DNA of 64,000 nt from Candidatus Avelusimicrobium intestinale (lineage in GTDB: Bacteria > Elusimicrobiota > Elusimicrobia > Elusimicrobiales > Elusimicrobiaceae), in contig CACWYV010000001.1 in assembly GCA_902765225.1 (NCBI GenBank), positions 1 to 64,000 on the forward strand, read 5' to 3'. Of this stretch, positions 1 through 64,000 are shown piece after piece. A program made the position numbers and the translations under genes. Numbering within the stretch: position 1 is the first letter of the stretch; every line of letters starts with the position of its first letter. Under the pieces are notes generated by a model that made no database searches, had not been told where the DNA came from, and saw nothing but the letters and a program-made list of their open reading frames with translations.

Positions 1-249
1 GTGGGCCGTATCGGAGGACGATACTATATTGCCCAGCGTGGCAAAATCGGTCGTGTACGACCTTCCCAACGAACAACGACGCTCTTGTTCCGTGCGGATA
101 GCCGACATCATTTCTTCCGCCTCTGTCGTTTTGCGCGTTTCCATGATACGGGTAAACTTCGGTAGTACCAGCGCCGCTAATACCCCTATCACAATGACCA
201 CAATTAACAATTCTGTCAACGTAAACGCCTTGCTTTTCTTTAATTTCAC
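1..249 (-). CDS. Type IV pilin-like / pseudopilin, 3' end outside window
   Basis: The 83 visible codons begin with a GTG start that sits 5 bases after a GGAGG ribosome-binding site. The N-terminus is a short Lys-rich leader followed by AFTLTELLIVVIVIGVLAALVL, the prepilin signature: a methylated Phe at the cleavage site, Glu at +5 and a hydrophobic helix. A prepilin peptidase should cut before the Phe, and the protein would join a type IV pilus or type II secretion pseudopilus at the inner membrane. A polar region with a Cys (RRCSLG) follows the helix. The gene lies 57 bases after pdp on the same strand. Which pilin class it belongs to cannot be told from the visible part. Confidence 0.85.
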   Translation of the reverse strand, partial: MKLKKSKAFTLTELLIVVIVIGVLAALVLPKFTRIMETRKTTEAEEMMSAIRTEQERRCSLGRSYTTDFATLGNIVSSSDTAH

Positions 250-306
250 AACAACCTCCGATATGTTTTAATCCTGTGCGTATTCTGCAATAAAAGCGGA
301 ACTATG

Positions 307-1623
307 CTATTTAATTACTTCTTTAACAATCTTATACGGAGCAGGTTTTTGGGGCCCCACTTCCACCGCCGTTTTAAACAAACTAACGCCGTCTGCCAGT
401 TTCTTTTTGTCGGATGCGTACAATACGGCAATTACATCTCCTTTTTTAACGGCTTCCCCGCATTTCTTACTCAGCCAAATGCCGGCCCCAAAGTCAACGG
501 CATCTTCCATTGTGTTGCGCCCGGCACCCAATGTCACCGCGGCACGGCCGGTTGTTTTGGCATCAATGTACCGAACGTATCCGTTTTTATCTGCTTTCAG
601 CTCATACTTAAATTTAGCACAAGTGAAATAGCCCGCCGGATCGTCCACCGAGCGCGGGTCGCCCCCTTGGCACTTGATAATCTCGCGCAGTTTGGCGGCG
701 GCTTGACCGTCGTCTATGTATTTCTCTAACATCACGCGCGCTTGCCGGGCATCCTTTTGCACACCACTCATCAGTACCATTTGCACGGCTTCTTGCATAA
801 GCAGTTCGTAAAAGTCCGGCGCGAGCGTTTTGTTGCCTTTCAGAATTTCTATGCTTTGGCGCATTTCGTTGGCATTTCCCACCGCGCGGCCCAAAGGTTG
901 GTCCATATAAGTAATGAGCGCGCGGCACTTAAGCCCCAACAGTTTAGCGGTATTCACGAGCGCGCGGGCCAGTTTGCGGCTATCTGCCAATTTTTGCATA
1001 AATGCGCCCGAGCCGTATTTAACATCCATCAGCAAACTATCCACACCCTCGGCGTATTTCTTGGATAAAATACTGGCCACAATCAACGGCCGGCTCTCCA
1101 CCGAACCCGAAGCATCCCGCAACGAATATAATTTTTTATCGGCGGGAGCCAAGGTTGCCGTTTGTCCAAACATACAGACATTTAACTTTTTAATCTGACG
1201 ATAAATGGACGTCACAGGCATACGCACGTTAAACCCTCGGATAGATTCCAATTTGTCCAACGTGCCGCCGGTATGTCCGAGCCCGCGCCCGGCCATCATG
1301 GGAACGGCTATCCCCGCGCACGCCACCAACGGAGCCAGCGCGAGCGAAATACCATCGCCTACTCCCCCCGTGGAATGTTTATCCGTCTTGGGTAGTTTGG
1401 TAACCGTTTTGAAATTAAGCCGCTCGCCGGAGTGGGCCATAGCCCGGGTAAACATCGCGGTTTCTTTGTCCGTAAGCGGACGCAAGAAACAGGCCATCAA
1501 AAAAGAAGAAAGCTGATAATCAGGTACCGTACCGCGGGCGGCCGCTTGCGCCACAAAATCAAACTCTGCCTGGGTCAGCATTTTTCCGTCGCGTTTTTTA
1601 ATAATGATATCAAGCATTCGCAT
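307..1623 (-). CDS. pdp: Pyrimidine-nucleoside (thymidine) phosphorylase
   Basis: 438 aa, the usual length for the thymidine/pyrimidine-nucleoside phosphorylase family, which splits thymidine or uridine with phosphate into base and (deoxy)ribose-1-phosphate in nucleoside salvage. Family motifs are intact: KHSTGGVGD (phosphate binding, about residue 83), AGRGLGHTGGTLDKLES, SLRDASGSVESRPLIVASILSKK and LLMDVKYGSGAFM. The family C-terminal domain follows. ATG at 1623 follows a GGAGGG site at good spacing. It is the third gene after tatD and the lipoprotein, with a gap of 26 bases. DeoA and Pdp cannot be separated by eye; the symbol is the broader one. Confidence 0.93.
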   Translation of the reverse strand: MRMLDIIIKKRDGKMLTQAEFDFVAQAAARGTVPDYQLSSFLMACFLRPLTDKETAMFTRAMAHSGERLNFKTVTKLPKTDKHSTGGVGDGISLALAPLVACAGIAVPMMAGRGLGHTGGTLDKLESIRGFNVRMPVTSIYRQIKKLNVCMFGQTATLAPADKKLYSLRDASGSVESRPLIVASILSKKYAEGVDSLLMDVKYGSGAFMQKLADSRKLARALVNTAKLLGLKCRALITYMDQPLGRAVGNANEMRQSIEILKGNKTLAPDFYELLMQEAVQMVLMSGVQKDARQARVMLEKYIDDGQAAAKLREIIKCQGGDPRSVDDPAGYFTCAKFKYELKADKNGYVRYIDAKTTGRAAVTLGAGRNTMEDAVDFGAGIWLSKKCGEAVKKGDVIAVLYASDKKKLADGVSLFKTAVEVGPQKPAPYKIVKEVIK

Positions 1624-1649
1624 AAAGAACCCTCCGGGGAATGATTCGT

Positions 1650-2381
1650 TTATTTTACAGACCGAATACTTTGGACATTCTGCTGCATCAGTTTCTGCAA
1701 GGATTGTTCCTGTTGGACCACCAGTACCCGTTGTTGGCTAACGTACGCCGCGTAACTGCCGGCCGTTCGGGCGGTTTTTTTCAGTTGTTGTTCGGTACGG
1801 GCGGTAATGACAACAGCTTCGTTATATACGTCTGTGCCAAAGGTTTTAAGGATATCCCGCACAGCGGCTTGATTTCGGACCTGTAAATTGTTCCATTCTT
1901 TTTTCATACGCACGCGGTCTTTATACGGGGCCACCCCGGGGAAAGCATCTCCCCCATCCAAGGTCACTTCCAACACTTGTTGGCTGGGAGCCGCCGGCAT
2001 AGTGGTTACCGGCTTAGCGGCCATTTTCCGCGCCGGTTTTTGAGCAGTTTGCAAGACGGGTTTGGAAACCGGTTTTTCAACAACCGGGGATGGCTCGCTA
2101 GACGAAACGGCCGATTTATGGGCCGCAAACTTTTGGGATATTTTTTCAACCCCTGCCGCCGCACTTTCTTTTAACTGGGAAGGCGAACCCGCCTGTTCCC
2201 GTATTTTACGCAATTGTTCTTGGATATCTTGCGGAGTCATCTGCGTCCTTCCTAGAAACCGGGAATCCAACCGCTCTACTTGCTTTTTCCAAAACGTGCG
2301 GATTTCCTGCTCTTGCTCTTTGGAAGTGCAGGCCGCTACACTCAAACAAACACCCAATACCAACCAAATAGTTTTTTTCAT
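1650..2381 (-). CDS. Putative lipoprotein of unknown function
   Basis: 243 aa. I do not recognise the family. The chosen ATG (2381) has AAGGAG eight bases upstream and opens a lipoprotein signal, MKKTIWLVLGVCLSVAAC, with lipobox SVAAC; an upstream in-frame ATG at 2402 would hide this signal. The mature part is charged and probably helical (about residues 22-70), then a Pro/Ala/Lys-rich low-complexity linker (about residues 85-130), then a second helical region with QQEQSLQKLMQQN near the end. This suggests an envelope-anchored protein with a flexible spacer. It lies between tatD (31-base gap) and pdp, so it is probably co-transcribed, though no functional link is obvious. Confidence 0.75.
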   Translation of the reverse strand: MKKTIWLVLGVCLSVAACTSKEQEQEIRTFWKKQVERLDSRFLGRTQMTPQDIQEQLRKIREQAGSPSQLKESAAAGVEKISQKFAAHKSAVSSSEPSPVVEKPVSKPVLQTAQKPARKMAAKPVTTMPAAPSQQVLEVTLDGGDAFPGVAPYKDRVRMKKEWNNLQVRNQAAVRDILKTFGTDVYNEAVVITARTEQQLKKTARTAGSYAAYVSQQRVLVVQQEQSLQKLMQQNVQSIRSVK

Positions 2382-2412
2382 AAATGCTTCTCCTTCTAGC
2401 ACTATAACAAAT

Positions 2413-3222
2413 TTAAGGTAATCCGTACAACTGTTTTGTATTGCGCACCGTGATAGCGGCTAACTCCGCCAACGGAACGGATAAATAATCCGCCACCAAC
2501 TGCGCAATCAGCGGGATATTTGACGGGTCGTTACGTTGCCCGCGTTTTCCCTGTGGGGAGAGATACGGGCAATCGGTTTCTAAAATAATTTTATCGGCCC
2601 CGGCTTTTTTAACAGCCTCGCGGATGTATTCGTTTTTTTTGTACGTAAAACATCCGTTAATGCCCAATAGCAGCCCATAGTCCAGGGCTTGTTTGGCTTG
2701 TTCGTATCCGGCACAAAAACAATGCAGCACCCCCGGGTGTTGCGTGGTACAAATTGGGTGCCAATGGTGCTTCAAACAGGCAAAGGTATCCTCGTAGGCG
2801 GCGTAATCTTCGCCTTGGCGGCGCACGTGCAAAACAAGCGGTTTTTGTACCCGGTCGGCCCTTTCAATCATTTGTAAAAAAGTGCGGTGTTGTTCTTCTT
2901 TACCGGCGATATCCAAACACGTATAATCCAACCCCGTTTCCCCAACGGCAACCACCCGCTTATCCGCAAGCAGTTCAGGTAGCCGGGCCGCAGCGGAAGT
3001 ATCGTACTTCGCAGCATATTCCGGGTGCACCCCTAATACCGCGCGGACGAAACCGGGATACTTGGCCGCAAGCTCCAAAGCGGGTTGCCATTCTTCCGGC
3101 GAACAGCCAATCTCTATACTGGCAGAAATCCCCGCTTGCGGCAAGCGCACGGAAAGGAGTTCCTCCCGGTCGCTGTCAAAAGCGGGGTCATTCAAATGGG
3201 CATGAGAATCTATAAAATGCAT
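2413..3222 (-). CDS. tatD: TatD-family metal-dependent hydrolase / DNase
   Basis: 269 aa, typical for TatD (about 260). It starts with FIDSHAHLN, the HxH metal pair. VLGVHPEYA, VAVGETGLDY (bridging Glu), LVLHVRRQ (His), GVLHCFCAG (His) and ILETDCPYLSP (Asp) follow in the family order, so all metal ligands of the TIM-barrel amidohydrolase fold are present. TatD proteins are 3'-5' exonucleases or quality-control nucleases acting in the cytoplasm. It is the first gene of a minus-strand run (tatD, lipoprotein, pdp, pseudopilin). No Shine-Dalgarno is seen; a TACAAT -10 box lies 7 bases before the ATG, so the message may be leaderless. Confidence 0.92.
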   Translation of the reverse strand: MHFIDSHAHLNDPAFDSDREELLSVRLPQAGISASIEIGCSPEEWQPALELAAKYPGFVRAVLGVHPEYAAKYDTSAAARLPELLADKRVVAVGETGLDYTCLDIAGKEEQHRTFLQMIERADRVQKPLVLHVRRQGEDYAAYEDTFACLKHHWHPICTTQHPGVLHCFCAGYEQAKQALDYGLLLGINGCFTYKKNEYIREAVKKAGADKIILETDCPYLSPQGKRGQRNDPSNIPLIAQLVADYLSVPLAELAAITVRNTKQLYGLP

Positions 3223-3229
3223 ATATTTT

Positions 3230-3235
3230 ATTGTA
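3230..3235 (-). promoter_or_regulatory. -10 box of tatD, near-leaderless
   Basis: TACAAT on the minus strand ends 7 bases before the tatD ATG, so a normal start site would fall on or next to the start codon. No convincing -35 hexamer is seen. Confidence 0.5.
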
Positions 3236-3345
3236 GCTCTTTACAAGGAAAATTACTTGAAATATGTGTTAGGGCCAAGGGCATACCCCCCCAAAAAACT
3301 TGGGGAAATCTCTTATTTTTCCCCCCGCGGGAAAGGCCGTATTTT

Positions 3346-3354
3346 TGCTATAAT
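3346..3354 (+). promoter_or_regulatory. Extended -10 promoter of the HIT gene, leaderless
   Basis: TGCTATAAT is a perfect extended -10 element (TGnTATAAT). Only 6 bases separate it from the ATG at 3361, leaving no room for a ribosome-binding site. There is no good -35 box, which fits an extended -10 promoter. Confidence 0.7.
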
Positions 3355-3360
3355 GAAAAT

Positions 3361-3696
3361 ATGAACTGTATTTTTTGCGGCATTGCCGACGGCTCTGTCA
3401 AAAGCCAACTGATTTACGAAGACGAAGACGTGGTGGCCTTTAAGGACTTAAATCCGCAAGCCCCCACCCATTTGTTACTAATTCCGCGCAAACATATCGC
3501 GCGCTTAGACCAAGCCAGCGAAGATGACGCTTTGCTACTGGGGAAAGTGCTGTTGGTTGCCAAGAAATTGGCCCAACAATTTGACCTCAAAGACTTCCGC
3601 TTAGTTACTAACAACGGCAAAGGTGCGGGGCAAAGTGTGGATCATTTGCATTTTCATTTAATGGCCGGCCGGAGATTTCTCTGGCCCGCTGGTTAA
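3361..3696 (+). CDS. HIT-family nucleotide hydrolase (Hint-like)
   Basis: 111 aa, full length for a bacterial Hint protein. It opens with CIFCGIADG, as most Hint proteins do, carries RKHIARLDQ in the middle and ends with the histidine triad DHLHFHLMAGR (HxHxHxx, about residues 95-105). The family hydrolyses nucleoside phosphoramidates or acyl-adenylates in the cytoplasm. The ATG at 3361 was chosen because the protein then begins exactly at the conserved MNCIFC; the reading frame stays open upstream to 3085, but that part has no family match and runs across the promoter. It is followed 16 bases later by the rpsU promoter, so read-through into the rpsU operon is possible. Confidence 0.92.
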   Translation: MNCIFCGIADGSVKSQLIYEDEDVVAFKDLNPQAPTHLLLIPRKHIARLDQASEDDALLLGKVLLVAKKLAQQFDLKDFRLVTNNGKGAGQSVDHLHFHLMAGRRFLWPAG

Positions 3697-3712
3697 AATC
3701 CCGAAAATAAAG

Positions 3713-3718
3713 TATAAT
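3713..3718 (+). promoter_or_regulatory. -10 box of rpsU-dnaG-rpoD operon
   Basis: TATAAT about 58 bases before the rpsU ATG gives a leader of roughly 50 nt with a GGTGG ribosome-binding site at its end. No strong -35 match is seen. Confidence 0.5.
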
Positions 3719-3776
3719 ATAAAGAGCATAAATTTTTAATCTTAACCTACTAGCCGTAGAAGGTGGTGAAAAAAGC

Positions 3777-3971
3777 ATGGTTTTCGTAAAAGTCAGAGAT
3801 GCCGAGCACTTGGAAGAAGCTATTAAACGCTTCAAACGGGAATGCGAAAAAAACGGCATCTTGCGCGAAATCAAACGGCGCGAAACGTATATGCCTCCGA
3901 GCGTAAAACGCAAAATCAAATCGCAGGAAGCCCAACGCCGCGCACGCCGCACCAAACGCAGACGTTTTTAA
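3777..3971 (+). CDS. rpsU: 30S ribosomal protein bS21
   Basis: 64 aa, basic, with the S21 layout: VKVRDAEHLEEAIKRFKREC at the N-terminus, then ILREIKRRETYMPPSVKRK and an Arg/Lys-rich tail RRARRTKRRRF. S21 binds late to the 30S platform near the anti-Shine-Dalgarno region and helps initiation. AGGTGG precedes the ATG at about 8 bases. It is the first gene of the rpsU-dnaG-rpoD operon, the same order as in Escherichia coli, with a hairpin between it and dnaG that would let S21 be made in excess of primase. Its presence in an organism with apparent leaderless mRNAs is worth noting, but no link is shown. Confidence 0.97.
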   Translation: MVFVKVRDAEHLEEAIKRFKRECEKNGILREIKRRETYMPPSVKRKIKSQEAQRRARRTKRRRF

Positions 3972-3987
3972 GTAAAACTGTATCGCG

Positions 3988-4030
3988 GGCAATAGTCCTT
4001 TACGTACGTATCGGGCTATTGCCTTGTTTG
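3988..4030 (+). terminator. Hairpin between rpsU and dnaG (partial terminator)
   Basis: GGCAATAG (3988-3995) pairs with CTATTGCC (4016-4023) across a 20-base loop, followed by a weak T-rich run. In the E. coli macromolecular synthesis operon a terminator at the same place lowers dnaG-rpoD expression; the same role is inferred here. Confidence 0.55.
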
Positions 4031-4074
4031 CCCTTTATTAAACGTATTTTTTCATAACACCCAACGGGAATTGT

Positions 4075-5811
4075 GTGAACAGTACTATTGTTGAACAAAT
4101 CAAAGACCGGTTGGACATCGTGGATATCATCCGCCAATACGTGCCGGATTTAAAACGGGCCGGAAAAACTTTCAAGGCCTGTTGCCCGTTCCACCACGAG
4201 AAAACCCCTTCCTTCACGTGCAACAACGAGAAGGGTTTGTTCTATTGTTTTGGTTGTCAGGCCGGGGGTGACGTTTTTGACTTTGTCATGCGAATGGAAA
4301 ATATCCCCTTCAACGAGGCCCTGGAAAAATTAGCCGGGCTGGCCGGGGTGGAATATAAGCCGCAGCAACCCTCCAGCGCAGAAGAACAACGCCGGGCCGG
4401 TGCGCGCAAAGCCTTGGATTTTGCCAAAACGTTTTATCATAAAAATTTACTATCCGCTGCCGGTTCGCACGCGCGCGCGTATGTAAAGCAACGCAACTTG
4501 ACTAAAGAAACGTGCGTAAAATTTGAATTAGGTTTGTCCGCCACCACAGATTTCACCGCGCTTATCCGCGCTGCCCGGGCCGCCGGATACAGCGAACAAG
4601 ATTTAAAAGAGGCCGGGTTATGTGCGCAAACCAGTTACGGGTTACGGGATTATTTTAGAAACCGGCTGATGTTCCCTATCCTCAACCAACGGGGAGATAC
4701 CGTCGGTTTCGGCGGACGCATTTTGGGCGAAGGCGAACCCAAATATTTAAATTCGCCGGAGACGGTATTGTTCACCAAGTCCCACGTATTATACGGACTC
4801 AATTTTGCCGGACCGGCCATCCGCAAAGCGGGACGGGCCGTCTTGTTAGAAGGATACATGGACGTGATCGGTTGCCACCAGGCCGGTGTAGATTATACGG
4901 TGGCTCCGTTGGGAACCAGTTTAACCGAACAGCACGCCCAGTTACTTAAGCGCTATAGCGAAAATGTCATTCTCTTGTTTGATCCGGATGCAGCCGGAAT
5001 TAAAGCCGCTTTGCGCGGGTCGCTCATTTTGATAAGCAAGGGGCTGTTTGTAAAAGTGGCTTCGTTGCCGGACGGATTAGACCCGGATGAATTTATCGCC
5101 CAACGGGGCAAAGAAGCGTTTGAACAGATTTTAAATCAAGCCGAGGAGTTGATTGCGTTTCACACCCGGCAGCAGTTAGCCCGTTACCCGCAACCGTTAA
5201 GTGCGCAGCATAAAACACACGTGGTGACGGAATTGGCGGAAGTGATTACCCAACAACCGGATGCCATCGTCCGGCGGGAGTGGGCCAAATACGTAGCCGA
5301 ACAAATAGGCGTGGATGAATCGCTAGTATTAGCGCGCATCCAACGCCAAGTTCGCCAAGTCCCCCCGCAGGGGGGCAATCTGCCTGTAGCACCGGCTCCG
5401 GCCAATACGGCAGAAGAAGATTTATTGGCGTGGCTTTTGTGTGCGCCGGACCAAATCGGTCTGTGCGAAGACCTGGCAGAAACGGATTTTTCCTCTGCCG
5501 GTGCCTACCGTCTGTTTGCATCTATCCGCCAACACGCCCAAGCCGGATTAACCGGACAGGCCCTGCTGGAAAAGGCCGGCGCAGAGGTTCCTTCGTTGCG
5601 CAAGGAACTGTTTAAACTGGCCTTTGTGCAGACTCCGGCAGATTTTCAACCGGCACGCGATATTGCCGCGTGTACGGCCAAGATAAAACAAAACGGCGTA
5701 CAAAAACGGCTCAAAGAAGTCCAACGCCAAATGAAGGTCCTCGGTGCGGGCAACGTGCCGCAGGAACTTATCAAAGAATATATGTTGTTACAAACGAAAC
5801 TAAAAAAGTAG
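4075..5811 (+). CDS. dnaG: DNA primase DnaG
   Basis: 578 aa, normal for primase, which makes RNA primers at the replication fork with DnaB. The N-terminal CHC2 zinc finger is visible ([11 protein letters not shown], then [11 protein letters not shown], residues about 38-65). The RNA polymerase core follows ([15 protein letters not shown]), then Toprim motifs LLEGYMDVI (about 260) and [14 protein letters not shown] (about 300), and a helical C-terminal region that should contact the helicase. The start is a GTG at 4075 with only a weak GGGA upstream; no better start is available. It sits second in the rpsU-dnaG-rpoD operon, 11 bases before rpoD. Confidence 0.96.
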
Positions 5812-5822
5812 TTGAGGATATT

Positions 5823-7532
5823 ATGGCACTGGGAAATAAATCGTTAAAAAATTTGTTGGAAGAAGGGAAAGAAAGCGGCTTTGTAGCCCTGGAAGATTTG
5901 AACCGTTCTTTTGCGGCGGCCGATATGAGCGCAGAAGATATTGACGGTGTAATGGATACCATTGACGATTTGGGCATTCAGGTAGTGGAACAGAAAAAAT
6001 TTAAAAATACCGCCGCCCAGGAAAAAGAAGCCCTCAGCGAAGACTGGAGTTCCACGCCGGATATTTCCAACTCCATCCGGATGTACTTGTCCGAAATGGG
6101 CCGCGTACCGCTGCTCACCCGCGACGAAGAAATCACCCTGGCCCGTAATATCCGCGAACGCGAAAAAGAACTGCGTAAATTGGTGTTGGAATCCCCTATC
6201 ACCATGCGCGAAATTTGCAACTGGGAAGAACTGGTAGATCAAGAAGAAATGACTACCAAAGAACTCATGCCCCGCGGCAAGCGCACCAACCGCGAACTGA
6301 GTAACATGCGCCGCAAACTCAAAACTGCGGCGGAATTTATCGGCAAGCGGGAACAGGAAATCACTAAACTGCTCAAAGAAATCCGCGAAGGAAACCTGTC
6401 CGAAAAACGGCGCAACAACGCCATTGAAAAAGTAGAAGCCAAACAAAAAGAAGTGGTGGCTTGTATTACCAAACTTAATTTAAACCAAAACAAAATCAAA
6501 CGTTTGACCAATAAAATCAAAAACTTGGCTGACCGCTTGACCGAAACTTCCAACGACATGGCCCGCTTTGATGAATATTTTGGCCCCTATGCCGAAGTCA
6601 AAAAATTAGTCAACGACTTGAAATCTAAAAAAATTACCGAAAAAGTCTTTAAAAAGAAAACCAAATTTTCCTTAGAAGAACTGGAACGGGCTTTAGCCAA
6701 TATTGAAGATGTGCGCCGGCGGCACCGCCAACTGGTGGACATCCTGCCCATGACGGAAAAAGAATTTATTGCGTTTAACGACCGCATTACCTTCTTTGAA
6801 GACATGATTTTGCAAGATAAGCTGAAACTGATAAAAGCCAACTTGCGTTTGGTGGTATCTATTGCCAAGAAGCACGTCAACTCCAATTTGGAACTATCCG
6901 ACCTAATTCAAGAGGGCGGCCTTGGACTAATGAAAGCGGTAGAAAAATTTGAATACAAACGCGGTTTTAAATTTTCCACGTATGCCACCTGGTGGATACG
7001 CCAAAGTATTAACCGTGCCATTGCCGACCAGGCCAACACCATCCGTATTCCCGTACACATGAAAGAATTGGTTTCTAAATTAACCAAAGTTACCAATAAA
7101 TTCCGTCAGGAACACGGCCATGAACCCACTTTGGAAGATTATGCAAAAACGTTGCGTCTGTCCATGGAGAAAGTGAAAAGCGTGTTGAAAATCATGCAAG
7201 ATCCCATTTCGCTCTCCACGCCTATCGGCGAGGATGAAGATTCCAACTTGGAAGATTTTATTGAAGATAAAAGCGGCCCCAATCCTACCGACGCGGCCAT
7301 TGATTTCCTGCGCAAACAGGAAGTGGCCGACGTGTTGGCTACTTTATCCGAGCGGGAATCTAAAATTATCAGTTTGCGTTTTGGAATTGACTCGGGCTAT
7401 CCGCGCACGCTAGAGGAAGTCGGTAAAATGTTCAACGTCACGCGGGAACGGGTACGCCAAATTGAAGCCAAAGCTATCCGCAAACTGCGCCATCCCAGCC
7501 GGACGAAGATGTTAAAAGATTATCAGGAATAA
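5823..7532 (+). CDS. rpoD: Primary sigma factor RpoD (sigma-70)
   Basis: 569 aa. Region 1.1 is at the N-terminus ([18 protein letters not shown]), region 1.2 at [18 protein letters not shown], a long charged non-conserved insert at about residues 115-300, then region 2 ([43 protein letters not shown]), region 3 and region 4.2 ([21 protein letters not shown]). All promoter-contacting segments are intact, so -35 TTGACA and -10 TATAAT promoters are expected, as found in this window. ATG 5823 was chosen because it opens region 1.1 and has GAGGA upstream; the open frame extends back into dnaG. A strong terminator follows. Confidence 0.97.
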
Positions 7533-7571
7533 TCTGTCCGCGCTATATATTCCAAGCAAATAAAAGACCAA

Positions 7572-7594
7572 CCCCCGGCAACGCCGGGGGTTTT
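7572..7594 (+). terminator. Rho-independent terminator of rpoD operon
   Basis: CCCCCGGC (7572-7579), loop AAC, GCCGGGGG (7583-7590), then TTTT. The hairpin lies between convergent rpoD and the ankyrin gene and could also help stop the latter. Confidence 0.9.
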
Positions 7595-7643
7595 CTCTTT
7601 GGGAATGTGATATGACCGCCAAACGGATATATCTGACCGCCTT

Positions 7644-8291
7644 TTATTTGGCTCCCGCCGCACGTAATAAGTTGACAATTTCTGTATGGCCTTTCATGTT
7701 TGCCAACATCAAGGCAGTCCATCCCTCCTTGTCTTTTGCATTTACATCTGCTCTAGCGGCTAATAGGGCCTTTACTATTTCGGTGTGTCCCTCCTGACTT
7801 GCCGCCATCAAGGCACTATGACCATTTAGGTCTTGGGCATTTACATCCGCTCTAGCGGCTAACAGGGTTTTTACTGATTCGGGATGGCCCATGTAACTTG
7901 CCGCCATCAAGGCCGTGGCACCGTCTTTTTCTTTGGCATTTACATCTGCTCTAGCGGCTAATAGGGCCTTTACTATTTCGGTGTGTCCCTCCTGACTTGC
8001 AAACATCAAGGCACTATGACCATTTGGGTCTTGGGCATTTACATCCGCTCTAGCGGCTAACAAAGCCTTTACCACCTCGTGATGGCCATCGTAACTTGCC
8101 CACATCAAAGCAGTAGCACCCTCCTCATTCGCGGCATTTACGTCTGTGCCGGCGGCAATGAGTTTATTGACCCGTTGCAAGTCGCCCGTCGCGCTAGCCT
8201 CATGCAAAGGAATCTGTTTTTGGCAAGCCACGGCAAACAGGCCCATAACAAAAAGAAAAACTACACTTTTCAACCAACCAGATTTTTTCAT
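7644..8291 (-). CDS. Ankyrin-repeat lipoprotein
   Basis: 215 aa. ATG 8291 follows GGAGG by 6 bases and opens a lipoprotein signal ending in lipobox FAVAC, so the mature protein is probably anchored in the envelope. The rest is about six 33-residue ankyrin repeats of the form ADVNAxxxxGxTALMxAxxxGHxEIVKALLAAR, ending LLRAAGAK. Ankyrin stacks bind other proteins; the partner is unknown. Repeats 2 to 5 alternate in an A-B-A-B pattern that is nearly identical at DNA level (unit 198 bp), showing recent internal duplication. It stands alone, convergent with rpoD, with its own extended -10 promoter. Confidence 0.9.
   Translation of the reverse strand: MKKSGWLKSVVFLFVMGLFAVACQKQIPLHEASATGDLQRVNKLIAAGTDVNAANEEGATALMWASYDGHHEVVKALLAARADVNAQDPNGHSALMFASQEGHTEIVKALLAARADVNAKEKDGATALMAASYMGHPESVKTLLAARADVNAQDLNGHSALMAASQEGHTEIVKALLAARADVNAKDKEGWTALMLANMKGHTEIVNLLRAAGAK
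7738..8061 (-). repeat. 198-bp tandem duplication inside the ankyrin gene
   Basis: Two copies in register at an offset of exactly 198 bp: 7738-7863 matches 7936-8061 with few differences (for example 7738-7802 against 7936-8000 is identical or nearly so). The unit encodes two ankyrin repeats (66 aa). Confidence 0.85.
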
Positions 8292-8323
8292 ATAAAAATC
8301 CTCCAAGAAAATGGCTTGTTCAC

Positions 8324-8332
8324 ATTGTAACA
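8324..8332 (-). promoter_or_regulatory. Extended -10 promoter of ankyrin gene
   Basis: TGTTACAAT (extended -10) on the minus strand, about 32 bases before the ATG, downstream of the pilZ terminator. Confidence 0.5.
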
Positions 8333-8365
8333 AAAATAGGGGGTGTATGCACTCACGTTCAGGGA

Positions 8366-8398
8366 ATAAAAACCTCCCCGGAGTAATCCGGGGAGGTT
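8366..8398 (-). terminator. Terminator of the moxR-to-pilZ operon
   Basis: AACCTCCCCGG (8371-8381) pairs with CCGGGGAGGTT (8388-8398); on the minus strand it is followed by TTTTTATT. It lies just after the pilZ stop codon. Confidence 0.88.
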
Positions 8399-8429
8399 TA
8401 TCTTGCGAAGGATAGAATTAATAAGTTGT

Positions 8430-8894
8430 TTATTTTTCAAACAACATTTCGTCTTTTTGAATCTTATTACAGATTTTATTGCACTTACACGTAGGGACAC
8501 ACGGCTCGGGCAATTTGAGCAGAATGCGGGTATCGCAGTCGTTAAAATCATCCGCCATGTCGCTAATGAGTTTGACGTGTTTATCGGCCATTTTGGTAAA
8601 TTCAATACCAATGGTATAAACATTTTCCCGCTCTTTTACCCAGGCCAACCGGGCCTCTACTTCTATTTTACCGGTACCCGGCAGTTGTAAACTGATGGAG
8701 AAATGATCCGCTAGCGGCGCACCTAAAAAACTAATCATGCGCATACCCGAAGCAGATAAATCCGCCAAAATAGCTACGAGCGAAACTTCCTTGCCTTCCG
8801 GCGTTGTATAACGCAAATTGACCGGTTCAATTAAATTGCTGATAACCGGCATACGCGGATGACGGCGTCTTTCCTTAATATTCTTCTTTGTCAT
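8430..8894 (-). CDS. PilZ-domain protein with Cys-rich tail
   Basis: 154 aa. The PilZ signature for cyclic-di-GMP binding is present: RRRHPR (RxxxR, about residue 9) and DLSASGMR (DxSxxG, about residue 52), followed by a beta-barrel-like stretch with VEARLAWV and YTIGIEF. After the PilZ fold a tail of about 45 residues carries four cysteines in CVPTCKCNKIC, which is not part of the usual domain and could bind metal or form disulfides. ATG 8894 has GAGGGAG upstream and lies 2 bases after the miaB stop. It is the last gene of the long moxR operon. Cyclic-di-GMP binding is inferred from the motifs only. Confidence 0.85.
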   Translation of the reverse strand: MTKKNIKERRRHPRMPVISNLIEPVNLRYTTPEGKEVSLVAILADLSASGMRMISFLGAPLADHFSISLQLPGTGKIEVEARLAWVKERENVYTIGIEFTKMADKHVKLISDMADDFNDCDTRILLKLPEPCVPTCKCNKICNKIQKDEMLFEK

Positions 8895-8896
8895 AG

Positions 8897-10126
8897 TTAC
8901 TCCCTCGCAATTAATAAAGTTCCTGCCGCTTTTTCTATAGGCAGGTTGACCACACTTCCTACCGGGTACGGCCGGGCGGCACGCACCCAAAATCCTTGAG
9001 ATGAACGCCCTTTGTCCGGCGTTTCAAACAACACCGTTTGAACGGTGCCGACCTGCGCCTGGTACGCGACCTCGGCCAACCTCTTTACTCTATTTAACAA
9101 AATATCAAGCCGTTGTTCCAGTACATTTTGCGCCAATTGCGGCATTTGGGCGGCCGGAGTACCCTGCCGGGGCGAGTATTTATAGCAATACGCCGTGGAA
9201 AACCCTACCTCATCCACCAAAGAAAGTGTTTGTTGGAAATCTTCCTCCGTTTCCGTTGGGAAACCCACTATCAAATCGGTGGAAATCACAAACCCGGCGG
9301 CTTGAAGGGCTTTGAGTTTTTCAACCAAAAGTTCGCGGGTATAACCGCGTTTCATTTCTTGCAAAACGCGCGTAGAGCCGCTTTGCACCGGCAAATGGAT
9401 ATGACGGGCAATTTTAGGATTCGGCGCAATAGCCGCCAAAAAATCCGACGTAAAATAAATCGGGTGCGGGCTGGTAAACCCCACACGCTCCACACCGGGA
9501 ATTGCACTTACTTCATTTAACAACTGGGCAAAAGAAACGGCCCCGTCTTGGTATGCATTGACCGTTTGCCCCAAAAGCATAATCTCTTTCGCTCCGGCAG
9601 TCACTTTCCGTTTTACTTCTTCCAAAATTCCGGCCTGCGGTAAACAGACCACCGGCCCGCGCACCCGCGGAACGATGCAGTACGTACAAGCAAAGTTACA
9701 CCCGCGCATAATGGTCACATAGCCGGTCAACCCGGCAGGCAACACTTCGCCGCTGTCCGCTTGCGGCCCGAATAATCCGCTTTCATCCAACGTATCAGCA
9801 AAGTGATCAATGCTTTTAGCACCGGACAAAATATCCAAAAACGGATATTTTTTCTGCAAGGCACTCCCCAACCGTTCCGCCGCACATCCCGCAAAAATAA
9901 TCCGTCGGGACGGCCGTTCTCTTTTCCAAGCAGCCAGCCGGCCCAAAAACGAAACGGCTTTATGTTCGGCATGATCGCGCACGGTGCAGGTGTTAATCAG
10001 CACAGCATCGGCCTGTTCCAACTCATCTGTACGCTGATAACCGCGAGCGGCCAGGTGGCTGAACATTTCCTCCGAATCAGCTAAATTCATCTGGCAACCG
10101 TACGTTTGGATAAATACTTTCTTCAT
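8897..10126 (-). CDS. miaB: tRNA-2-methylthio-N6-dimethylallyladenosine synthase MiaB
   Basis: 409 aa, a radical-SAM methylthiotransferase that adds the methylthio group to i6A37 of tRNAs. The N-terminal UPF0004 domain has the three cluster cysteines (YGCQMNLADSE, LINTCTVRD, FAGCAAER), the radical-SAM CxxxCxxC is in MRGCNFACTYCIVPRVRG, and IHLPVQSGSTRVLQEMKRGYT is typical of MiaB rather than MtaB or RimO. A TRAM domain is expected at the C-terminus. The start at 10126 was chosen because homologues begin with the strand leading to the first Cys, but it has no ribosome-binding site. A second ATG at 10177, overlapping the pgi stop as TAATG, would add 17 residues and is a real alternative. Confidence 0.9.
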   Translation of the reverse strand: MKKVFIQTYGCQMNLADSEEMFSHLAARGYQRTDELEQADAVLINTCTVRDHAEHKAVSFLGRLAAWKRERPSRRIIFAGCAAERLGSALQKKYPFLDILSGAKSIDHFADTLDESGLFGPQADSGEVLPAGLTGYVTIMRGCNFACTYCIVPRVRGPVVCLPQAGILEEVKRKVTAGAKEIMLLGQTVNAYQDGAVSFAQLLNEVSAIPGVERVGFTSPHPIYFTSDFLAAIAPNPKIARHIHLPVQSGSTRVLQEMKRGYTRELLVEKLKALQAAGFVISTDLIVGFPTETEEDFQQTLSLVDEVGFSTAYCYKYSPRQGTPAAQMPQLAQNVLEQRLDILLNRVKRLAEVAYQAQVGTVQTVLFETPDKGRSSQGFWVRAARPYPVGSVVNLPIEKAAGTLLIARE

Positions 10127-10133
10127 AGGGGGA

Positions 10134-10168
10134 AACAAGAAGGAGGCGGCCCGAAGCTGCCGCCTCCT
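10134..10168 (-). terminator. GC-rich hairpin between pgi and miaB
   Basis: AGGAGGCGGC (10141-10150) pairs perfectly with GCCGCCTCCT (10159-10168), and TCTTGTTT follows on the minus strand. It may reduce read-through from pgi or shape miaB translation, since it lies just before the preferred miaB start. Confidence 0.55.
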
Positions 10169-10176
10169 GACTGGCA

Positions 10177-11844
10177 TTAGAATAAGTCGCTAATTTTACG
10201 GATGCACGGAGCCAACGGTTGCGTCAAGTGTAACTTGATCACGCGGCGCCCCTTAGACTCCAACGCCCGGAAATCCCCCAACGCTTGCGCGTTGCACAAT
10301 TGTCCGAACGTATACTGCTGACCGGGAATTTGGATATCCTTTTCCGGGTCGGCGGAAAAGAGGATAAACACCCCGTTGTTACCGTCGCCTTTGTGCAATT
10401 GGCCGGTAGAGTGTAAATAGCGCGGCCCATAACCAAACAAGACGGCGCGTTTCGTACGGCGCATAATTTTTTCGCGTAATGTCTGCAAAGCATTTTCTAC
10501 TTCGCGCGACGGATGAACATACGCCAATAAGGCCACATAATCGTTGCTTTCCAGAAGCGAATAAATATCCTGTGCAAGCGTATCCATTTTTACATCATCC
10601 GCTATCTCTTTGGAAACCAAAATCGGTGCGGCGATTTCAGCCGGGATATCTCCCTGGGCTAATTTAGCCAATACATCTTTGGTCATAGTTTTGGCTTCTT
10701 GCACATTCGGTTGATCAAACGGGTTAATCGCCAACACGGCCCCTGCGGCAGCGGTGGCAATTTCCCACAGCAAGAACAAAGCCCCTAAATCATATTCGGA
10801 AGAAACTTCAATGGTAAACAAGGGAGCTTCGTGTTCGTCCAACCGGGCCAGCAACGTCCGAAGTTTTTTGTCTTCCTCATCCGCCACAGCCAAGCGTACA
10901 AAGAAACGGTCCTCATGGTAATCAAAACCGGCAAGCAATTTTTCGCCCGCCACCGGTACAATCCCTTTGCTTTCTTTACCGGTAGACTCGGCTACCAATT
11001 GTTCCGCCCACAAGCCAAAAGAAGCCAGATTTTTAGCGGTCAGCAACGTAAGTTTATCGCGTCCGTGGTTTACGTAGCACGCACCCATATAGGCTCCCAA
11101 TTTTAGGGCCGCATTATCTTTAACGGATGCTTCCGGTCCAAACGACACGGCTTGCTCTTTGGCTACCATAAGCAAGCGGCGCACATCTATCCCCATAATG
11201 GCTGCCGGCACAATCCCAAAGAAAGAAAGTGCCGAAAAACGACCGCCGATATCAGCCGGGTTTAAAAAAGTATGACGGAATTTATGCTGTTGGGCTAATT
11301 TTTCCAGCCCGGTTCCCGGGTCCGTGATAGCCGCAAAATTCTTTCCGGGTTCTTCTACCCCGGCTTTTTTGACTTCATCCCAGAAATAAGCAAACTGGGA
11401 AGAAGGCTCCACCGTGCCGCCGGACTTACTGGCAAAAATGAATAAAGTACGGGCCGGGTCAATTTGGGCGCGGGCCGCCGAAATCCAATCGGGATTGGTG
11501 GTATCCAATACCAAAAGTTCCGGCCAGCCTTCTTGTTTACCGAATACGGTACGGAAAACTTCCGGGGCTAAGGACGAACCGCCCATCCCCATAACCACAC
11601 AATGTTTGAAATTGGCTTGTACATCTTGGGCGAAACCAATCACTTCGTCCAACCGTTCCAACGTCCAATCATAGACCTTTTGCCAGCCCAAAAACTGGAC
11701 GATAAAGTCTTGGCTTGCTTTATCTTGTTTCCATAAAGAAGCGTCTTTGGCCCAAAATTTCGTGTTAAAAGAAAGACCTTCTAACTTGATCAATCCTTCC
11801 CGAATAATTCCATCGGCCAAGGGGTTTTCATATATGTTCATCAT
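10177..11844 (-). CDS. pgi: Glucose-6-phosphate isomerase (type found in Tal-Pgi fusions)
   Basis: 555 aa. SIS-type sugar isomerase interconverting glucose-6-P and fructose-6-P. HCVVMGMGGSSLAPEV (about residue 80) and FASKSGGTVEPSSQF (about residue 135) are the phosphate-binding loops, and ADIGGRFSALSFFGI follows. Sequence style and length match the isomerase half of bifunctional transaldolase/phosphoglucose isomerases rather than the E. coli enzyme; here it stands alone without a transaldolase part. AAGGA precedes the double ATG at 11844. It lies directly after rpiB and gmhA, forming a sugar-phosphate isomerase block at the end of the Bat operon. Function confident, subtype by recognition. 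Confidence 0.88.
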   Translation of the reverse strand: MMNIYENPLADGIIREGLIKLEGLSFNTKFWAKDASLWKQDKASQDFIVQFLGWQKVYDWTLERLDEVIGFAQDVQANFKHCVVMGMGGSSLAPEVFRTVFGKQEGWPELLVLDTTNPDWISAARAQIDPARTLFIFASKSGGTVEPSSQFAYFWDEVKKAGVEEPGKNFAAITDPGTGLEKLAQQHKFRHTFLNPADIGGRFSALSFFGIVPAAIMGIDVRRLLMVAKEQAVSFGPEASVKDNAALKLGAYMGACYVNHGRDKLTLLTAKNLASFGLWAEQLVAESTGKESKGIVPVAGEKLLAGFDYHEDRFFVRLAVADEEDKKLRTLLARLDEHEAPLFTIEVSSEYDLGALFLLWEIATAAAGAVLAINPFDQPNVQEAKTMTKDVLAKLAQGDIPAEIAAPILVSKEIADDVKMDTLAQDIYSLLESNDYVALLAYVHPSREVENALQTLREKIMRRTKRAVLFGYGPRYLHSTGQLHKGDGNNGVFILFSADPEKDIQIPGQQYTFGQLCNAQALGDFRALESKGRRVIKLHLTQPLAPCIRKISDLF

Positions 11845-11875
11845 TTCTTCATCCTTATTCTAAAGACCCTATGTC

Positions 11876-12328
11876 TTATTTCAAATTGTCCTTTTCCAAC
11901 TGCAGCACTTTGTTCAGACGCCGCAGGTGGCGTTCTTCGTTGGAAAACGAAGCACCTAAAAACCGGGTGACTAATTCCTCAGCCAGCGCCGGCCCGATAA
12001 TTCGTGCCCCCAAGCACAGCACGTTAAGCCCGTCGTGCTCAACGGCCTGCTGGGCGGTGTAGGCATCGTGGCAAATACTGGCGCGGACTCCTTTAAATTT
12101 ATTGGCCGCCACACAAACGCCTACTCCGCTGCCGCAAATGAGTACGCCGCGGGCTGCCTCTTGCGAGCAAACCGCCCGAGCCACTTTGGCCGCAAAATCC
12201 GGATAATCCACCGAACGCGGGCAATCGGTACCGCAATCCAATACTTCATGCCCCAACCGGCGAATTTGTTGAGCTACCGTTTCTTTTAGTGCAAACCCTG
12301 CGTGATCACAACCGAGTGCAATTTTCAT
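11876..12328 (-). CDS. rpiB: Ribose-5-phosphate isomerase B
   Basis: 150 aa, standard for RpiB/LacAB. It has MKIALGCDHAGF at the N-terminus (Asp-His of the active site), VDYPDFAAKVARAV, the anion-hole loop GVLICGSGVGVCVAANK with the catalytic Cys region ICGSG, and SICHDAYTAQQAVEHDGLNVLCLGARIIG. It interconverts ribose-5-P and ribulose-5-P in the non-oxidative pentose phosphate pathway. It is 3 bases after gmhA and 31 before pgi, so all three isomerases are expected on one transcript. A LacAB-type allose/galactose isomerase is less likely given the context. Confidence 0.93.
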   Translation of the reverse strand: MKIALGCDHAGFALKETVAQQIRRLGHEVLDCGTDCPRSVDYPDFAAKVARAVCSQEAARGVLICGSGVGVCVAANKFKGVRASICHDAYTAQQAVEHDGLNVLCLGARIIGPALAEELVTRFLGASFSNEERHLRRLNKVLQLEKDNLK

Positions 12329-12331
12329 AAT

Positions 12332-12889
12332 TTAATACTGTTGGTCCACCAACTCACACATACAATGGCCCATGAAAATATGGCAGGCCTGAATATGCGG
12401 AGTGTTCTTAACGGGCACAATAAGCGGTAAATCACACACTTCTTTAATTGTTCCCCCGTCTTTACCTAAAAACCCCACCGTAAAACAACCTTTTTGTTTG
12501 GCCAATGCCAACGCCAAATATACGTTTTTGCTATTGCCGGACGTAGAAATCCCGATTACCACATCCCCCTTTTGGGCAAAACCGTCTATTTGACGGGAAA
12601 AGACCACGTCGTAGGAATAATCGTTGCCGATAGCCGTCAGTGTGGAGGAATTGGTATTGAGTGCCAACGCCGGTAAAGAAGGGCGTTCTTTTTTAAAACG
12701 GCCTACAAACTCAGCCGCCAAGTGTTGTGCATCCGAAGCACTACCACCGTTCCCCATAAAAATTACCTTATGACCGGCCCGGAAAGCCCGCACCACTTGA
12801 GCAGCCAGTTCTTCCACTTTCTCTGCCAAATTTTCTTTGACATATCCTAGGGCAGCCATCAATTCATCCGCTTGTGCTTGAACAAACAT
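12332..12889 (-). CDS. gmhA: Phosphoheptose (sedoheptulose-7-phosphate) isomerase, SIS domain
   Basis: 185 aa, GmhA length. Motifs: VIFMGNGGSASDAQHLAAEFVGRF (about residue 40), a Thr/Ser-rich loop STLTAIGNDYSYD and the second phosphate loop GDVVIGISTSGNSKNV (about residue 110). GmhA converts sedoheptulose-7-P to glycero-manno-heptose-7-P for lipopolysaccharide inner core or S-layer glycans. Other heptose genes are not in this window, so a related SIS isomerase role (for example DiaA-like) cannot be fully excluded, but the active-site sequence is GmhA-like. It follows batE by 17 bases. Confidence 0.85.
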   Translation of the reverse strand: MFVQAQADELMAALGYVKENLAEKVEELAAQVVRAFRAGHKVIFMGNGGSASDAQHLAAEFVGRFKKERPSLPALALNTNSSTLTAIGNDYSYDVVFSRQIDGFAQKGDVVIGISTSGNSKNVYLALALAKQKGCFTVGFLGKDGGTIKEVCDLPLIVPVKNTPHIQACHIFMGHCMCELVDQQY

Positions 12890-12906
12890 ATAATTCCTCG
12901 TATTTT

Positions 12907-13626
12907 TTAAATTTTTTCCACGGCGCTCTTTTCAATCCAACCTTTAATACCTTGCGACGTCACCACTACCTGGTGCCAAGCATCCTTTCTATCCAAAATT
13001 GTGATCAAATGTCCTTGGGCTACGTTCGCACTGGCCGGGAAATTCGTGCCCGGGCCGCTGCGTATTTCCGCCGTAGGAGACGCCACCACGGCCAACGGTT
13101 GGTGTTCTATCTGCCCGCGGACATACCACCATATCGCCGCCCCCGCGCAAAGCACTGTTCCCACCGCTACCGTCCGCCAACCTTTCCGGCACAATAACGC
13201 AACTCCGGCTCCTATACACCACAACCAAAACAGCCCGTACACCAGGCCCGTCAGTTCGGCATACGACAGCAAATAGAAGGCCTTATGCAAAATAACCGGC
13301 ATTCCGCGCGGGACCAACTGTTCCCCTCCGTTGGCCAGGGATAAGGCCAAATTATGACGAATATCCGCATCCCGCGGATTCAACCGAAACGCCCGGTAAT
13401 AATTGGCAACTGCTAACCCTTTACTACCCATCTTAAAATAGCAGTTACCTATATTGTAGTAAACAAAAGGGTCCTTTGGGTGGGTTTTTAACAAATTTTC
13501 ATAGGCCCCCAAAGCAGCCGAAAACTTACCCTGCCGGTACAAAGCCTCTGCTTGTTGCAAATCTTCCTGAGCAAGTGCCGGCAACCATCCCCCTAACAGG
13601 AAAAGCCCTATCCAAATATATCTCAC
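12907..13626 (-). CDS. batE: BatE-like TPR and SH3 membrane protein
   Basis: 239 aa. A signal peptide (ends LPALAQ) leads to about three TPR units (EALYRQGKFSAALGAYENLL; DPFVYYNIGNCYFKMG; ADIRHNLALSLA), two membrane segments (about residues 125-165), then a bacterial SH3-like domain with EIRSGPGTNFPASANVAQGH and WIEKSAVEKI. This is the BatE layout of the Bacteroides aerotolerance cluster. The start overlaps the batD stop by 4 bases (ATGA). It should sit in the inner membrane with the TPR and SH3 parts outside the cytoplasm. Role in the complex is not established; Bat proteins are tied to stress or envelope functions. Confidence 0.85.
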   Translation of the reverse strand: MRYIWIGLFLLGGWLPALAQEDLQQAEALYRQGKFSAALGAYENLLKTHPKDPFVYYNIGNCYFKMGSKGLAVANYYRAFRLNPRDADIRHNLALSLANGGEQLVPRGMPVILHKAFYLLSYAELTGLVYGLFWLWCIGAGVALLCRKGWRTVAVGTVLCAGAAIWWYVRGQIEHQPLAVVASPTAEIRSGPGTNFPASANVAQGHLITILDRKDAWHQVVVTSQGIKGWIEKSAVEKI

Positions 13627-15413
13627 CGGGTTTCCTCCTCTATTAAACGCAATGTATTCTGGGCCTGCAGCGGTAAATCAACCGCCGACGTGGCCGCTCC
13701 GGCCGGGGCGAAACGTTCGGCATCCAGATGTTCCCACAATAAAGCAAAAGATTCCGCAGTAGCCGGGGTCACCCCTTTTTCTTCCAAACGACTGACAATT
13801 TCTTTAAGCGGAAGACTGCCTGTATGAATCCCGAGTTTCTCAACCAAATAAACACTGACGATATCGGCCACCTCTTGCCCGGAGGATGCTTTTTTCAACC
13901 GGTTTTTGGCTGTTAAAAAGATTTTCTTACGGGCCAGTTTATTGCGGTCGAGTAACGCAAATAACAACGCCAACGCCACCCACAAAAGCCCTACCCCGTT
14001 GAGCCAGGCCAACCGGCTTAAACGGACCAGTACTCCTTCCCGGGGGTCAAAATTCATTTTTAGGTAAGCAATATCTTGCGCCAAGGCCTGGAAACCGGGC
14101 CCACCGGACTTTACATTTCCAAAGTTTACTTCGTTTTGTGCCTGAACGGCCGGGGTAACCGTCAACGAAATAGGCTCCGTTTGCAACGTGTGGTACGCTC
14201 CGTCCGCCGGATCAAAATACGACCAATCTACCGCCGGTATCGTATAAATACCGGAAGCCGCCGGCACCAACACCGCCTTAAAAGTAATATAACCGTTTAA
14301 CGAACCGTCACCGTCCACCCCGTGCCCGGATACCGGAGCCGCCGGATAAATTTTAAACCCGTCTAAAGAAGGAAAACGAAGGTTCTGGGAAACTTTCAAA
14401 TTCCCCACCCCTTGGACAGTTACCTGAAAGTTGACCGCTTCGGCAGCCGGTACTTGCCGGGGTTCCGCCGATGCACTTATCCGGAAACGGTTTCCCACCG
14501 CGCCGTAAAAAGACTCTGGACGGCCCGCCGCGGGAAGTTCCCGCACCGATATCACCATGGGGGCAGACGTCGCCGTCTGGTCCGGCCCGGCCGCAGTAAG
14601 CCCCAGCAAACGGTCAAAAGCCAATAGCGGAGAATCGGACACATCCCGGTAATTAACACTCCCCGCACCGATAGTCACTCTTCCGGCAGATACCGGGGTC
14701 AACTGGTACCGTTGCTCCGTGTATCGGTACAAAGTACCGCCGATGCTCTGGGTCCCTTCGCTTTTTCCCATATCTTCCATCAGCATATCCGCCACGGCCG
14801 GTTTTTGATACGTTCCTCCGGCAAAAGCTTGGGAGTAATAGAAGCGAACCGCCAGCGTGAACGGCTGGTTCACATACGGGCGTTTATTACTAACGGCCGC
14901 CACCAGAAAGAACGGTTCCCCGCGTTTGGCATAAGACTGATTTGCCAAAGACGCTTCCAACGGCGGCAAATGCGGGTCGGCCCGTTGCGAAGAAGGAGCC
15001 GGACCGGCATTTTTCCCCGGCGTAGCAGTTTGCGGTTCGGGCGTATTGGGAGCATGCCGGTAAATAGAAATAGAAATCGGTTCTGTTTCGTATGTTTTCC
15101 CTTGGTACATAAAACGCACCGGACCGATTTGCGTCCGGCCCACAAAACGGGGAAGCATCGTGTAATGAAAGACCAACGTCGTGTTCCCGTTAATGATAGT
15201 CTGTTCTTCCGAGCGGGAATATACGTTAAAAGCGGGCAAACTGGGCAGTTGCGGGGCTGTAACACGACCGGAAATCCCGGTGATCCGAACCGTCAGCGTC
15301 AATTCGTCATCTAACGTCAGAATCTGCTTATCGGCCCGGGCTGAAATCTGTACCTGGGCGTAAAGCCCAAAAGCCGTTACTAAAAAAAGGATACTTAACA
15401 GGAGTTTTTTCAT
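13623..15413 (-). CDS. batD: BatD (BatD/oxygen tolerance family) membrane protein
   Basis: 596 aa. A signal peptide (MKKLLLSILFLVTAFGLYAQ) is followed by a long beta-rich extracytoplasmic region (about 20-430) with family-typical stretches such as SARADKQILTLDDELTLTVRI, LPSLPAFNVYSRSEEQTIINGN and KTYETEPISISI, then one membrane helix (VGLLWVALALLFALL) and a cytoplasmic tail of about 120 residues. ATG 15413 lies 2 bases after the batC stop; an in-frame TTG at 15422 is a possible alternative. Its position among batA, B, C and E supports the call. Function in the family is not biochemically defined. Confidence 0.87.
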   Translation of the reverse strand: MKKLLLSILFLVTAFGLYAQVQISARADKQILTLDDELTLTVRITGISGRVTAPQLPSLPAFNVYSRSEEQTIINGNTTLVFHYTMLPRFVGRTQIGPVRFMYQGKTYETEPISISIYRHAPNTPEPQTATPGKNAGPAPSSQRADPHLPPLEASLANQSYAKRGEPFFLVAAVSNKRPYVNQPFTLAVRFYYSQAFAGGTYQKPAVADMLMEDMGKSEGTQSIGGTLYRYTEQRYQLTPVSAGRVTIGAGSVNYRDVSDSPLLAFDRLLGLTAAGPDQTATSAPMVISVRELPAAGRPESFYGAVGNRFRISASAEPRQVPAAEAVNFQVTVQGVGNLKVSQNLRFPSLDGFKIYPAAPVSGHGVDGDGSLNGYITFKAVLVPAASGIYTIPAVDWSYFDPADGAYHTLQTEPISLTVTPAVQAQNEVNFGNVKSGGPGFQALAQDIAYLKMNFDPREGVLVRLSRLAWLNGVGLLWVALALLFALLDRNKLARKKIFLTAKNRLKKASSGQEVADIVSVYLVEKLGIHTGSLPLKEIVSRLEEKGVTPATAESFALLWEHLDAERFAPAGAATSAVDLPLQAQNTLRLIEEETR

Positions 15414-15415
15414 AA

Positions 15416-16051
15416 TTACCAATCTTTTTCCACACTGCTATCCTGCCCTTGGCCGGAAACAGAGGAAGGCTTAAATTCCCGCTCCCGGGCCATTTGCATC
15501 ACCCGATCAGCCGCTTCTTTGGCAGACGAGTCTTGCTGATCCGGAGACTGCGCCGGATTATCTTTAGGTTGTTGATCCTGGTTGGGAGACTTCTTATCTT
15601 GGTTTTTATCGTTTTGATTATTCTTGTTTTGTTGGTTTTTCTGCTCTTGGAGTAGCAACTGAAAATTATGCAGGGCCTCTTTGTCCCCCGGATTTTTCAA
15701 AATGGCTTGGCGAAAAGCCTGTTTGGCCGGGTCGGTTTGGTGAGCCCGGTAATACGTATTGCCCAAATTAAAAAGCGCATCCGTCCGGTGGGGGTCGGTT
15801 TCTTGCTGGGCAGCCTGTTCAAAGGCTTTGCGGGCAGTAGCATAATCTTTTAAATAATACGCTGCGGCACCGGCTCCCAACGCCGCTTCCGTTTCGGCCG
15901 GGTTTTGCTCCAACACTTGGTTGTACTTAGCCAAAGCCTGCCCGTACTTTTTTTGCTTATACAACTTCCCGCCGGACCGCAAGTCTCCCCGGACCCCGGC
16001 CTGAAGCGGTAACGCAATCAACAACAGAAAAATAATCCGCCCTATACGCAT
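15416..16051 (-). CDS. batC: BatC-like TPR protein
   Basis: 211 aa. A signal peptide (ends LPLQAG) is followed by TPR repeats (GGKLYKQKKYGQALAKYNQVL; ALGAGAAAYYLKDYATARKAFEQA; DALFNLGNTYYRAHQTDPAKQAFRQA; PGDKEALHNFQLLL), then an Asn/Gln/Lys/Asp-rich low-complexity stretch of about 45 residues (QNKNNQNDKNQDKK) and a tail containing FKPSSVSGQG. Tail and TPR arrangement match BatC. Likely periplasmic scaffold of the Bat complex. It is 4 bases after batB. Confidence 0.82.
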   Translation of the reverse strand: MRIGRIIFLLLIALPLQAGVRGDLRSGGKLYKQKKYGQALAKYNQVLEQNPAETEAALGAGAAAYYLKDYATARKAFEQAAQQETDPHRTDALFNLGNTYYRAHQTDPAKQAFRQAILKNPGDKEALHNFQLLLQEQKNQQNKNNQNDKNQDKKSPNQDQQPKDNPAQSPDQQDSSAKEAADRVMQMAREREFKPSSVSGQGQDSSVEKDW

Positions 16052-16055
16052 ATTC

Positions 16056-17102
16056 TTATTTTACCTTTTTTAACGTTTCTTTTTCCGCTACAGTGCTTTT
16101 CTTGCGGCCGCGCGGCCACAGCAAATATCCGGCCAAACACAAAATCGCCAGCACCAACGGAATTTGATACCGCGTTTTATACAAGGCATGCCGCGATACC
16201 ACCGAGGAACTTTTATCCAACCCGCGCAAGGCATCCTCTACTTTGGCCGACACTTGAGCAGGGGTACTGTAGGCAATATATACTCCGCCGGTAGCCTCGG
16301 CCAAGGACAAGAGGGAATTTTCATCCAATTTGGACACCACCGTATTGCCTTGCCGGTCCTTTTTATATTCCAAAACCCGCCCGGATGCATCTGTTTTTGC
16401 GGGAATCAACGTACCTTCTTTCGTTCCGATACCGATAGCAATGATACGTATAGCACTTTTCAGGGCGGCCTCTTTGGCAGCAGCCAATTCTTCCGCAGAA
16501 TGGTCCTCACCGTCGGTCAACAACACCAATGCTTTTTGTCCCGGATATTTAGCCAAAATACGGGCCGCCAACTGTACCGGTGCCGCTAAAGACGTCCCCG
16601 GAACAGGCAACATATCCGGCTGTAACCGGGTGACAAAATAACGCAAGGCTTCTTCGTCGGTTGTAACGGGACACTGGACAAACGCTTGCGAAGTAAACGC
16701 AATGATACCAATACGTTCGTTCTTTAAATTGCTAATCAGCATGCGCAACATCGTTTTGGCATTATCCAACCGGTCGGGTTTTACATCCTGTGCCCGCATA
16801 GAGGCCGACACATCCACTGCCAAAATGGTTTGGGCAAAAGATCCCTGGGCTTCTATAACCTCACTGCCCCATTGCGGCCCGGCTAACGCCACAAACAAAA
16901 ACAATACGGCCGCCGCTATCCACCATTCGTTGCGGTATGTTTCCGGGCGCAACCCCGCCGTTAATTGGGCATACGCCGGTGCAGAAAACAACCGCTGTAT
17001 AATCCGTTGTTTTAGTTTCCGGCCCAACCAAAACAAAACCCACACACCGGCCAAGGCAGGCAAGAAACCCAATAAGAAAAAAGGATGTGCAAACAATTCC
17101 AT
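16056..17102 (-). CDS. batB: BatB: von Willebrand factor A domain membrane protein
   Basis: 348 aa. Two N-terminal membrane segments (FFLLGFLPALAGVWVLFWLG and WIAAAVLFLFVALAG), a VWA domain with complete MIDAS motif (VDVSASMRAQD, about residue 93; TSLAAP; LTDGEDHS about 195) and a C-terminal membrane helix (IPLVLAILCLAGYLLWP). The VWA domain should bind a divalent metal and act as a protein-interaction module outside the membrane. ATG 17102 starts the hydrophobic helix and lies 2 bases after the batA stop; the longer frame (to 17162) has no signal-like start. Confidence 0.9.
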   Translation of the reverse strand: MELFAHPFFLLGFLPALAGVWVLFWLGRKLKQRIIQRLFSAPAYAQLTAGLRPETYRNEWWIAAAVLFLFVALAGPQWGSEVIEAQGSFAQTILAVDVSASMRAQDVKPDRLDNAKTMLRMLISNLKNERIGIIAFTSQAFVQCPVTTDEEALRYFVTRLQPDMLPVPGTSLAAPVQLAARILAKYPGQKALVLLTDGEDHSAEELAAAKEAALKSAIRIIAIGIGTKEGTLIPAKTDASGRVLEYKKDRQGNTVVSKLDENSLLSLAEATGGVYIAYSTPAQVSAKVEDALRGLDKSSSVVSRHALYKTRYQIPLVLAILCLAGYLLWPRGRKKSTVAEKETLKKVK

Positions 17103-17104
17103 AA

Positions 17105-18232
17105 TCAAGGTACCTTTATCAAAAATAATTTTTCCAGCACTAACCCGGCCGCCAACAAACATAATGCCAAAAGCAACAGCGGATGATACACATCCGTCCG
17201 GTGGATACTGGAATCAGCGGTAAAAGTAGTTCTTTCCAACTCGTTGATGGTATCGTAAATGTGGGCCAATTCCCGTTCGTCTTTGGCGCGATAGAATTTT
17301 CCGCCGGTGGCAGTGGCAATTTCCAAGAGCAGCCCCTCATTGATTTCGTCTTTTTGGTTCGTATAAGAACCCGCTTGCGGAGCCGCAGCCGTTCCAATCG
17401 TGTAGACCCGTATCCCGTACGCGGCGGCGGCTTTGGCCGCTAAACGCGGATCAATCGCCCCGGCGTTGGAATCGCCGTCCGTGAGTAAAATAATCACTTT
17501 ACTTTTGGCCTTACTGTCTTTCAAATGGTTGGTAGCAACGGCCAATCCGTCCCCAATTGCCGTAGCCGTGGCATCCACAATTCCCAAATAAAGCGCCCGT
17601 ATGTATTCTTCCAGGGCTTCGTGGTCCAGCGTCAACGGGGCTTGCAGCAAAGCCGCCTTGGCAAAGGCCACCAATCCAATACGGTCTGTAATACGTTGTT
17701 CAATAAAATTCAGGGCTGTTCTTTGGGCGGCTACAAAACGGTTGGGATAAAAATCGTCTTTTTGCATAGAAGCCGACACATCCAGCAGTAACACAATATC
17801 TATACCTTCCGTCGGTGGGAGAGCGGCTTTATCTACCCGGACGGGCCGTGCTAAAGCCGCCGTCATAAAAAGCAGGGCCAGCGTGTATAGGGAAACCGGC
17901 AACCAACGGGTTAATAATACCCGTAAAGACGTCTGTACGACCCGCAAGTGGGTAAGGGGATAGGACAGCGTCCGCGTGAACACGTTCCGGACCGATACGT
18001 GCACCCAAAGAACCGCCAGCGGAAATAACAAAAAAACAAACGCCCATGGGTGTAAAAATTCCAGGCGGCCATCCGCTAAATAAGAAAAAACAATCCCCCC
18101 TGCAGCCACGGCTGCTCCTCCGGCCGCTACCCATTGCAACGCATCCAACCACCAGGTCTGTATCCGGGCCAGCCGGCGCCACGCCAACAAGCCGAAGAAA
18201 ATTACCAAACTTATCCATAGCAAATGTATCAT
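17105..18232 (-). CDS. batA: BatA: von Willebrand factor A domain membrane protein
   Basis: 375 aa. There are membrane helices near residues 1-15, 35-50 and 60-75 and a helix at the C-terminus (YHPLLLLALCLLAAGLVLEKL), with a VWA domain between them. MIDAS residues are intact: LLLDVSASMQKDD (about residue 150), TATAIGDGLAVA and LLTDGDSNAG (about 250). It is paralogous to batB next to it, the normal arrangement in aerotolerance operons with moxR upstream. The start overlaps the stop of the preceding gene by 4 bases. Confidence 0.9.
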   Translation of the reverse strand: MIHLLWISLVIFFGLLAWRRLARIQTWWLDALQWVAAGGAAVAAGGIVFSYLADGRLEFLHPWAFVFLLFPLAVLWVHVSVRNVFTRTLSYPLTHLRVVQTSLRVLLTRWLPVSLYTLALLFMTAALARPVRVDKAALPPTEGIDIVLLLDVSASMQKDDFYPNRFVAAQRTALNFIEQRITDRIGLVAFAKAALLQAPLTLDHEALEEYIRALYLGIVDATATAIGDGLAVATNHLKDSKAKSKVIILLTDGDSNAGAIDPRLAAKAAAAYGIRVYTIGTAAAPQAGSYTNQKDEINEGLLLEIATATGGKFYRAKDERELAHIYDTINELERTTFTADSSIHRTDVYHPLLLLALCLLAAGLVLEKLFLIKVP

Positions 18233-19143
18233 AACGGTTTCTCCGGTTCGCTTTCTTCCGGTTTCGGCGAGGATGTTTCCCTCACAATCTCCCGCAAAAT
18301 GGCCACATCCTGATTACGTACGGCTTCCTCCGGTTCGGCTTTGGCAAATTTCACCAAATCGCCCGAATTTAAAAAGTCTCTTAACGGCACCAACAGCGGC
18401 TGCATAGGGCCAATGGTTTTAACCCGGTGCAACAATTCTGCCGTCGTATCTGCCGAGGCATCTACTTGGAATTTGCGCCACAGATATTCGCGTAAAATTT
18501 CCCCCAGCGTAATATAGAAAATTTTATAAGCCCGTTTTTCCCATAGACCGCTGTCTAGAAGGGCTTTAATTTTGGACAGGGCAATTTCATCACAGGGGCG
18601 CAAGTCCTCTTCCAATGCAATCTCCAAGGCCCGGTTTTGGCGCTCCCGCCACCACCGCCTTGCCCAGGCAATTCCCCCTATCAACAAAAGCAAAAGAATT
18701 AACCAGCCCCACGAAGCCGGCACCCGCGGGGAACGGATTTCGCGCCACTTGGTATCGTTAAATACTTTAACGGGCGTGATGTCAATTTCTAACGGCTCGG
18801 CCGGGACAGAAATTTCTTTGCCGTCTTGTTCCGTTTGAAAGGTAACCGTAAAGGTAGAAACCCCTAGCGTAAACGGCAACACCGTAAAATCGTACACGGC
18901 CGTTTGCGCCTGCGGACGGGAAAACTGCGACTCGGTAATTTCAAAATCGGGAGAGAAGGAGGCTTCGTCCACCGTAATCGGATCCTGCGTCACACCGGAG
19001 AAACGATACTGAACGGTAAAGGGTTGGGCAAACGGCGTTTTTTGCGGGGCGTTCACTTCGGCAATTTGCAACTCCTGCGCCCCCAAACTCCCGCCCGTAC
19101 TGATCAGTAATAAAAAGAAAAGACAGATTCTCCGCATACTCAT
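18229..19143 (-). CDS. BatD-like membrane protein between DUF58 and batA
   Basis: 304 aa. It has a signal peptide (ends GGSLGAQ), a beta-rich domain (about 20-150) including TPFAQPFTVQYRFSG and DFEITESQFSRPQ, one membrane helix (WGWLILLLLLIGGIAWARRWW, about 165-185) and a cytoplasmic helical region ending in a Glu/Pro-rich tail. The same layout as BatD at half size suggests a divergent relative; such a gene commonly sits between DUF58 and the VWA genes. Start taken at 19143, overlapping the DUF58 stop by 4 bases; an ATG 6 bases further in is equally possible. Exact family name not certain. Confidence 0.75.
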   Translation of the reverse strand: MSMRRICLFFLLLISTGGSLGAQELQIAEVNAPQKTPFAQPFTVQYRFSGVTQDPITVDEASFSPDFEITESQFSRPQAQTAVYDFTVLPFTLGVSTFTVTFQTEQDGKEISVPAEPLEIDITPVKVFNDTKWREIRSPRVPASWGWLILLLLLIGGIAWARRWWRERQNRALEIALEEDLRPCDEIALSKIKALLDSGLWEKRAYKIFYITLGEILREYLWRKFQVDASADTTAELLHRVKTIGPMQPLLVPLRDFLNSGDLVKFAKAEPEEAVRNQDVAILREIVRETSSPKPEESEPEKPL

Positions 19144-20030
19144 CTCCGCAATTTTTGGGCCCGTTTTTGAAAAAAAGCAATCACGGGGTCCGCTGTATCT
19201 TGGGCCGTATTTATCACAATAGGATCTATTTTAAAAGGACTAAACAAATGGTGCAGTTGTTCGTCGTGTTCTTGGTGGAAACGGTCCAACGTTTCGTTAA
19301 GTTGTGTATCTGCCAGACTGACAAAATCGGTATCGCCGGTTTCCGGGTCGGTAATGTCCAAACAAACACTCACGGGAGGGAAACGACGTTCCAACGGGTC
19401 TTGCAAGATCACGGGGATTAAGTCAAATTTCTTAGCCGAAAGCCGCAACGGTTTAGCAAACGACTCAAGCGGAGCTAAAAAATCCGACAGCAGAATTAAA
19501 ATTCCTTTGCGTTTAATTACTTTGTTTAACGTCTCCAGCCCCAGCCCGATATTCGTGCCGGTGTGACGCGGCTCAAAAGCCACTACTTCGCGGATGAGGC
19601 GCAGAATGTGTTTTCGGCCTTTACGGGGCGGAACGTATAATTCTATTTGGTCTGAAAATAATAAAAGACCTACTTTATCGTTATTTTTTAACGCACTCAA
19701 CGCAAACAAAGCCGTCAACTCGGCAGCGGCTTCTTGCTTAAACCGCGCCGCCGAACCAAATTGTTGGGAACCGGACACATCACACGCAATAATTAACGTC
19801 AGTTCGCGCGCTTCGTTATATTTTTTAATAAAGGGAGTACCGGTGCGGGCCGTAACATTCCAGTCAATAGAGCGGACGTCATCCCCCGGAGTATATTCAC
19901 GCACTTCGGAAAATTCAATTCCCTGTCCTTTAAACGTGCTTAAATACTCCCCGGCAAAAGTTTCCGACACCAATTTCCCGGTTTTAATTTCCAACTGGCG
20001 TACTTTTTTTAAAATTTCCGCGGTATCCAC
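19140..20030 (-). CDS. DUF58 domain protein
   Basis: 296 aa. DUF58 signature: GEYLSTFKGQGIEFSEVREYTPGDDVRSIDWNVTART near the N-terminus, then a VWA-like core with IACDVSGSQQFG and LILLSDFLAP. Proteins of this family are nearly always coupled to MoxR ATPases and VWA proteins, as here. It is cytoplasmic, with no signal or membrane segment seen. It lies 20 bases after moxR. A role as adaptor between the MoxR chaperone and the membrane VWA proteins is inferred from context. Confidence 0.92.
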   Translation of the reverse strand: MDTAEILKKVRQLEIKTGKLVSETFAGEYLSTFKGQGIEFSEVREYTPGDDVRSIDWNVTARTGTPFIKKYNEARELTLIIACDVSGSQQFGSAARFKQEAAAELTALFALSALKNNDKVGLLLFSDQIELYVPPRKGRKHILRLIREVVAFEPRHTGTNIGLGLETLNKVIKRKGILILLSDFLAPLESFAKPLRLSAKKFDLIPVILQDPLERRFPPVSVCLDITDPETGDTDFVSLADTQLNETLDRFHQEHDEQLHHLFSPFKIDPIVINTAQDTADPVIAFFQKRAQKLRR

Positions 20031-20050
20031 AACGTACCCCCGCTATCCGG

Positions 20051-21034
20051 CTACGGTACATCCACCGTATCAAAAATTTGTTTGACAATCTGTTCGGCAG
20101 AGATATTTTCCGCCTCGGCTTCGTACGAGAGAAGTACCCGGTGGCGCAGTACATCCAAACCGACAGCTTTGATATCTTCGGGGGTGACATAGCCGCGGCC
20201 GTTTAGGAATGCATATGCTTTGGCAGCTTGGGTTAGGAAGATGGTCGCCCGCGGGCTGGCCCCATACGCAATAAACGAGGCCAATTTTTCCAGGCCAACG
20301 GCTTTGGGGTTACGCGTGGCAAGCACCAAATCTACGATATAATTTTTGATTTTTTCGTCTACGTAAATTGTATCCACCACGCCGCGTGCTTTTAAAATCA
20401 TTTCCGGCGTAACCCGCGTATTGAGTTCAATTTTTTGATGGGAAGCCATCCGCTCCAAAATCATTTTTTCTTCTTCTTTTGTCGGATACGTAACTAACAC
20501 CTTAAGCATAAAGCGGTCCACCTGGGCTTCGGGAAGCGGGTAGGTCCCTTCTTGTTCTACGGGGTTTTGGGTGGCTAATACCATAAACGGCCTGGGAAGC
20601 GGATACGTTTTATCGCCGATAGTTACCTGACGTTCTTGCATAGCTTCCAGCAAGGCACTTTGTACCTTGGCCGGAGAACGGTTGATTTCGTCCGCCAATA
20701 CGAAGTTAGAAAACACCGGCCCCTGTTTGGGCGAGAAATTGCCTTCTTTGGGGTTAAAAATCAACGTACCGGTAACGTCTGCCGGTAACAAATCGGGCGT
20801 GAATTGAATGCGTTGAAACTGGGCGTGGATAGCTTGCGCCAGCGTCTTGACTGCCAAGGTTTTAGCCAATCCGGGAACCCCTTCAATGAGGATATGCCCG
20901 TCCGCCAACAGCGCTACGAGCATTTTTTCTAACAAATCTTCTTGCCCGACAATAACCTTGCTGACCTCGCGTTTTAAATCTTGCAAAAACAGACTGTCCT
21001 GCTGCACTTGTTTGTTTAAGGTGGTAATGTCCAT
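20051..21034 (-). CDS. moxR: MoxR-family AAA+ ATPase
   Basis: 327 aa, normal for MoxR. Walker A is EGVPGLAKT (about residue 45), Walker B is LADEINRSPAKVQSALLEAMQE (about 110), sensor 1 is VLATQNPVEQEGTYPLPEAQVDRF, and the C-terminal lid has YGASPRATIFLTQAAKAYAFLNGRGYVTPEDI. MoxR proteins act as chaperone-like ATPases with VWA partners to activate or assemble envelope or metalloenzyme complexes. It is the first gene of the operon running down to pilZ, with its own promoter. Confidence 0.94.
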   Translation of the reverse strand: MDITTLNKQVQQDSLFLQDLKREVSKVIVGQEDLLEKMLVALLADGHILIEGVPGLAKTLAVKTLAQAIHAQFQRIQFTPDLLPADVTGTLIFNPKEGNFSPKQGPVFSNFVLADEINRSPAKVQSALLEAMQERQVTIGDKTYPLPRPFMVLATQNPVEQEGTYPLPEAQVDRFMLKVLVTYPTKEEEKMILERMASHQKIELNTRVTPEMILKARGVVDTIYVDEKIKNYIVDLVLATRNPKAVGLEKLASFIAYGASPRATIFLTQAAKAYAFLNGRGYVTPEDIKAVGLDVLRHRVLLSYEAEAENISAEQIVKQIFDTVDVP

Positions 21035-21082
21035 ACGTCCCCCTCATTAAAATCCGGCCGTGCCGGAAGTAGTATTTCCTAT

Positions 21083-21111
21083 ATTATAGAAAACCCGTTC
21101 CAACTTTTAAA
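21083..21111 (-). promoter_or_regulatory. Promoter of the moxR operon
   Basis: On the minus strand TTTAAA (21106-21111), a 17-bp spacer and TATAAT (21083-21088). The -10 is perfect, the -35 moderate. Confidence 0.55.
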
Positions 21112-21280
21112 GAGGGCAATTTTGGGTTAGCCGGGCCCATAGCCACCCCATAAACCGACCTGCCGGAGCGTAAAATTAGGTAAATACAGATTGTTCAATT
21201 TTGGGAGACCCTACATGCAACGCTTAAAAAAGAAAACTTTACCCTTTCGCCCGTTGGAAAAGAGCCTCCCCCTGTAAATA

Positions 21281-21315
21281 AAATCATCTCCGAAGATTTC
21301 ACTCGGAGATGATTT
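21281..21315 (-). terminator. Terminator after gpmI
   Basis: AAATCATCTCCGA (21281-21293) pairs with TCGGAGATGATTT (21303-21315); T-rich sequence follows on either strand. It lies directly after the gpmI stop codon. Confidence 0.85.
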
Positions 21316-21338
21316 TTGGATAATACGTACTATAAGCG

Positions 21339-22892
21339 TTAGTGTTTAATCAAACTGCGGGCGGTCATATCCGCCGGTTTTTCAATACCCATTACATCCA
21401 ACACGGTAGCGGCTACATCTCCCAAGTTCCCCGTCGGTTGCATTTGGGCAGATTTATTGTCATTATCCACATAAATAAAATCTACCAAATTGGTAGTATG
21501 CGCCGTTTTAGGCATATTGATTTTTTCATCCCACATTTCTTCCGCGTTGCCATGGTCAGCGGTAATCAATACGGTATATCCTTTAGCCAAGGCGGCTTCG
21601 GTCACGGCACCGGTACATTCGTCCACTACTTCCACGGCTTTAATGACGGATTTCAAATTCCCCGTATGCCCCACCATATCGCAGTTGGCAAAGTTGATGA
21701 CTATAAAATCATACTTGCCGGAATTGATTTGCGTAATCGCTTCGTCCTTCACAATATACGCTTCCATCTCCGGATGGTCGGCAAAGGTGGCCGGATCAAA
21801 GCGGCCCTTCTTTTCAATGCGGTCCTCGCCGGGGTACGGCTTTAAGAGTTTCCCGTTGAAAAACGAGGTTACGTGTTTAAACTTTTGCGTTTCCGCCAAC
21901 CGCAACTGCTTCAACCCCGCTTTGGAGATCACCTCTCCCAAGAGATTATTCATCCCGCCGCCGTCCGTCATAGACGGTAGTGCATTGTACGGGAAGGAAT
22001 CATAATATTTGGTAAGTCCGCAAAATACGCACGGCACGCGTACGCCGCGGTCTTTACCCGGGTAATCGTCGTCAATAAACGCACGGGTCAGTTGGATGGC
22101 GCGGTCCTGACGGAAGTTAAAGAAAATCACGCTGGAATTTTCTTCCATTCCTTTATAATCGCCGATAACCGTGGGCGGGATGTATTCATCTACCATCGGT
22201 CCGCCATCCGGAGTTTTTAAGGTTTGGTAGTCTTCGCTCACAATTTCTTCGGCCGAATGACCGTGCAATCCTTGCGCCCGGACAATCAAATTATAGGCCT
22301 TATCCGTCAACGTCCAATCTTCCCCGCGGTCCATAGCGTAATAGCGGCCCTGAATGGTAGCAATTTTACCGGCACCGGCCTGTTTCATCTTTTCTTCTAA
22401 CGTACGGATGTAGCCAATAGAACTTTGCGGCGGGGTATCGCGCCCGTCGGCAAAGAAATGAACATAAATATCTTTAATGCCTTTTTCGCTAGCGTATTGG
22501 ATAATGGCGTGTAAGTGGTCGTGATGGGCGTGGACCCCTTCATCCTGCACCAGTCCCATGATGTGCAAAGGTTTATGATTTTTTAGACAATTTTCTATAC
22601 ACGCACTAAAAGCAGCCGACTTAAACAAAGACCCGTCCTCAATCGTGTCTTTCAGGCGTTTTAATTCCTGTACAACAATCCGGCCTGCCCCCATGTTGAG
22701 GTGTCCCACTTCGCTGGAACCCATGTATCCGGCCGGAAGACCCACCTGTTCACCGGAGGCCTCAATTTCCGTGTGCGGATAATTTTTCAAATAGCGGGTA
22801 ATGTTGGGAATTTTCGCTTGGCTGACCGCATTATACGGCCCGGCTTTGGCATTTCCCCATCCGTCGCGAATTAACAAAACTACTTTTTTCAT
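21339..22892 (-). CDS. gpmI: Cofactor-independent phosphoglycerate mutase
   Basis: 517 aa, the alkaline-phosphatase-superfamily phosphoglycerate mutase of glycolysis, needing two Mn ions and no bisphosphoglycerate. Visible motifs are LLIRDGWG at the start, GYMGSSEVGHLNMGAGR with the catalytic Ser (about residue 60), HFFADGRDTPP, GRYYAMDRG, NFANCDMVGHTG and LITADHGNAE. ATG 22892 is preferred: it begins the first conserved strand, has AAGGAG upstream and overlaps the exonuclease stop (ATGA). One small variation is IRDGWG where many have ILDGWG. It is the last gene of the run from the sensor kinase. Confidence 0.95.
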   Translation of the reverse strand: MKKVVLLIRDGWGNAKAGPYNAVSQAKIPNITRYLKNYPHTEIEASGEQVGLPAGYMGSSEVGHLNMGAGRIVVQELKRLKDTIEDGSLFKSAAFSACIENCLKNHKPLHIMGLVQDEGVHAHHDHLHAIIQYASEKGIKDIYVHFFADGRDTPPQSSIGYIRTLEEKMKQAGAGKIATIQGRYYAMDRGEDWTLTDKAYNLIVRAQGLHGHSAEEIVSEDYQTLKTPDGGPMVDEYIPPTVIGDYKGMEENSSVIFFNFRQDRAIQLTRAFIDDDYPGKDRGVRVPCVFCGLTKYYDSFPYNALPSMTDGGGMNNLLGEVISKAGLKQLRLAETQKFKHVTSFFNGKLLKPYPGEDRIEKKGRFDPATFADHPEMEAYIVKDEAITQINSGKYDFIVINFANCDMVGHTGNLKSVIKAVEVVDECTGAVTEAALAKGYTVLITADHGNAEEMWDEKINMPKTAHTTNLVDFIYVDNDNKSAQMQPTGNLGDVAATVLDVMGIEKPADMTARSLIKH

Positions 22893-23497
22893 ACATTCAT
22901 CTCCTTGCGGCAACCGATTAACTCCGTCCAACGCTTACGTTGAAATTCGTTCAACTGTTCCAACGTATGTACCCCGTGACGGGCCAAATCTGCCATAAAA
23001 TAATAAAAAATTTTCTCGGTCATTTTTGTATCCGCCATCGCCCGGTGCCAGCCGGCGCAATCAATGCCCAATTGCTGGGCAATCACGCCCAACCGGTTAC
23101 GCTCAAACCGGCCGCTTTTGCGCGCCAGCCGCAGCGTATCCACCACCGGATACGGCGGGAAATGAAGACCGCATTGTTCATATTCCGCCTGTAAAAAAGA
23201 CAAATCAAAATCCGCATTGTGCGCTACCAGCACACATCCGTCCAAAATCGCCGTAAGTCGCGGTAAAATTTGTTCAAAGGTAGGGGCTTCTTTTACCATT
23301 TCGTTGGTAATACCGTGAATGGCAATTACTTCGGGGGACATGGGAATACCCGGGTTTAACAGCGTGGTAAATTCTTCCACAGACTGCCCGTTTTGGGAAA
23401 CAGAAACAGCGATTTCACACACTTTGCCGCCGCCGGCAGGGCTTAGGCCCGTCGTTTCCGTATCCAAACAAGCAAATTTAAGTTCTGTCAGTTCCAT
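22889..23497 (-). CDS. DnaQ-like 3'-5' exonuclease
   Basis: 202 aa with the DEDDh exonuclease fold: ACLDTETTGLSP (Exo I), VAHNADFDLSFL (Exo II) and HRAMADTKMTEKIF (Exo III, His and Asp). It resembles the proofreading exonuclease of PolC/DnaQ type but is stand-alone, so it could be the replicative epsilon subunit or an accessory DNA/RNA exonuclease. The last residues (KRWTELIGCRKEMNV) form no known clamp-binding motif that I can identify. It lies 1 base after the DUF3307-like gene. Confidence 0.88.
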   Translation of the reverse strand: MELTELKFACLDTETTGLSPAGGGKVCEIAVSVSQNGQSVEEFTTLLNPGIPMSPEVIAIHGITNEMVKEAPTFEQILPRLTAILDGCVLVAHNADFDLSFLQAEYEQCGLHFPPYPVVDTLRLARKSGRFERNRLGVIAQQLGIDCAGWHRAMADTKMTEKIFYYFMADLARHGVHTLEQLNEFQRKRWTELIGCRKEMNV

Positions 23498-23498
23498 A

Positions 23499-24209
23499 CT
23501 ACTCTAAATAAAACCGCATGCGTACTAAAAATCCGATAAAGGCCGCCCCAAATGCACCCACGTAAAAAATAAAATTGGAGATGTCCATCAAACGAATCTT
23601 ACGGGCATACATACATGTTCCCAGCCACACCGCAAACAATACCGTCCACCGCCAGCCGGGCAGCAACATGATTAAAAAGAAAATGGCCCGCACAATCATG
23701 AGCACCAACCGTTCGTCAAACGTTACTTGGGTCTCGCCGTAACGGTCCTGTTCTACGGCAATCATTCCCCAACCCAGCACACGCGTCGCGCATACAAGCC
23801 CTACGCAGAAAATAATTCCCTGTTCGGCAAACAAGCTGCCCGTCTGGTATAATACGTGAAAGGGCGCACAGAGAAACACAAACAAGATATTGACGGCGTT
23901 TTTAAGGATAAAGGTCAGCACAAACCCGTGTTTACACCGGCCGCCGAATTGAAAATAACCGTCCGTGAAAATATGAAACGCCCCAAATAATAACAAACAT
24001 ACCCACCCGGGTAGTTCTATCAATTCCCAAAAAGGCCACTTCATCGTCAAATAGCCGTGACAAAGCGTAAAACCCCAAAACAAAAATACTACCGCGTGCA
24101 AAATCAGGCCCCGGATGGGGTGCTCCCTACGTACTTGATTAATGGTCTTATGAAAGAAGACAAAATCCGTTAAGAAATAAACTAAAAATAAACGCCAAAA
24201 TACAATCAT
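23499..24209 (-). CDS. DUF3307-like integral membrane protein
   Basis: 236 aa with about six to seven hydrophobic segments. LVYFLTDFVFFHK near the N-terminus, HAVVFLFWGF and FGAFHIFTDGY resemble the DUF3307 family (small membrane proteins with conserved Asp/His in the first helices). Function unknown. The start overlaps the stop of the sensor kinase by 4 bases, so the two are translated together; it could be a membrane partner of the kinase, but this is only context. Confidence 0.65.
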   Translation of the reverse strand: MIVFWRLFLVYFLTDFVFFHKTINQVRREHPIRGLILHAVVFLFWGFTLCHGYLTMKWPFWELIELPGWVCLLLFGAFHIFTDGYFQFGGRCKHGFVLTFILKNAVNILFVFLCAPFHVLYQTGSLFAEQGIIFCVGLVCATRVLGWGMIAVEQDRYGETQVTFDERLVLMIVRAIFFLIMLLPGWRWTVLFAVWLGTCMYARKIRLMDISNFIFYVGAFGAAFIGFLVRMRFYLE

Positions 24210-25915
24210 TTTTCCTCCTTGGGCAGTTGCAGCGTAAACGTACTTCCCTGCCCGGGACGGCTCTCCACGCGAATAGTTCCTCCGTGCGCTTCGGCAATTT
24301 GACGGCTGATAAACAAGCCCAAACCGTAACCGGGTTTATCCGCATGGATTTGGCGGAATTTTTGGAACAGATTTTTTAAGTCTTGCTCCCGCATCCCGAT
24401 ACCGCTATCGGCCACTGTAATAAAGTAGCATTTTTCGGTCTCTTGTGCACAAATCCGTACAAATCCTTTTTCCGTAAATTTGATGGCATTGGATACCAAA
24501 TTGGTCAGCACCCGCCGCAACAGTTTAGGGTCGGCGGATAACGTAAGGGTGGGGATATCGGTTTCCAATTTCAATCGTTTCTCCGTCGCGGTGGGGGCCA
24601 ACGTATCCGTCACTTGGCGCACCAAATCCGGCAAAAGGACAGGTTCTTTATGCGGCACAATTACCCCGGCTTCTACCCGGGAGGCTTCCAACACATCTTC
24701 CAGCAAAGCCGAAAGATTGCGGGCGGCTTCGTTCATCAGAATCAGGTATTGTTTTTTCTCCTCGGCGGAGGCTTTGCCGCTTTGTAAAATATGCAGGTAC
24801 CCTTGCAATCCCAACAGAGGCGCACGCAAATCGTGCGCGACGGCGCGAAATACCTGTTCTTTCATTTCGCTCACTTGGGCCTGGAGTTGTAACACCTGGT
24901 AATCTTGCAAATCGGCGGTCATACGGTTAAACGCCGCGATGAGTTCCTTGAATTCTCCCCAGCCGATATCTTCGTCAATGTGCTGGTCCAAATGTCCGGC
25001 GGATACTTCCCGCGCGGCATCGGCCAATGCCCCAATCGGCTCTCCCAACCGTTCGGCAAAAGTAAGTGCCCCGAAATAAGAAAGCGTCGCAATTGTTAAG
25101 AGGAAAACAAGCAAAATCGTATTCGTATAGTAGATACTGCGGTAGGCCTCACTTTTGAGTTGCAACACCGCCACATACGCCCCTAATATCGGAGTGGGCG
25201 CGTAAGCTCCCACATACGTTTCATCCGCTGTTTTTAGGTTTTTAATCAAGGGACTTTTGCCGGAAAAAGCCTTTTGTAAAGTGGCGGCATCAAATTCAGG
25301 CTTATACTGGTATTCATCGGCATACGAGCGCCCGTCCCGGTCAACAATGTAGATACGCCCCGTTGTACCGATACGCTGCTCCTGTATCCGAGCCAAAAAA
25401 CCGGAAAAATTCATAATGCCGTACAAAAAGTTCCCGTCCGCCAACGGTTCAATAAATTCACTGATGGGGCGTCCGTTCACCACATCAAAACTGCTGACGG
25501 AAAGTTGCTTTTTTTGCGCCAGTACAGGTAACGAGGGATCTTCTTGTAAATTGAGCGGCGGCAGCTGATTTAAAATTTGTTTATCTCCCGCCCGGTACAG
25601 TTCTTTGCCCTTGGATGACAACACCGCCAACATCAAAAAATCGGGGTTGGCCGTAATGGCTTCTTGCAAGAGCGGAACCGGGTTCTTCTTCCGTTTTAAA
25701 TAGGATGACACATTTTGCGCAAACGACAACCGCCAATTCAAATCTTCAATGTGTTGATTGAGCGAGGACGACACAATCTGGGCCAAATTGGCGTGGGTTT
25801 CCAAAATATTATCTTTGAGATGCATCTGATAAAAGGCCAACAAACACATCAGCGGCACCACCGGCATCAGTACCACACCTACAAATAATTTAAATAATTT
25901 AGAAAATAACGACAT
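24206..25915 (-). CDS. Orphan membrane sensor histidine kinase
   Basis: 569 aa. Membrane helix 1 (about 8-28), an extracytoplasmic sensor region of about 230 residues of double-Cache type (includes IYIVDRDGRSYADEY), helix 2 (about 265-290), HAMP domain, then HisKA with phospho-acceptor VAHDLRAPLLGLQGY and HATPase with N box TNLVSNAIKFTEKG, G1 ADSGIGM, F box and G2 GYGLGLFISRQIAEAHGG. The H box has AHDLRAP, a kinase-typical variant. No response regulator gene is near it. It is the first gene of the run kinase, DUF3307, exonuclease, gpmI, with its own promoter. Confidence 0.93.
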   Translation of the reverse strand: MSLFSKLFKLFVGVVLMPVVPLMCLLAFYQMHLKDNILETHANLAQIVSSSLNQHIEDLNWRLSFAQNVSSYLKRKKNPVPLLQEAITANPDFLMLAVLSSKGKELYRAGDKQILNQLPPLNLQEDPSLPVLAQKKQLSVSSFDVVNGRPISEFIEPLADGNFLYGIMNFSGFLARIQEQRIGTTGRIYIVDRDGRSYADEYQYKPEFDAATLQKAFSGKSPLIKNLKTADETYVGAYAPTPILGAYVAVLQLKSEAYRSIYYTNTILLVFLLTIATLSYFGALTFAERLGEPIGALADAAREVSAGHLDQHIDEDIGWGEFKELIAAFNRMTADLQDYQVLQLQAQVSEMKEQVFRAVAHDLRAPLLGLQGYLHILQSGKASAEEKKQYLILMNEAARNLSALLEDVLEASRVEAGVIVPHKEPVLLPDLVRQVTDTLAPTATEKRLKLETDIPTLTLSADPKLLRRVLTNLVSNAIKFTEKGFVRICAQETEKCYFITVADSGIGMREQDLKNLFQKFRQIHADKPGYGLGLFISRQIAEAHGGTIRVESRPGQGSTFTLQLPKEEK

Positions 25916-25931
25916 AATACCTCTTGTAAAT

Positions 25932-25940
25932 ATTATATCA
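25932..25940 (-). promoter_or_regulatory. Extended -10 promoter of sensor kinase
   Basis: TGATATAAT on the minus strand, a perfect extended -10, about 16 bases before the start codon and upstream of an AGAGGT ribosome-binding site. Confidence 0.6.
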
Positions 25941-25979
25941 ATTCAACAGGGAAACGGTAGGCGATAGAGGAAACTATGT

Positions 25980-26879
25980 TTACAGATATTGTTTATAAAA
26001 ATCCGTCAACCGTTGTTTGTACTCAAATCCGCCCACTTCGGCACATTTGCCGTGTTTAGCTCCCGGAACCAACCATAATTCCTTCGGTTCTCCCGCACAA
26101 CGGTACAGTTGTTTGGCCTGCGCTGCCGGAACCAGATTATCGTACCGGCCGTGAATTAATAATACCGGCCGCGGGGAAATTTTGGGAATGTTATATTTAG
26201 GGCTGTACCGTTCCGGATTGCCACCCAACTGCCGGCGGATATAATGTAAAATAATCGGCATCAACGGGAAATAGGGCACCCGGCGGTGTACCCAAGCCCA
26301 ACGGGAAACGACCCGCCGGAAAGAGTAATAAGCGGCTTCCGCTACCACACACGCAATTCCCGGATTACGGGCTGCTTCACAAATGGCCACCATTCCCCCC
26401 ATGGATATTCCGTACAACCCAATTTTACGGCAACATTGCGGGCGCGTCCTTTTTAAAAAACTCACCGCAGCCGCTACGTCATTTCTTTCCAAATAGCCGA
26501 TGGAACTAACCCGGCCCCCGCTCTCTCCCAATGCACGAAAATCAAAGTAAAACAGGTTGTATCCTAGTCCCTGCAAAAAGTGGGTGTTTTTAAAAACATC
26601 GGCCCGGTTCATTCCCCAGCCGTGCATAAAAATAATCGTTTTGTCTGCCGGCTCAGCCGCCGGGATAAACCATCCGCGTAACTCTATTTTATCTTTAGTC
26701 GTGAAAGTAACATTTTCATAAGACAAATGGTACTGCTCGGGCCAAATATCCAATGCTTTACGCCGGGAAACCGGGTGAAGTGCTTTTTTAGCCATGTGTT
26801 TGCAAAACCACACGAGCCCCAACGCGGCCAAAGCCAATATGCCCATAACGCTCAACAGGACAGATAAAACGGAAATCAT
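25980..26879 (-). CDS. Membrane-anchored alpha/beta hydrolase
   Basis: 299 aa. One N-terminal membrane segment (about 1-26) anchors an alpha/beta hydrolase. Oxyanion region FMHGWGMNRAD (about 87), nucleophile elbow GISMGGM (Ser, about 157), acid HGRYDNLVP (about 245) and catalytic His in PGAKHGKCA (about 272) are all present. It resembles BAAT/DUF1749-like or YqkD-type hydrolases of unknown substrate. The start overlaps nnrD by 4 bases and it is the last gene of the hpt-ftsH-glm run. Confidence 0.87.
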   Translation of the reverse strand: MISVLSVLLSVMGILALAALGLVWFCKHMAKKALHPVSRRKALDIWPEQYHLSYENVTFTTKDKIELRGWFIPAAEPADKTIIFMHGWGMNRADVFKNTHFLQGLGYNLFYFDFRALGESGGRVSSIGYLERNDVAAAVSFLKRTRPQCCRKIGLYGISMGGMVAICEAARNPGIACVVAEAAYYSFRRVVSRWAWVHRRVPYFPLMPIILHYIRRQLGGNPERYSPKYNIPKISPRPVLLIHGRYDNLVPAAQAKQLYRCAGEPKELWLVPGAKHGKCAEVGGFEYKQRLTDFYKQYL

Positions 26880-27781
26880 TTTTTCCCTCCTTGGATTTGC
26901 CGAACCGCCGGGCCGATATGCTCTATCGTGTGCGAAGCCAGTACACTGTAAGACGAACGACCCTGCGCCGCCAAATCACCCGCCAGACCGTGGATGTAAA
27001 CCCCGCTTACACAGGCCTTGACTGCCGTATCCGTTGTAAAACCTTCGGCCGTTCCCAACTGGGCCCATAAACCGGCCAGCAATCCCGCCAATACATCCCC
27101 CGAACCGCCTTTGGCCAACGCCGGACCGCCGGTCGTATTGCGCCAAATTTCTGTTTTTTTATCCCGGCAAACAGCTACCAACGTGTCGTGTCCCTTGAGT
27201 ACGCATACCCCCCCGTTCAGTTGATCGGCCAATTGAGTAGCGTGCTGCACCCGGGAAGTAACATCCATAGCCACGGGAACGTGTAATAAACGGGCGGCTT
27301 CACCGGGGTGCGGCGTAATGATAACCGGTTTGGAAGAGCGAAACCGTTGCATTCGGGCCAACACATCCAATGCGCCGGCATCCCATACAGACGGCAAATC
27401 TGTTTCTTGCAACAAACGGGGTAACAACGGGCTGTTTCCCATACCCGGGCCAACAACCAATACGGAAGGGCGAATTTTTCCCATCCACAAGGACAATGTT
27501 TTCCACGCCGAAGCAGCAATTTCTCCGCCGGACGTTTCCGGCAAAGGCAACGTGATGGCTTCCGGCAAGGCAGCAGCAAAAGCCGGTTGCAGAGTCTGTG
27601 GCAAGGCCCAATAGACAAGTCCCGCCCCACTGACTAACGCACTTTTCGCACACAGATACCCGGCACCGCACATGGTACGCGAGCCGGCCACCACCAACAC
27701 CCGTCCAAAACTGCCTTTGTGGGCGGAAATAGTACGGACCGGCAAACTGTCGGCAGCTAAACGACGGGTAATTATGTGCAT
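26876..27781 (-). CDS. nnrD: ADP-dependent NAD(P)H-hydrate dehydratase
   Basis: 301 aa, ribokinase-like fold. It dehydrates the damaged S-NAD(P)HX back to NAD(P)H using ADP. Motifs are HKGSFGRVLVVAGS (about 22), GAGYLCAKSALVSGAGLV, VVGPGMGNS, ITPHPGEAARL and GGSGDVLAGLLAGL with the catalytic Asp. In many bacteria it is fused to the epimerase NnrE; here only the dehydratase half is present, and no separate epimerase is in the window. It is 4 bases after glmS. Confidence 0.9.
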   Translation of the reverse strand: MHIITRRLAADSLPVRTISAHKGSFGRVLVVAGSRTMCGAGYLCAKSALVSGAGLVYWALPQTLQPAFAAALPEAITLPLPETSGGEIAASAWKTLSLWMGKIRPSVLVVGPGMGNSPLLPRLLQETDLPSVWDAGALDVLARMQRFRSSKPVIITPHPGEAARLLHVPVAMDVTSRVQHATQLADQLNGGVCVLKGHDTLVAVCRDKKTEIWRNTTGGPALAKGGSGDVLAGLLAGLWAQLGTAEGFTTDTAVKACVSGVYIHGLAGDLAAQGRSSYSVLASHTIEHIGPAVRQIQGGKK

Positions 27782-27785
27782 AATT

Positions 27786-29627
27786 TTACTCTACCGTAAC
27801 ACTTTTGGCTAAGTTGCGCGGTTGGTCAATATCGCACCCCAACCGTTTGGCAATCCAGTAAGCCAGAAATTGTAAAGGTACTACGTTAAGCACCGGTTGC
27901 AGCAAATCATTTGTTTGCGGAATTTGGATGACCTGATCAGCCACGCTTTTGGCGGCTTTTTCTGCCCCGGGAGTAGTAAGCGCCACCACAAAAGCTCCCC
28001 GCGCGCGACATTCCTGACAAGCCGAAAGCATTTTTTCAAACAATCCGTCTTGCGGCATCAACATGAAAACAGGAGTTCCTTTCTCAATAATGGAAATCGG
28101 CCCGTGTTTAATTTCACCGGCAGCAAACCCCTCGGCACTGCGGTAAGATACCTCTTTAAGTTTGAGAGCCCCTTCCAATGCAATCGGGAAGTTGACATGC
28201 CGGCCCAGGAAGATAAATTTATCTGCTTTGTAAATTTTGCGCGTCAGGTGGCGCACCGTATATTCCAACTTAACGGTTTCTCCCATGGCTTTAGACAATT
28301 GCATTAAATCGCGGTACGCCGCATCAAACGCGCTCTTACTCAAATTACCGTTGGCTTTACCCAGCGAAACCGCCAACGCATACATGGCGGTAATTTGACT
28401 GGTAAAAGCTTTGGTAGAGGCGACGCTGATTTCCGGCCCGCAATGGGTAAAGAATGTACGGTCGCACACGCGGGTCAGTGTGGAGCCGAGTACGTTGCAA
28501 ATGGCCAACGTATGAAACCCAAATTCTTTGGCCTTGTTGATAGCCCCGATAGTATCGGCCGTTTCACCCGATTGGCTGATAGCAATCGCCAATGTTTTGA
28601 CTTTATGCGGGACCGTGCGGTATTTATATTCGCTGGCCAAATCTACCGTCACGGGAATACCGGCAAATTGTTCCAAATAGTATTTGCCCACTAACCCGGC
28701 GTGATACGCCGTTCCGCAAGCAATGATATGCACTTGCCGGAGCGCCCGCAAAGCAGCCGTATCCATACCTAAAATCTTGCCAAAATCCGTCCGGGCGGTA
28801 CGCAAGGTATCCTCTATGGCTTGGGGCTGGTCATAAATCTCTTTGAGCATAAAATGGGCATACCCGCCTTTTTCGGCCGTTTGGCGGTCCCAGGAGATTT
28901 TAACCGGTCTTACTTTTTTAGGGGTCCCTGTCTTGTCCAACACGGTTACTTTGCCGGCCCGAAGCAGTGCCATTTCGCCTTCTTCCAAAAACAACACACG
29001 GTTGGTATGTTGCAAAAAGGCAGGCACGTCCGACGCCAAAAAACTTTCATCCTTACCGACGCCCACCACCAGCGGGCTTTGGTTTTTTACTCCCACCAGT
29101 AACCCCGGCGTACGCGCCCACATAACCCCGTAGGCAAAAGCACCGGAAATTTCTTTATTGGTTTTTTGAACAGCTTTGAGCAAGCGGTCTTCGTCGCTAG
29201 CAGCACGAACATGCTTGAGGTTTTCTTCAATCAAATGGGCAATTACTTCCGTATCGGTTTCGCTTTTAAAAAGATGCCCCAGGGAAATCAATTGTTCCCG
29301 CAACATGAGGTAGTTTTCAATAATACCGTTATGTACTACGACAATCTCGCCACTGCAATCGGTATGCGGGTGGGAATTTTCTTCACTGGGTTTACCGTGG
29401 GTAGCCCAACGCGTGTGACCAAGCCCGGTAGTACCTTTGGGAGACAGTTGCAAAGCGGCTTTTTCCAACTCGGCCACTTTGCCGACAGCCCGCACCGTAA
29501 CAAGTTTCCCTTCTTGCAAAATGGAAATTCCGGCAGAATCATACCCACGGTATTCCAATTTTTTGAGTCCGTCAATAATGTAGGGTACACTGTTGCGTTT
29601 TCCCACATACCCGATAATTCCACACAT
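27786..29627 (-). CDS. glmS: Glutamine-fructose-6-phosphate aminotransferase
   Basis: 613 aa, full length. It makes glucosamine-6-P from fructose-6-P and glutamine, the first step to UDP-GlcNAc. The N-terminal class II glutaminase starts MCGIIGYVG with Cys2 as the nucleophile after Met removal and has LEYRGYDSAG and HTRWATHG. Two SIS domains follow (IIACGTAYHAG, ISQSGETADT, SVASTKAFTSQ) and the C-terminus LAKSVTVE is the family signature. It shares an operon with glmM and pdxJ. No ribozyme or riboswitch can fit in the 9-base gap upstream. Confidence 0.97.
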   Translation of the reverse strand: MCGIIGYVGKRNSVPYIIDGLKKLEYRGYDSAGISILQEGKLVTVRAVGKVAELEKAALQLSPKGTTGLGHTRWATHGKPSEENSHPHTDCSGEIVVVHNGIIENYLMLREQLISLGHLFKSETDTEVIAHLIEENLKHVRAASDEDRLLKAVQKTNKEISGAFAYGVMWARTPGLLVGVKNQSPLVVGVGKDESFLASDVPAFLQHTNRVLFLEEGEMALLRAGKVTVLDKTGTPKKVRPVKISWDRQTAEKGGYAHFMLKEIYDQPQAIEDTLRTARTDFGKILGMDTAALRALRQVHIIACGTAYHAGLVGKYYLEQFAGIPVTVDLASEYKYRTVPHKVKTLAIAISQSGETADTIGAINKAKEFGFHTLAICNVLGSTLTRVCDRTFFTHCGPEISVASTKAFTSQITAMYALAVSLGKANGNLSKSAFDAAYRDLMQLSKAMGETVKLEYTVRHLTRKIYKADKFIFLGRHVNFPIALEGALKLKEVSYRSAEGFAAGEIKHGPISIIEKGTPVFMLMPQDGLFEKMLSACQECRARGAFVVALTTPGAEKAAKSVADQVIQIPQTNDLLQPVLNVVPLQFLAYWIAKRLGCDIDQPRNLAKSVTVE

Positions 29628-29636
29628 ACGCGCCTC

Positions 29637-30353
29637 TTACAGTAACCCTTTCATCTCCAATACCGCCGTAGGCAACCCGGCAAACAGAGCTCTTGTTATA
29701 ATGGAAAACCCGATATTCATGCAGGCAATTCCGCCAATATCGGCTACGGCCAACACATTGTGATAATCCAATCCGTGTCCGGCGTGTACTTCCAAGCCCA
29801 ATTCACGCGCCAACAAGGCAGAAAGCGCCAAATTTTGCAGTAGTTTACGGGCCGTAGCGGCACGGGTCGCTTCACTATAATCCCGCGTGCATAATTCTAC
29901 AATATCCGCCCCCAATTTGGCAGCGGTACGGATACTTTCGGCGTCCGGGCTGACGAACAAACTGACTAAAATTTTTTTCCGGTGTAACCGCTCTATCATC
30001 TGCGCAATACGCCGCTTGACAGCCGGAGTAAAGTTAAGTCCTCCGGTCGTGGTCACTTCGCCGGGTTTTTCCGGTACGATGCACACCGAGTGCGGTTTGT
30101 ATTTCAACGCGGCCTTTTCCATGGCCGGCGCAGAGGAGCACTCCAAATGAATTTGCCCGGGAAAGGCCCGGCACACCCGGGCAACATCCTTCTCCTGAAT
30201 ATGACGTTGGTCTTTGCGCAAATGAACTACAATAAAATCCGCCCCTGTGTTCAAACACACGGCTGCCGCATCTACCGGATCCGGAAAGGGAGCGCGGCGG
30301 GCTTGGCGCAAGGTGGCCACGTGGTCTATGTTAACTCCTAATTTTAAATTCAT
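29637..30353 (-). CDS. pdxJ: Pyridoxine 5'-phosphate synthase
   Basis: 238 aa TIM barrel that joins 1-deoxyxylulose-5-P with 3-amino-2-oxopropyl phosphate to give pyridoxine-5-P. LGVNIDHVATLRQARR at the N-terminus, VHLRKDQRHIQEKDV, HSVCIVPEKPGEVTTTGGL and EVHAGHGLDYHNV are the family motifs, with the active-site His and Glu present. The start overlaps the glmM stop by 4 bases. PdxA is not in this window. Confidence 0.96.
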   Translation of the reverse strand: MNLKLGVNIDHVATLRQARRAPFPDPVDAAAVCLNTGADFIVVHLRKDQRHIQEKDVARVCRAFPGQIHLECSSAPAMEKAALKYKPHSVCIVPEKPGEVTTTGGLNFTPAVKRRIAQMIERLHRKKILVSLFVSPDAESIRTAAKLGADIVELCTRDYSEATRAATARKLLQNLALSALLARELGLEVHAGHGLDYHNVLAVADIGGIACMNIGFSIITRALFAGLPTAVLEMKGLL

Positions 30354-31702
30354 TTGAGCACCTCCGTTTGGGCTTGATACAATCTTTCCACTTCTTGCAT
30401 AACACGATCCACCATTTCTTCCTGTTCCCCTTCTACCAGAATACGCAGTTTCGGTTCGGTACCGCTGTAACGCACTACGATACGCCCTTTGCCGTGCATC
30501 CCTTTTTCCAATTCCGCTACGGCCGGCAAAAAACCGGGAATCGTATCCAGCGGTGGTTTATGGGTAACCGCCACCGCCTTTAACTTACTGGGATACCGCT
30601 TCCATTGGTCGCCAAAAAAACTGGCCGGCTTGCCGGAGCGTTTGACAAATTGCAAAAATTGCAGGGCAGATAAAATACCGTCACCCGTAGAAGAAAACCG
30701 CCTAAAAATAATATGTCCGGAAGTTTCCCCTCCGATAGACAGATCTTCTTTTTCCAACGCTTCGGATACGTACTTATCCCCCACCGTTGTCAGGACGACA
30801 TCCACCCCGTTCTCTTTTAGATAATTGATGCATCCCAAATTGGCCATAATCGTCAGCACCGCTTTATTTCCACGCAGGAGTCCTTGCTCTTTCATACACA
30901 AAGCGGAAGAAGCAATAATGTTATCTCCGTCCAGTTGACGGCCTTTTTCATCCGCGGCGATTACGCGGTCGGCATCTCCGTCAAAACTGAACCCCATAAA
31001 AGCGTGTTCTTTAACGGTTAATTCTTGCATAAACTGTGTATGCAACGCGCCTACATTTTTATTGATATTCGTGCCATCCGGTTTGGCAGCCGTAACGGTT
31101 ACGTTCATCCCCAATTGAGCAAACACCCGCACCGCCACCTGATAACTGGCTCCGTTGGCACAATCTAATACGACTTTTGTTCCCCGCAGTAACGACGCAT
31201 CCACTGTAGATAGAAGGAATTGTTCATACGCCTCCAGCAATTTCTCGTCCTGCGTAAAAGACCCCACCGGAACCGGCACCGAAGCAAGCGTTTCTATTTC
31301 CTGTTCAATAGAATCTTCCATTTCCTCGGGCAGTTTGGTACCTAAATGGGTGAAAAATTTAATCCCGTTAAATTCCGCCGGGTTGTGGCTGGCGGAAATC
31401 ACAATACCACACAAACTGTTGGTTTTTTTGACTAGGTACGCCACGGAAGGGGTAGGCGCAATACCTATGCTGATGACATCAGCCCCGCTGGCGCGGATAC
31501 CTTTCTCCAACGCGGCCAAAATAGCCGGGCCGCTGGCACGCGAATCTTGCGCCACAATGACTTGGGGCTTTAACGATACATCCGTGTTGCGTTGTTGCAA
31601 CTGGCGCAAAGCAACGTACCCCAATTTTTCAATAAATTCATCTACTAACGGGAACTGCCCGGCTACGGCCCGAATTCCGTCAGTTCCGAAATACTTTCCC
31701 AT
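30350..31702 (-). CDS. glmM: Phosphoglucosamine mutase
   Basis: 450 aa, converts glucosamine-6-P to glucosamine-1-P. GKYFGTDGIRAVAGQFP at the start, catalytic phosphoserine loop GIVISASHNPAEFNGIKFF (about residue 100), metal site SFDGDADRV (about 240), sugar loop GGETSGHIIF (about 325) and phosphate loop VVRYSGTEPKLRILVEG (about 410). ATG 31702 has GGAGG at 8 bases and begins at the conserved N-terminus; the longer frame (to 31762) overlaps ftsH and is not supported. It is the partner of glmS two genes on. Confidence 0.96.
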   Translation of the reverse strand: MGKYFGTDGIRAVAGQFPLVDEFIEKLGYVALRQLQQRNTDVSLKPQVIVAQDSRASGPAILAALEKGIRASGADVISIGIAPTPSVAYLVKKTNSLCGIVISASHNPAEFNGIKFFTHLGTKLPEEMEDSIEQEIETLASVPVPVGSFTQDEKLLEAYEQFLLSTVDASLLRGTKVVLDCANGASYQVAVRVFAQLGMNVTVTAAKPDGTNINKNVGALHTQFMQELTVKEHAFMGFSFDGDADRVIAADEKGRQLDGDNIIASSALCMKEQGLLRGNKAVLTIMANLGCINYLKENGVDVVLTTVGDKYVSEALEKEDLSIGGETSGHIIFRRFSSTGDGILSALQFLQFVKRSGKPASFFGDQWKRYPSKLKAVAVTHKPPLDTIPGFLPAVAELEKGMHGKGRIVVRYSGTEPKLRILVEGEQEEMVDRVMQEVERLYQAQTEVLK

Positions 31703-31745
31703 ATTCAAATCCTCCGGCCCGCGGCGGAAACAACTACCGCCGGAC

Positions 31746-33683
31746 CTATTTATCCTGTTCAAACAAGTCTGCCTGTTTGGCGGGGGACTCGGCTTTATCT
31801 GGAGTCGGGGAAACTTGTTGAACTGTCTCTGCGGGAGCAGGCGTCACATCTTCCGGCTGCCCGGCAGGTTTCAGGCCTAAAATTTCATCAATTTCATTGG
31901 CCTCTACCACCTCTTTTTCCAATAGGGTGGCCACCAATTTATCAAACGCCGCACGGTGTTGGATAATAATATCCTTCGCCCGGGCGTAAGACGTATGAAT
32001 CAAATTCAGAATCTCTTCATCAATGGTACGCGCCAATTCATCGGAAAGTGTATTGTGGCGGGATAAATCTCTCCCCAAAAACACTTCTCCTTCCTCTCCG
32101 TTAGGCAGCGCAATCGGACCAAGTTTTTCACTCATTCCCAGTTCCATGACCATTTTGCGTGCATAGGCCATGGCCTTATTGAGGTCATCACTGGCCCCGG
32201 AAGTAATTTCACCAAATACAATCTCTTCGGCTGCACGGCCGGCCAACAAAATGCAGAGTTTATCTAAAAGTTCCGATTTGCTGGTTAAAAATTTATCCTC
32301 CAGCGGCAGTTGCAACGTATATCCCAAGGCTTGGCCGCGCGGGATGATGGTTACTTTATGCACCGGATCGGAGTGATTCGTCAACCGTGCTACCACCGTA
32401 TGGCCGGACTCGTGCGCAGCAATCACCTGTTGCTCGTGCTTAGAAATAATGCGGCTTTTCTTTTGCGGTCCTGCCAATACACGCTCTACGGCTTCGTCCA
32501 AATCGGCCGTATCTACGGCATTTTTGTCGGCCCGGGCAGCCAAAATAGCGGCTTCGTTGATGACGTTGGCTAAATCAGCCCCTACAAAACCGGGAGTTCC
32601 TTTGGCGACTTGTTTTAAATCTACGTCTTCCCCCAGTTTTACTTTTTTGGCGTGTACTTTTAAAATTTCTTCGCGGCCTTTCAAATCCGGCGCGGGAACA
32701 GAAATATGCCGGTCAAAACGTCCCGGACGGATAAGTGCCGGATCCAACACGTCCGGACGGTTCGTGGAAGCCATTAAAATAATGCCCTGTTTACTTTCAA
32801 AGCCATCCAGTTCAATAAGAAGTTGGTTAAGGGTTTGTTCGCGTTCATCATGGCCACCGCCGATACCGGCAAAACGCCGGCGACCGACAGCATCCAATTC
32901 ATCAATAAAAATGATAGCCGGGGAATTTTTCTTGGCTTGGTCAAATAAATCGCGTACGCGGGCCGCACCTACCCCTACAAACATCTCTACAAATTCCGAA
33001 GCCGACGCCGAGAAAAACGCCACACCGGCTTCCCCCGCTACGGCCTTGGCCAAGAGCGTCTTACCCGTGCCCGGGGCCCCATACAACAAAACCCCTTTAG
33101 GAAGTTTGCCGCCTAACTTTTGGAATTTTTTTGGATTTTTTAAAAATTTAATAACATCTTCCAATTCTTCTTTGGCTTCTTCGCATCCGGCAACATCTTT
33201 AAACGTAACCGTTTGTTGGGAAGGGTCCTGCATTTTGGCTTTGGAACGGGCAAAATTCATCGCGCTTTTTCCGTCACTGCGTTGCGGCCGGATGAAAATA
33301 AACCACCACAATCCCACCAGCATCACAATCCACAACATATTCATCAACAGGTTACCCACCCAGCTGCGGTCCTGCTCGGCCTTGAATTTAATTTTCGCTT
33401 GGGAAAGTTCCTGCACCAGGTTCGGATCTTCCATACGAATGGTTTTAAAGGGTACAAATTGCCCGGCTTCATTTTTGTATAAGCCGGAGATTGTTCCCGG
33501 AGCTACCGTTAAATCCGCCACTTCCGCCGCGGCCGCTTTTTGTTTAAAATCGGAATAATCCAATACGGCTTCCCGCGGGCCGGATTTATGAAACAACAAC
33601 ACCATCAACACAAATACGGCCAACCAACCCATAATTTGCCCGACAGAAATCAAACTGCGGCGGTTTAGGTTTTTCTTTTTCAT
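31746..33683 (-). CDS. ftsH: ATP-dependent zinc metalloprotease FtsH
   Basis: 645 aa. Two N-terminal membrane helices (about 15-33 and 112-132) flank a small periplasmic domain. The AAA domain has Walker [20 protein letters not shown] (about 205), Walker [12 protein letters not shown] and SRH motif [21 protein letters not shown]. The M41 protease has zinc motif [10 protein letters not shown], where most relatives have HEAGH, and a distal Asp in [10 protein letters not shown]. The tail (about 605-645) is a Pro/Ala/Glu-rich stretch. FtsH degrades membrane and short-lived cytoplasmic proteins. The start overlaps the hpt stop by 4 bases. Confidence 0.97.
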
Positions 33684-34210
33684 TGTTTTCTAAATACTCC
33701 AATATAAGGTAAATTTCGGTAAAGTTCGTTGTAGTCCAACCCATACCCGATGACAAATTCGTTTTCAATAGAAAAGCCGACATATTTAGGAGTAATATCC
33801 ACTTTGCGGTTAGCGGGCTTATCCAACAAACAGCAAATTTCAATACTGGCTGCGCCGCGGTCTTTTAAGTGATTAAGCAAATAATCCAACGTAATACCCG
33901 TATCTACAATATCTTCCACAATGATCACGTGACGGTCGCGAATGCTTTCGCGCAAGTCCAACATGGTGCGCACATGCCCGGTGCTCCCCGTGCCCACATA
34001 GGAGGATAGACACATAAAATCCATCGTACAGTCCACGCTGATGTTTTTAATTAAGTCAGAATAAAACAAGACACACCCGCGTAAAATACCGACCAATAAC
34101 GGTTGCTTCCCGCGATAATCGGCCGAGATTTGACGGCCCAGTTCGCGCACGCGCTGTGCCAACTGTTCCTCCGAAAATAAAATCCGTTCCAAAAAGGGTG
34201 TCTCGGGCAT
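33680..34210 (-). CDS. hpt: Hypoxanthine phosphoribosyltransferase
   Basis: 176 aa. Purine salvage enzyme joining hypoxanthine or guanine with PRPP. FMCLSSYVGTG, the PRPP loop VIIVEDIVDTGITLDYLL (about residue 95) and the base-binding segment PKYVGFSIENEFVIGYGLDYNELYRNLPYIG at the C-terminus are typical. Start ATG 34210 has TAGGAGG at 5 bases. The order hpt then ftsH (often tilS-hpt-ftsH) is common in bacteria. A TATAAG -10 lies at 34234-34239; the regulon dyad at 34269-34284 is just beyond its -35 position. Confidence 0.95.
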   Translation of the reverse strand: MPETPFLERILFSEEQLAQRVRELGRQISADYRGKQPLLVGILRGCVLFYSDLIKNISVDCTMDFMCLSSYVGTGSTGHVRTMLDLRESIRDRHVIIVEDIVDTGITLDYLLNHLKDRGAASIEICCLLDKPANRKVDITPKYVGFSIENEFVIGYGLDYNELYRNLPYIGVFRKQ

Positions 34211-34268
34211 AAAGGCCTCCTAAAAAAAATATACTTATAGGATATCTTTTTTTAGGCGGAAAATAAAG

Positions 34269-34336
34269 TAGGTCCAAGGGCCTACCTGTGGTTGGGTCTT
34301 TTGGCCCTTGTGAAAGCGTTGGTATTTCACTATACT
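34269..34336 (+). promoter_or_regulatory. Double-dyad operator and promoter of the first ChaN-like gene
   Basis: Box A TAGGTCCAAGGGCCTA (34269-34284) and box B GGGTCTTTTGGCCC (34294-34307), centres 24 bp apart. Box B touches a weak -35 TTGTGA (34308-34313); a 17-bp spacer and -10 TATACT (34331-34336) follow. The ATG is 8 bases after the -10 with no ribosome-binding site. The same arrangement is found at 37158-37225, 38811-38881 and (minus strand) 63490-63579. A dyad abutting a poor -35 suggests an activator site; this is inference. Confidence 0.8.
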
Positions 34337-34344
34337 AATTGTGT

Positions 34345-35895
34345 ATGAAAAAATTGTTATTTGGGGTGATTTTTCTCCTGGCAGTCTGCCCGACCCGGGC
34401 CCATACGTGGCCCGATGTCCTGCTACGGCAGGTCGTCTCAAGCGCTGCAACCGTCCAACCCGCTGACCGGGGAACCGTTTTACGGGCTTTATCACAGGTG
34501 TCCAACCGGTCCTTGCGCCAGATTAGTTGGAAGCAGTTCCTACAGGAAAATGCCCAAATTCTAAACGCCAATCAAACCCAAAGCGACAGGCGCTCCTTGA
34601 TGCTTCATGATTTAAACGATACGAATTGCAACTTGTTAAACGGCTTACTCGCCCACCCAACCCATAACGCCCGTTTGAATTACGCCCAAGAAACAAAGGG
34701 AATGAAATATATTTATCTGGGGGAAAATCACGCAACAAGAACTATCCCGGCCGAAGTACAACGGCTATTGGTCTCCTTGCGCCAAGCCAACCCGAACGCC
34801 CGTATTTTACTCGCCATGGAATTTGCCGTACGGTTAGACGAAAGAGAAGTACCCCTCCTTTTTGCCACCCCCCATACACTAACGGATTTGGAAACCGGCA
34901 AACAGACAGCCCCTTTTGCCTTTATAGCCAATGAATTTTTAGACACGGCACGCGTCGCCTTGAAACAACAAATAGATATCTTGGCACTGGAAGATAATTT
35001 AAAATATACTTCTGCGACCCCTCATATAAAAGTAGGGGATACCCTGGTAAACATCCCTGCGGACAATCCCCAAATAACCGACCTCATTAAACGCTACCAA
35101 CAAGTGAATGCTTCCTATACAGACCTCTCGGCTTTGAAGGATTTTTTGTCACGCACGGAATGGGGAATTATCCAGCGCAACCGCCAATGGGCCGACTACA
35201 TCCGGGCCGTCAGCCCGTTCTACGACATCATTATATCCTACGTAGGCAGAGGCCATCTGGAAGATGAATTTGTTACTCCTTCTTTTCCCAACTTGGTAGG
35301 GGAACCCCGTTACATCCGGTTTGATTTTTGGACGGATGAACAGTTATCCGATACGACGATAGATGTTTATTTGCAACATAATAAAATCCAGCAAGAGCAA
35401 TCCTCTTCCGCAGCCACTGTGCCGGACTTACCGGTAGATTTCATGCAGAATTTACCCGGTGATACTTCCCGGTCCATCACCGGATATGTGGTATGCCGGG
35501 GCCGGACCCCCCAAGAATGGTCAGCCCAAGAGAAAGTTGCTCTGAACAATCTTTACCAAAAATATTTTCAAACGGATGCTCCCATCCTGGACCAAACATA
35601 CATTCAAGTACACTTACCGGATGCAACGCCCGCCATATACCAGGAGAAACTTTCCACTTGGTTGGAGCAATTGCAATCCTTCCGGCAGGGGCTGTTACGC
35701 CTGGAAGACCCCGTTCAGCTCAACCGTTGCTACGCACTTTTACAAGAGATAGAACAAGCCCTGCTGCAAATTGTTGCCGATAAAGAACCGGCCGGGGGAA
35801 AAATAAAGGAATTAGAAAAAATGGCTACCGAAAAACACCAGATTTTAAAAGCCATCCGCCAAATTTTAGCGCAAAATGCTGCGCCCAAGGAGTAA
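34345..35895 (+). CDS. Secreted ChaN/Tiki-superfamily-like protein, paralogue 1
   Basis: 516 aa. Signal peptide (about 1-20, ends PTRA), then a conserved N-terminal element LRQISWKQFLQENAQI shared by all four paralogues. The core begins at about residue 115 with QETKGMKYIYLGENH (GExH), LLAMEFAVR, DILALED, then TEWGIIQRNRQWADYI and FYDIIISYVGRGHL. Glu and His of the GExH, the RNRQW segment and the late GxGHL resemble the ChaN haem-binding or Tiki/EreA hydrolase superfamily, which use these residues for metal or substrate. A helical module FRQGLLRLEDP...ILLQIV-like follows near residue 450. It forms an operon with the next gene (3-base gap). Activity unknown. Confidence 0.8.
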   Translation: MKKLLFGVIFLLAVCPTRAHTWPDVLLRQVVSSAATVQPADRGTVLRALSQVSNRSLRQISWKQFLQENAQILNANQTQSDRRSLMLHDLNDTNCNLLNGLLAHPTHNARLNYAQETKGMKYIYLGENHATRTIPAEVQRLLVSLRQANPNARILLAMEFAVRLDEREVPLLFATPHTLTDLETGKQTAPFAFIANEFLDTARVALKQQIDILALEDNLKYTSATPHIKVGDTLVNIPADNPQITDLIKRYQQVNASYTDLSALKDFLSRTEWGIIQRNRQWADYIRAVSPFYDIIISYVGRGHLEDEFVTPSFPNLVGEPRYIRFDFWTDEQLSDTTIDVYLQHNKIQQEQSSSAATVPDLPVDFMQNLPGDTSRSITGYVVCRGRTPQEWSAQEKVALNNLYQKYFQTDAPILDQTYIQVHLPDATPAIYQEKLSTWLEQLQSFRQGLLRLEDPVQLNRCYALLQEIEQALLQIVADKEPAGGKIKELEKMATEKHQILKAIRQILAQNAAPKE

Positions 35896-35898
35896 TCT

Positions 35899-37179
35899 AT
35901 GAAAAAATTATTTACGTTATTTATTTTGACGACTATTTTTTCCCCAGCAAAAGCCGTTTCTATTCAAGAAACGGTACAACAACAGGTGCGGCATATGAAT
36001 TTGGTAAATGAACAACCAGAACTCGCTCCCTGGCAAATTCAGGCCGTACAAGCCTTGCAGCAAGAACTAGACAAACCGCTCCGTACGATCTCTTGGGAAC
36101 AATTCCAACAAGAAAATACCCAACTGCAACAAGAAGAAAAAATTAGAATGGAAAATCTCTCGGGTTTTAGAGAAGCACTTTTTGAGGAAGACCGAGAATT
36201 ATTTACTAAAGAATGTGCCCCTTATCAATGGCACGAAGGCCGCCCGGATTATACCCGCGAAACAAAGGGAATCAAATATATTTATGTAGGAGAGACCCAT
36301 AACAAGACGACCTTCATACAGGAAATGATATCCCTTTTGGAACAAATCCGCAAAGCCAATCCGCAGGCTCGCATTTTAGTAGCAACTGAATTTGCCGTAA
36401 GCGGACGAGGAAAACAACCTCTTGCCTTTGCCAAATCAATCCGCGAGCATGATGATCTTCCCATTTATATTGCATCCGGACATATAAAATGGTTCGTTAC
36501 CGCCGGAAATCTAGACATTGATGTGTTAGCCTTGGACGATTATTTTAACGATTACACGAATGGACAAGTAAAAATGGGCAACGCGTTGGTTACCATTCCG
36601 CCCGATAATCCGCAAATATCCTCTATTTTGCAAGAATACGTGGGTTCCAATTATGCAGAACATAGGGCTATGTATTACTTTTTGGCCCGATCGGACTGGG
36701 GAATACAACAACGCAACACCCAGTGGGTACGCTATATCAATGCTCTTGAATCCTTTTATGATATCATTATTGTCTATGCCGGAAACGGACATCTTTCTTC
36801 AGGAGAGGCTAGACTTGGGTTGCCTGACTTAATAAAAAGTGATTCGTTTGTAAATTTTATGTTTTACACCGATGAACAAATACCGTCAGAACTTGCTCAT
36901 TCCTACAAACAAAGCTCTAACGTACAAAAAAAACAGGGGACATTGTTACAGCTGTCTTTAATGTCCGATGCACAACGTGCTTATTTGTCTAGCCTACCTC
37001 GCCCAACTTATGATAAGGGAACGGCTTTTTTCAAAGTGCACACCCCTAACTTGGCAACCCAAAAAAATTTACAATTGTTGAATAAATTAAGCCAACAGTA
37101 TCTTCATGCAAACTTTAAACCTAGGCAGGGAAAAAGATTTGATATTTTCCTACCGGATAGGTCTAAAGACCTATTTTGA
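35899..37179 (+). CDS. Secreted ChaN/Tiki-superfamily-like protein, paralogue 2
   Basis: 426 aa, the shortest paralogue: it lacks the C-terminal helical module. Signal peptide ends SPAKA. KPLRTISWEQFQQENTQL, ETKGIKYIYVGETH (GExH, about residue 131), LVATEFAVSG, DVLALDDY, SDWGIQQRNTQWVRYI and FYDIIIVYAGNGHL are in the same order as in paralogue 1. Translation should start from AAGGAG 8 bases before the ATG, and transcription comes from the promoter of paralogue 1. Its codons look more AT-rich than its neighbours, which suggests separate age or source. The last codons (RSKDLF) overlap box A of the next promoter. Confidence 0.8.
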   Translation: MKKLFTLFILTTIFSPAKAVSIQETVQQQVRHMNLVNEQPELAPWQIQAVQALQQELDKPLRTISWEQFQQENTQLQQEEKIRMENLSGFREALFEEDRELFTKECAPYQWHEGRPDYTRETKGIKYIYVGETHNKTTFIQEMISLLEQIRKANPQARILVATEFAVSGRGKQPLAFAKSIREHDDLPIYIASGHIKWFVTAGNLDIDVLALDDYFNDYTNGQVKMGNALVTIPPDNPQISSILQEYVGSNYAEHRAMYYFLARSDWGIQQRNTQWVRYINALESFYDIIIVYAGNGHLSSGEARLGLPDLIKSDSFVNFMFYTDEQIPSELAHSYKQSSNVQKKQGTLLQLSLMSDAQRAYLSSLPRPTYDKGTAFFKVHTPNLATQKNLQLLNKLSQQYLHANFKPRQGKRFDIFLPDRSKDLF

Positions 37180-37225
37180 TTTAGGTCTTTTGGCTCTGGT
37201 ATAAACAAGGCATATCCCCCATACT
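37158..37225 (+). promoter_or_regulatory. Double-dyad operator and promoter of paralogue 3
   Basis: Box A TAGGTCTAAAGACCTA (37158-37173, perfect dyad) lies inside the last codons of the upstream gene. Box B AGGTCTTTTGGCTC (37183-37196, degenerate) is centred 24 bp further on and touches a poor -35 TGGTAT (37197-37202); a 17-bp spacer and -10 CATACT (37220-37225) follow. The ATG at 37232 is 6 bases after the -10. Confidence 0.75.
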
Positions 37226-37231
37226 ATGGGT

Positions 37232-38791
37232 ATGAAAAAATTATTACTCTTCTTAACCACCTTTTGTATGGTATGTTCGGCAGGCAACGTCTTTGCCAGC
37301 CCCATTGCGGCCGGATTGGAAACCCAGTTAAACAAACAACTGCCGGCCCCGTTATCTCCCCGGCAACAACAAATCGTCGGAGCGTTGACTCAAGCAACTT
37401 CCGCTAAACCGCGAGAGATTTCTTGGAAAATGTTTGAACAAGAATCCACTCAGTTACACACGCAGTGGCAAAACCAGCGTGAACAATCCCAAGCATTTAA
37501 CAAAGCCCTGTACCAACAGGACCCCGCTTTGTATAAACGGTTGCTCAATCCTACTACAGCAGCCGGATGGCAACAAATAGAATATGCCCCGGAACTATTG
37601 AATGCTACACATATTTTTATTGGAGAACGACACGACACAACGCTTATCCCCGCACAAGTAGAGAATATCTTGGCCGCTGTCCGCCAAATCAATCCGCTTG
37701 CTCGTATTCTGCTAGCCGTGGAATTTATACGCCCGGAACATCCCGGGCAAGCCCCCATTCTCTTTGCCGATGGGGATGCCTCCCGTTTCAGCCAACCCTA
37801 TACCAACCTGGTTAGCAAAGCCCAATCCTTAAATATGGATTTACTGGCGTTAGACAATATGAGTAATTACTCCGGCAAGCCAGTATGCCGTATGGGTAAT
37901 GTAGCGGTAACGTATGACTTGCAATCCCCCCTGGTGCAACGTATTATCAAACAATACGGTCCGCAATGGGACCAAACCGCCGCTCCGTTGAAAAAGAAAC
38001 GCCAGCAACTGGCGCAACAGGTTGACCAACTTCAAAAGACCTTGCCGCTACTGGAAAAAAACCCTACCCAATTGGCTCAAACAGCCAAGAAATTGGGGAA
38101 GACGCCCAAACAATTTTTGGAAACCTCCCGCGAAGCGCTAAAACAAGCCCGCCAACAGATAACCAATTTGGACAAACAAATAAAGACGTTCCGGGAAGAG
38201 TCCATTTATTATTATGTCACTGACCAATTGGCCCGTTCGGACTGGGGCGTAAATCAACGCAACGCCCAATGGGCACAGTATATTCAAGCCGTCCAACCGT
38301 TTTATGATATTGTCATTGTTTACGCAGGTAGCGGCCACTTGACTGCCACCAGTTTCCAACCGTTGACGAAACTTCTGCAAGCCAACGCTCAAAAAGCCGT
38401 TTTGTTTACTTTTTACACCAACGAACATTTACCGGCTGACTTGGAACAAGCGTATCGGCAAAGCGCCCAAATACTGCGGCAGGAAAATCTTACGCTCAAA
38501 AAAGAGAGTTCTTTGCCGGAAGATGTGGCCCAAGCCGTAACCAGACACCCCGACTTACTCCAGCTGGACACCAGCCGTTCGTTCTATATTAAAAAAATTC
38601 ATCATCCGTGGAAATCCCCGTGGATTACCCCCCAAGAAGAAACCCTTTTGGAGGCGTTTCAAACCCAATACCCGCAGGGATTCACGGCGCTTAAACCTTC
38701 CGACGATATCCCGGAATTTATCACCCTGGATATCTTTTTATCAAAGGATGCGCCGGCTGCGACTTCTACCCAATCATCGCCCCGCCAATAA
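37232..38791 (+). CDS. Secreted ChaN/Tiki-superfamily-like protein, paralogue 3
   Basis: 519 aa. ATG 37232 is preferred over the in-frame ATG at 37226 because it matches the start spacing of the other leaderless paralogue genes and opens the signal peptide (ends GNVFA). Shared elements: AKPREISWKMFEQESTQL, ATHIFIGERH (GExH, about residue 130), LLAVEFIRP, DLLALDNM, SDWGVNQRNAQWAQYI and FYDIVIVYAGSGHL. Between DLLALDNM and SDWG there is an insertion of about 85 residues that is strongly helical and Lys/Gln/Leu-rich (KKRQQLAQQVDQLQKTL; REALKQARQQITNLDKQIK), likely a coiled-coil hairpin. The C-terminus ends in a Pro/Ser/Thr-rich tail. Own promoter of the regulon type. Confidence 0.8.
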   Translation: MKKLLLFLTTFCMVCSAGNVFASPIAAGLETQLNKQLPAPLSPRQQQIVGALTQATSAKPREISWKMFEQESTQLHTQWQNQREQSQAFNKALYQQDPALYKRLLNPTTAAGWQQIEYAPELLNATHIFIGERHDTTLIPAQVENILAAVRQINPLARILLAVEFIRPEHPGQAPILFADGDASRFSQPYTNLVSKAQSLNMDLLALDNMSNYSGKPVCRMGNVAVTYDLQSPLVQRIIKQYGPQWDQTAAPLKKKRQQLAQQVDQLQKTLPLLEKNPTQLAQTAKKLGKTPKQFLETSREALKQARQQITNLDKQIKTFREESIYYYVTDQLARSDWGVNQRNAQWAQYIQAVQPFYDIVIVYAGSGHLTATSFQPLTKLLQANAQKAVLFTFYTNEHLPADLEQAYRQSAQILRQENLTLKKESSLPEDVAQAVTRHPDLLQLDTSRSFYIKKIHHPWKSPWITPQEETLLEAFQTQYPQGFTALKPSDDIPEFITLDIFLSKDAPAATSTQSSPRQ

Positions 38792-38810
38792 TGCACGTTT
38801 TTACAACAAC

Positions 38811-38881
38811 AGGTAGGTCCAAGGACCTACCTGTTGTTGGGTCTTTTGACCCTTGTAGGGGAAAACATATTTCCCTATACT
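38811..38881 (+). promoter_or_regulatory. Double-dyad operator and promoter of paralogue 4
   Basis: Box A (core TAGGTCCAAGGACCTA, 38814-38829) extends to a perfect 22-bp palindrome at 38811-38832. Box B GGGTCTTTTGACCC (38839-38852) is also a perfect dyad, centred 24 bp later. The -35 TTGTAG (38853-38858) abuts box B; a 17-bp spacer and -10 TATACT (38876-38881) follow. The ATG is 6 bases after the -10. Confidence 0.85.
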
Positions 38882-38887
38882 AATAGT

Positions 38888-41032
38888 ATGAGAAAATTTC
38901 TTTTTTTATTGATTTTTGCCGCATTGGTCTCCCCGGCTCAAGCCAACCGCATCCACAACGCCCTGCAACAACAAGTGGTCAAAAACCGTTTGCCGGCTGA
39001 TTCTCCGGGCCACCTGGTCCAGCAATTGATCCGCCGGGCCTTGGGCCAAGCAGTAAACAGGCCGTTGCGTACCCTGACTTGGGAACAATTCCAACAGGAA
39101 AACGCAGAAATCAGCCGCTACATAACTACTAATTCCGACAAAGAGGCCGACTTGGTAAACGATTTGTACAACCTGGATTGCAATTTATTACTCAAAACAA
39201 TTGATTCTAAAGAAAAGAAAACCGGCCATCCGGATTACGCCAAGGAAACAAAGGGCGTCAAATATATTTACCTGGGGGAACACCACTATACCCATGCGAT
39301 TCCAACCGAAGTGGAATATTTTTTAGCCACCTTACGCGAAGCCAACCCGACCGCCCGGATTTTACTGGCCACGGAATTTGCTATACGGGAAAAACAAGAA
39401 AATTCCCCGCTCCTCTTTGCCGACCCGGACATCCCTGCCAAGTTGGAAACCGGGGATTTCCAACTTCCCTTTTATTGGAACATATCTTCGGACTTGTTTT
39501 CCACCGCCATCAAACTGAAGATGGATATCCTGGCCTTGGACGATATGTTAACGTACCCCGGGCCGGAAATTCGCATCAAATTGGGGAATGCTTTAGTGAC
39601 GGCCGACCCGAATTCCCCCCAAGTAACTCAAATACTCCAACAATATCACCGCATCATTCCCGATGAGACCGTGCGTGAAATATTATCTGATTTTTTAGCC
39701 CGCACGGATTGGGGGATTGAACAACGCAACCGGCAATGGGCACTATACTTACAAACAGTCAGCCCATTTTATGACATAATCGTCACCTATGCCGGGGAAG
39801 GTCATCTATCCACTCCTTTTGATTCTCTGCCTTATCTGGTGGGAGATAGCCACTACGTTCACTTTTATTTTTCCACAGAAGAACGATTACCCGATAATTT
39901 AGAAACTATTTGCCAACAATGTAGTCTCGTACAACAAGAGCAAGACGGCAAAGTCACCCCTTCCCCGGTTTTCTTTAAAGAACAAGTAGAATTTTTAGAG
40001 AAATGCCTTTCTTCCCAACCGGCTGCCGCTCCCTATCGGACGTTCTATTCTAAAAATAGAAACCCGGACTATGATGAAAGTGATTTGCAAGAACTCAACC
40101 GCCTTTCCCAATACTATTTTCACACCGATTGGCAGACGGCTACGACTCCCAACACCTATTTTGCAGTCTCCTTGCCCGGTAATAAAGCCTCCTTCCCGGA
40201 AACACGGAAAGACTGGGAGGAGTCTTTGGAGCAATTCCGAAGGCGGACAGAGGTTATGCATGACTTTCATTTAAAAGAACAATGCAAAGAAATTTTACAG
40301 GCCATCACCCAACAATTTGCCCAAATTATCAAAAACAAAGAATTATCTCCCACCGAGAAGGCCGCCCGGTTGGAGTCGCTGACGGAAGAATTTGAAAGGT
40401 CTCTGCATCAAATGAATTATATTTTTGCAACGGACAACTGGAACAATGAATTGGGCACCTACCGGGACCGGATACAGGATATGAAAAACCCGGAATTACG
40501 CAAACAGTGCGAAGAAATCTTACAGACATTAAAACAGCAAGTCGCCCAAATTATCCAAAACGAGCAACTGTCTTTTGCGGAAAAAGAGGACCGTTTCCGG
40601 GCCCTTGAAACCGCTACGCGTAAGCCCCGCCATCAACTAAAAGAATTCCTGTCACAAGACGAATGGGAACGCCACGTGCAATCATGGGAAGATTCCCAGA
40701 AACAACAAGTAGAAGCCATGAGGCAAGCCTCCCAGGAATGGATAGACAACGTGGAACAGTGGAATCATATTTTGGCCGAATTCCGTAGCTACCTGCCAGA
40801 CATACAAAACCCGGACGCACGGAAAGAATATAAAGAACTTCTGGAGTCCCTGGAACAGCGACTGTCACAAATTATCCAAAACGGTCCCGGGGATCTTCAA
40901 ACGTATAGGAATCAATTTTTTGAATTCTTGAAAGCAGCGGATAAGGCCAGCGAAAAAATGTTGCTCATATTAAAAAATGACGGTGCCATCCACCGGGCCC
41001 TACAGAAAAAAACAACTTCGCTTGGACAATAA
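38888..41032 (+). CDS. Secreted ChaN/Tiki-superfamily-like protein, paralogue 4, with repeated helical modules
   Basis: 714 aa, the longest paralogue. Signal peptide ends SPAQA. RPLRTLTWEQFQQENAEI, ETKGVKYIYLGEHH (GExH), LLATEFAIR, DILALDDM, TDWGIEQRNRQWALYL and FYDIIVTYAGEGHL follow in the family order. After about residue 440 come three copies of a helical module of the form (Y/F)R..(L/M)..(D/N)P.....C.EILQ...Q..QII.N (DNA about 40230-40380, 40456-40600 and 40780-40900), alternating with Trp/Gln-rich linkers; paralogue 1 has one copy. ATG 38888 was chosen by the promoter position and signal peptide; the frame runs back into the operator. A terminator follows. Confidence 0.82.
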   Translation: MRKFLFLLIFAALVSPAQANRIHNALQQQVVKNRLPADSPGHLVQQLIRRALGQAVNRPLRTLTWEQFQQENAEISRYITTNSDKEADLVNDLYNLDCNLLLKTIDSKEKKTGHPDYAKETKGVKYIYLGEHHYTHAIPTEVEYFLATLREANPTARILLATEFAIREKQENSPLLFADPDIPAKLETGDFQLPFYWNISSDLFSTAIKLKMDILALDDMLTYPGPEIRIKLGNALVTADPNSPQVTQILQQYHRIIPDETVREILSDFLARTDWGIEQRNRQWALYLQTVSPFYDIIVTYAGEGHLSTPFDSLPYLVGDSHYVHFYFSTEERLPDNLETICQQCSLVQQEQDGKVTPSPVFFKEQVEFLEKCLSSQPAAAPYRTFYSKNRNPDYDESDLQELNRLSQYYFHTDWQTATTPNTYFAVSLPGNKASFPETRKDWEESLEQFRRRTEVMHDFHLKEQCKEILQAITQQFAQIIKNKELSPTEKAARLESLTEEFERSLHQMNYIFATDNWNNELGTYRDRIQDMKNPELRKQCEEILQTLKQQVAQIIQNEQLSFAEKEDRFRALETATRKPRHQLKEFLSQDEWERHVQSWEDSQKQQVEAMRQASQEWIDNVEQWNHILAEFRSYLPDIQNPDARKEYKELLESLEQRLSQIIQNGPGDLQTYRNQFFEFLKAADKASEKMLLILKNDGAIHRALQKKTTSLGQ

Positions 41033-41051
41033 ATTTATCTGTACAAAATTG

Positions 41052-41078
41052 AACCCCCCAACATTCCGTTGGGGGGTT
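41052..41078. terminator. Bidirectional terminator between paralogue 4 and prepilin peptidase
   Basis: AACCCCCCAAC (41052-41062) pairs with GTTGGGGGGTT (41068-41078) across a 5-base loop. It lies between convergent genes; T-richness is weak on the plus strand and better on the minus strand. Confidence 0.8.
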
Positions 41079-41101
41079 ATCTGTTAGCGCAAAGCGGACA
41101 C

Positions 41102-41887
41102 TTAAATTTCAATAACTAGCATAGACGGCAGGATAAGATACATCAGATTAATAAGCGCACCTAAACTTAAAAACGGCCCGAAGGGGATGGCATCGGCTCC
41201 TTTTTTCCCTTTGAACACCATCAAGAACAGCGCATAAACCAATCCAAAAAATGACGCAAAAACAATCGTGGTAATCACTCCTTGCCACCCGATAAGTGCG
41301 CCAACACCGCCCATCAATTTCACGTCGCCACCGCCCATGGCTTCTTTTTTAAATATCCACGTACCAACCAGCGCAATGGCCAACACGCCAAATAAACCGG
41401 CCGCCGCACCCAACAAGGCATATAATTCCTTCTGCCACCATACGCCGCTGAAATTGGGGTTGAGCCACGCGAATAATAATCCCCATACGATCAGCCCCAG
41501 TGAAAAACGGTCCGGAATAATCATCAATTCCAAGTCAATGGCAGACAACGCTATTAATGCATACACCGCCACCAACACGACCCCCATCCATGCGCTCAAT
41601 CCAAAACGCCACACGCATAGCACGGTTAATAATCCCGTCAGCAATTCCACCACCGGATATTGCCAGGAAATCGGTTTTTTACAGTGGCGGCATTTGCCCA
41701 ACAAAACCAAGTAGCTAATCAGCGGGATATTGTCATACCATTTGATACGCGCCCCGCATTGCGGGCACGCCGAAGGGGGCCACACGAGCGACTTGTTCCG
41801 CGGAATGCGGTAAACACATACGTTTAGAAAACTACCACAAATGAGTCCAAAAACGCCGGCGGTTGCTAAAATAAGCGCACTGGTCAT
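41102..41887 (-). CDS. pilD: Prepilin peptidase / methyltransferase (PilD type)
   Basis: 261 aa with about seven membrane helices. The N-terminal methylase part has CGSFLNVCVYRIPR and two CxxC pairs (CPQCGARIKW and CRHCKKPISW). The aspartyl-protease part has its two Asp motifs in DLELMIIPDRFS and GGGDVKLMGGVGALIG. It cuts the leader of pilins and pseudopilins and methylates the new N-terminus at the inner-membrane surface. The pseudopilins at 41900 (just upstream) and at 1-249 are natural substrates. Gap to the pseudopilin gene is 12 bases. Confidence 0.95.
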   Translation of the reverse strand: MTSALILATAGVFGLICGSFLNVCVYRIPRNKSLVWPPSACPQCGARIKWYDNIPLISYLVLLGKCRHCKKPISWQYPVVELLTGLLTVLCVWRFGLSAWMGVVLVAVYALIALSAIDLELMIIPDRFSLGLIVWGLLFAWLNPNFSGVWWQKELYALLGAAAGLFGVLAIALVGTWIFKKEAMGGGDVKLMGGVGALIGWQGVITTIVFASFFGLVYALFLMVFKGKKGADAIPFGPFLSLGALINLMYLILPSMLVIEI

Positions 41888-41899
41888 ATAAATACCGGG

Positions 41900-42316
41900 T
41901 TAGTGGGTGTACCACGCTTTCCCGTAACTATCCTCTTTATCGGAATTTACAAAAAAGTCACCGTAGCGCGGATCGGCCGGATCATTAACGTAAGCCCAAC
42001 CGCCGGCTTTGGTGAAAGCTGCCTCAAAATTACCCGTGGAAACGTGTGCGGACGGCGTATACCCCGGAATGCGGGCTTCGGGAATTTTTTCCAAGTATTG
42101 CGGAACAAGGCAGGACAAATCGTCCGTAGGATAGGTGCCCTGGTTTTCCCCATAGTACGCCGCAATAGCACTGCGTACCCGCATCAGGTGATGCTTCGTA
42201 CTGCCCTCTTGAGATTTATGCACGAGCGTCATAAATTTCGGCACGGTAAAAGCAAACAGAATGACCAGTATGGCTACTACTACGATAATTTCGGTTACGG
42301 CCAATCCTTTTTTCAT
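41900..42316 (-). CDS. Pseudopilin (type II secretion / type IV pilus)
   Basis: 138 aa. ATG 42316 has AGGAGG 7 bases upstream. The leader is only MKKG, followed by LAVTEIIVVVAILVILFAFTVPKF: Gly at -1, Glu at +5 and the hydrophobic stem helix, but Leu instead of Phe/Met at +1. The globular part ends with DPADPRYGDFFVNSDKEDSYGKAW, like the calcium-binding C-terminal loop of the major pseudopilin GspG. A GspG-like role in a type II secretion pseudopilus is suggested; the other machine genes are outside the window. Confidence 0.85.
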   Translation of the reverse strand: MKKGLAVTEIIVVVAILVILFAFTVPKFMTLVHKSQEGSTKHHLMRVRSAIAAYYGENQGTYPTDDLSCLVPQYLEKIPEARIPGYTPSAHVSTGNFEAAFTKAGGWAYVNDPADPRYGDFFVNSDKEDSYGKAWYTH

Positions 42317-42326
42317 GGGTTGCCTC

Positions 42327-43559
42327 CTACTTAAAGCGCATCGCCACGAGCGCAAATACTTTGGCATCTCCTAACGTATTTTTGATGCTGGAGTATTCGT
42401 TGGGCTGGTGCATTTTTTCATCTAACTTGGCATATACGACCGCCGGGAAACCGGCATTGCGCAAATACGCCCCCACCGTTCCGCCGCCTACTCCCATAAT
42501 GCGGGGTTTATTACGATAGACTTCTTTCACGGCGGTGTGCGTTAATTGCACGACTTGTTTATTCTTATCCGTCGGTTTGGAAACATCATCAATCGGCGTT
42601 TCTACTGTAATTTTTACCTTAAATTTCTTTTCCACTTCTTTTACAATTCTTAACACTTCTTCCAAAACTTCCTCGTTGCGGTAGCACGGTAAGATGCGGC
42701 AATCCCAGTACAACACTTCTTTACCGGGAATGGTATTTACATTCATAACGTTTGCTTCCCGCTTGGTCGGTTCAAATGTAGAAGCCGTTTCCGGTGCGAA
42801 CAAAGAATCTTTCTTATTGAACTTCCGGTGCAGTTGCTCATCCATGGATGTGATTAAATACGCACTGGCCCGGGCCGTGTTAATACCGGCTTTAGGCGTG
42901 GAAGCGTGGGTGGGCTTACCGGTAACGGTAATTTTCATCCACAACATATTCTTTTCAGCGATTTCCACCATAGTCCCGTCCGGACGGCCTCCGTCCGGTA
43001 CTAAAAACTCATCTGATTTGCCAAACAGGTGGGCATGCTTTTTGAGAATGTACAATAAACCGTAATCACTGCCGACTTCTTCATCCGCGTTAAAGAACAG
43101 CGCGTAGTTACACGGTGGCCGGATACCCAGGTCCATCATGGCTTTCACGGCTACAATACCCGATACAATGCCCTGTTGGTTATCTTCTGCACCGCGGCCG
43201 TAAATGCGGTCGCCTTTGATAACGGCTTGAAAAGGATCGGTTTTCCACAAGGCCAAATCTCCCGCCGGTACCACATCCATATGAGCCATCACCCAAAGGG
43301 TTTTTTCACGGTTTTGGCCGTAGTATTTAGCCATAATGTTGGGCCGCACGCCCCCTTTGACACGCGGATCTTTTACGTTAATAACGGATACTTCATCAAA
43401 TTTCATCTGCTTAAGTACCGACAACAAATACGCAGCTTTCTTGCCTTCCCCCAAACCGCCGGATGCAGGCGAAACGGCCGGGCAGGCAATCATGTGCGTC
43501 TGCAATTCAATAACGGTTAATTTATATTCATCAATTTTTTTAAGCAACTGTTTTTCCAT
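42327..43559 (-). CDS. M20-family metallopeptidase (dipeptidase / ArgE-DapE type)
   Basis: 410 aa. Zinc ligands and catalytic residues of the M20 family are visible: VMAHMDVVPAGD (His and Asp, about 95), GRGAEDNQQG (bridging Asp, about 128), FNADEEVGSDYG (catalytic Glu-Glu, about 163), VPDGGRPDG and the last His in KMHQPNEYSS near the C-terminus. A dimerisation domain with KPTHASTPKAGINTA lies between. The frame extends 7 codons upstream, but ATG 43559 has GGAGG at 5 bases. The substrate (dipeptide, acetylornithine, succinyl-diaminopimelate) cannot be assigned; no amino-acid biosynthesis genes are nearby. Confidence 0.9.
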   Translation of the reverse strand: MEKQLLKKIDEYKLTVIELQTHMIACPAVSPASGGLGEGKKAAYLLSVLKQMKFDEVSVINVKDPRVKGGVRPNIMAKYYGQNREKTLWVMAHMDVVPAGDLALWKTDPFQAVIKGDRIYGRGAEDNQQGIVSGIVAVKAMMDLGIRPPCNYALFFNADEEVGSDYGLLYILKKHAHLFGKSDEFLVPDGGRPDGTMVEIAEKNMLWMKITVTGKPTHASTPKAGINTARASAYLITSMDEQLHRKFNKKDSLFAPETASTFEPTKREANVMNVNTIPGKEVLYWDCRILPCYRNEEVLEEVLRIVKEVEKKFKVKITVETPIDDVSKPTDKNKQVVQLTHTAVKEVYRNKPRIMGVGGGTVGAYLRNAGFPAVVYAKLDEKMHQPNEYSSIKNTLGDAKVFALVAMRFK

Positions 43560-43576
43560 TTTTTCCTCCGCTTCCC

Positions 43577-44329
43577 TCAAATGGGGTTAGCAATGTCAAT
43601 AAATTCGGTCTCTACCGCAAATTGTTTGGCTACCAAATCTTTTAGTGCCAATATTCCGGGTTTCTCGGAATTATAATGTCCCAGGGCGACACAATTGATG
43701 TGTCCTTCGCGGCACCATTCCTGCACGGGCTCATCCCACACTCCGGTTACATACAAATCCAATTTCTGTCTAATGGCCTGTGGCAACAGCGCATGGGCTC
43801 CGCCGCTGACAACCGCCAACGAACGAACCGTTTGCGGGCCAAAAGGCAACACACGCGCTTGCGTTTGGCAATAGGTTTGCCACGTATTCACCAGTTCCGT
43901 TAATGGCTGTGCCTCCACTTCCCCGCAAAATCCAATCGGCGTGCCATGATATTCCCCAAACGGAACCAACTGTTGGGCGTGCACGGCCCGCATCAAACAG
44001 GCATTATGTCCTACCACCGGATGTTTGTCCAGCGGTAAATGATAAGCCACCAGATTGATATTGTGTTGCAACAAAAACGAAATGCGTTCACGGAATAATC
44101 CCGTCAAGGTTTGTTCTTGTCCCCACAAGAGTCCGTGGTGCACCAATACCAAATCGGCTCCGGCAGCTTGTGCTTGGCGGAAAAGTTCCAACGATGCCGA
44201 AACCCCAAATACAATTTTGCTGACATGGGGTGTTCCCTCCACTTGCAATCCGTTGTGACTGCTGTCCGGAATTTGGGCACTTTGGAGATACGTATCTAAA
44301 AATTGGATTATATCCGCACAATTCGCCAT
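43577..44329 (-). CDS. Nif3-like dinuclear metal-centre protein
   Basis: 250 aa, YqfO/YbgI/NIF3 family. Conserved sets SHNGLQVEG, LVHHGLLWG, VAYHLPLDKHPVVGHNACL and the C-terminal VALGHYNSEKPGILAL provide the His/Asp/Glu metal ligands. The family forms a hexameric ring with a dinuclear site; it has been called a GTP cyclohydrolase type 1-like protein, but its biological role is not settled. It is divergent from the amidase gene and precedes the M20 peptidase by 17 bases. Confidence 0.92.
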   Translation of the reverse strand: MANCADIIQFLDTYLQSAQIPDSSHNGLQVEGTPHVSKIVFGVSASLELFRQAQAAGADLVLVHHGLLWGQEQTLTGLFRERISFLLQHNINLVAYHLPLDKHPVVGHNACLMRAVHAQQLVPFGEYHGTPIGFCGEVEAQPLTELVNTWQTYCQTQARVLPFGPQTVRSLAVVSGGAHALLPQAIRQKLDLYVTGVWDEPVQEWCREGHINCVALGHYNSEKPGILALKDLVAKQFAVETEFIDIANPI

Positions 44330-44354
44330 AGAATTATGTTATCATTTTATAAGG

Positions 44355-46319
44355 ATGAAAAGAATAGTTTTCTTACTTTTTAGTACTTTATTAGCGCTAT
44401 CCGCAACCGCTCAAACGTTGCCCACGGCCCCTTATTTCCCGGCGCAGGCGCACACAGCTTCGCGCAATGCCCCCATTACAGTCCAGTATCCGCATGAAGG
44501 GATGCAAACGTCACGCGGGGCGGAAAAAATTTTGTTTCTCGGCCAAATCAATTTACCGGCTCCGGTTACCCTGGATGTCAACGGACAAAATATTCCGCTT
44601 TATAAAAACGGCGCGTTCTTGGCATTCGTTCCCGTTCAAAGCGGGGACTTTGAACTTGTGCTGACAGCTGTAAGCCAAGGGAAAACATACCAAGCGGTAC
44701 GCCGTGTTTATGTACCCGGCCGGGCCATCAAAGATTTTTCCGCCAAAGCAGCTTTTGACGACGAGGAAATTTTCCCCACGGATGCCGTGGAAATTCTACC
44801 GGGTGACACGCTGGACCTGTACGTCCGCGGCACACCGCACGCGCAAGTAACGGCACGCATCAAAGATTTTAAAGGGGGCCCTAAAATTCCCCTCACCGAA
44901 GATCCGAATTCGCCGGGTATGTACCGGGCTACGTTCCGGGTAGACCCAACCGAAAAACCATTAACGGCCTCGGTCACATACCGGATGAAAAAAGGACCCA
45001 AAAACTCCTCGGCCAAAATCACCGCTCCGGAAAAAATTAAGGTACTATCCCCACAGGAAGCCTTGCGACCGGCCCGGATTCGCCACCGGGGAACAAAACT
45101 ACGCAAAATTCCCACGCCGCGGGGTAACCTGTATCCCTTTTATCGCGCTTACGGGACGGTACTTGTCAACGGACAGATGAACGGCCAATACCGCATTTCG
45201 TTAAATGAAAACGAAACGGCCTGGTTGGAAACCGGTTACCTGCAACTACAGGAAGAAGAACCGTTTACACCCAACCGATTAACGGAGCTGACACTCACCC
45301 CGCTACCTGAAAAAACCCGCCTCGTTTTCAGCGGATTGCGGGAAGTACCCATTAGCATACATGAATTTAAAAACCGAATAGAAGTTTCTTTTTACTATAC
45401 CGATAAATTTGAGGAAGTCTTCGCCAAAGAAACGGAAAGCCCACTTGTAGGCCGCATAGAATGGTCCCAACCGCAACCGGACACCGTTGCATTTAGAATT
45501 CATTTCAAACCGGGTACAAAAATTTGGGGACATGCCTATGATTTTGAAGATGGGAACTTTGTGTTGGACTTGGTACATCAACCGCAATTGACCCCCCAAC
45601 CCGGCAAGCCGCTTACGGGGGCCCGTATTTTACTGGATGCCGGCCATAGCCCCAAACGTTCGGCCCCGTACGACGGGGCCGTCGGACCAACCGGCTATTT
45701 GGAATACGAAGCTACCTTGGCCCTGGCCAACGATTTAAAACCGCGATTGGAAGCCCAAGGGGCCACCGTATTGTTGACCCGCCGCGAAAAAAACCAAATG
45801 AGTTTACAACAACGCTACAAAGCCGCTTTACAAAAAAACGCTCATATTTTTGTCAGTTTACACTACAACGCCTTGCCGGATACAACCGATCCGTTTGAAA
45901 AAGAACGCGGATATTCCGTGTATTACACGTACCCGCACAGTTTACCGTTAGCACGCGCCGTCCACCGGGCTTTTTCCAAGCACGTTGCGTTGCCCGATAG
46001 CGGACTGATTGAAAATGATGTGTTATTTATTCCGCGTATTTCGCAACTGCCCAGTATCTTGGTAGAAAATGCGTTTTTGATTGTTCCCGAACAGGAAGAA
46101 ATGGCCCAAACGCTGGAAGGCAGACGCCACTTTGTGGATGCTCTGTATGAAGGAATTTTGAAATTTTACGGCATTACTCCGTCACCGTCCGATTACCCGC
46201 AGCGGCTTTTCCAAAAGCCACAACGGCGTTGGGGAAAGAAAACGTCTTCTTCTCAAACGGCCCGTCCGAAAACCAAACGAACACACCCACAAGGCAAAAA
46301 GTCACCTAAAAAACGTTAA
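44355..46319 (+). CDS. N-acetylmuramoyl-L-alanine amidase with large N-terminal region
   Basis: 654 aa. Signal peptide ends LSATAQ. About 400 residues of beta-rich sequence follow, with ASRNAPITVQYPHEG and TRLVFSGLREVPISIHEFKNRIEVSF (AMIN-like). The C-terminal Amidase_3 domain has ILLDAGHSPK (zinc His, about 425), GYLEYEATLALANDL (zinc Glu), VLLTRREKNQMSLQQRYKAAL, HIFVSLHYNALPD (zinc His) and LVENAFLI (catalytic Glu). It cuts the stem peptide from murein during division or turnover. The tail is Lys/Arg/Ser/Pro-rich. A TATCAT -10 (44340-44345) lies 9 bases before the ATG, with AAGG just upstream of it. Confidence 0.92.
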   Translation: MKRIVFLLFSTLLALSATAQTLPTAPYFPAQAHTASRNAPITVQYPHEGMQTSRGAEKILFLGQINLPAPVTLDVNGQNIPLYKNGAFLAFVPVQSGDFELVLTAVSQGKTYQAVRRVYVPGRAIKDFSAKAAFDDEEIFPTDAVEILPGDTLDLYVRGTPHAQVTARIKDFKGGPKIPLTEDPNSPGMYRATFRVDPTEKPLTASVTYRMKKGPKNSSAKITAPEKIKVLSPQEALRPARIRHRGTKLRKIPTPRGNLYPFYRAYGTVLVNGQMNGQYRISLNENETAWLETGYLQLQEEEPFTPNRLTELTLTPLPEKTRLVFSGLREVPISIHEFKNRIEVSFYYTDKFEEVFAKETESPLVGRIEWSQPQPDTVAFRIHFKPGTKIWGHAYDFEDGNFVLDLVHQPQLTPQPGKPLTGARILLDAGHSPKRSAPYDGAVGPTGYLEYEATLALANDLKPRLEAQGATVLLTRREKNQMSLQQRYKAALQKNAHIFVSLHYNALPDTTDPFEKERGYSVYYTYPHSLPLARAVHRAFSKHVALPDSGLIENDVLFIPRISQLPSILVENAFLIVPEQEEMAQTLEGRRHFVDALYEGILKFYGITPSPSDYPQRLFQKPQRRWGKKTSSSQTARPKTKRTHPQGKKSPKKR

Positions 46320-46912
46320 AAGCGCAAACCGCCGCGCAACGAAGCCGTCGTTTCCCAGCGATGATTTAAGCGTGTAAACGCATCTATCTTTTGAGAGGTG
46401 TGATATAGCGCGTTTACTTCCGCTCCCAAGAAATATCTTTTCTCCAAGGAGACTTCTATCCCGGCGCCCACACTACCATATCCTATTTGCTTGCGGTGCG
46501 TGACCAAACCGCTATACGAAAGACGGTGCGCCGTTTCCCCTGCACCGGCTGTCACATAAACAGTCGGGGTTGTATCGGGAGTCAATATATAGTTGGCCCG
46601 TACGCCGTAGCGCCGGGACCGGTAGGTATTGGCCGGAACAGGCCGTTGCTGTTCAAAGAACACTCCTTCCGCCCCTACCCATAACTGCGGCTGCAACGCG
46701 TATAACCCCCGCACGGCCAACCCGGTTAGGTGGGAAAACACCTCTTCTTCCGTTGGGTCGTGAGCACCCGTACGCGCGTGCACCCACCCCAAGGAAATTT
46801 CCCAGCGGGGGCTACTGTTTATTGCAGTTTGTTCGCCCGCATGATATACCGACTCGGCAGCCGACAACGAAAGAGGCCCACCCAAAATCAAAAGAAATAA
46901 ATATTTTTTCAT
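46316..46912 (-). CDS. Small outer-membrane beta-barrel-like protein
   Basis: 198 aa. ATG 46912 follows AAGGAA and overlaps the nth stop (ATGA). Signal peptide ends LSLSAAE. The mature protein alternates polar and hydrophobic residues in strands (WEISLGWVHAR, RGLYALQPQLWVGAEGVFF, RYGVRANYILT, TVYVTAGAGETAHRL, YGSVGAGIEVSL, RYFLGAEVNALYH) and ends in Phe (TASLRGGLRF), the usual C-terminus for insertion by BamA. About 8 strands are expected, OmpA/OmpX-like. Function unknown. Tail-to-tail with the amidase gene (4-base overlap). Confidence 0.75.
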   Translation of the reverse strand: MKKYLFLLILGGPLSLSAAESVYHAGEQTAINSSPRWEISLGWVHARTGAHDPTEEEVFSHLTGLAVRGLYALQPQLWVGAEGVFFEQQRPVPANTYRSRRYGVRANYILTPDTTPTVYVTAGAGETAHRLSYSGLVTHRKQIGYGSVGAGIEVSLEKRYFLGAEVNALYHTSQKIDAFTRLNHRWETTASLRGGLRF

Positions 46913-47550
46913 GTGTAAATTCCTTTTCGGGCACAGAAGGGGGCCAATGTACATTTTTCACACAACGGCTTGCGGGCCGAACACACGCTGCGCCCGTGTA
47001 AAATAAGCGCGATCGCCACCCATCCCCAATACGCATACGGAATGAGGGCCGTCAAGTCTTTTTCCACTTTGACCGGGTCGGTTTGTCGGGTTAATCCCAA
47101 CCGGAATGACAACCGTTTTACGTGCGTATCCACCACAATTCCTGCCGGTTTTTTAAAATAGTCGCCCAGCATTACATTGGCCGTTTTGCGCGCTACCCCG
47201 CGCAAAGTAAGCAGATCTTCCATCGTTTGCGGCACTTCGCCCCCGTAGACCTCGCAAATCCGTTTGGACATTTCAATAAGCGAAAGGGCTTTGCTGTGAT
47301 AGAACCCTGCCGAATGGATAATTTTTTCTACATCTTTTATATCTGCGTGGGCCAAATCATACACGGTAGGATATTTTTTAAACAAATGCGGGGTAATGGT
47401 GTTCACCCGGGCATCGGTACACTGGGCCGATAAAATCACCGCGCACAACAATTCCCAAGCGTTGTGGTGATGCAAAGGGATGATATGTTTGGGATATAAT
47501 TTTTTCAGTTCTTTTAGTAACCGTTCCACCGAAGGATTTTTTTTAACCAC
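46909..47550 (-). CDS. nth: Endonuclease III
   Basis: 213 aa, base-excision repair glycosylase/AP lyase for oxidised pyrimidines. The helix-hairpin-helix is LLTLRGVARKTANVMLGDYF with catalytic Lys, and the catalytic Asp is in GIVVDTHVKRLSFRLGL. The 4Fe-4S loop has CSARKPLCEKCTLAPFC (C-x6-C-x2-C-x5-C) at the C-terminus. All catalytic and cluster residues are present. It overlaps the ABC permease stop by 8 bases. Confidence 0.96.
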   Translation of the reverse strand: MVKKNPSVERLLKELKKLYPKHIIPLHHHNAWELLCAVILSAQCTDARVNTITPHLFKKYPTVYDLAHADIKDVEKIIHSAGFYHSKALSLIEMSKRICEVYGGEVPQTMEDLLTLRGVARKTANVMLGDYFKKPAGIVVDTHVKRLSFRLGLTRQTDPVKVEKDLTALIPYAYWGWVAIALILHGRSVCSARKPLCEKCTLAPFCARKGIYT

Positions 47551-48352
47551 GGCGCACCCCTTTACTCCACACGTAGCAACCGAACAGAATCAAAAGATTG
47601 ACAAAAATAATGGATGCCCCCGACGGGATATTCAGTACAAACGAAGCATACACACCCGCCCACACACTGGCCACGCCAAAACCGGCAGCCAACCACAACA
47701 CCTGTTTAAAGGTGCGCGACACCAACAACGCACCGACAGGGGGAATAATCAGCAGTGCAGAAATTAAAAAGATACCCACTACTTTAAATGATAAAACTAC
47801 GGCTACGGAAGTTATTAATACAAGGGCCGTGTTGACTAGTTGGGTGGGAATTCCGCGTGTGTGGGCAAAAGCTTCATCAAAACACGTGGTAACAAGCAAA
47901 CGGTAGAAACCAAGGATCCCCCCGCCAACCACGGCTAACAATACCCCGCACAATACGGTTTCTCCCGACGTAACCGTTAAAATACTTCCAAACAAATAGC
48001 CCAGTAAATCTGTATTAAATCCGCCGGCGCAAGCCGTGAGCAACAACCCAACCGATAACCCCGCAGCGCTGACAATACCGATAGCCGCATCTCCGTAAAT
48101 TCTGAATTTCTGCGTGAGTTTCATAATCCCCAGCGACGCCACCGCAACAACCGGGATAGACATATACACCGGACTGGTAGACGTAAGTAACGCTACCGCA
48201 ACACCGGTCAAACACACGTGGCTCATACCGTCACCAATCAGCGACAAACGCTTCAACACCAAAAACACGCCCAATAACGCGCAGGATGCCGCCACCAAAC
48301 TGCCAGCCACCAAACCGCGCTGCACAAACCCGTAACTCAAAAACTCAACCAT
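47543..48352 (-). CDS. znuB: Zinc/manganese ABC transporter permease
   Basis: 269 aa, ABC-3 family with about eight membrane helices. EFLSYGFVQRGLVAGSLVAASCALLGVFLVLKRLSLIGDGMSHVCLTGVA is the typical N-terminus and FAHTRGIPTQLVNTALVLITSVAVVLSFKVVGIFLISALLIIPP is the coupling region. ATG 48352 was chosen because it starts the first helix; the longer frame enters the ATPase gene. It overlaps that gene by 8 bases. Zinc is favoured, manganese or iron possible. Confidence 0.92.
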   Translation of the reverse strand: MVEFLSYGFVQRGLVAGSLVAASCALLGVFLVLKRLSLIGDGMSHVCLTGVAVALLTSTSPVYMSIPVVAVASLGIMKLTQKFRIYGDAAIGIVSAAGLSVGLLLTACAGGFNTDLLGYLFGSILTVTSGETVLCGVLLAVVGGGILGFYRLLVTTCFDEAFAHTRGIPTQLVNTALVLITSVAVVLSFKVVGIFLISALLIIPPVGALLVSRTFKQVLWLAAGFGVASVWAGVYASFVLNIPSGASIIFVNLLILFGCYVWSKGVRRG

Positions 48353-49136
48353 GGCGGCACTCCTGACAATCGGCCCCCAGCGGACAATGCCCGTGTACAT
48401 TGTGCAAATGATCAATGGTATGTTGGGCAAACGGACCTAATTTTTGGGCAACCTCGGCCGAGTGGCAAAATTCCTGTTTAGTTCCATAAAACACCAAGGT
48501 TTTATCCACATACATAAACTTGGAAATATACTTTCCCACTTCGCCGGTGTCATGTGTGATTAGTAAAATAGTCGTGTGGTATTTCGTGTTCAGTTCACCC
48601 AGCAAATCAAAAAACATTTCACGCGACTGGGCATCCAGCGCCGTGGAGGGTTCATCCAAAATAAGCAGTTCGGGCCGGTTTACAAGGGAACGGGCTAACA
48701 AAACCCGTTGTTGCTGACCAATAGACAAATCGTTAAATAATCGGTCGGCCAACGAGCGTGTACGTGTTTTTTGCATGGCCGCATAGACTTCTTTTAATTC
48801 CGCGCGCGACACATGTACCCCGTGGCCCGGCAAGCCCATCAAGACTACTTCTTGCGCGGATATAGGAAACCGACTTTGCGTTACGGGACTTTTTTGCGCC
48901 AGGTAACCGATCTTGCGCCAATCGGTAAATTGGGCTAGCGGCGTACCGAAAAGTTCTACCCACCCGGTTCCTTTTTCTAGTCCCAACAGCACCTTGAGCA
49001 AGGTAGTCTTCCCGCCCCCGTTAGGGCCAATAAGTCCGATATAATCTCCGGCAGAAACCGTAAAAGAAATATGTTCCAGCACGGCCGCGCGCGTGTAAGC
49101 AAACCGTAAGTCTTGCGCGCGGATTACTTCCGGCAT
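48345..49136 (-). CDS. znuC: Zinc/manganese ABC transporter ATPase with His/Cys tail
   Basis: 263 aa. Walker A GPNGGGKTTLLK (about 37), Q-loop YLAQKSPV, signature LSIGQQQRVLLARSL (about 138), Walker B LLILDEPSTALD and switch His in LLITHDTGE. The C-terminus is unusual: after AEVAQKLGPFAQ comes HTIDHLHNVHGHCPLGADCQECRHG with five His and three Cys in 25 residues, likely a metal-binding tail. The start overlaps the substrate-binding protein gene by 13 bases. Confidence 0.93.
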   Translation of the reverse strand: MPEVIRAQDLRFAYTRAAVLEHISFTVSAGDYIGLIGPNGGGKTTLLKVLLGLEKGTGWVELFGTPLAQFTDWRKIGYLAQKSPVTQSRFPISAQEVVLMGLPGHGVHVSRAELKEVYAAMQKTRTRSLADRLFNDLSIGQQQRVLLARSLVNRPELLILDEPSTALDAQSREMFFDLLGELNTKYHTTILLITHDTGEVGKYISKFMYVDKTLVFYGTKQEFCHSAEVAQKLGPFAQHTIDHLHNVHGHCPLGADCQECRHG

Positions 49137-50011
49137 GAAAGCCCCCGTTGCAAACTTTCCAAATTACGGCGCATCAATTCGGCGTAAGAAACTTCTCGGT
49201 TAAAGTCGTTTTTGGTAACGTGCTCAATGGGATAAAGCGACAAAATATCCACACCGGTTTCCGCTGCCACGGTTTCGGCCAAACGCGGGGAAACGGCATC
49301 TTCGGTAAACAAAGCCCGCATTTTTTGACGGCGGATATGCTGCACTAAATCCGCCAGTTTACGCGCCGAGTGTTCTCCTTCATGCGACGCGCCCGATAAA
49401 GCCATCAACTTCAACCCATACCGTTTGGCGAGCCGTCCAAAAGCCAAGTGTCCTACGTGTACAACCTCGCGGTTGTCGCAATTGGCTAACCCGGTAGCAA
49501 AATCTTTATCCAGGGTGGCAATTTCCCGTTCAAACTGCTCTAAATTAGCCCGGTAGGTAGCGGCTTGCTGCGGGTTGATTTTTGCCAACAGTTCTTCCAC
49601 GCGGCGGGCCAACACACGCACTGTATCAAAATCCATCCAAATATGTGGGTCCTGCTCGCCGTCAATACCGCTTGCCAATTCCAACACGCGTGTATTGGCT
49701 CCGGCGGCGGCAGCAACGGATTTAGCCCATGGCTCCAACCGGTCCGATACGTAAATAAATGCCGGAGTTTGCTGCATAGCCACCAAGGTACCGGGAGCCG
49801 GTTCAAAGGAATGTGGTTCCGTACCCGGCGGTAAAAGCATTTCTATGGGCAGATTGGCCCCACCGATTTGCCGCACCAACGTATACGGCACATAACCGGA
49901 CACTACGACCCGGTCTTTTGACCACCGCCGTACAGGCGTAGAACTTTTTACCCACCATAAGCACAACGCCGTTATTACACCTACCAACAAAACAAATAAT
50001 ATCTTTTTCAT
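49124..50011 (-). CDS. znuA: Zinc/manganese ABC transporter substrate-binding protein
   Basis: 295 aa, cluster A-I solute-binding family. N-terminal signal/anchor (MKKILFVLLVGVITALCLWWV). Metal ligands in the family order: GTEPHSFEPAPG (His, about 67), QDPHIWMDF (His, about 124), HVGHLAFGRLAKRYG (His, about 190) and FTEDAVSPRLAETVAAETG (acidic ligand, about 255). A Lys/His-rich acidic loop, common in ZnuA, is absent. First gene of the znuACB operon; a -10 lies 7 bases before the ATG. No Zur box recognised. Confidence 0.92.
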   Translation of the reverse strand: MKKILFVLLVGVITALCLWWVKSSTPVRRWSKDRVVVSGYVPYTLVRQIGGANLPIEMLLPPGTEPHSFEPAPGTLVAMQQTPAFIYVSDRLEPWAKSVAAAAGANTRVLELASGIDGEQDPHIWMDFDTVRVLARRVEELLAKINPQQAATYRANLEQFEREIATLDKDFATGLANCDNREVVHVGHLAFGRLAKRYGLKLMALSGASHEGEHSARKLADLVQHIRRQKMRALFTEDAVSPRLAETVAAETGVDILSLYPIEHVTKNDFNREVSYAELMRRNLESLQRGLSCRK

Positions 50012-50018
50012 TACTTAT

Positions 50019-50024
50019 ATTATA
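50019..50024 (-). promoter_or_regulatory. -10 box of znuACB, leaderless
   Basis: TATAAT on the minus strand, 7 bases before the znuA ATG; no Shine-Dalgarno and no clear -35. Confidence 0.6.
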
Positions 50025-50070
50025 CGATTTCACACCGGCCTGCGGGGAAAAATTGAAAGATGAAATTTAC

Positions 50071-50076
50071 TATAAT
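50071..50076 (+). promoter_or_regulatory. -10 box of EamA gene
   Basis: TATAAT, 18 bases before the ATG, leaving room for the AAGGGG ribosome-binding site. Confidence 0.55.
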
Positions 50077-50094
50077 GAGAAAAAGGGGTATTGC

Positions 50095-50991
50095 ATGAAT
50101 TACTTTGTAGCCGTCTGTTTAGCATTGTGTTGGGGAACTGCATTTTTAGCTTCCAAGAATATGGTGGAGGCCTTGCCTCCGTGGTGGAGTACTTTTTTTA
50201 GAGTGCTGGCCGGTCTATTATTCTTTGTCGTATTTTACGGGATACAACGTAAAAAGCTGCACTGTCCTTCCTCGCAATTGTGGCGTCCGTGGGTCATTGG
50301 ATTTTTGCTTATTCTACTGCCGTTTGCGGCGGTGTCTTGGGGACAACAATTTGTAGCCCCCACCATCGGCGGCATCTTTAACGGCACGGTACCGATTTGG
50401 AGTTTTCTGGCAGGGGCCGTCCTGTTAAAAGGAGAGGATCGGTTTACGTGGCGGCGTGCCGCCGGCGTTACCGTCGGGCTTGCAGGATTACTGGTCATTA
50501 TGAGCCCCACGCTTTCCAATACGCACTTACAGGCTTCTTCCAAAACGTTGTACGGATGCTTGGCTTTGTTGGTCATGGCCTGGTCGTACGGATTGGGAAA
50601 CGTGCTGACAAAAAAAATTATGGTGGATAGTCACGCGTTGGCGGCGGAAGCCAACGTTTTTCACCAATATCTTTTTTCAGCCATCGTATTGTTTTTGATT
50701 TCCGCTGTATCAGAACCGTTTCCTCCCATTAGTGCATTTACCGGCAAAGTACTGGTGTCTATCGGAATAGCCGGTGTCTTTTCTTCGGCGGTGGCCTTTT
50801 TGCTGATGGTCATTTTACTAAAGAACTGGGGAGCCACCCGTATGGCCTCCGTTACTTATTTTGTTCCCGTAGTGGCTATGGCAACCGATTTACTCTTCCG
50901 CGGGCGTTTTCCCCATACGTTGGAACTGGTCGGTTTGGGACTCATTTTAATCAGTTTAACTCTTATTCAAAAGAAAGTATCTGCCAGATAA
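50095..50991 (+). CDS. EamA/DMT-family transporter
   Basis: 298 aa with ten hydrophobic segments in two EamA halves. Landmarks: CLALCWGTAFLASKNMVEALPPWWSTFFR at the start, SWGQQFVAPTIGGIFNGTVPIWSFLAGAVLL, GVTVGLAGLLVIMSP, and second-half ALLVMAWSYGLGNVLTKK and ATRMASVTYFVPVVAMATDLLFRG. These drug/metabolite transporters export amino acids, sugars or other small molecules; the substrate is unknown. ATG 50095 is preferred for its AAGGGG site and the first helix. It stands alone, divergent from znuA. Confidence 0.9.
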   Translation: MNYFVAVCLALCWGTAFLASKNMVEALPPWWSTFFRVLAGLLFFVVFYGIQRKKLHCPSSQLWRPWVIGFLLILLPFAAVSWGQQFVAPTIGGIFNGTVPIWSFLAGAVLLKGEDRFTWRRAAGVTVGLAGLLVIMSPTLSNTHLQASSKTLYGCLALLVMAWSYGLGNVLTKKIMVDSHALAAEANVFHQYLFSAIVLFLISAVSEPFPPISAFTGKVLVSIGIAGVFSSAVAFLLMVILLKNWGATRMASVTYFVPVVAMATDLLFRGRFPHTLELVGLGLILISLTLIQKKVSAR

Positions 50992-51001
50992 AAGCAATTT
51001 A

Positions 51002-51038
51002 AAAAACGCTCCGGGTATTTGTTGCCCGGAGCGTTTTT
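51002..51038. terminator. Bidirectional terminator between eamA and oadB
   Basis: CGCTCCGGG (51007-51015) pairs with CCCGGAGCG (51025-51033), flanked by A6 on the left and T5 on the right, so it works on both strands for the convergent genes. Confidence 0.92.
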
Positions 51039-51059
51039 AGTTTGCGATTTACAGATTCG

Positions 51060-52223
51060 TTATTTCAACAAGGCCAGCAGTACCCCGGCCGCCACCGCAC
51101 TGCCGATAACACCCGCCACGTTAGGCCCCATCGCATGCATTAAGAGATAATTTTGCTTATCGTATTCCAATCCTACTTTATTGGATACACGCGCGGCCAT
51201 CGGTACGGCAGAAACACCGGCCGAACCGATAAGCGGATTGATTTTTGTTTTACTAAATACGTTCATCAATTTAGCCAATAACACCCCGGAAGCCGTGGCG
51301 ATAGAGAACGCAATAATGCCGAGCACCAAAATTCCCAGCGTTTCCGTCACTAAAAAGTGATCGGCCTGCAATTTGGAACCGACTGAAAGTCCGAGCAAAA
51401 TGGTTACAATGTTGCAAAATTCATTTTGCAAAGTTTTGCTCAACCGTTCGGCCACGCCGGATTCCTTGACCAAATTACCAAACGTCAACGCTCCGATAAG
51501 CGGTGCCGCCGAAGGCAACAACAGCGCGCACAAAAGCAAGATAACAATCGGGAACAAGATTTTTTCGCGTTTGGAAACAGGGCGCAATTGCGTCATGCGG
51601 ATCTTGCGTTCTTCCTCTGTGGTCAGCAGTTTCATAATAGGCGGCTGGATGATCGGTACCAGTGCCATGTAGGAATAGGCCGCCACCGCAATGGCTCCCA
51701 ACAAATCGGGTGCTAAGCGCGAGGTTAAATAAATAGATGTCGGGCCGTCTGCTCCGCCGATAATACCAATAGAAGCCGCCTCTTTTAAGCCAAAGGCGAA
51801 AAGTTGGTTGTCTCCCACATAAATATAGGATAAGCCAATCGCTCCCATGAGCGTAGCGAAAATGCCGAATTGGGCCGCACCGCCCAAAAGGGCCATCTTC
51901 GGGTTGGCAATCAACGGGCCGAAATCCGTCATCGCTCCGACCGCCATAAAAATAAATAACGGGAACAGCCCCGTATTGATCCCGGCGTTGAACACAATGC
52001 CCAAAAACCCGTTGGGTCCGGCAATTTCTTCGCCCACCGGCATAGGGATATTTGCCAATAGTCCGCCAAAAGCGATTGGCACCAAAAGGAGCGGTTCAAA
52101 TTGCTTTTTGATACCCAACCACAACAGGAAACAACACACCGCAATCATGACCAACTGTTGCCAGGCAATCATATGGACACCGGTTGTATTCCAAATTTGA
52201 GTAAATGCTTGCGCAAAATCCAT
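51060..52223 (-). CDS. oadB: Na+-translocating decarboxylase beta subunit
   Basis: 387 aa with about nine to eleven membrane helices. [84 protein letters not shown] and [52 protein letters not shown] are the hallmark segments, with the Asp of GGADGP needed for Na+ and proton movement. It decarboxylates the carboxybiotin made by OadA and pumps Na+ out. Eight bases after oadA. Confidence 0.96.
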
Positions 52224-52231
52224 AACCGCTC

Positions 52232-54022
52232 CTATTTAATCTCCGCCAAGGCGTGACCCGTTTGTATCTGGTCCCCTTGCTTGACGAGAAAATGTACCGT
52301 CCCCGCAGCCGTAGCAGCGACCGGGGTTTCCATTTTCATAGCTTCCATGACCAAAATTTCTTGGCCTTCGTTGACGTGGTCTCCCTCTTTGGCCGAGAAA
52401 CGAAGCACTGCCCCCGGCACCGGAGCGTTGACCGTAACTCCCGCACCGCCGGCAGCCGGCTTAGCGGCAGCAGGGGCAGCCGCACCCGTACCTACGCTAT
52501 AGCGTTTACCGTTGACAACAGCCGTTGTGTCACTCTCAAACGAGACGGTGTACGTTTTGCCTTCTACCGTTACGCTGATGGGGCCTTCCTGTTTAGCAAC
52601 CGGTTTCACGTCCGCCGCCCAACGGATGCCGTTTACTTTGGCCTCGCCTTTTAAGTACATAAGCCCTTTATCGGCGCAGGTGGCTACAATAAATTTATTT
52701 TCATCCGTCACCGGCAACCCCGCTTCTTTTAATTTCGCTTCAGCCACTTTTAACCCTTTCTTCGGGTCAGCATCGTTGATTTCCAACGGCGTTTTAGTGG
52801 TGGGTTCACGTTTCAATTGTTCGCTGGCAATTTTAACAATTTCCGGGTCGGCCTTAACGGGCGTTTTGCCAAAATACCCAAGCACCATTTTGCCGTATCC
52901 CTCGGTAATTTTTTTCCACGGGCCAAACATCACATTGGCATAGGCCTGTTGGAAATAAAATTGCGAAACAGGCGTAACGGACGTGCCAAACCCGCCGAGT
53001 TTCACACATTCACCCATGGCTTTGACTACTTCCGGGAATTTATCAAAGGTTCCGTTGTCGCGCATCATTTGCGTGTTGGCCGTTAGGGCACCGCCGGGCA
53101 ACGGAGAAAACGGAATAATTGGGTTTACCTTGGTTGCTTCGGGCGGTAAGAAATATTTAGCCATACATTCTTGGAACACATTTTCCGCTTCTTGGATTTT
53201 TTTCGGGTCAATATCCAATGTATATTCCGTTCCGCGCAAAGCATGCCACATCGTCAAAATATCCGGTTGGCACGTACCGCCGGAAACGGGCCGCATGGAC
53301 AAATCCAACGAATCCACGCCCGCTTTAATGGCTTCTAAACAGCAAGCAATAGAATTACCGGCCGTTTCGTGCGTGTGGAAAACAATTTTGGTCCCTTGCG
53401 GTAAAACACGGCGAGCCATCGCAATTGTTTCACCTACCGTTTTAGGCGTGGAAGTACCGGACGCATCTTTAAAGCAGACAGAGTCAAACGGAACACCGGA
53501 TTTTAAAATATCTTTCAGTACTTTTTCGTAAAAAGCCGCTGTGTGAATTTTGCCCGTCGTATCCCATCCCGGAGCGAGCGACATCATTGTCACGCAGATT
53601 TCGTGTTTAAGGCCGGCATCGTGAATGCATTGACCGGAGTAAATGAGATTATTGACATCATTAAGCGCATCAAAGTTGCGGATGGTAGTAGTGCCGTGTT
53701 TTTTAAACAATTCGGCGTGCGCTTTGATAACATCAGAAGATTGGCTATCCAATCCCACTACGTTTACACCGCGCGCCAACGTTTGTAAATTGGCATCCGG
53801 GCCGGCTGTTTGGCGGAATGTATCCATCATATCAAAAGCGTTTTCGTTGCAGTAGAAAAACAACGCTTGAAAGCGCGCACCGCCGCCAAATTCCATGTGG
53901 GTAATTCCGGCGTGGCGGGCGGCTTGTACCGCGGGCATAAAGTCTTTGGTCAGTACACGCGCTCCGTAAACGGATTGAAATCCGTCCCGAAACGCAGTAA
54001 GCATAAAGTTAATTTTTTTCAT
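52232..54022 (-). CDS. oadA: Biotin-dependent decarboxylase alpha subunit (carboxyltransferase plus biotin domain)
   Basis: 596 aa. A TIM-barrel carboxyltransferase (about 1-290), a PYC-OADA domain (about 300-450), an Ala/Pro hinge ([12 protein letters not shown]) and a C-terminal biotinyl domain with EAMKMETPV carrying the biotin Lys. The Lys of the active site (SVCFKDASG) and the metal His pair (FHTHETAG) are present. However the entry motif is RDGFQSV and the next EFGGGARFQ, where oxaloacetate enzymes usually have RDAHQSL and EVWGGATFD. So the family role is sure but the substrate (oxaloacetate or another acid) is less so. Operon birA-oadG-oadA-oadB. Confidence 0.92.
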
Positions 54023-54037
54023 AAAAAGTCCTCGTAA

Positions 54038-54262
54038 TTATTTACCTTGAAATCTTTTGGCTGCTGCAATAGCAACGGCTAATAATGTACCGTCGGCTTG
54101 GGCCGCTGCGGTTACGGTCGCAGGAAATTTTTTGTCCATCCAAGCGACCAGAATCCCCAATACTTTCATCATCCCAATCAGCAAGATTAAGAAAGACAAC
54201 ACAATCAACATTCCTATAGCTGTGATGTTGAGCGATTGCAAAAACAAATTTCCTTCACTCAT
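54038..54262 (-). CDS. oadG: Decarboxylase gamma subunit (OadG-like)
   Basis: 74 aa. One N-terminal membrane helix (ITAIGMLIVLSFLILLIGMMKVLGILVAWMDKKFP) and a short cytoplasmic part ending AIAAAKRFQGK, the OadG/MmdD layout. The subunit ties alpha to beta and may bind zinc. Start ATG 54262 overlaps the birA stop (ATGA) and has GGAG upstream. Confidence 0.88.
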   Translation of the reverse strand: MSEGNLFLQSLNITAIGMLIVLSFLILLIGMMKVLGILVAWMDKKFPATVTAAAQADGTLLAVAIAAAKRFQGK

Positions 54263-54963
54263 AGTTGTACATCTCCTATACAAATTTCTTGGATACCCTG
54301 AGCGGTACGTAACAAAAGGGTGCCTTGTGGGGAGAGCCCTTCCGCCCGACCGACCATCGTTTGGGTCCCGTTTGTAACGGAAACCTCTTTTCCTAACGCT
54401 GCAAAACGCTGTGTATACGGTTCCCGGATGGCCGAAAAACCTTTTTCACACAGATCCGGATATCCCTGCCAGAAAAAATGTAACACTTCCTCCAGCACTT
54501 CCCGTGGATCGGCCCGCACCCCACACGCCAACAGCGAAGTGGCCGGCTGTCCCACGTAATCTAACTCCTTTTGGCAAATGTTAATCCCTACCCCCACAAT
54601 GACGGCTTGCAACTCATTTCCGGCGAAAACGGCCTCACTCAAAATCCCGCTAATTTTGCGACCTTGGACGTGAACGTCGTTGGGCCATTTAAGCGTGGGA
54701 CAAAGTTTCCGTTTTTCCAGCAAGTAGCAAATACTCAAAGCCATCAATTGCGTGAGATTGGACAAATGTGAATTTTGCAGCGGTTTTAAAAGAACGGAAA
54801 AATAGAGCCCCCCTTCTTGCGACACCCACCGACGGTTATACCGCCCACGTCCGGCCGTTTGACGATCCGCATACACCACCGTTGCGTGAGGCAGCGTGCT
54901 ATGCCGGGTTTTTAAATAGGTATTGGTGGAGTCCACCTCGTCCAAGTGCAGCACGGGGCTCAT
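54259..54963 (-). CDS. birA: Biotin-protein ligase
   Basis: 234 aa, class I ligase without the DNA-binding domain, so it is not a biotin repressor. Motifs: VDSTNTYLK, the ATP/biotin loop ADRQTAGRGRYNRRWVS (about residue 36), LKWPNDVHVQGRKISGILSEAV (catalytic Lys, about 95) and VIVGVGINICQ. Its main client is the biotin domain of OadA encoded two genes downstream. First gene of the operon; a perfect extended -10 ends 8 bases before the start codon. Confidence 0.95.
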   Translation of the reverse strand: MSPVLHLDEVDSTNTYLKTRHSTLPHATVVYADRQTAGRGRYNRRWVSQEGGLYFSVLLKPLQNSHLSNLTQLMALSICYLLEKRKLCPTLKWPNDVHVQGRKISGILSEAVFAGNELQAVIVGVGINICQKELDYVGQPATSLLACGVRADPREVLEEVLHFFWQGYPDLCEKGFSAIREPYTQRFAALGKEVSVTNGTQTMVGRAEGLSPQGTLLLRTAQGIQEICIGDVQL

Positions 54964-54971
54964 ATATAGTT

Positions 54972-54980
54972 ATTATACCA
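54972..54980 (-). promoter_or_regulatory. Extended -10 promoter of birA-oadGAB
   Basis: TGGTATAAT on the minus strand; its -10 ends 8 bases before the birA ATG and no ribosome-binding site lies between. Confidence 0.65.
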
Positions 54981-54994
54981 AATAACAACCTTGA

Positions 54995-55978
54995 TTACTT
55001 TTGCGACAGCATCTGCCGCGTTTGCTCAAATAACGTACGTACGGCTGCCAAATTATCCAACCGCACCAACTGACTCCGCACGCTGGATGCATAGTCAAAT
55101 CCGCTAATCCAGTACCCGGCTGTTTTACGGCTACGGTTTAAACCGATACGTTCCCCATAATAAACTACATTTTCTTCAATGAGTTTAAGATAAATTTCCA
55201 ACCGTTTGCCCGGAGTAAGCCCCTGCGGAACACGCCCCGCCATCTCGTCGGTGATATCTTGAAAGATAAAGGGATTTCCCACCGCCCCGCGCCCGATCAT
55301 TACCCCCGCGCATCCGGCTTGCAAAAACGCCGCCGCCATAGCGGCATCTTTCACACCCCCGTTCCCGATGACCGGAATTTTTACGGCCGCGCAAGCCTCG
55401 GCCAACGCGTCTATATTAGGCGGACCGTTGTGTACATCTACCGCGGCGCGGGCGTGCAAAGTGACAGCCGCGGCCCCGCAATCTTCGGCCAATTTGGCTA
55501 AACGTGCCCCCAACCTCTCCGCGTGTGTCAACGCCACGCGGGTTTTGAGTGTAACGGGAATAGCCACGCTTTTCACTGCCGCCGTTAATAACCGCGCCAG
55601 TTTCGCTTCATCTTTCATTAACACACATCCAGCACCGGCCTTGTTAATTTTTTTAACGGGGCACCCGGCATTCAAATCTACTATATCTGCTCCGGCAGCT
55701 TGCGCTTGACGGGCCGCTTGTGAAATAGTTTGCTCGTCCGAGCCGAAAATTTGCATGGAAACAGGATGCTCTTTGGGACTGATTTGCAACATACGTCCGC
55801 TTTTTTCGTTGCCAAAGTGAAGGGCATGAGCGGAAACCATTTCCGCGCACACCAAACCTGCGCCACCTTGCAAACAAAGGATACGAAAAGGAGAATCGGT
55901 GATGCCGGCCATGGGGGCTAACACTAAATTGTTAGCCAGCGACACGGACCCTATACGAAGCGGCCTAATCTGCGTCAT
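54995..55978 (-). CDS. dusB: tRNA-dihydrouridine synthase (DusB type)
   Basis: 327 aa FMN enzyme that reduces uridines in the tRNA D-loop. NNLVLAPMAGITDSPFRILC at the N-terminus, QIFGSDEQTISQAARQAQAAGADIVDLNAGCPVKKINKAGAGCVLMKD with the catalytic Cys (about residue 102), LHARAAVDVHNGP, VIGNGGV and VMIGRGAVGNPFIFQDI. This matches DusB. ATG 55978 overlaps the upstream gene by 14 bases. C-terminal helical domain present. Confidence 0.95.
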   Translation of the reverse strand: MTQIRPLRIGSVSLANNLVLAPMAGITDSPFRILCLQGGAGLVCAEMVSAHALHFGNEKSGRMLQISPKEHPVSMQIFGSDEQTISQAARQAQAAGADIVDLNAGCPVKKINKAGAGCVLMKDEAKLARLLTAAVKSVAIPVTLKTRVALTHAERLGARLAKLAEDCGAAAVTLHARAAVDVHNGPPNIDALAEACAAVKIPVIGNGGVKDAAMAAAFLQAGCAGVMIGRGAVGNPFIFQDITDEMAGRVPQGLTPGKRLEIYLKLIEENVVYYGERIGLNRSRKTAGYWISGFDYASSVRSQLVRLDNLAAVRTLFEQTRQMLSQK

Positions 55979-57470
55979 GGGCAACCGTCCAACGACCCGG
56001 GCGCGGAAGGGCTACGTGTTTCTGGCGAATCAGGCAAGCACGCATAATTTGGCGGGCATTTACAAATGTATTTTTAAATTCCAGCGAATCTACAAAATAA
56101 TCGTGTCCGAACCCACCGGCCAGCACGTGATCGGTAACGGCAATACGGTACGTATCCTGCGGATGGAACATTTTATTCTTTTTGAGGAAATGAATTTGCT
56201 TGATTTTGTGTCCGGCCGGGGCTTGCGGATTATACGTTACGTCAAACCCGGCAATTTGCGGGAAATTGTCTTTGGCTTCCAACGAGGCCTCCAATGCTTT
56301 TAAAAATGCACTGCCCCGCATAGTCAAAAAAGTAATATTATCCCCATAGGGGTACATTTGGTACAGGTCATACTCCGTTACCACACCTTTAGGCAAGGAA
56401 CTGCGGATGGAATCGGAATTGAGAACAGCTCCGTCTAACCGGGACCACTTATACAAACAATCGGCCAGCAAATCCCCTAAAACAGATTCTTGATTTAAAG
56501 CGGTAGACACCCCGGATTCCGTGCGGGTCACGCGGGCGTTGAGTTTGCGCTGGGTTTCCTGGCGTAAGTGGGCGGCACGCCGGGCCAAAACTTCGTCTTC
56601 CGCCCATTGATCTTGCAAAAGCGGTACATCTTCAAACGTAATATTTTTGATTTGTTTGGCTTTGTCAAATTCCAAACGAATATGGGAAAGACTATCCAGT
56701 TTGGCACCGGGATAAACAATAAACGTGTTATTGATTGTATCGGTTTCTGCCATTTCACGGTCTTTATTGGCACTCAAAATGAGGTGTATCCCGCCTACTT
56801 CTCCGGCCAGCAAGGCCTCGGCGGGTGTATTGGAGGTGTCTTCCCCCAAAGCATTGAGCAGAATGATGACATCTACTCCTTTGTTTTGTAACAGAGCCAC
56901 CATATCTGTGGCCGTTTGGATAGGATCCTCTACCGATAGCCCCGCCAACCGGGTTTTCTGTTTTTGGAAGATTTCCGGCCCGACTAACCCGAACACTCCG
57001 ATTTTAATCCCGTTACGGGTAAAAATCTGGTAATCATGCAAAGGCCACGGAATTTGGTTATCCAACCGTAGGTTAGAAACAATAAACGGATATTTTAATT
57101 CCCGCAATAACCCACGTAACACCGGCCAACCGTACGCAAAATCAGGTCCGCTGACGCTGGCTGCCGTATAAGGGAGAACCTTCATAAAATCAGCCACATA
57201 CGCCCCTTGCGTCAAATTGGCCTCGGGGGCGGAGCCGTACCAATTTCCTCCGTCAAAAAGCAAGTAAGGATTTTCCTGCCGTGCCAAAAAAGACTGCAAG
57301 ATGCCATACCCCCCGGCTGTCCGGTTTTCAAAACGGGGTTCAGGACGGCTGTAGTAAAAACCTTGCACATCTGCCGTATAAAAAATATCCACCAAGATCT
57401 GTTCCTCTTTGGCACACGCTCCCAAAAGGAAACACCCCAGCAGAAATATTCCCATACGGCTTCTTTTCAT
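55965..57470 (-). CDS. UshA/5'-nucleotidase-like lipoprotein with lost metal site
   Basis: 501 aa lipoprotein (lipobox LLGAC). It has both the N-terminal metallophosphatase-like and the C-terminal 5'-nucleotidase domain (VLGDLLADCLYKWSRLDGAVLNSDSIRSSLPKGVVTEYDLYQMYPYGDNITFLTMRG). The five metal-site motifs are changed when set against the next gene: TADVQG for SDTHG, DGGNWYG for DSGDLAN, SGPDFAYG for GNHAFDF, ILLNAL for ALVHDS and LSANKDRE for LGGHAHK. So a hydrolase is unlikely and a binding role is possible. It lies 4 bases after the intact paralogue. Confidence 0.85.
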   Translation of the reverse strand: MKRSRMGIFLLGCFLLGACAKEEQILVDIFYTADVQGFYYSRPEPRFENRTAGGYGILQSFLARQENPYLLFDGGNWYGSAPEANLTQGAYVADFMKVLPYTAASVSGPDFAYGWPVLRGLLRELKYPFIVSNLRLDNQIPWPLHDYQIFTRNGIKIGVFGLVGPEIFQKQKTRLAGLSVEDPIQTATDMVALLQNKGVDVIILLNALGEDTSNTPAEALLAGEVGGIHLILSANKDREMAETDTINNTFIVYPGAKLDSLSHIRLEFDKAKQIKNITFEDVPLLQDQWAEDEVLARRAAHLRQETQRKLNARVTRTESGVSTALNQESVLGDLLADCLYKWSRLDGAVLNSDSIRSSLPKGVVTEYDLYQMYPYGDNITFLTMRGSAFLKALEASLEAKDNFPQIAGFDVTYNPQAPAGHKIKQIHFLKKNKMFHPQDTYRIAVTDHVLAGGFGHDYFVDSLEFKNTFVNARQIMRACLIRQKHVALPRPGRWTVAHDAD

Positions 57471-57474
57471 ATGT

Positions 57475-58965
57475 TTATTTTACCACCTGCACACGACCGG
57501 ACGGAACAGGCGATACCGGGCCGGCCCGCAAAGCATTTTCAATAAGTCCGCGCACAGTTTGCGTGCCCACTTGTTTTTTCTGTTCGGCCGGAATGGATTT
57601 AAACACAAACCCTTCGCTGCGACCTTCGGCAATAAACGAATTGGTAGCAATCGTATACTGTTTGCGGTTTTGTAACGGTTGACCGTTTACTAAAATCTGT
57701 ACGTTTTTAACCTTCCCTCTTTTATTCACCTCAAAAGTAACGGTTAACCCCGCAAAAGCAAAGCGCGTACGGTTTTGAGAAAGCCCGCTTTTAACAATGC
57801 GTTTGAGCATACGCCCATTCACCGCCATAGCGGTAATCGTATTTTCAAACGGGTGAATATCAATGATATCACGCTTAGTAATAGGACCTTTGGGCATATC
57901 CACACGCGTACCGCCCGTGTTGGTAATAAATACATCTACTCCCGTGTACGCTTTGCCGATTTCGGCCACCCAATTATCCAGGGCATTATCTAAAAATTGC
58001 GGATTGCCCGAATGTTTTGGCAAAACAGCCGTCGTTTCACCCAAGACTTCATCCACTCCCGGTTCCCGCAAAGACTCCGCAATTTTTAATATCGCGGCAT
58101 CCTGCCCGGTTTTGGAAATCCATAACGGTACTAACTCCGACTCTGCCCGTACAAACCGGCCTGTTTTATCATCAGTGGTTACCGTAATCTTGCTAACATT
58201 TTTAGTATAACACCCGCTTTCTACAAACAATGTGCCGTTGATTGTCTTATTTTGAATAATTTTATGCGCGTGCCCCCCCAGAACAATATGCACCCGGCCC
58301 GGGAATTGGCGTGCGATATCAGCCACATAAGCCCCTTGCATACCGTGTTTATCATCCGCAACGGAATCGTGCACCAAAGCAACTACCACATTGGGGTTTT
58401 GTTTTTCCACTTCCGGCAGTATATTTTCCAATTCGCGCAATTGGGGGGTAAATGTATACTTTTGCGTGGCTTGGGTTGGATTCCGGTTGGCCAATCCAAT
58501 AATGGCAATTTTTACCCCGTTACGCACAAAAATCTTGTACGGTTCCACCCGATCCGGACGTTTCAAACTGTCCGCCAAATAGAAGTTTGCCGCCAATACG
58601 GCAAATTGGGCTTTTTCCAACATCGGGGCCACACCGGGATCTTTAAAATCAAACGCGTGGTTCCCAATTGTAACGGCATCATAATGCATAGCATTAAATA
58701 ACTCCACACTTTTTAATCCCTTGGAATTTTTCGCTTCCACGGTACCGTTGGCCAAATCGCCGCTGTCTAACAGCAAATAATTTTTCGGTCCCTTTTTCAG
58801 CACGGCCGCCAACGCGGCAAAGCCCCCACGCAACTGGCCGGTGGCCGGGTCTTTTTGGGCATAATAAAAACCGTGTGTATCACTGGTGTGATAAATCACG
58901 GTATCTTTCGCTTGGACAACGACCGAAAGGGCAAACACAAGAAATAAGACGCTTAATTTTTTCAT
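57475..58965 (-). CDS. Secreted 5'-nucleotidase / UshA-family phosphatase
   Basis: 496 aa. Signal peptide ends VVQA. Metallophosphatase motifs are intact: YHTSDTHGFYY (Asp and His), LLDSGDLANG (Asp), TIGNHAFDF (Asn-His), VALVHDS (His) and VLGGHAHK (His-x-His). The C-terminal domain has FITNTGGTRVDMPKGPITKRDIIDIHPFENTITAMAVNG and substrate aromatic residues. The enzyme should act in the periplasm on nucleotides or UDP-sugars. ATG 58965 has CGGAG upstream. It is followed by a degenerate paralogue. Confidence 0.93.
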   Translation of the reverse strand: MKKLSVLFLVFALSVVVQAKDTVIYHTSDTHGFYYAQKDPATGQLRGGFAALAAVLKKGPKNYLLLDSGDLANGTVEAKNSKGLKSVELFNAMHYDAVTIGNHAFDFKDPGVAPMLEKAQFAVLAANFYLADSLKRPDRVEPYKIFVRNGVKIAIIGLANRNPTQATQKYTFTPQLRELENILPEVEKQNPNVVVALVHDSVADDKHGMQGAYVADIARQFPGRVHIVLGGHAHKIIQNKTINGTLFVESGCYTKNVSKITVTTDDKTGRFVRAESELVPLWISKTGQDAAILKIAESLREPGVDEVLGETTAVLPKHSGNPQFLDNALDNWVAEIGKAYTGVDVFITNTGGTRVDMPKGPITKRDIIDIHPFENTITAMAVNGRMLKRIVKSGLSQNRTRFAFAGLTVTFEVNKRGKVKNVQILVNGQPLQNRKQYTIATNSFIAEGRSEGFVFKSIPAEQKKQVGTQTVRGLIENALRAGPVSPVPSGRVQVVK

Positions 58966-59018
58966 ACACACTCCGGAGATTTCATATCATACTACACGCT
59001 TTCGCACGGTATCATGCA

Positions 59019-60188
59019 CTATGCATTTTGCCGGGAGAACGGAGATATCTTGCGCAACCGTTCCACAATCGGCGGCAGTTCTTTTAACACCAAATCTATA
59101 TCCGCTTCCGTGTTTTCATCCGACAACGAAAAGCGCACGGAACCGTGTGCGAATTCAAACGGCACCAACATCGCCCGCAGCACGTGGGACGGTTCCAACG
59201 AGCCTGACGTACACGCCGAGCCGGAAGAAGCACAAATGTTAAAATCGTTAAGATACATCAAAATAGATTCCCCTTCAATATATCCAAAACTGATGTTGGT
59301 GGTATTTGGCACGCGGTTGTGTATATCTCCGTTGATTTTTACATCGGGAATCCGGGACACAATACCTTGTTCTAATTTATCACGAAGTGCGGCAACTTTC
59401 TGCATACTTCCGTCAGTCAAACGTTTTTGGGCCAACTGCGCGGCTTTGCCGATCCCGACAATATACGGCACATTTTCCGTTCCGGCCCGGCGGCGTTTTT
59501 CCTGGTGGCCGCCTACCAAATACGGCACAAAACGCGCGCCGCGGCGGGCATACAACGCCCCGATGCCTTTAGGTCCGTGAAATTTATGCGCACTGATAGA
59601 CAGAAAATCCGCTCCTATTTTTTGTACATCTACGGGAATTTTCCCCACCGCTTGTACTGCATCGGTATGGAAAAGCGCCCCGTGCGCATGCGCAATTTTA
59701 GCGACCTCTTGCACAGGGAAAACAGTCCCCGTTTCATTGTTAGCCCACATAATGGAAACGAGCGAGGTATTATCGTCTATGACGTTTTTTAACTCTTTCA
59801 AATCCAGCTGACCGTTTTTATCTACGCGGATAAAATCCACCCGCCAACCGCGGCTTTCCAACACCCGGCACGGCTCCAACACGGCAGGATGCTCCACGGC
59901 CGAAGTGATGAGGTGTTTTTTCTCCGGGAAGGCTTCCGCCGCCGAAAATAACACTGAGTCGTTACTTTCCGTGGCGCACGAAGTAAAAATAATTTCATCC
60001 GGGTAAGCAGCGTGCAATAAAGCGGCCACCTGTGCACGGGCTGCCTCTATTGCCCGGCGGTTCTGCCCGCCAAATGTGTGCATACTGGAAGCGTTGCCGT
60101 ATCTCTCGCTAAAATAAGGCAACATGGCCTCTACTACTTGCGGATAGCAACGGGTTGTGGCGTTATTGTCCAAATAAATTTCTTTCAT
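59019..60188 (-). CDS. nifS: Cysteine desulfurase NifS
   Basis: 389 aa PLP enzyme giving sulfur from cysteine to NifU. MKEIYLDNNATTRCYPQV at the start, VEHPAVLEP, MWANNETGTVFPV, SISAHKFHGPKGIGALYARRG (PLP Lys, about residue 203), GGHQEKRRRAGTENVPYIVG and SSGSACTSGSLEPSHVLRAM (catalytic Cys, about residue 325). All are intact and the long Cys loop marks class I. It starts 1 base after the nifU stop, so the pair is translationally coupled. Confidence 0.95.
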   Translation of the reverse strand: MKEIYLDNNATTRCYPQVVEAMLPYFSERYGNASSMHTFGGQNRRAIEAARAQVAALLHAAYPDEIIFTSCATESNDSVLFSAAEAFPEKKHLITSAVEHPAVLEPCRVLESRGWRVDFIRVDKNGQLDLKELKNVIDDNTSLVSIMWANNETGTVFPVQEVAKIAHAHGALFHTDAVQAVGKIPVDVQKIGADFLSISAHKFHGPKGIGALYARRGARFVPYLVGGHQEKRRRAGTENVPYIVGIGKAAQLAQKRLTDGSMQKVAALRDKLEQGIVSRIPDVKINGDIHNRVPNTTNISFGYIEGESILMYLNDFNICASSGSACTSGSLEPSHVLRAMLVPFEFAHGSVRFSLSDENTEADIDLVLKELPPIVERLRKISPFSRQNA

Positions 60189-60189
60189 A

Positions 60190-61038
60190 TTACGCCTGCT
60201 CTACCGTAATAGACTTATCCAAGTTTTCTTGGAGTGTTTTTTCAATAAAGTTTTTTAAAGTGGCCTGAGCATTCATACACCCGCTGCACATGCCTATCAA
60301 CCGGATTTTAACCGTGCTGCCCGCTAAATCTACCAACTCGGCCGAGCCGCCATCCCTGTTGAGTTTGGGACGGATCTCATCCTCTAATACCTTTTCTACC
60401 GCTTTGATCTTTTCTACAATTGTCAATTCGTTAAACGGTTTTTGAGTGGGAGCTGCCGTTTCTTTGGCTCCGTTGACTTTATCTAAAATCTGTTGGATAT
60501 TCCCTTTACACCGTCCGCAGGCACCGCCCGCCTTGGTAAAGTGAGTCACATCTTCCAGCGTGGTTAGATGATTGAGTCGGATTGCTTTAATGATGGCTTC
60601 CTCGGACACATTGAAACAGCGGCAGACTATTTTTTCTTCCTGTTGTTCAAACACAACCGGTTTGCCGCCCTGGCGGTAACTTTTAATAGCCGCTTCCAAT
60701 GCTTCCATCCCCATGACCGAACAATGCATTTTTTCCGCCGGCAAACTGCCCAATTGGTCGGCAATGTCCTGGTTGGTAATTTGAGCGGCTTCGTCCAAAG
60801 TTTTCCCTTTGGCCATTTCGGTCAGCATAGAGGAAGACGCAATCGCACTGGCACAACCGAACGTTTCAAATTTAGCATCTTCAATTACTTCTGTTTCTTT
60901 ATTTACTTTGATGGTTAAACGCAACGCATCCCCACACACCAAACTGCCCACCTGTCCGGTGCCGTCCGCATTGGGGATAGCCCCCACATTACGCGGATTT
61001 TTAAAATGGTCCATTACTTTATCGGTATAATCCCACAT
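60190..61038 (-). CDS. nifU: Fe-S scaffold protein NifU, three-domain form
   Basis: 282 aa. N-terminal IscU-like domain with VGSLVCGDALRL, FETFGCASAIASSSML and KMHCSVMG (three scaffold Cys), central ferredoxin-like BFD domain with CRCFNVSEE and GACGRCKGNIQ, and C-terminal Nfu domain with MCSGCMNAQATLK. This is the complete NifU layout. No nitrogenase genes are in the window, and in many anaerobes NifU/NifS serve general Fe-S assembly. GGGGGA precedes the ATG at 5 bases; an extended -10 lies upstream. Confidence 0.95.
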   Translation of the reverse strand: MWDYTDKVMDHFKNPRNVGAIPNADGTGQVGSLVCGDALRLTIKVNKETEVIEDAKFETFGCASAIASSSMLTEMAKGKTLDEAAQITNQDIADQLGSLPAEKMHCSVMGMEALEAAIKSYRQGGKPVVFEQQEEKIVCRCFNVSEEAIIKAIRLNHLTTLEDVTHFTKAGGACGRCKGNIQQILDKVNGAKETAAPTQKPFNELTIVEKIKAVEKVLEDEIRPKLNRDGGSAELVDLAGSTVKIRLIGMCSGCMNAQATLKNFIEKTLQENLDKSITVEQA

Positions 61039-61064
61039 ATATTTCCCCCTACTACGTCAGTTAT

Positions 61065-61073
61065 ATTATATCA
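61065..61073 (-). promoter_or_regulatory. Extended -10 promoter of nifUS
   Basis: TGATATAAT on the minus strand, about 26 bases before the nifU ATG. No IscR-type site recognised. Confidence 0.55.
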
Positions 61074-61144
61074 TTTCGCCTCTGCCATACGCTTGGCCCG
61101 AAATCCAACTTTTATACAAAAACTAGATTAATCCGCCCCACCCG

Positions 61145-61621
61145 TTATGCAGGCTTTGCCCGCAGGGCTTGCACTACCTGCGGCGGAACAAAAGCGGATA
61201 CATCTGCCCCGGCGCACACAGCTTCCTTCACGGCAGAAGAACTGATGTGTTGTAACTCGGCACAGGCCGGCAAAAACACTGTTTCCGCTTCCGGGAAAAA
61301 TTTTTTATTAAAATAAGCAGCCTCTAATTCCGGTTCCAAATCAGCTTGCCCGCGTACTCCCCGCACCAATATTTTCACCTGATGAGCCCGGGCATAATCA
61401 GCCAGTAAACCATCGGCGCAGGTCACTTCCACCCCGGGAATATCGGCGGTAACCTGTTGGAGTAACGCCACCCGTTCCTGTATCGTAAAGAGCGGTGTTT
61501 TTCCGGCGTTTTTCATAACCAACACCGTCAGACCGCCAAACAACCGGGCGGCCCGTAGAATAATATCCAAATGTCCATTCGTTACCGGGTCAAAACTACC
61601 GGCATAAACAGCTTTCATCAT
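61145..61621 (-). CDS. coaD: Phosphopantetheine adenylyltransferase
   Basis: 158 aa, penultimate step of coenzyme A synthesis. AVYAGSFDPVTNGHLDII carries the nucleotidyltransferase TxGH motif, LVRGVRGQADLEPELEAAYFNKKF binds phosphopantetheine and FLPACAELQHISSSAVKEAV is the ISSS motif. AGGAG lies 6 bases before the first of two adjacent ATGs. It is divergent from the HD hydrolase gene with only 45 bases between. Confidence 0.96.
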   Translation of the reverse strand: MMKAVYAGSFDPVTNGHLDIILRAARLFGGLTVLVMKNAGKTPLFTIQERVALLQQVTADIPGVEVTCADGLLADYARAHQVKILVRGVRGQADLEPELEAAYFNKKFFPEAETVFLPACAELQHISSSAVKEAVCAGADVSAFVPPQVVQALRAKPA

Positions 61622-61630
61622 GTATCTCTC

Positions 61631-61660
61631 CTGACACCTCGTCTTATATTATGGTATCAT
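61631..61660 (+). promoter_or_regulatory. Promoter of dgt-like gene, leaderless
   Basis: CTGACA (61631-61636), 18-bp spacer, TATCAT (61655-61660). The ATG at 61667 is 6 bases after the -10, and no ribosome-binding site is present. Confidence 0.65.
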
Positions 61661-61666
61661 AATTTT

Positions 61667-62794
61667 ATGATTAAAAACCCGTTTTCCGATGAAATCTATT
61701 TGCGCCGTACCCATCCGCACGTCCCGGATTTGCGGGATGAATACTTCCGCGACCAAACCAAAATTATTCACTCGTTACCGTTCCGGCGGTTGAAACACAA
61801 AACGCAGGTTTTCTTTGCCCCGGACAACGACCACATTTGCACCCGCATTGAACACGTGTTACACGTGGCTACGATTGCAGCCACTATTTGCCGGGGTCTC
61901 AACAAAAGCGGCCGGTGGAATTTAAGCGAAGATTTAGCTTATGCCATCGGGCTCGGCCACGATATCGGCCATGCTCCTTTCGGGCATGAAGGAGAACGGG
62001 CCATCAACGTATGCTTGGCCCCCAAAGGCAAACGCTTTTCGCACGAGTCCAACGGGTACCGCGTGGTAGAACATTTGGCTAATTACGGCGAAGGGCTGAA
62101 TTTAACTTTTGCCGTGAAAGACGGGATTATTTGTCATTGCGGGGAAGATTACGCCAACAACCAACTCCGCCCCACCACTACGCCCAACGATTTGGAAAGC
62201 ATTTCCGGGCGCAATCAAATGCCCTCTACCTACGAAGGATGTATCGTACGTTTGGCCGATAAAATTGCTTATTTGGGCCGCGATATTGAAGATGCCATCA
62301 AGGCAGATATCATCACCGCGGACGATATTCCGCAAAACGTGCGCCGGGAACTGGGAGAGCGCAACGGAGAAATTATCAATACCCTCACGTTGGACCTCAT
62401 TGGTCATTCCCAAGGACGGGATTATATTGGATTTTCCGACGAAAAATTTGAACTACTCTCCCAACTGCGCCGTTTCAACCACGAACGCATTTACGACAAC
62501 GAACAAATGCGCCAACGCAAAGAAACCATTACCAAATGTATCCGCGATTTGTTTGATTACTTCCACCGGATTTTTGAGCGGTACGGCTTTCAGTACGAAT
62601 CTTACGAAAAAGAAGGCAAACAAACGGCCCATAATTTTGCCAATTATATGTATTCTATGCGCAAAGTCTACGGGCAAGACGAAACAAAACTGGATGACAT
62701 CATTGCCGACTTTGTGGCCGGAATGACCGATTCCTACGCGCTGGATGTAATGGAAGACGTCATCTTACCTAATTCCATTAAGTTTTTACGGTAA
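61667..62794 (+). CDS. dgt: dGTP triphosphohydrolase-like HD protein
   Basis: 375 aa. RDEYFRDQTKIIHSLPFRRLKHKTQVF and HICTRIEHVLHVATIAATICRGL (first metal His), GLGHDIGHAPFGHEGERA (HD motif) and CIVRLADKIAYLGRDIEDA (distal Asp) give a complete HD site. It is the dGTPase type that cuts dNTPs to nucleoside and triphosphate; some relatives act on several dNTPs. ATG 61667 begins the conserved part and fits the promoter; the frame stays open upstream into the coaD region. A terminator follows. Confidence 0.92.
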   Translation: MIKNPFSDEIYLRRTHPHVPDLRDEYFRDQTKIIHSLPFRRLKHKTQVFFAPDNDHICTRIEHVLHVATIAATICRGLNKSGRWNLSEDLAYAIGLGHDIGHAPFGHEGERAINVCLAPKGKRFSHESNGYRVVEHLANYGEGLNLTFAVKDGIICHCGEDYANNQLRPTTTPNDLESISGRNQMPSTYEGCIVRLADKIAYLGRDIEDAIKADIITADDIPQNVRRELGERNGEIINTLTLDLIGHSQGRDYIGFSDEKFELLSQLRRFNHERIYDNEQMRQRKETITKCIRDLFDYFHRIFERYGFQYESYEKEGKQTAHNFANYMYSMRKVYGQDETKLDDIIADFVAGMTDSYALDVMEDVILPNSIKFLR

Positions 62795-62810
62795 AAATTC
62801 CCTCATAGCA

Positions 62811-62837
62811 AAAGGCCCCGGCGTAACCGGGGCCTTT
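62811..62837. terminator. Bidirectional terminator after dgt
   Basis: AAAGGCCCCGG (62811-62821) pairs with CCGGGGCCTTT (62827-62837). It lies between the convergent dgt and hypothetical genes. Confidence 0.88.
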
Positions 62838-62857
62838 GTGTTTCCGGGTAGGAGGTT

Positions 62858-63466
62858 TTATTTGAACAAGTACGGGGTATATATCTTGAAATAGTCAATA
62901 ACTTGATGCATACCGGGAACTTTCTCGTTGGCCAACGCCGCCTGCACAATGCTGCGTCCGCCGGCAAAGCTCAATTCACGCACGAGGGCCATTTTTACGG
63001 GAAGTACAAATTTCATGGCACCGCCGGCTTCCATGGCTGCGTACGCTTCGCGCACGGCCACATCCAACTGGGTTCCCTCATACAATTTAAAAAACACATT
63101 GGCATCAAATTGCTCCGGATGCACCACGCTGTAATTGACGTAACGCATAAACGGAGTTTCCCCCATTTGGTTACGGCTATTAAGAAGTTCAAACAACAGC
63201 GCCCGGTCTTTTTCCCGCACGCGCGCGGACAAGGTTTGCAACGTATATACATCTTGCACATAGTGGAACACATTGTTACCAAACCGGTCCGTTGCTTTTA
63301 ACAAACTCTCATCTTTCAAAAAAGCAATATCCAACGTGCGGCCTTCCTGCACAATTTTTAAGAAGGCTTCTTCTTTGGCTTTTTGCGGCATATCTTCCGC
63401 AATCGTCTCTGCCTGTGCCGATACAAACCCGGCTAAAATAAATAAAGTAAAAAATATCTTTTTCAT
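62858..63466 (-). CDS. Secreted hypothetical protein, possible ankyrin-like helices, member of the dyad regulon
   Basis: 202 aa. Signal peptide MKKIFFTLFILAGFVSAQAE. I do not recognise the family. The middle has two segments that resemble degenerate ankyrin repeats (DRFGNNVFHYVQD and NQMGETPFMRYVN, about residues 62-115), and the rest is helical (LFELL, FKLYEGTQLDVAVREAYAAME). GGGGG lies 4 bases before the ATG. The promoter upstream has the same dyad boxes and spacing as the ChaN-like genes 22 kb away, so a shared role is likely. Last residues are YTPYLFK. Confidence 0.75.
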   Translation of the reverse strand: MKKIFFTLFILAGFVSAQAETIAEDMPQKAKEEAFLKIVQEGRTLDIAFLKDESLLKATDRFGNNVFHYVQDVYTLQTLSARVREKDRALLFELLNSRNQMGETPFMRYVNYSVVHPEQFDANVFFKLYEGTQLDVAVREAYAAMEAGGAMKFVLPVKMALVRELSFAGGRSIVQAALANEKVPGMHQVIDYFKIYTPYLFK

Positions 63467-63489
63467 ATGTCCCCCGCCTGCTTACCTAT

Positions 63490-63579
63490 ATCTTATGTTC
63501 TTTTGAGTGATTTTACGAGGGTCTTAAGACCTACGTTTAGAGGTTTTTGGACCTAGGTAAAAATAGGTCTAAAGACCTA
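63490..63579 (-). promoter_or_regulatory. Triple-dyad operator and promoter of the secreted hypothetical gene
   Basis: On the minus strand: box TAGGTCTTTAGACCTA (63564-63579, perfect dyad), degenerate box TAGGTCCAAAAACCTC (63540-63555), box GGTCTTAAGACC inside 63519-63532 abutting a poor -35 TCGTAA (63513-63518), 17-bp spacer, and -10 TAAGAT (63490-63495). Box-to-promoter spacing is the same as at 34269-34336. Centres are 24 and 22 bp apart. Confidence 0.8.
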
Positions 63580-63626
63580 TTTGCAGATAGGCGGTAAAAG
63601 GCCCCTTAGCAGTTTCCCAACACACA

Positions 63627-63656
63627 TAAAAAACCCCCGGCTTATTCCAGGGGTTT
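63627..63656 (-). terminator. Terminator of tRNA-Gly
   Basis: On the minus strand AAACCCCTGG, a short loop and CCGGGGGTTTTTT. The stem contains one T-G wobble pair that only works on this strand, which supports minus-strand termination. Confidence 0.85.
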
Positions 63657-63659
63657 AAA

Positions 63660-63733
63660 TGGAGCGGGCGAAGAGAATCGAACTCTCGTCTCAACCTTGG
63701 CAAGGTCGCGTTCTACCATTGAACCACGCCCGC
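63660..63733 (-). tRNA. tRNA-Gly (anticodon GCC)
   Basis: Complete cloverleaf. Acceptor GCGGGCG (63727-63733) pairs with CGCCCGC (63664-63670), discriminator T (63663) and an encoded CCA (63660-63662). D arm with GTTCAATGGTAGAAC, anticodon loop TTGCCAA in stem CGACC/GGTTG, T arm GAGAGTTCGATTCTC. The anticodon GCC reads GGC and GGU. Confidence 0.97.
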
Positions 63734-63759
63734 AGAAATCCTCTCCTGCCAACGGATAT

Positions 63760-63789
63760 ATTATAGCAAATGTACCGCCGGTTGCACAA
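63760..63789 (-). promoter_or_regulatory. Promoter of tRNA-Gly
   Basis: TTGTGC (63784-63789), 18-bp spacer, TATAAT (63760-63765) preceded by TGC (extended -10), on the minus strand about 27 bases before the tRNA. Confidence 0.65.
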
Positions 63790-63791
63790 AT

Positions 63792-64000
63792 TTATTTTTT
63801 ACCCGCACGGCCGGTCTTCCGCGAGGACGGAGCCGGGGCCGTGGCGGGTACAGCCGGTGCAGTACCCGATAGCAATACGCCGGCAATGGATTTTAAGTAT
63901 GTGTTTTCCCGTACGGCTTGTTGTACACCCGGATTGAACCGCAAATCATTCAATACGGCATTGCTGCGAATGACGGCCAACGCCTCTTGCGGACGGTCGC
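63792..64000 (-). CDS. C-terminal end of an unrecognised protein
   Basis: The frame is open from the window edge to a TAA at 63792-63794; the start lies outside. The visible 68 residues have a helical part with ALAVIRSNAVLNDLRFNPGVQQAVRENTYLKSIAG, then an Ala/Pro/Val-rich low-complexity tail ending RKTGRAGKK. I do not recognise it. An in-frame TTG at 63980 is internal, not the start, because the frame continues upstream as DRPQEA. Confidence 0.65.
   Translation of the reverse strand, partial: DRPQEALAVIRSNAVLNDLRFNPGVQQAVRENTYLKSIAGVLLSGTAPAVPATAPAPSSRKTGRAGKK

What the first reader, a model, noticed from the sequence alone, without database searches (positions are those of the whole stretch)
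34269..38881. Shared double-dyad operator with fixed 24-bp spacing in front of three paralogue promoters
Seen: box A (TAGGTC-N4-GACCTA type) and box B (GGGTC-N4-GACCC type) with centres exactly 24 bp apart at 34276.5/34300.5, 37165.5/37189.5 and 38821.5/38845.5. Box B directly abuts a poor -35 in all three, with a 17-bp spacer to the -10. Sequence between boxes and around the spacer is not conserved, so this is not just recent duplication. Inference: a dimeric regulator binds two sites on about the same DNA face and activates at the -35. No regulator gene is in the window.
Basis: partly seen in the sequence, partly recalled or inferred. Interest (0 to 1): 0.85.

Follow-up and report, generated by a model that had tools for sequence, protein, structure and literature searches.

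The report
Phylum-wide operator for exported-protein genes
The paired palindromes in front of these genes are real and are three of about 35 copies of one on/off switch that this gut bacterium (Elusimicrobiota) and its relatives place before genes for exported, mostly uncharacterised proteins, probably worked by one VraR/LiaR-like response regulator.

Summary
Both dyads, their 24-bp centre spacing and the 17-bp-spaced promoter are at the stated coordinates; 6 pair matches in the window against 0.04 expected. They are not local: consensus GGYCAAAAGACCTAG-N6-CTAGGTCTTTTGRCCCTTGT-N(~20)-TATAAT precedes about 35 genes in this 1.41-Mb Elusimicrobiota genome; exact operator-plus-minus-35 matches number 22 against 0 control. 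33 of 36 downstream ORFs carry signal peptides (background 63/213, p=1e-12). The switch occurs in all 61 genomes of genus and order searched and is almost confined to Elusimicrobiota (46 of 49 hits among about 85,000 species). In 45 independent sites a TATAAT box sits 17 bp behind the minus-35. Box spacing is mostly 24 bp, 22-25 overall. Best explanation: an activator of class II geometry. The genome has no CRP/FNR protein and two NarL-type response regulators. RR2, closest to VraR, is in 63 of 63 motif-positive genomes; RR1 is missing from seven of them. The box (TAGGTCTnnAGACCTA) resembles the LiaR/CesR box (TCAGHCTnnAGDCTGA). Regulator identity and start sites are inferred; no binding was tested. 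Corrections: 24 bp is 2.3 helical turns, not the same face; sites 1 and 3 are 93% identical; a fourth site lies at 63,490-63,577.

The parts
34269..34284 (+). Box A of site 1 (distal dyad, TAGGTCCAAGGGCCTA)
34294..34307 (+). Box B of site 1 (GGGTCTTTTGGCCC), centre about -42.5 from inferred start
34308..34336 (+). Promoter 1: -35 TTGTGA, 17-bp spacer, -10 TATACT; ATG 8 nt later (near-leaderless)
34345..35895 (+). Paralogue 1, exported 516-aa protein, ChaN/EreA/TIKI-like fold
35899..37179 (+). Paralogue 2, exported, directly behind paralogue 1 with its own Shine-Dalgarno; no own box
37158..37173 (+). Box A of site 2 (TAGGTCTAAAGACCTA), inside the 3' end of paralogue 2
37183..37196 (+). Box B of site 2 (AGGTCTTTTGGCTC)
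37197..37225 (+). Promoter 2: TGGTAT, 17 bp, CATACT; near-leaderless
37232..38791 (+). Paralogue 3, exported (start 37226 or 37232), weak Pfam ChaN match
38814..38829 (+). Box A of site 3 (TAGGTCCAAGGACCTA)
38839..38852 (+). Box B of site 3 (GGGTCTTTTGACCC)
38853..38881 (+). Promoter 3: TTGTAG, 17 bp, TATACT; ATG at 38888 (near-leaderless)
38888..41032 (+). Paralogue 4, exported 714-aa protein
63520..63577 (-). Fourth window site: three dyads (centres about 63571.5, 63547.5, 63525.5; spacings 24 and 22)
63490..63518 (-). Promoter of the fourth site: TCGTAA, 17 bp, TAAGAT
62858..63466 (-). Exported 202-aa protein behind the fourth site

Best explanation
A double-dyad operator fused to a sigma-70-type promoter. 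A response regulator dimer binds box B (centre about -42.5), touching the -35 and helping RNA polymerase at promoters with poor -35 elements (class II geometry). A second dimer binds box A (about -66.5), possibly in contact with the first through the invariant inner half-sites (GACCTA-N8-TAGGTC). The switch controls about 35 genes for exported, mostly uncharacterised proteins in this genome, and the same system runs through the order and parts of its class. The most likely regulator is RR2 (G000:C4 15.4-16.1 kb), a VraR/LiaR-like NarL-family response regulator encoded behind a dCache sensor kinase and a receiver-kinase hybrid. Shown: motif, spacing, promoter register, target class, conservation. 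Inferred: start sites, activation, RR2 as the binder, cooperativity.
For: Genome-wide pair matches aligned with promoters; 22 exact operator/-35 matches against 0 control in own genome, consistently above control across the genus; 61/61 relatives with matches; 46/49 exact hits among about 85,000 species are labelled Elusimicrobiota; TATAAT at a fixed 17-bp spacer in 45 independent sites; boxes kept at a similar distance from the start codon in about 13 of 20 loci with divergent homologues of paralogue 1; 33/36 targets with signal peptide against 63/213. Regulator: no PF00027 protein; two GerE proteins only; RR2 in 63/63 motif-positive genomes and the motif in 0 of 110 RR2-negative genomes; RR1 lacking in motif-positive G038, G042, G052, G110, G119, G139, G143, and RR2 the only GerE protein in G042 and G052; RR2 closest to VraR in the PDB (1e-38) with similar recognition helix; box matches the CesR core GHCTnnAGDC (PMC4447274).
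Against: Co-occurrence follows the tree, so any gene inherited by this clade would correlate. 26 RR2-positive genomes (mostly genera g22, g24, g27 and families f5, f8) show no strong match. RR2's own operon carries no box. Only two regulator families were surveyed in this genome. No transcript or binding data.
Confidence: 0.6

Rival explanations
1. Same operator and regulon, but another protein binds: RR1 (the second NarL-type response regulator, G000:C1 361.4-362.0 kb, with a HisKA_3 kinase) or a transcription factor of a family not searched here.
For: RR1 is present throughout the genus and family; only GerE and cNMP_binding families were searched in the own genome; the link of RR2 to the motif is correlative.
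Against: RR1 orthologues are missing from at least seven motif-positive genomes, including G143 with 17 sites; its recognition helix (SLNTVHVHRNNI) differs from the LiaR/VraR type that fits the box.
Confidence: 0.3
2. The operator represses rather than activates: a dimer on box B blocks polymerase at the -35, and box A adds cooperativity.
For: Box B abuts the -35, where bound protein could also occlude polymerase.
Against: The -35 elements are poor (TTGTNN, TGGTAT, TCGTAA) and the CTTG next to the box is conserved with it; no box lies in the spacer or over the -10; the position about -42.5 is typical for activators of this family (own knowledge).
Confidence: 0.12
3. Not an operator: a dispersed hairpin, intrinsic terminator or uptake-sequence repeat.
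For: The arms could form a hairpin (AAAAGACCTAG-N6-CTAGGTCTTTT); site 3 box A extends to 17-nt perfect arms.
Against: Sites sit in register with -35/-10 and start codons in front of genes, site 1 between divergent genes; a few dozen copies per genome; spacing and sequence kept while flanks diverge.
Confidence: 0.02

Closest known systems
LiaR/CesR/VraR regulons (NarL-family response regulators of Gram-positive cell-envelope stress)
   Same: 16-bp inverted repeat with the core GHCTnnAGDC (PMC4447274); A/T-rich centre; candidate regulator RR2 closest to VraR in the PDB; targets act at the cell envelope or outside
   Different: Different phylum and outer half-site bases (TAGG/CCTA); two dyads 24 bp apart fused to the -35; about 35 targets; HisKA-type kinase plus hybrid instead of LiaS/LiaF; no autoregulation seen
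CRP/FNR class II promoters
   Same: 5-4-5 dyad centred near -41.5/-42.5 next to the -35
   Different: No cNMP-binding-domain protein found in this genome
ComA and LuxR-type promoters (own knowledge)
   Same: NarL/LuxR-family dyads at the -35, ComA with N4 spacer and several boxes per promoter
   Different: Half-site sequence and spacing differ; no orthology tested
Sigma-54 control of the bacterial exterior (PMC3162934)
   Same: A single control layer over exterior functions
   Different: These are sigma-70-type promoters; the paper reports sigma-54 absent from Elusimicrobium minutum

Membership tests
LiaR/VraR-type response-regulator regulon | NarL-family response regulator with VraR/LiaR-like DNA-binding domain in the genome | tested here: met
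   RR2: Response_reg + GerE; VraR best PDB match 1e-38; NCBIfam best MadR, 145 bits, below its cut-off of 300
LiaR/VraR-type response-regulator regulon | 16-bp inverted-repeat box with core GHCTnnAGDC | tested here: met
   Site 2 box A TAGGTCTAAAGACCTA and others fit; several have C for T or an A/T-only centre (motif from PMC4447274)
LiaR/VraR-type response-regulator regulon | LiaFSR operon context with HisKA_3 kinase and LiaF | tested here: not met
   RR2 lies behind a dCache-HAMP-HisKA kinase and a REC-HisKA hybrid; so it is not filed as a LiaR orthologue
LiaR/VraR-type response-regulator regulon | The regulator binds the boxes | not testable with these tools
   Needs EMSA or footprinting
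CRP/FNR class II regulon | CRP/FNR protein in the genome | tested here: not met
   PF00027: 0 matches, control genomes ring
Sigma-54 promoter | GG-N10-GC at -24/-12 | tested here: not met
   No such invariant spacing in the aligned sites; conserved TTG-N20-TATAAT instead
Dispersed repeat or terminator | Positions independent of promoter register | tested here: not met
   Fixed 17-bp register to the -10

The most novel reading that the evidence does not exclude
One two-component phosphorelay (dCache sensor kinase, receiver-kinase hybrid, RR2) acts as the master switch for the rapidly evolving, mostly uncharacterised exported proteome of a large part of a bacterial class, using a double-dyad operator with invariant inner half-sites not described before.
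Probability: 0.45. Interest if true: 0.75.

Novelty: new member of a known kind. Interest (0 to 1): 0.62.

Why it matters
It gives a sequence tag that lists in advance the co-regulated exported proteins of a poorly studied phylum: ankyrin-repeat proteins, metallopeptidase-like proteins, ChaN/TIKI-fold proteins and many families without a Pfam match. It also names a single regulator to test. Gut Elusimicrobiota have little known regulation, so a motif that predicts promoters and secreted targets across more than 60 genomes makes 'what controls their interface with the host or community' directly testable.

Tried and rejected
CRP/FNR as the regulator: the class II position fits, but no PF00027 protein is in the genome. 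Sigma-54 promoter: spacing does not fit. Terminator, hairpin repeat or uptake sequence: rejected by promoter register. Recent duplication as the sole reason for similarity: true for sites 1 and 3 (93%), but not for the genome-wide and cross-species set. Autoregulation: no box at either regulator gene. RR1 as the regulator: weakened by absence from motif-positive genomes. Paper searches found no report of this motif; the LiaR paper PMC4482077 was not held.

Full report
Observation. All three sites are as described. Box A and box B centres are 24 bp apart at 34276.5/34300.5, 37165.5/37189.5 and 38821.5/38845.5. Box B abuts a weak -35, and a 17-bp spacer leads to TATACT or CATACT. The pair pattern occurs 6 times in the window with at most one mismatch against 0.04 expected. 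Two of those matches reveal a fourth, three-dyad site on the minus strand (63,520-63,577), in front of a 202-aa exported protein. Sites 1 and 3 are 93% identical over 44 nt, so they are not independent of each other; site 2 is clearly more diverged (70%).

Genome-wide. The pair pattern gives 26 + 29 strand matches in the 1.41-Mb genome against 7 + 11 for the reversed control. Contexts show one consensus: GGYCAAAAGACCTAG-N6-CTAGGTCTTTTGRCCCTTGT followed by TATAAT. A sequence-only profile built from 17 sites finds about 35 promoter-type places. The shorter operator/-35 pattern TRGGYCNNNNGRCCCTTG has 22 exact matches and none for the reversed control. In 29 own promoters defined by box B, -35 and -10, the best box A lies at 24 bp in most, with a few each at 23 and 25 and one at 22. 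Caveat: those stretches were fetched because they matched the pair pattern or the profile, so the share at exactly 24 is biased upwards.

Targets. 33 of 36 downstream ORFs have a signal peptide by a simple rule (positive charge, hydrophobic core, small-residue cleavage site) against 63 of 213 other ORFs, p = 1e-12. The three exceptions are one ORF broken by a stop (C4:121 kb), one remnant that keeps only a signal peptide (C2:118 kb) and one site scored in the reverse orientation (C1:486 kb). Most targets have no Pfam match; the rest include ankyrin repeats, TPR/SpoIID, M20 peptidase and reprolysin-like domains. The window paralogues are 29-40% identical to the first. They have a weak ChaN match, and a model (pLDDT 70) whose best Foldseek matches include HopBA1, 2rad and Campylobacter ChaN, at E about 1e-3 to 1e-2: a ChaN/EreA/TIKI-like fold, moderately supported; that these three matches share a superfamily is own knowledge.

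Conservation. All 61 genomes searched (own genome included) of the genus and order carry profile matches. In the phylum sample 63 of 199 do at E <= 1e-5: own family, sister family f2, and members of f5 and f7. An exact operator pattern over about 85,000 species hits 49 stretches, 46 labelled Elusimicrobiota. In 45 of those sites, chosen only by operator and CCCTTG, positions 21-26 behind TTG read T36 A36. A33. T33, i.e. a -10 at a 17-bp spacer. Box A's outer half-site GGYC is complete in only 20 of 45, while the inner half-sites are the invariant ones in the own genome. Loci with homologues of paralogue 1 in other species keep box B about 50 bp before the start codon in roughly 13 of 20 although flanks differ, many with the near-leaderless arrangement.

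Regulator. The genome has no cNMP-binding-domain protein, which removes CRP/FNR. It has two GerE proteins. RR1 pairs with a HisKA_3 kinase. RR2 follows a dCache-HAMP-HisKA kinase and a REC-kinase hybrid, and precedes what look like Tad-pilus genes (unconfirmed: no Pfam match). RR2 orthologues are in all 63 motif-positive genomes, and none of the 110 RR2-negative genomes has the motif. RR1 is missing from G038, G042, G052, G110, G119, G139 and G143, which are motif-positive; its reported hits in G038 and G042 are the RR2 loci. RR2 is the only GerE protein in G042 and G052. RR2's best solved relative is VraR, with a similar recognition helix (IKTIKNHLNSAF against IKTVKTHVSNIL), kept almost unchanged from f1 to f2. 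The box agrees with the CesR/LiaR motif TCAGHCTnnAGDCTGA reported in PMC4447274. This favours RR2 but does not prove it: the correlation is phylogenetically confounded, 26 RR2-positive genomes show no strong match, and other transcription-factor families were not surveyed.

Mechanism. Box B at about -42.5 next to a poor -35 is class II activator geometry. The 24-bp distance is 2.3 helical turns, so the two dimers are not on the same face. The tolerated 22-25 bp and the invariant inner half-sites suggest contact across the N6-N8 centre, or that three strong half-sites suffice. All of this is inference.

Verdict. It works like a LiaR/VraR-type regulon; membership as a LiaR system is not claimed because the kinase context differs.

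Noticed in passing
L114:1582-1652, L118:1577-1647, L169:6873-6943, L179:6743-6813, L190:3053-3123, L192:5645-5715: In sister-family genomes a 2dG-II riboswitch (RF03165, 74-84 bits) sits directly behind a box A/B promoter and, in L192, before an exported metallo-beta-lactamase-fold protein: two control layers on one gene.
   Followed up: partly
window 62858-63577: Fourth copy of the operator in the window, with three dyads, in front of a 202-aa exported protein.
   Followed up: yes
L063:5355-6671 and L148:1405-2355: Two exported targets have weak receiver-domain-like C-terminal matches, odd for exported proteins.
   Followed up: no
L060 from 3664: Target ORF with signal peptide is interrupted by a stop after 56 codons, then open for 769 aa: pseudogene, frameshift or sequencing error.
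   Followed up: no
L149 (C2 about 118.2 kb, minus strand): Intact operator and promoter in front of a remnant that encodes little more than a signal peptide.
   Followed up: partly
window 34331-34345, 37220-37232, 38876-38888: The ATG lies 6-8 nt behind the -10, so the three paralogue mRNAs are probably leaderless; other targets have a leader with Shine-Dalgarno.
   Followed up: partly
L171, L178, L213: Three exact operator-pattern hits in records not labelled Elusimicrobiota: chance, contamination or transfer.
   Followed up: no
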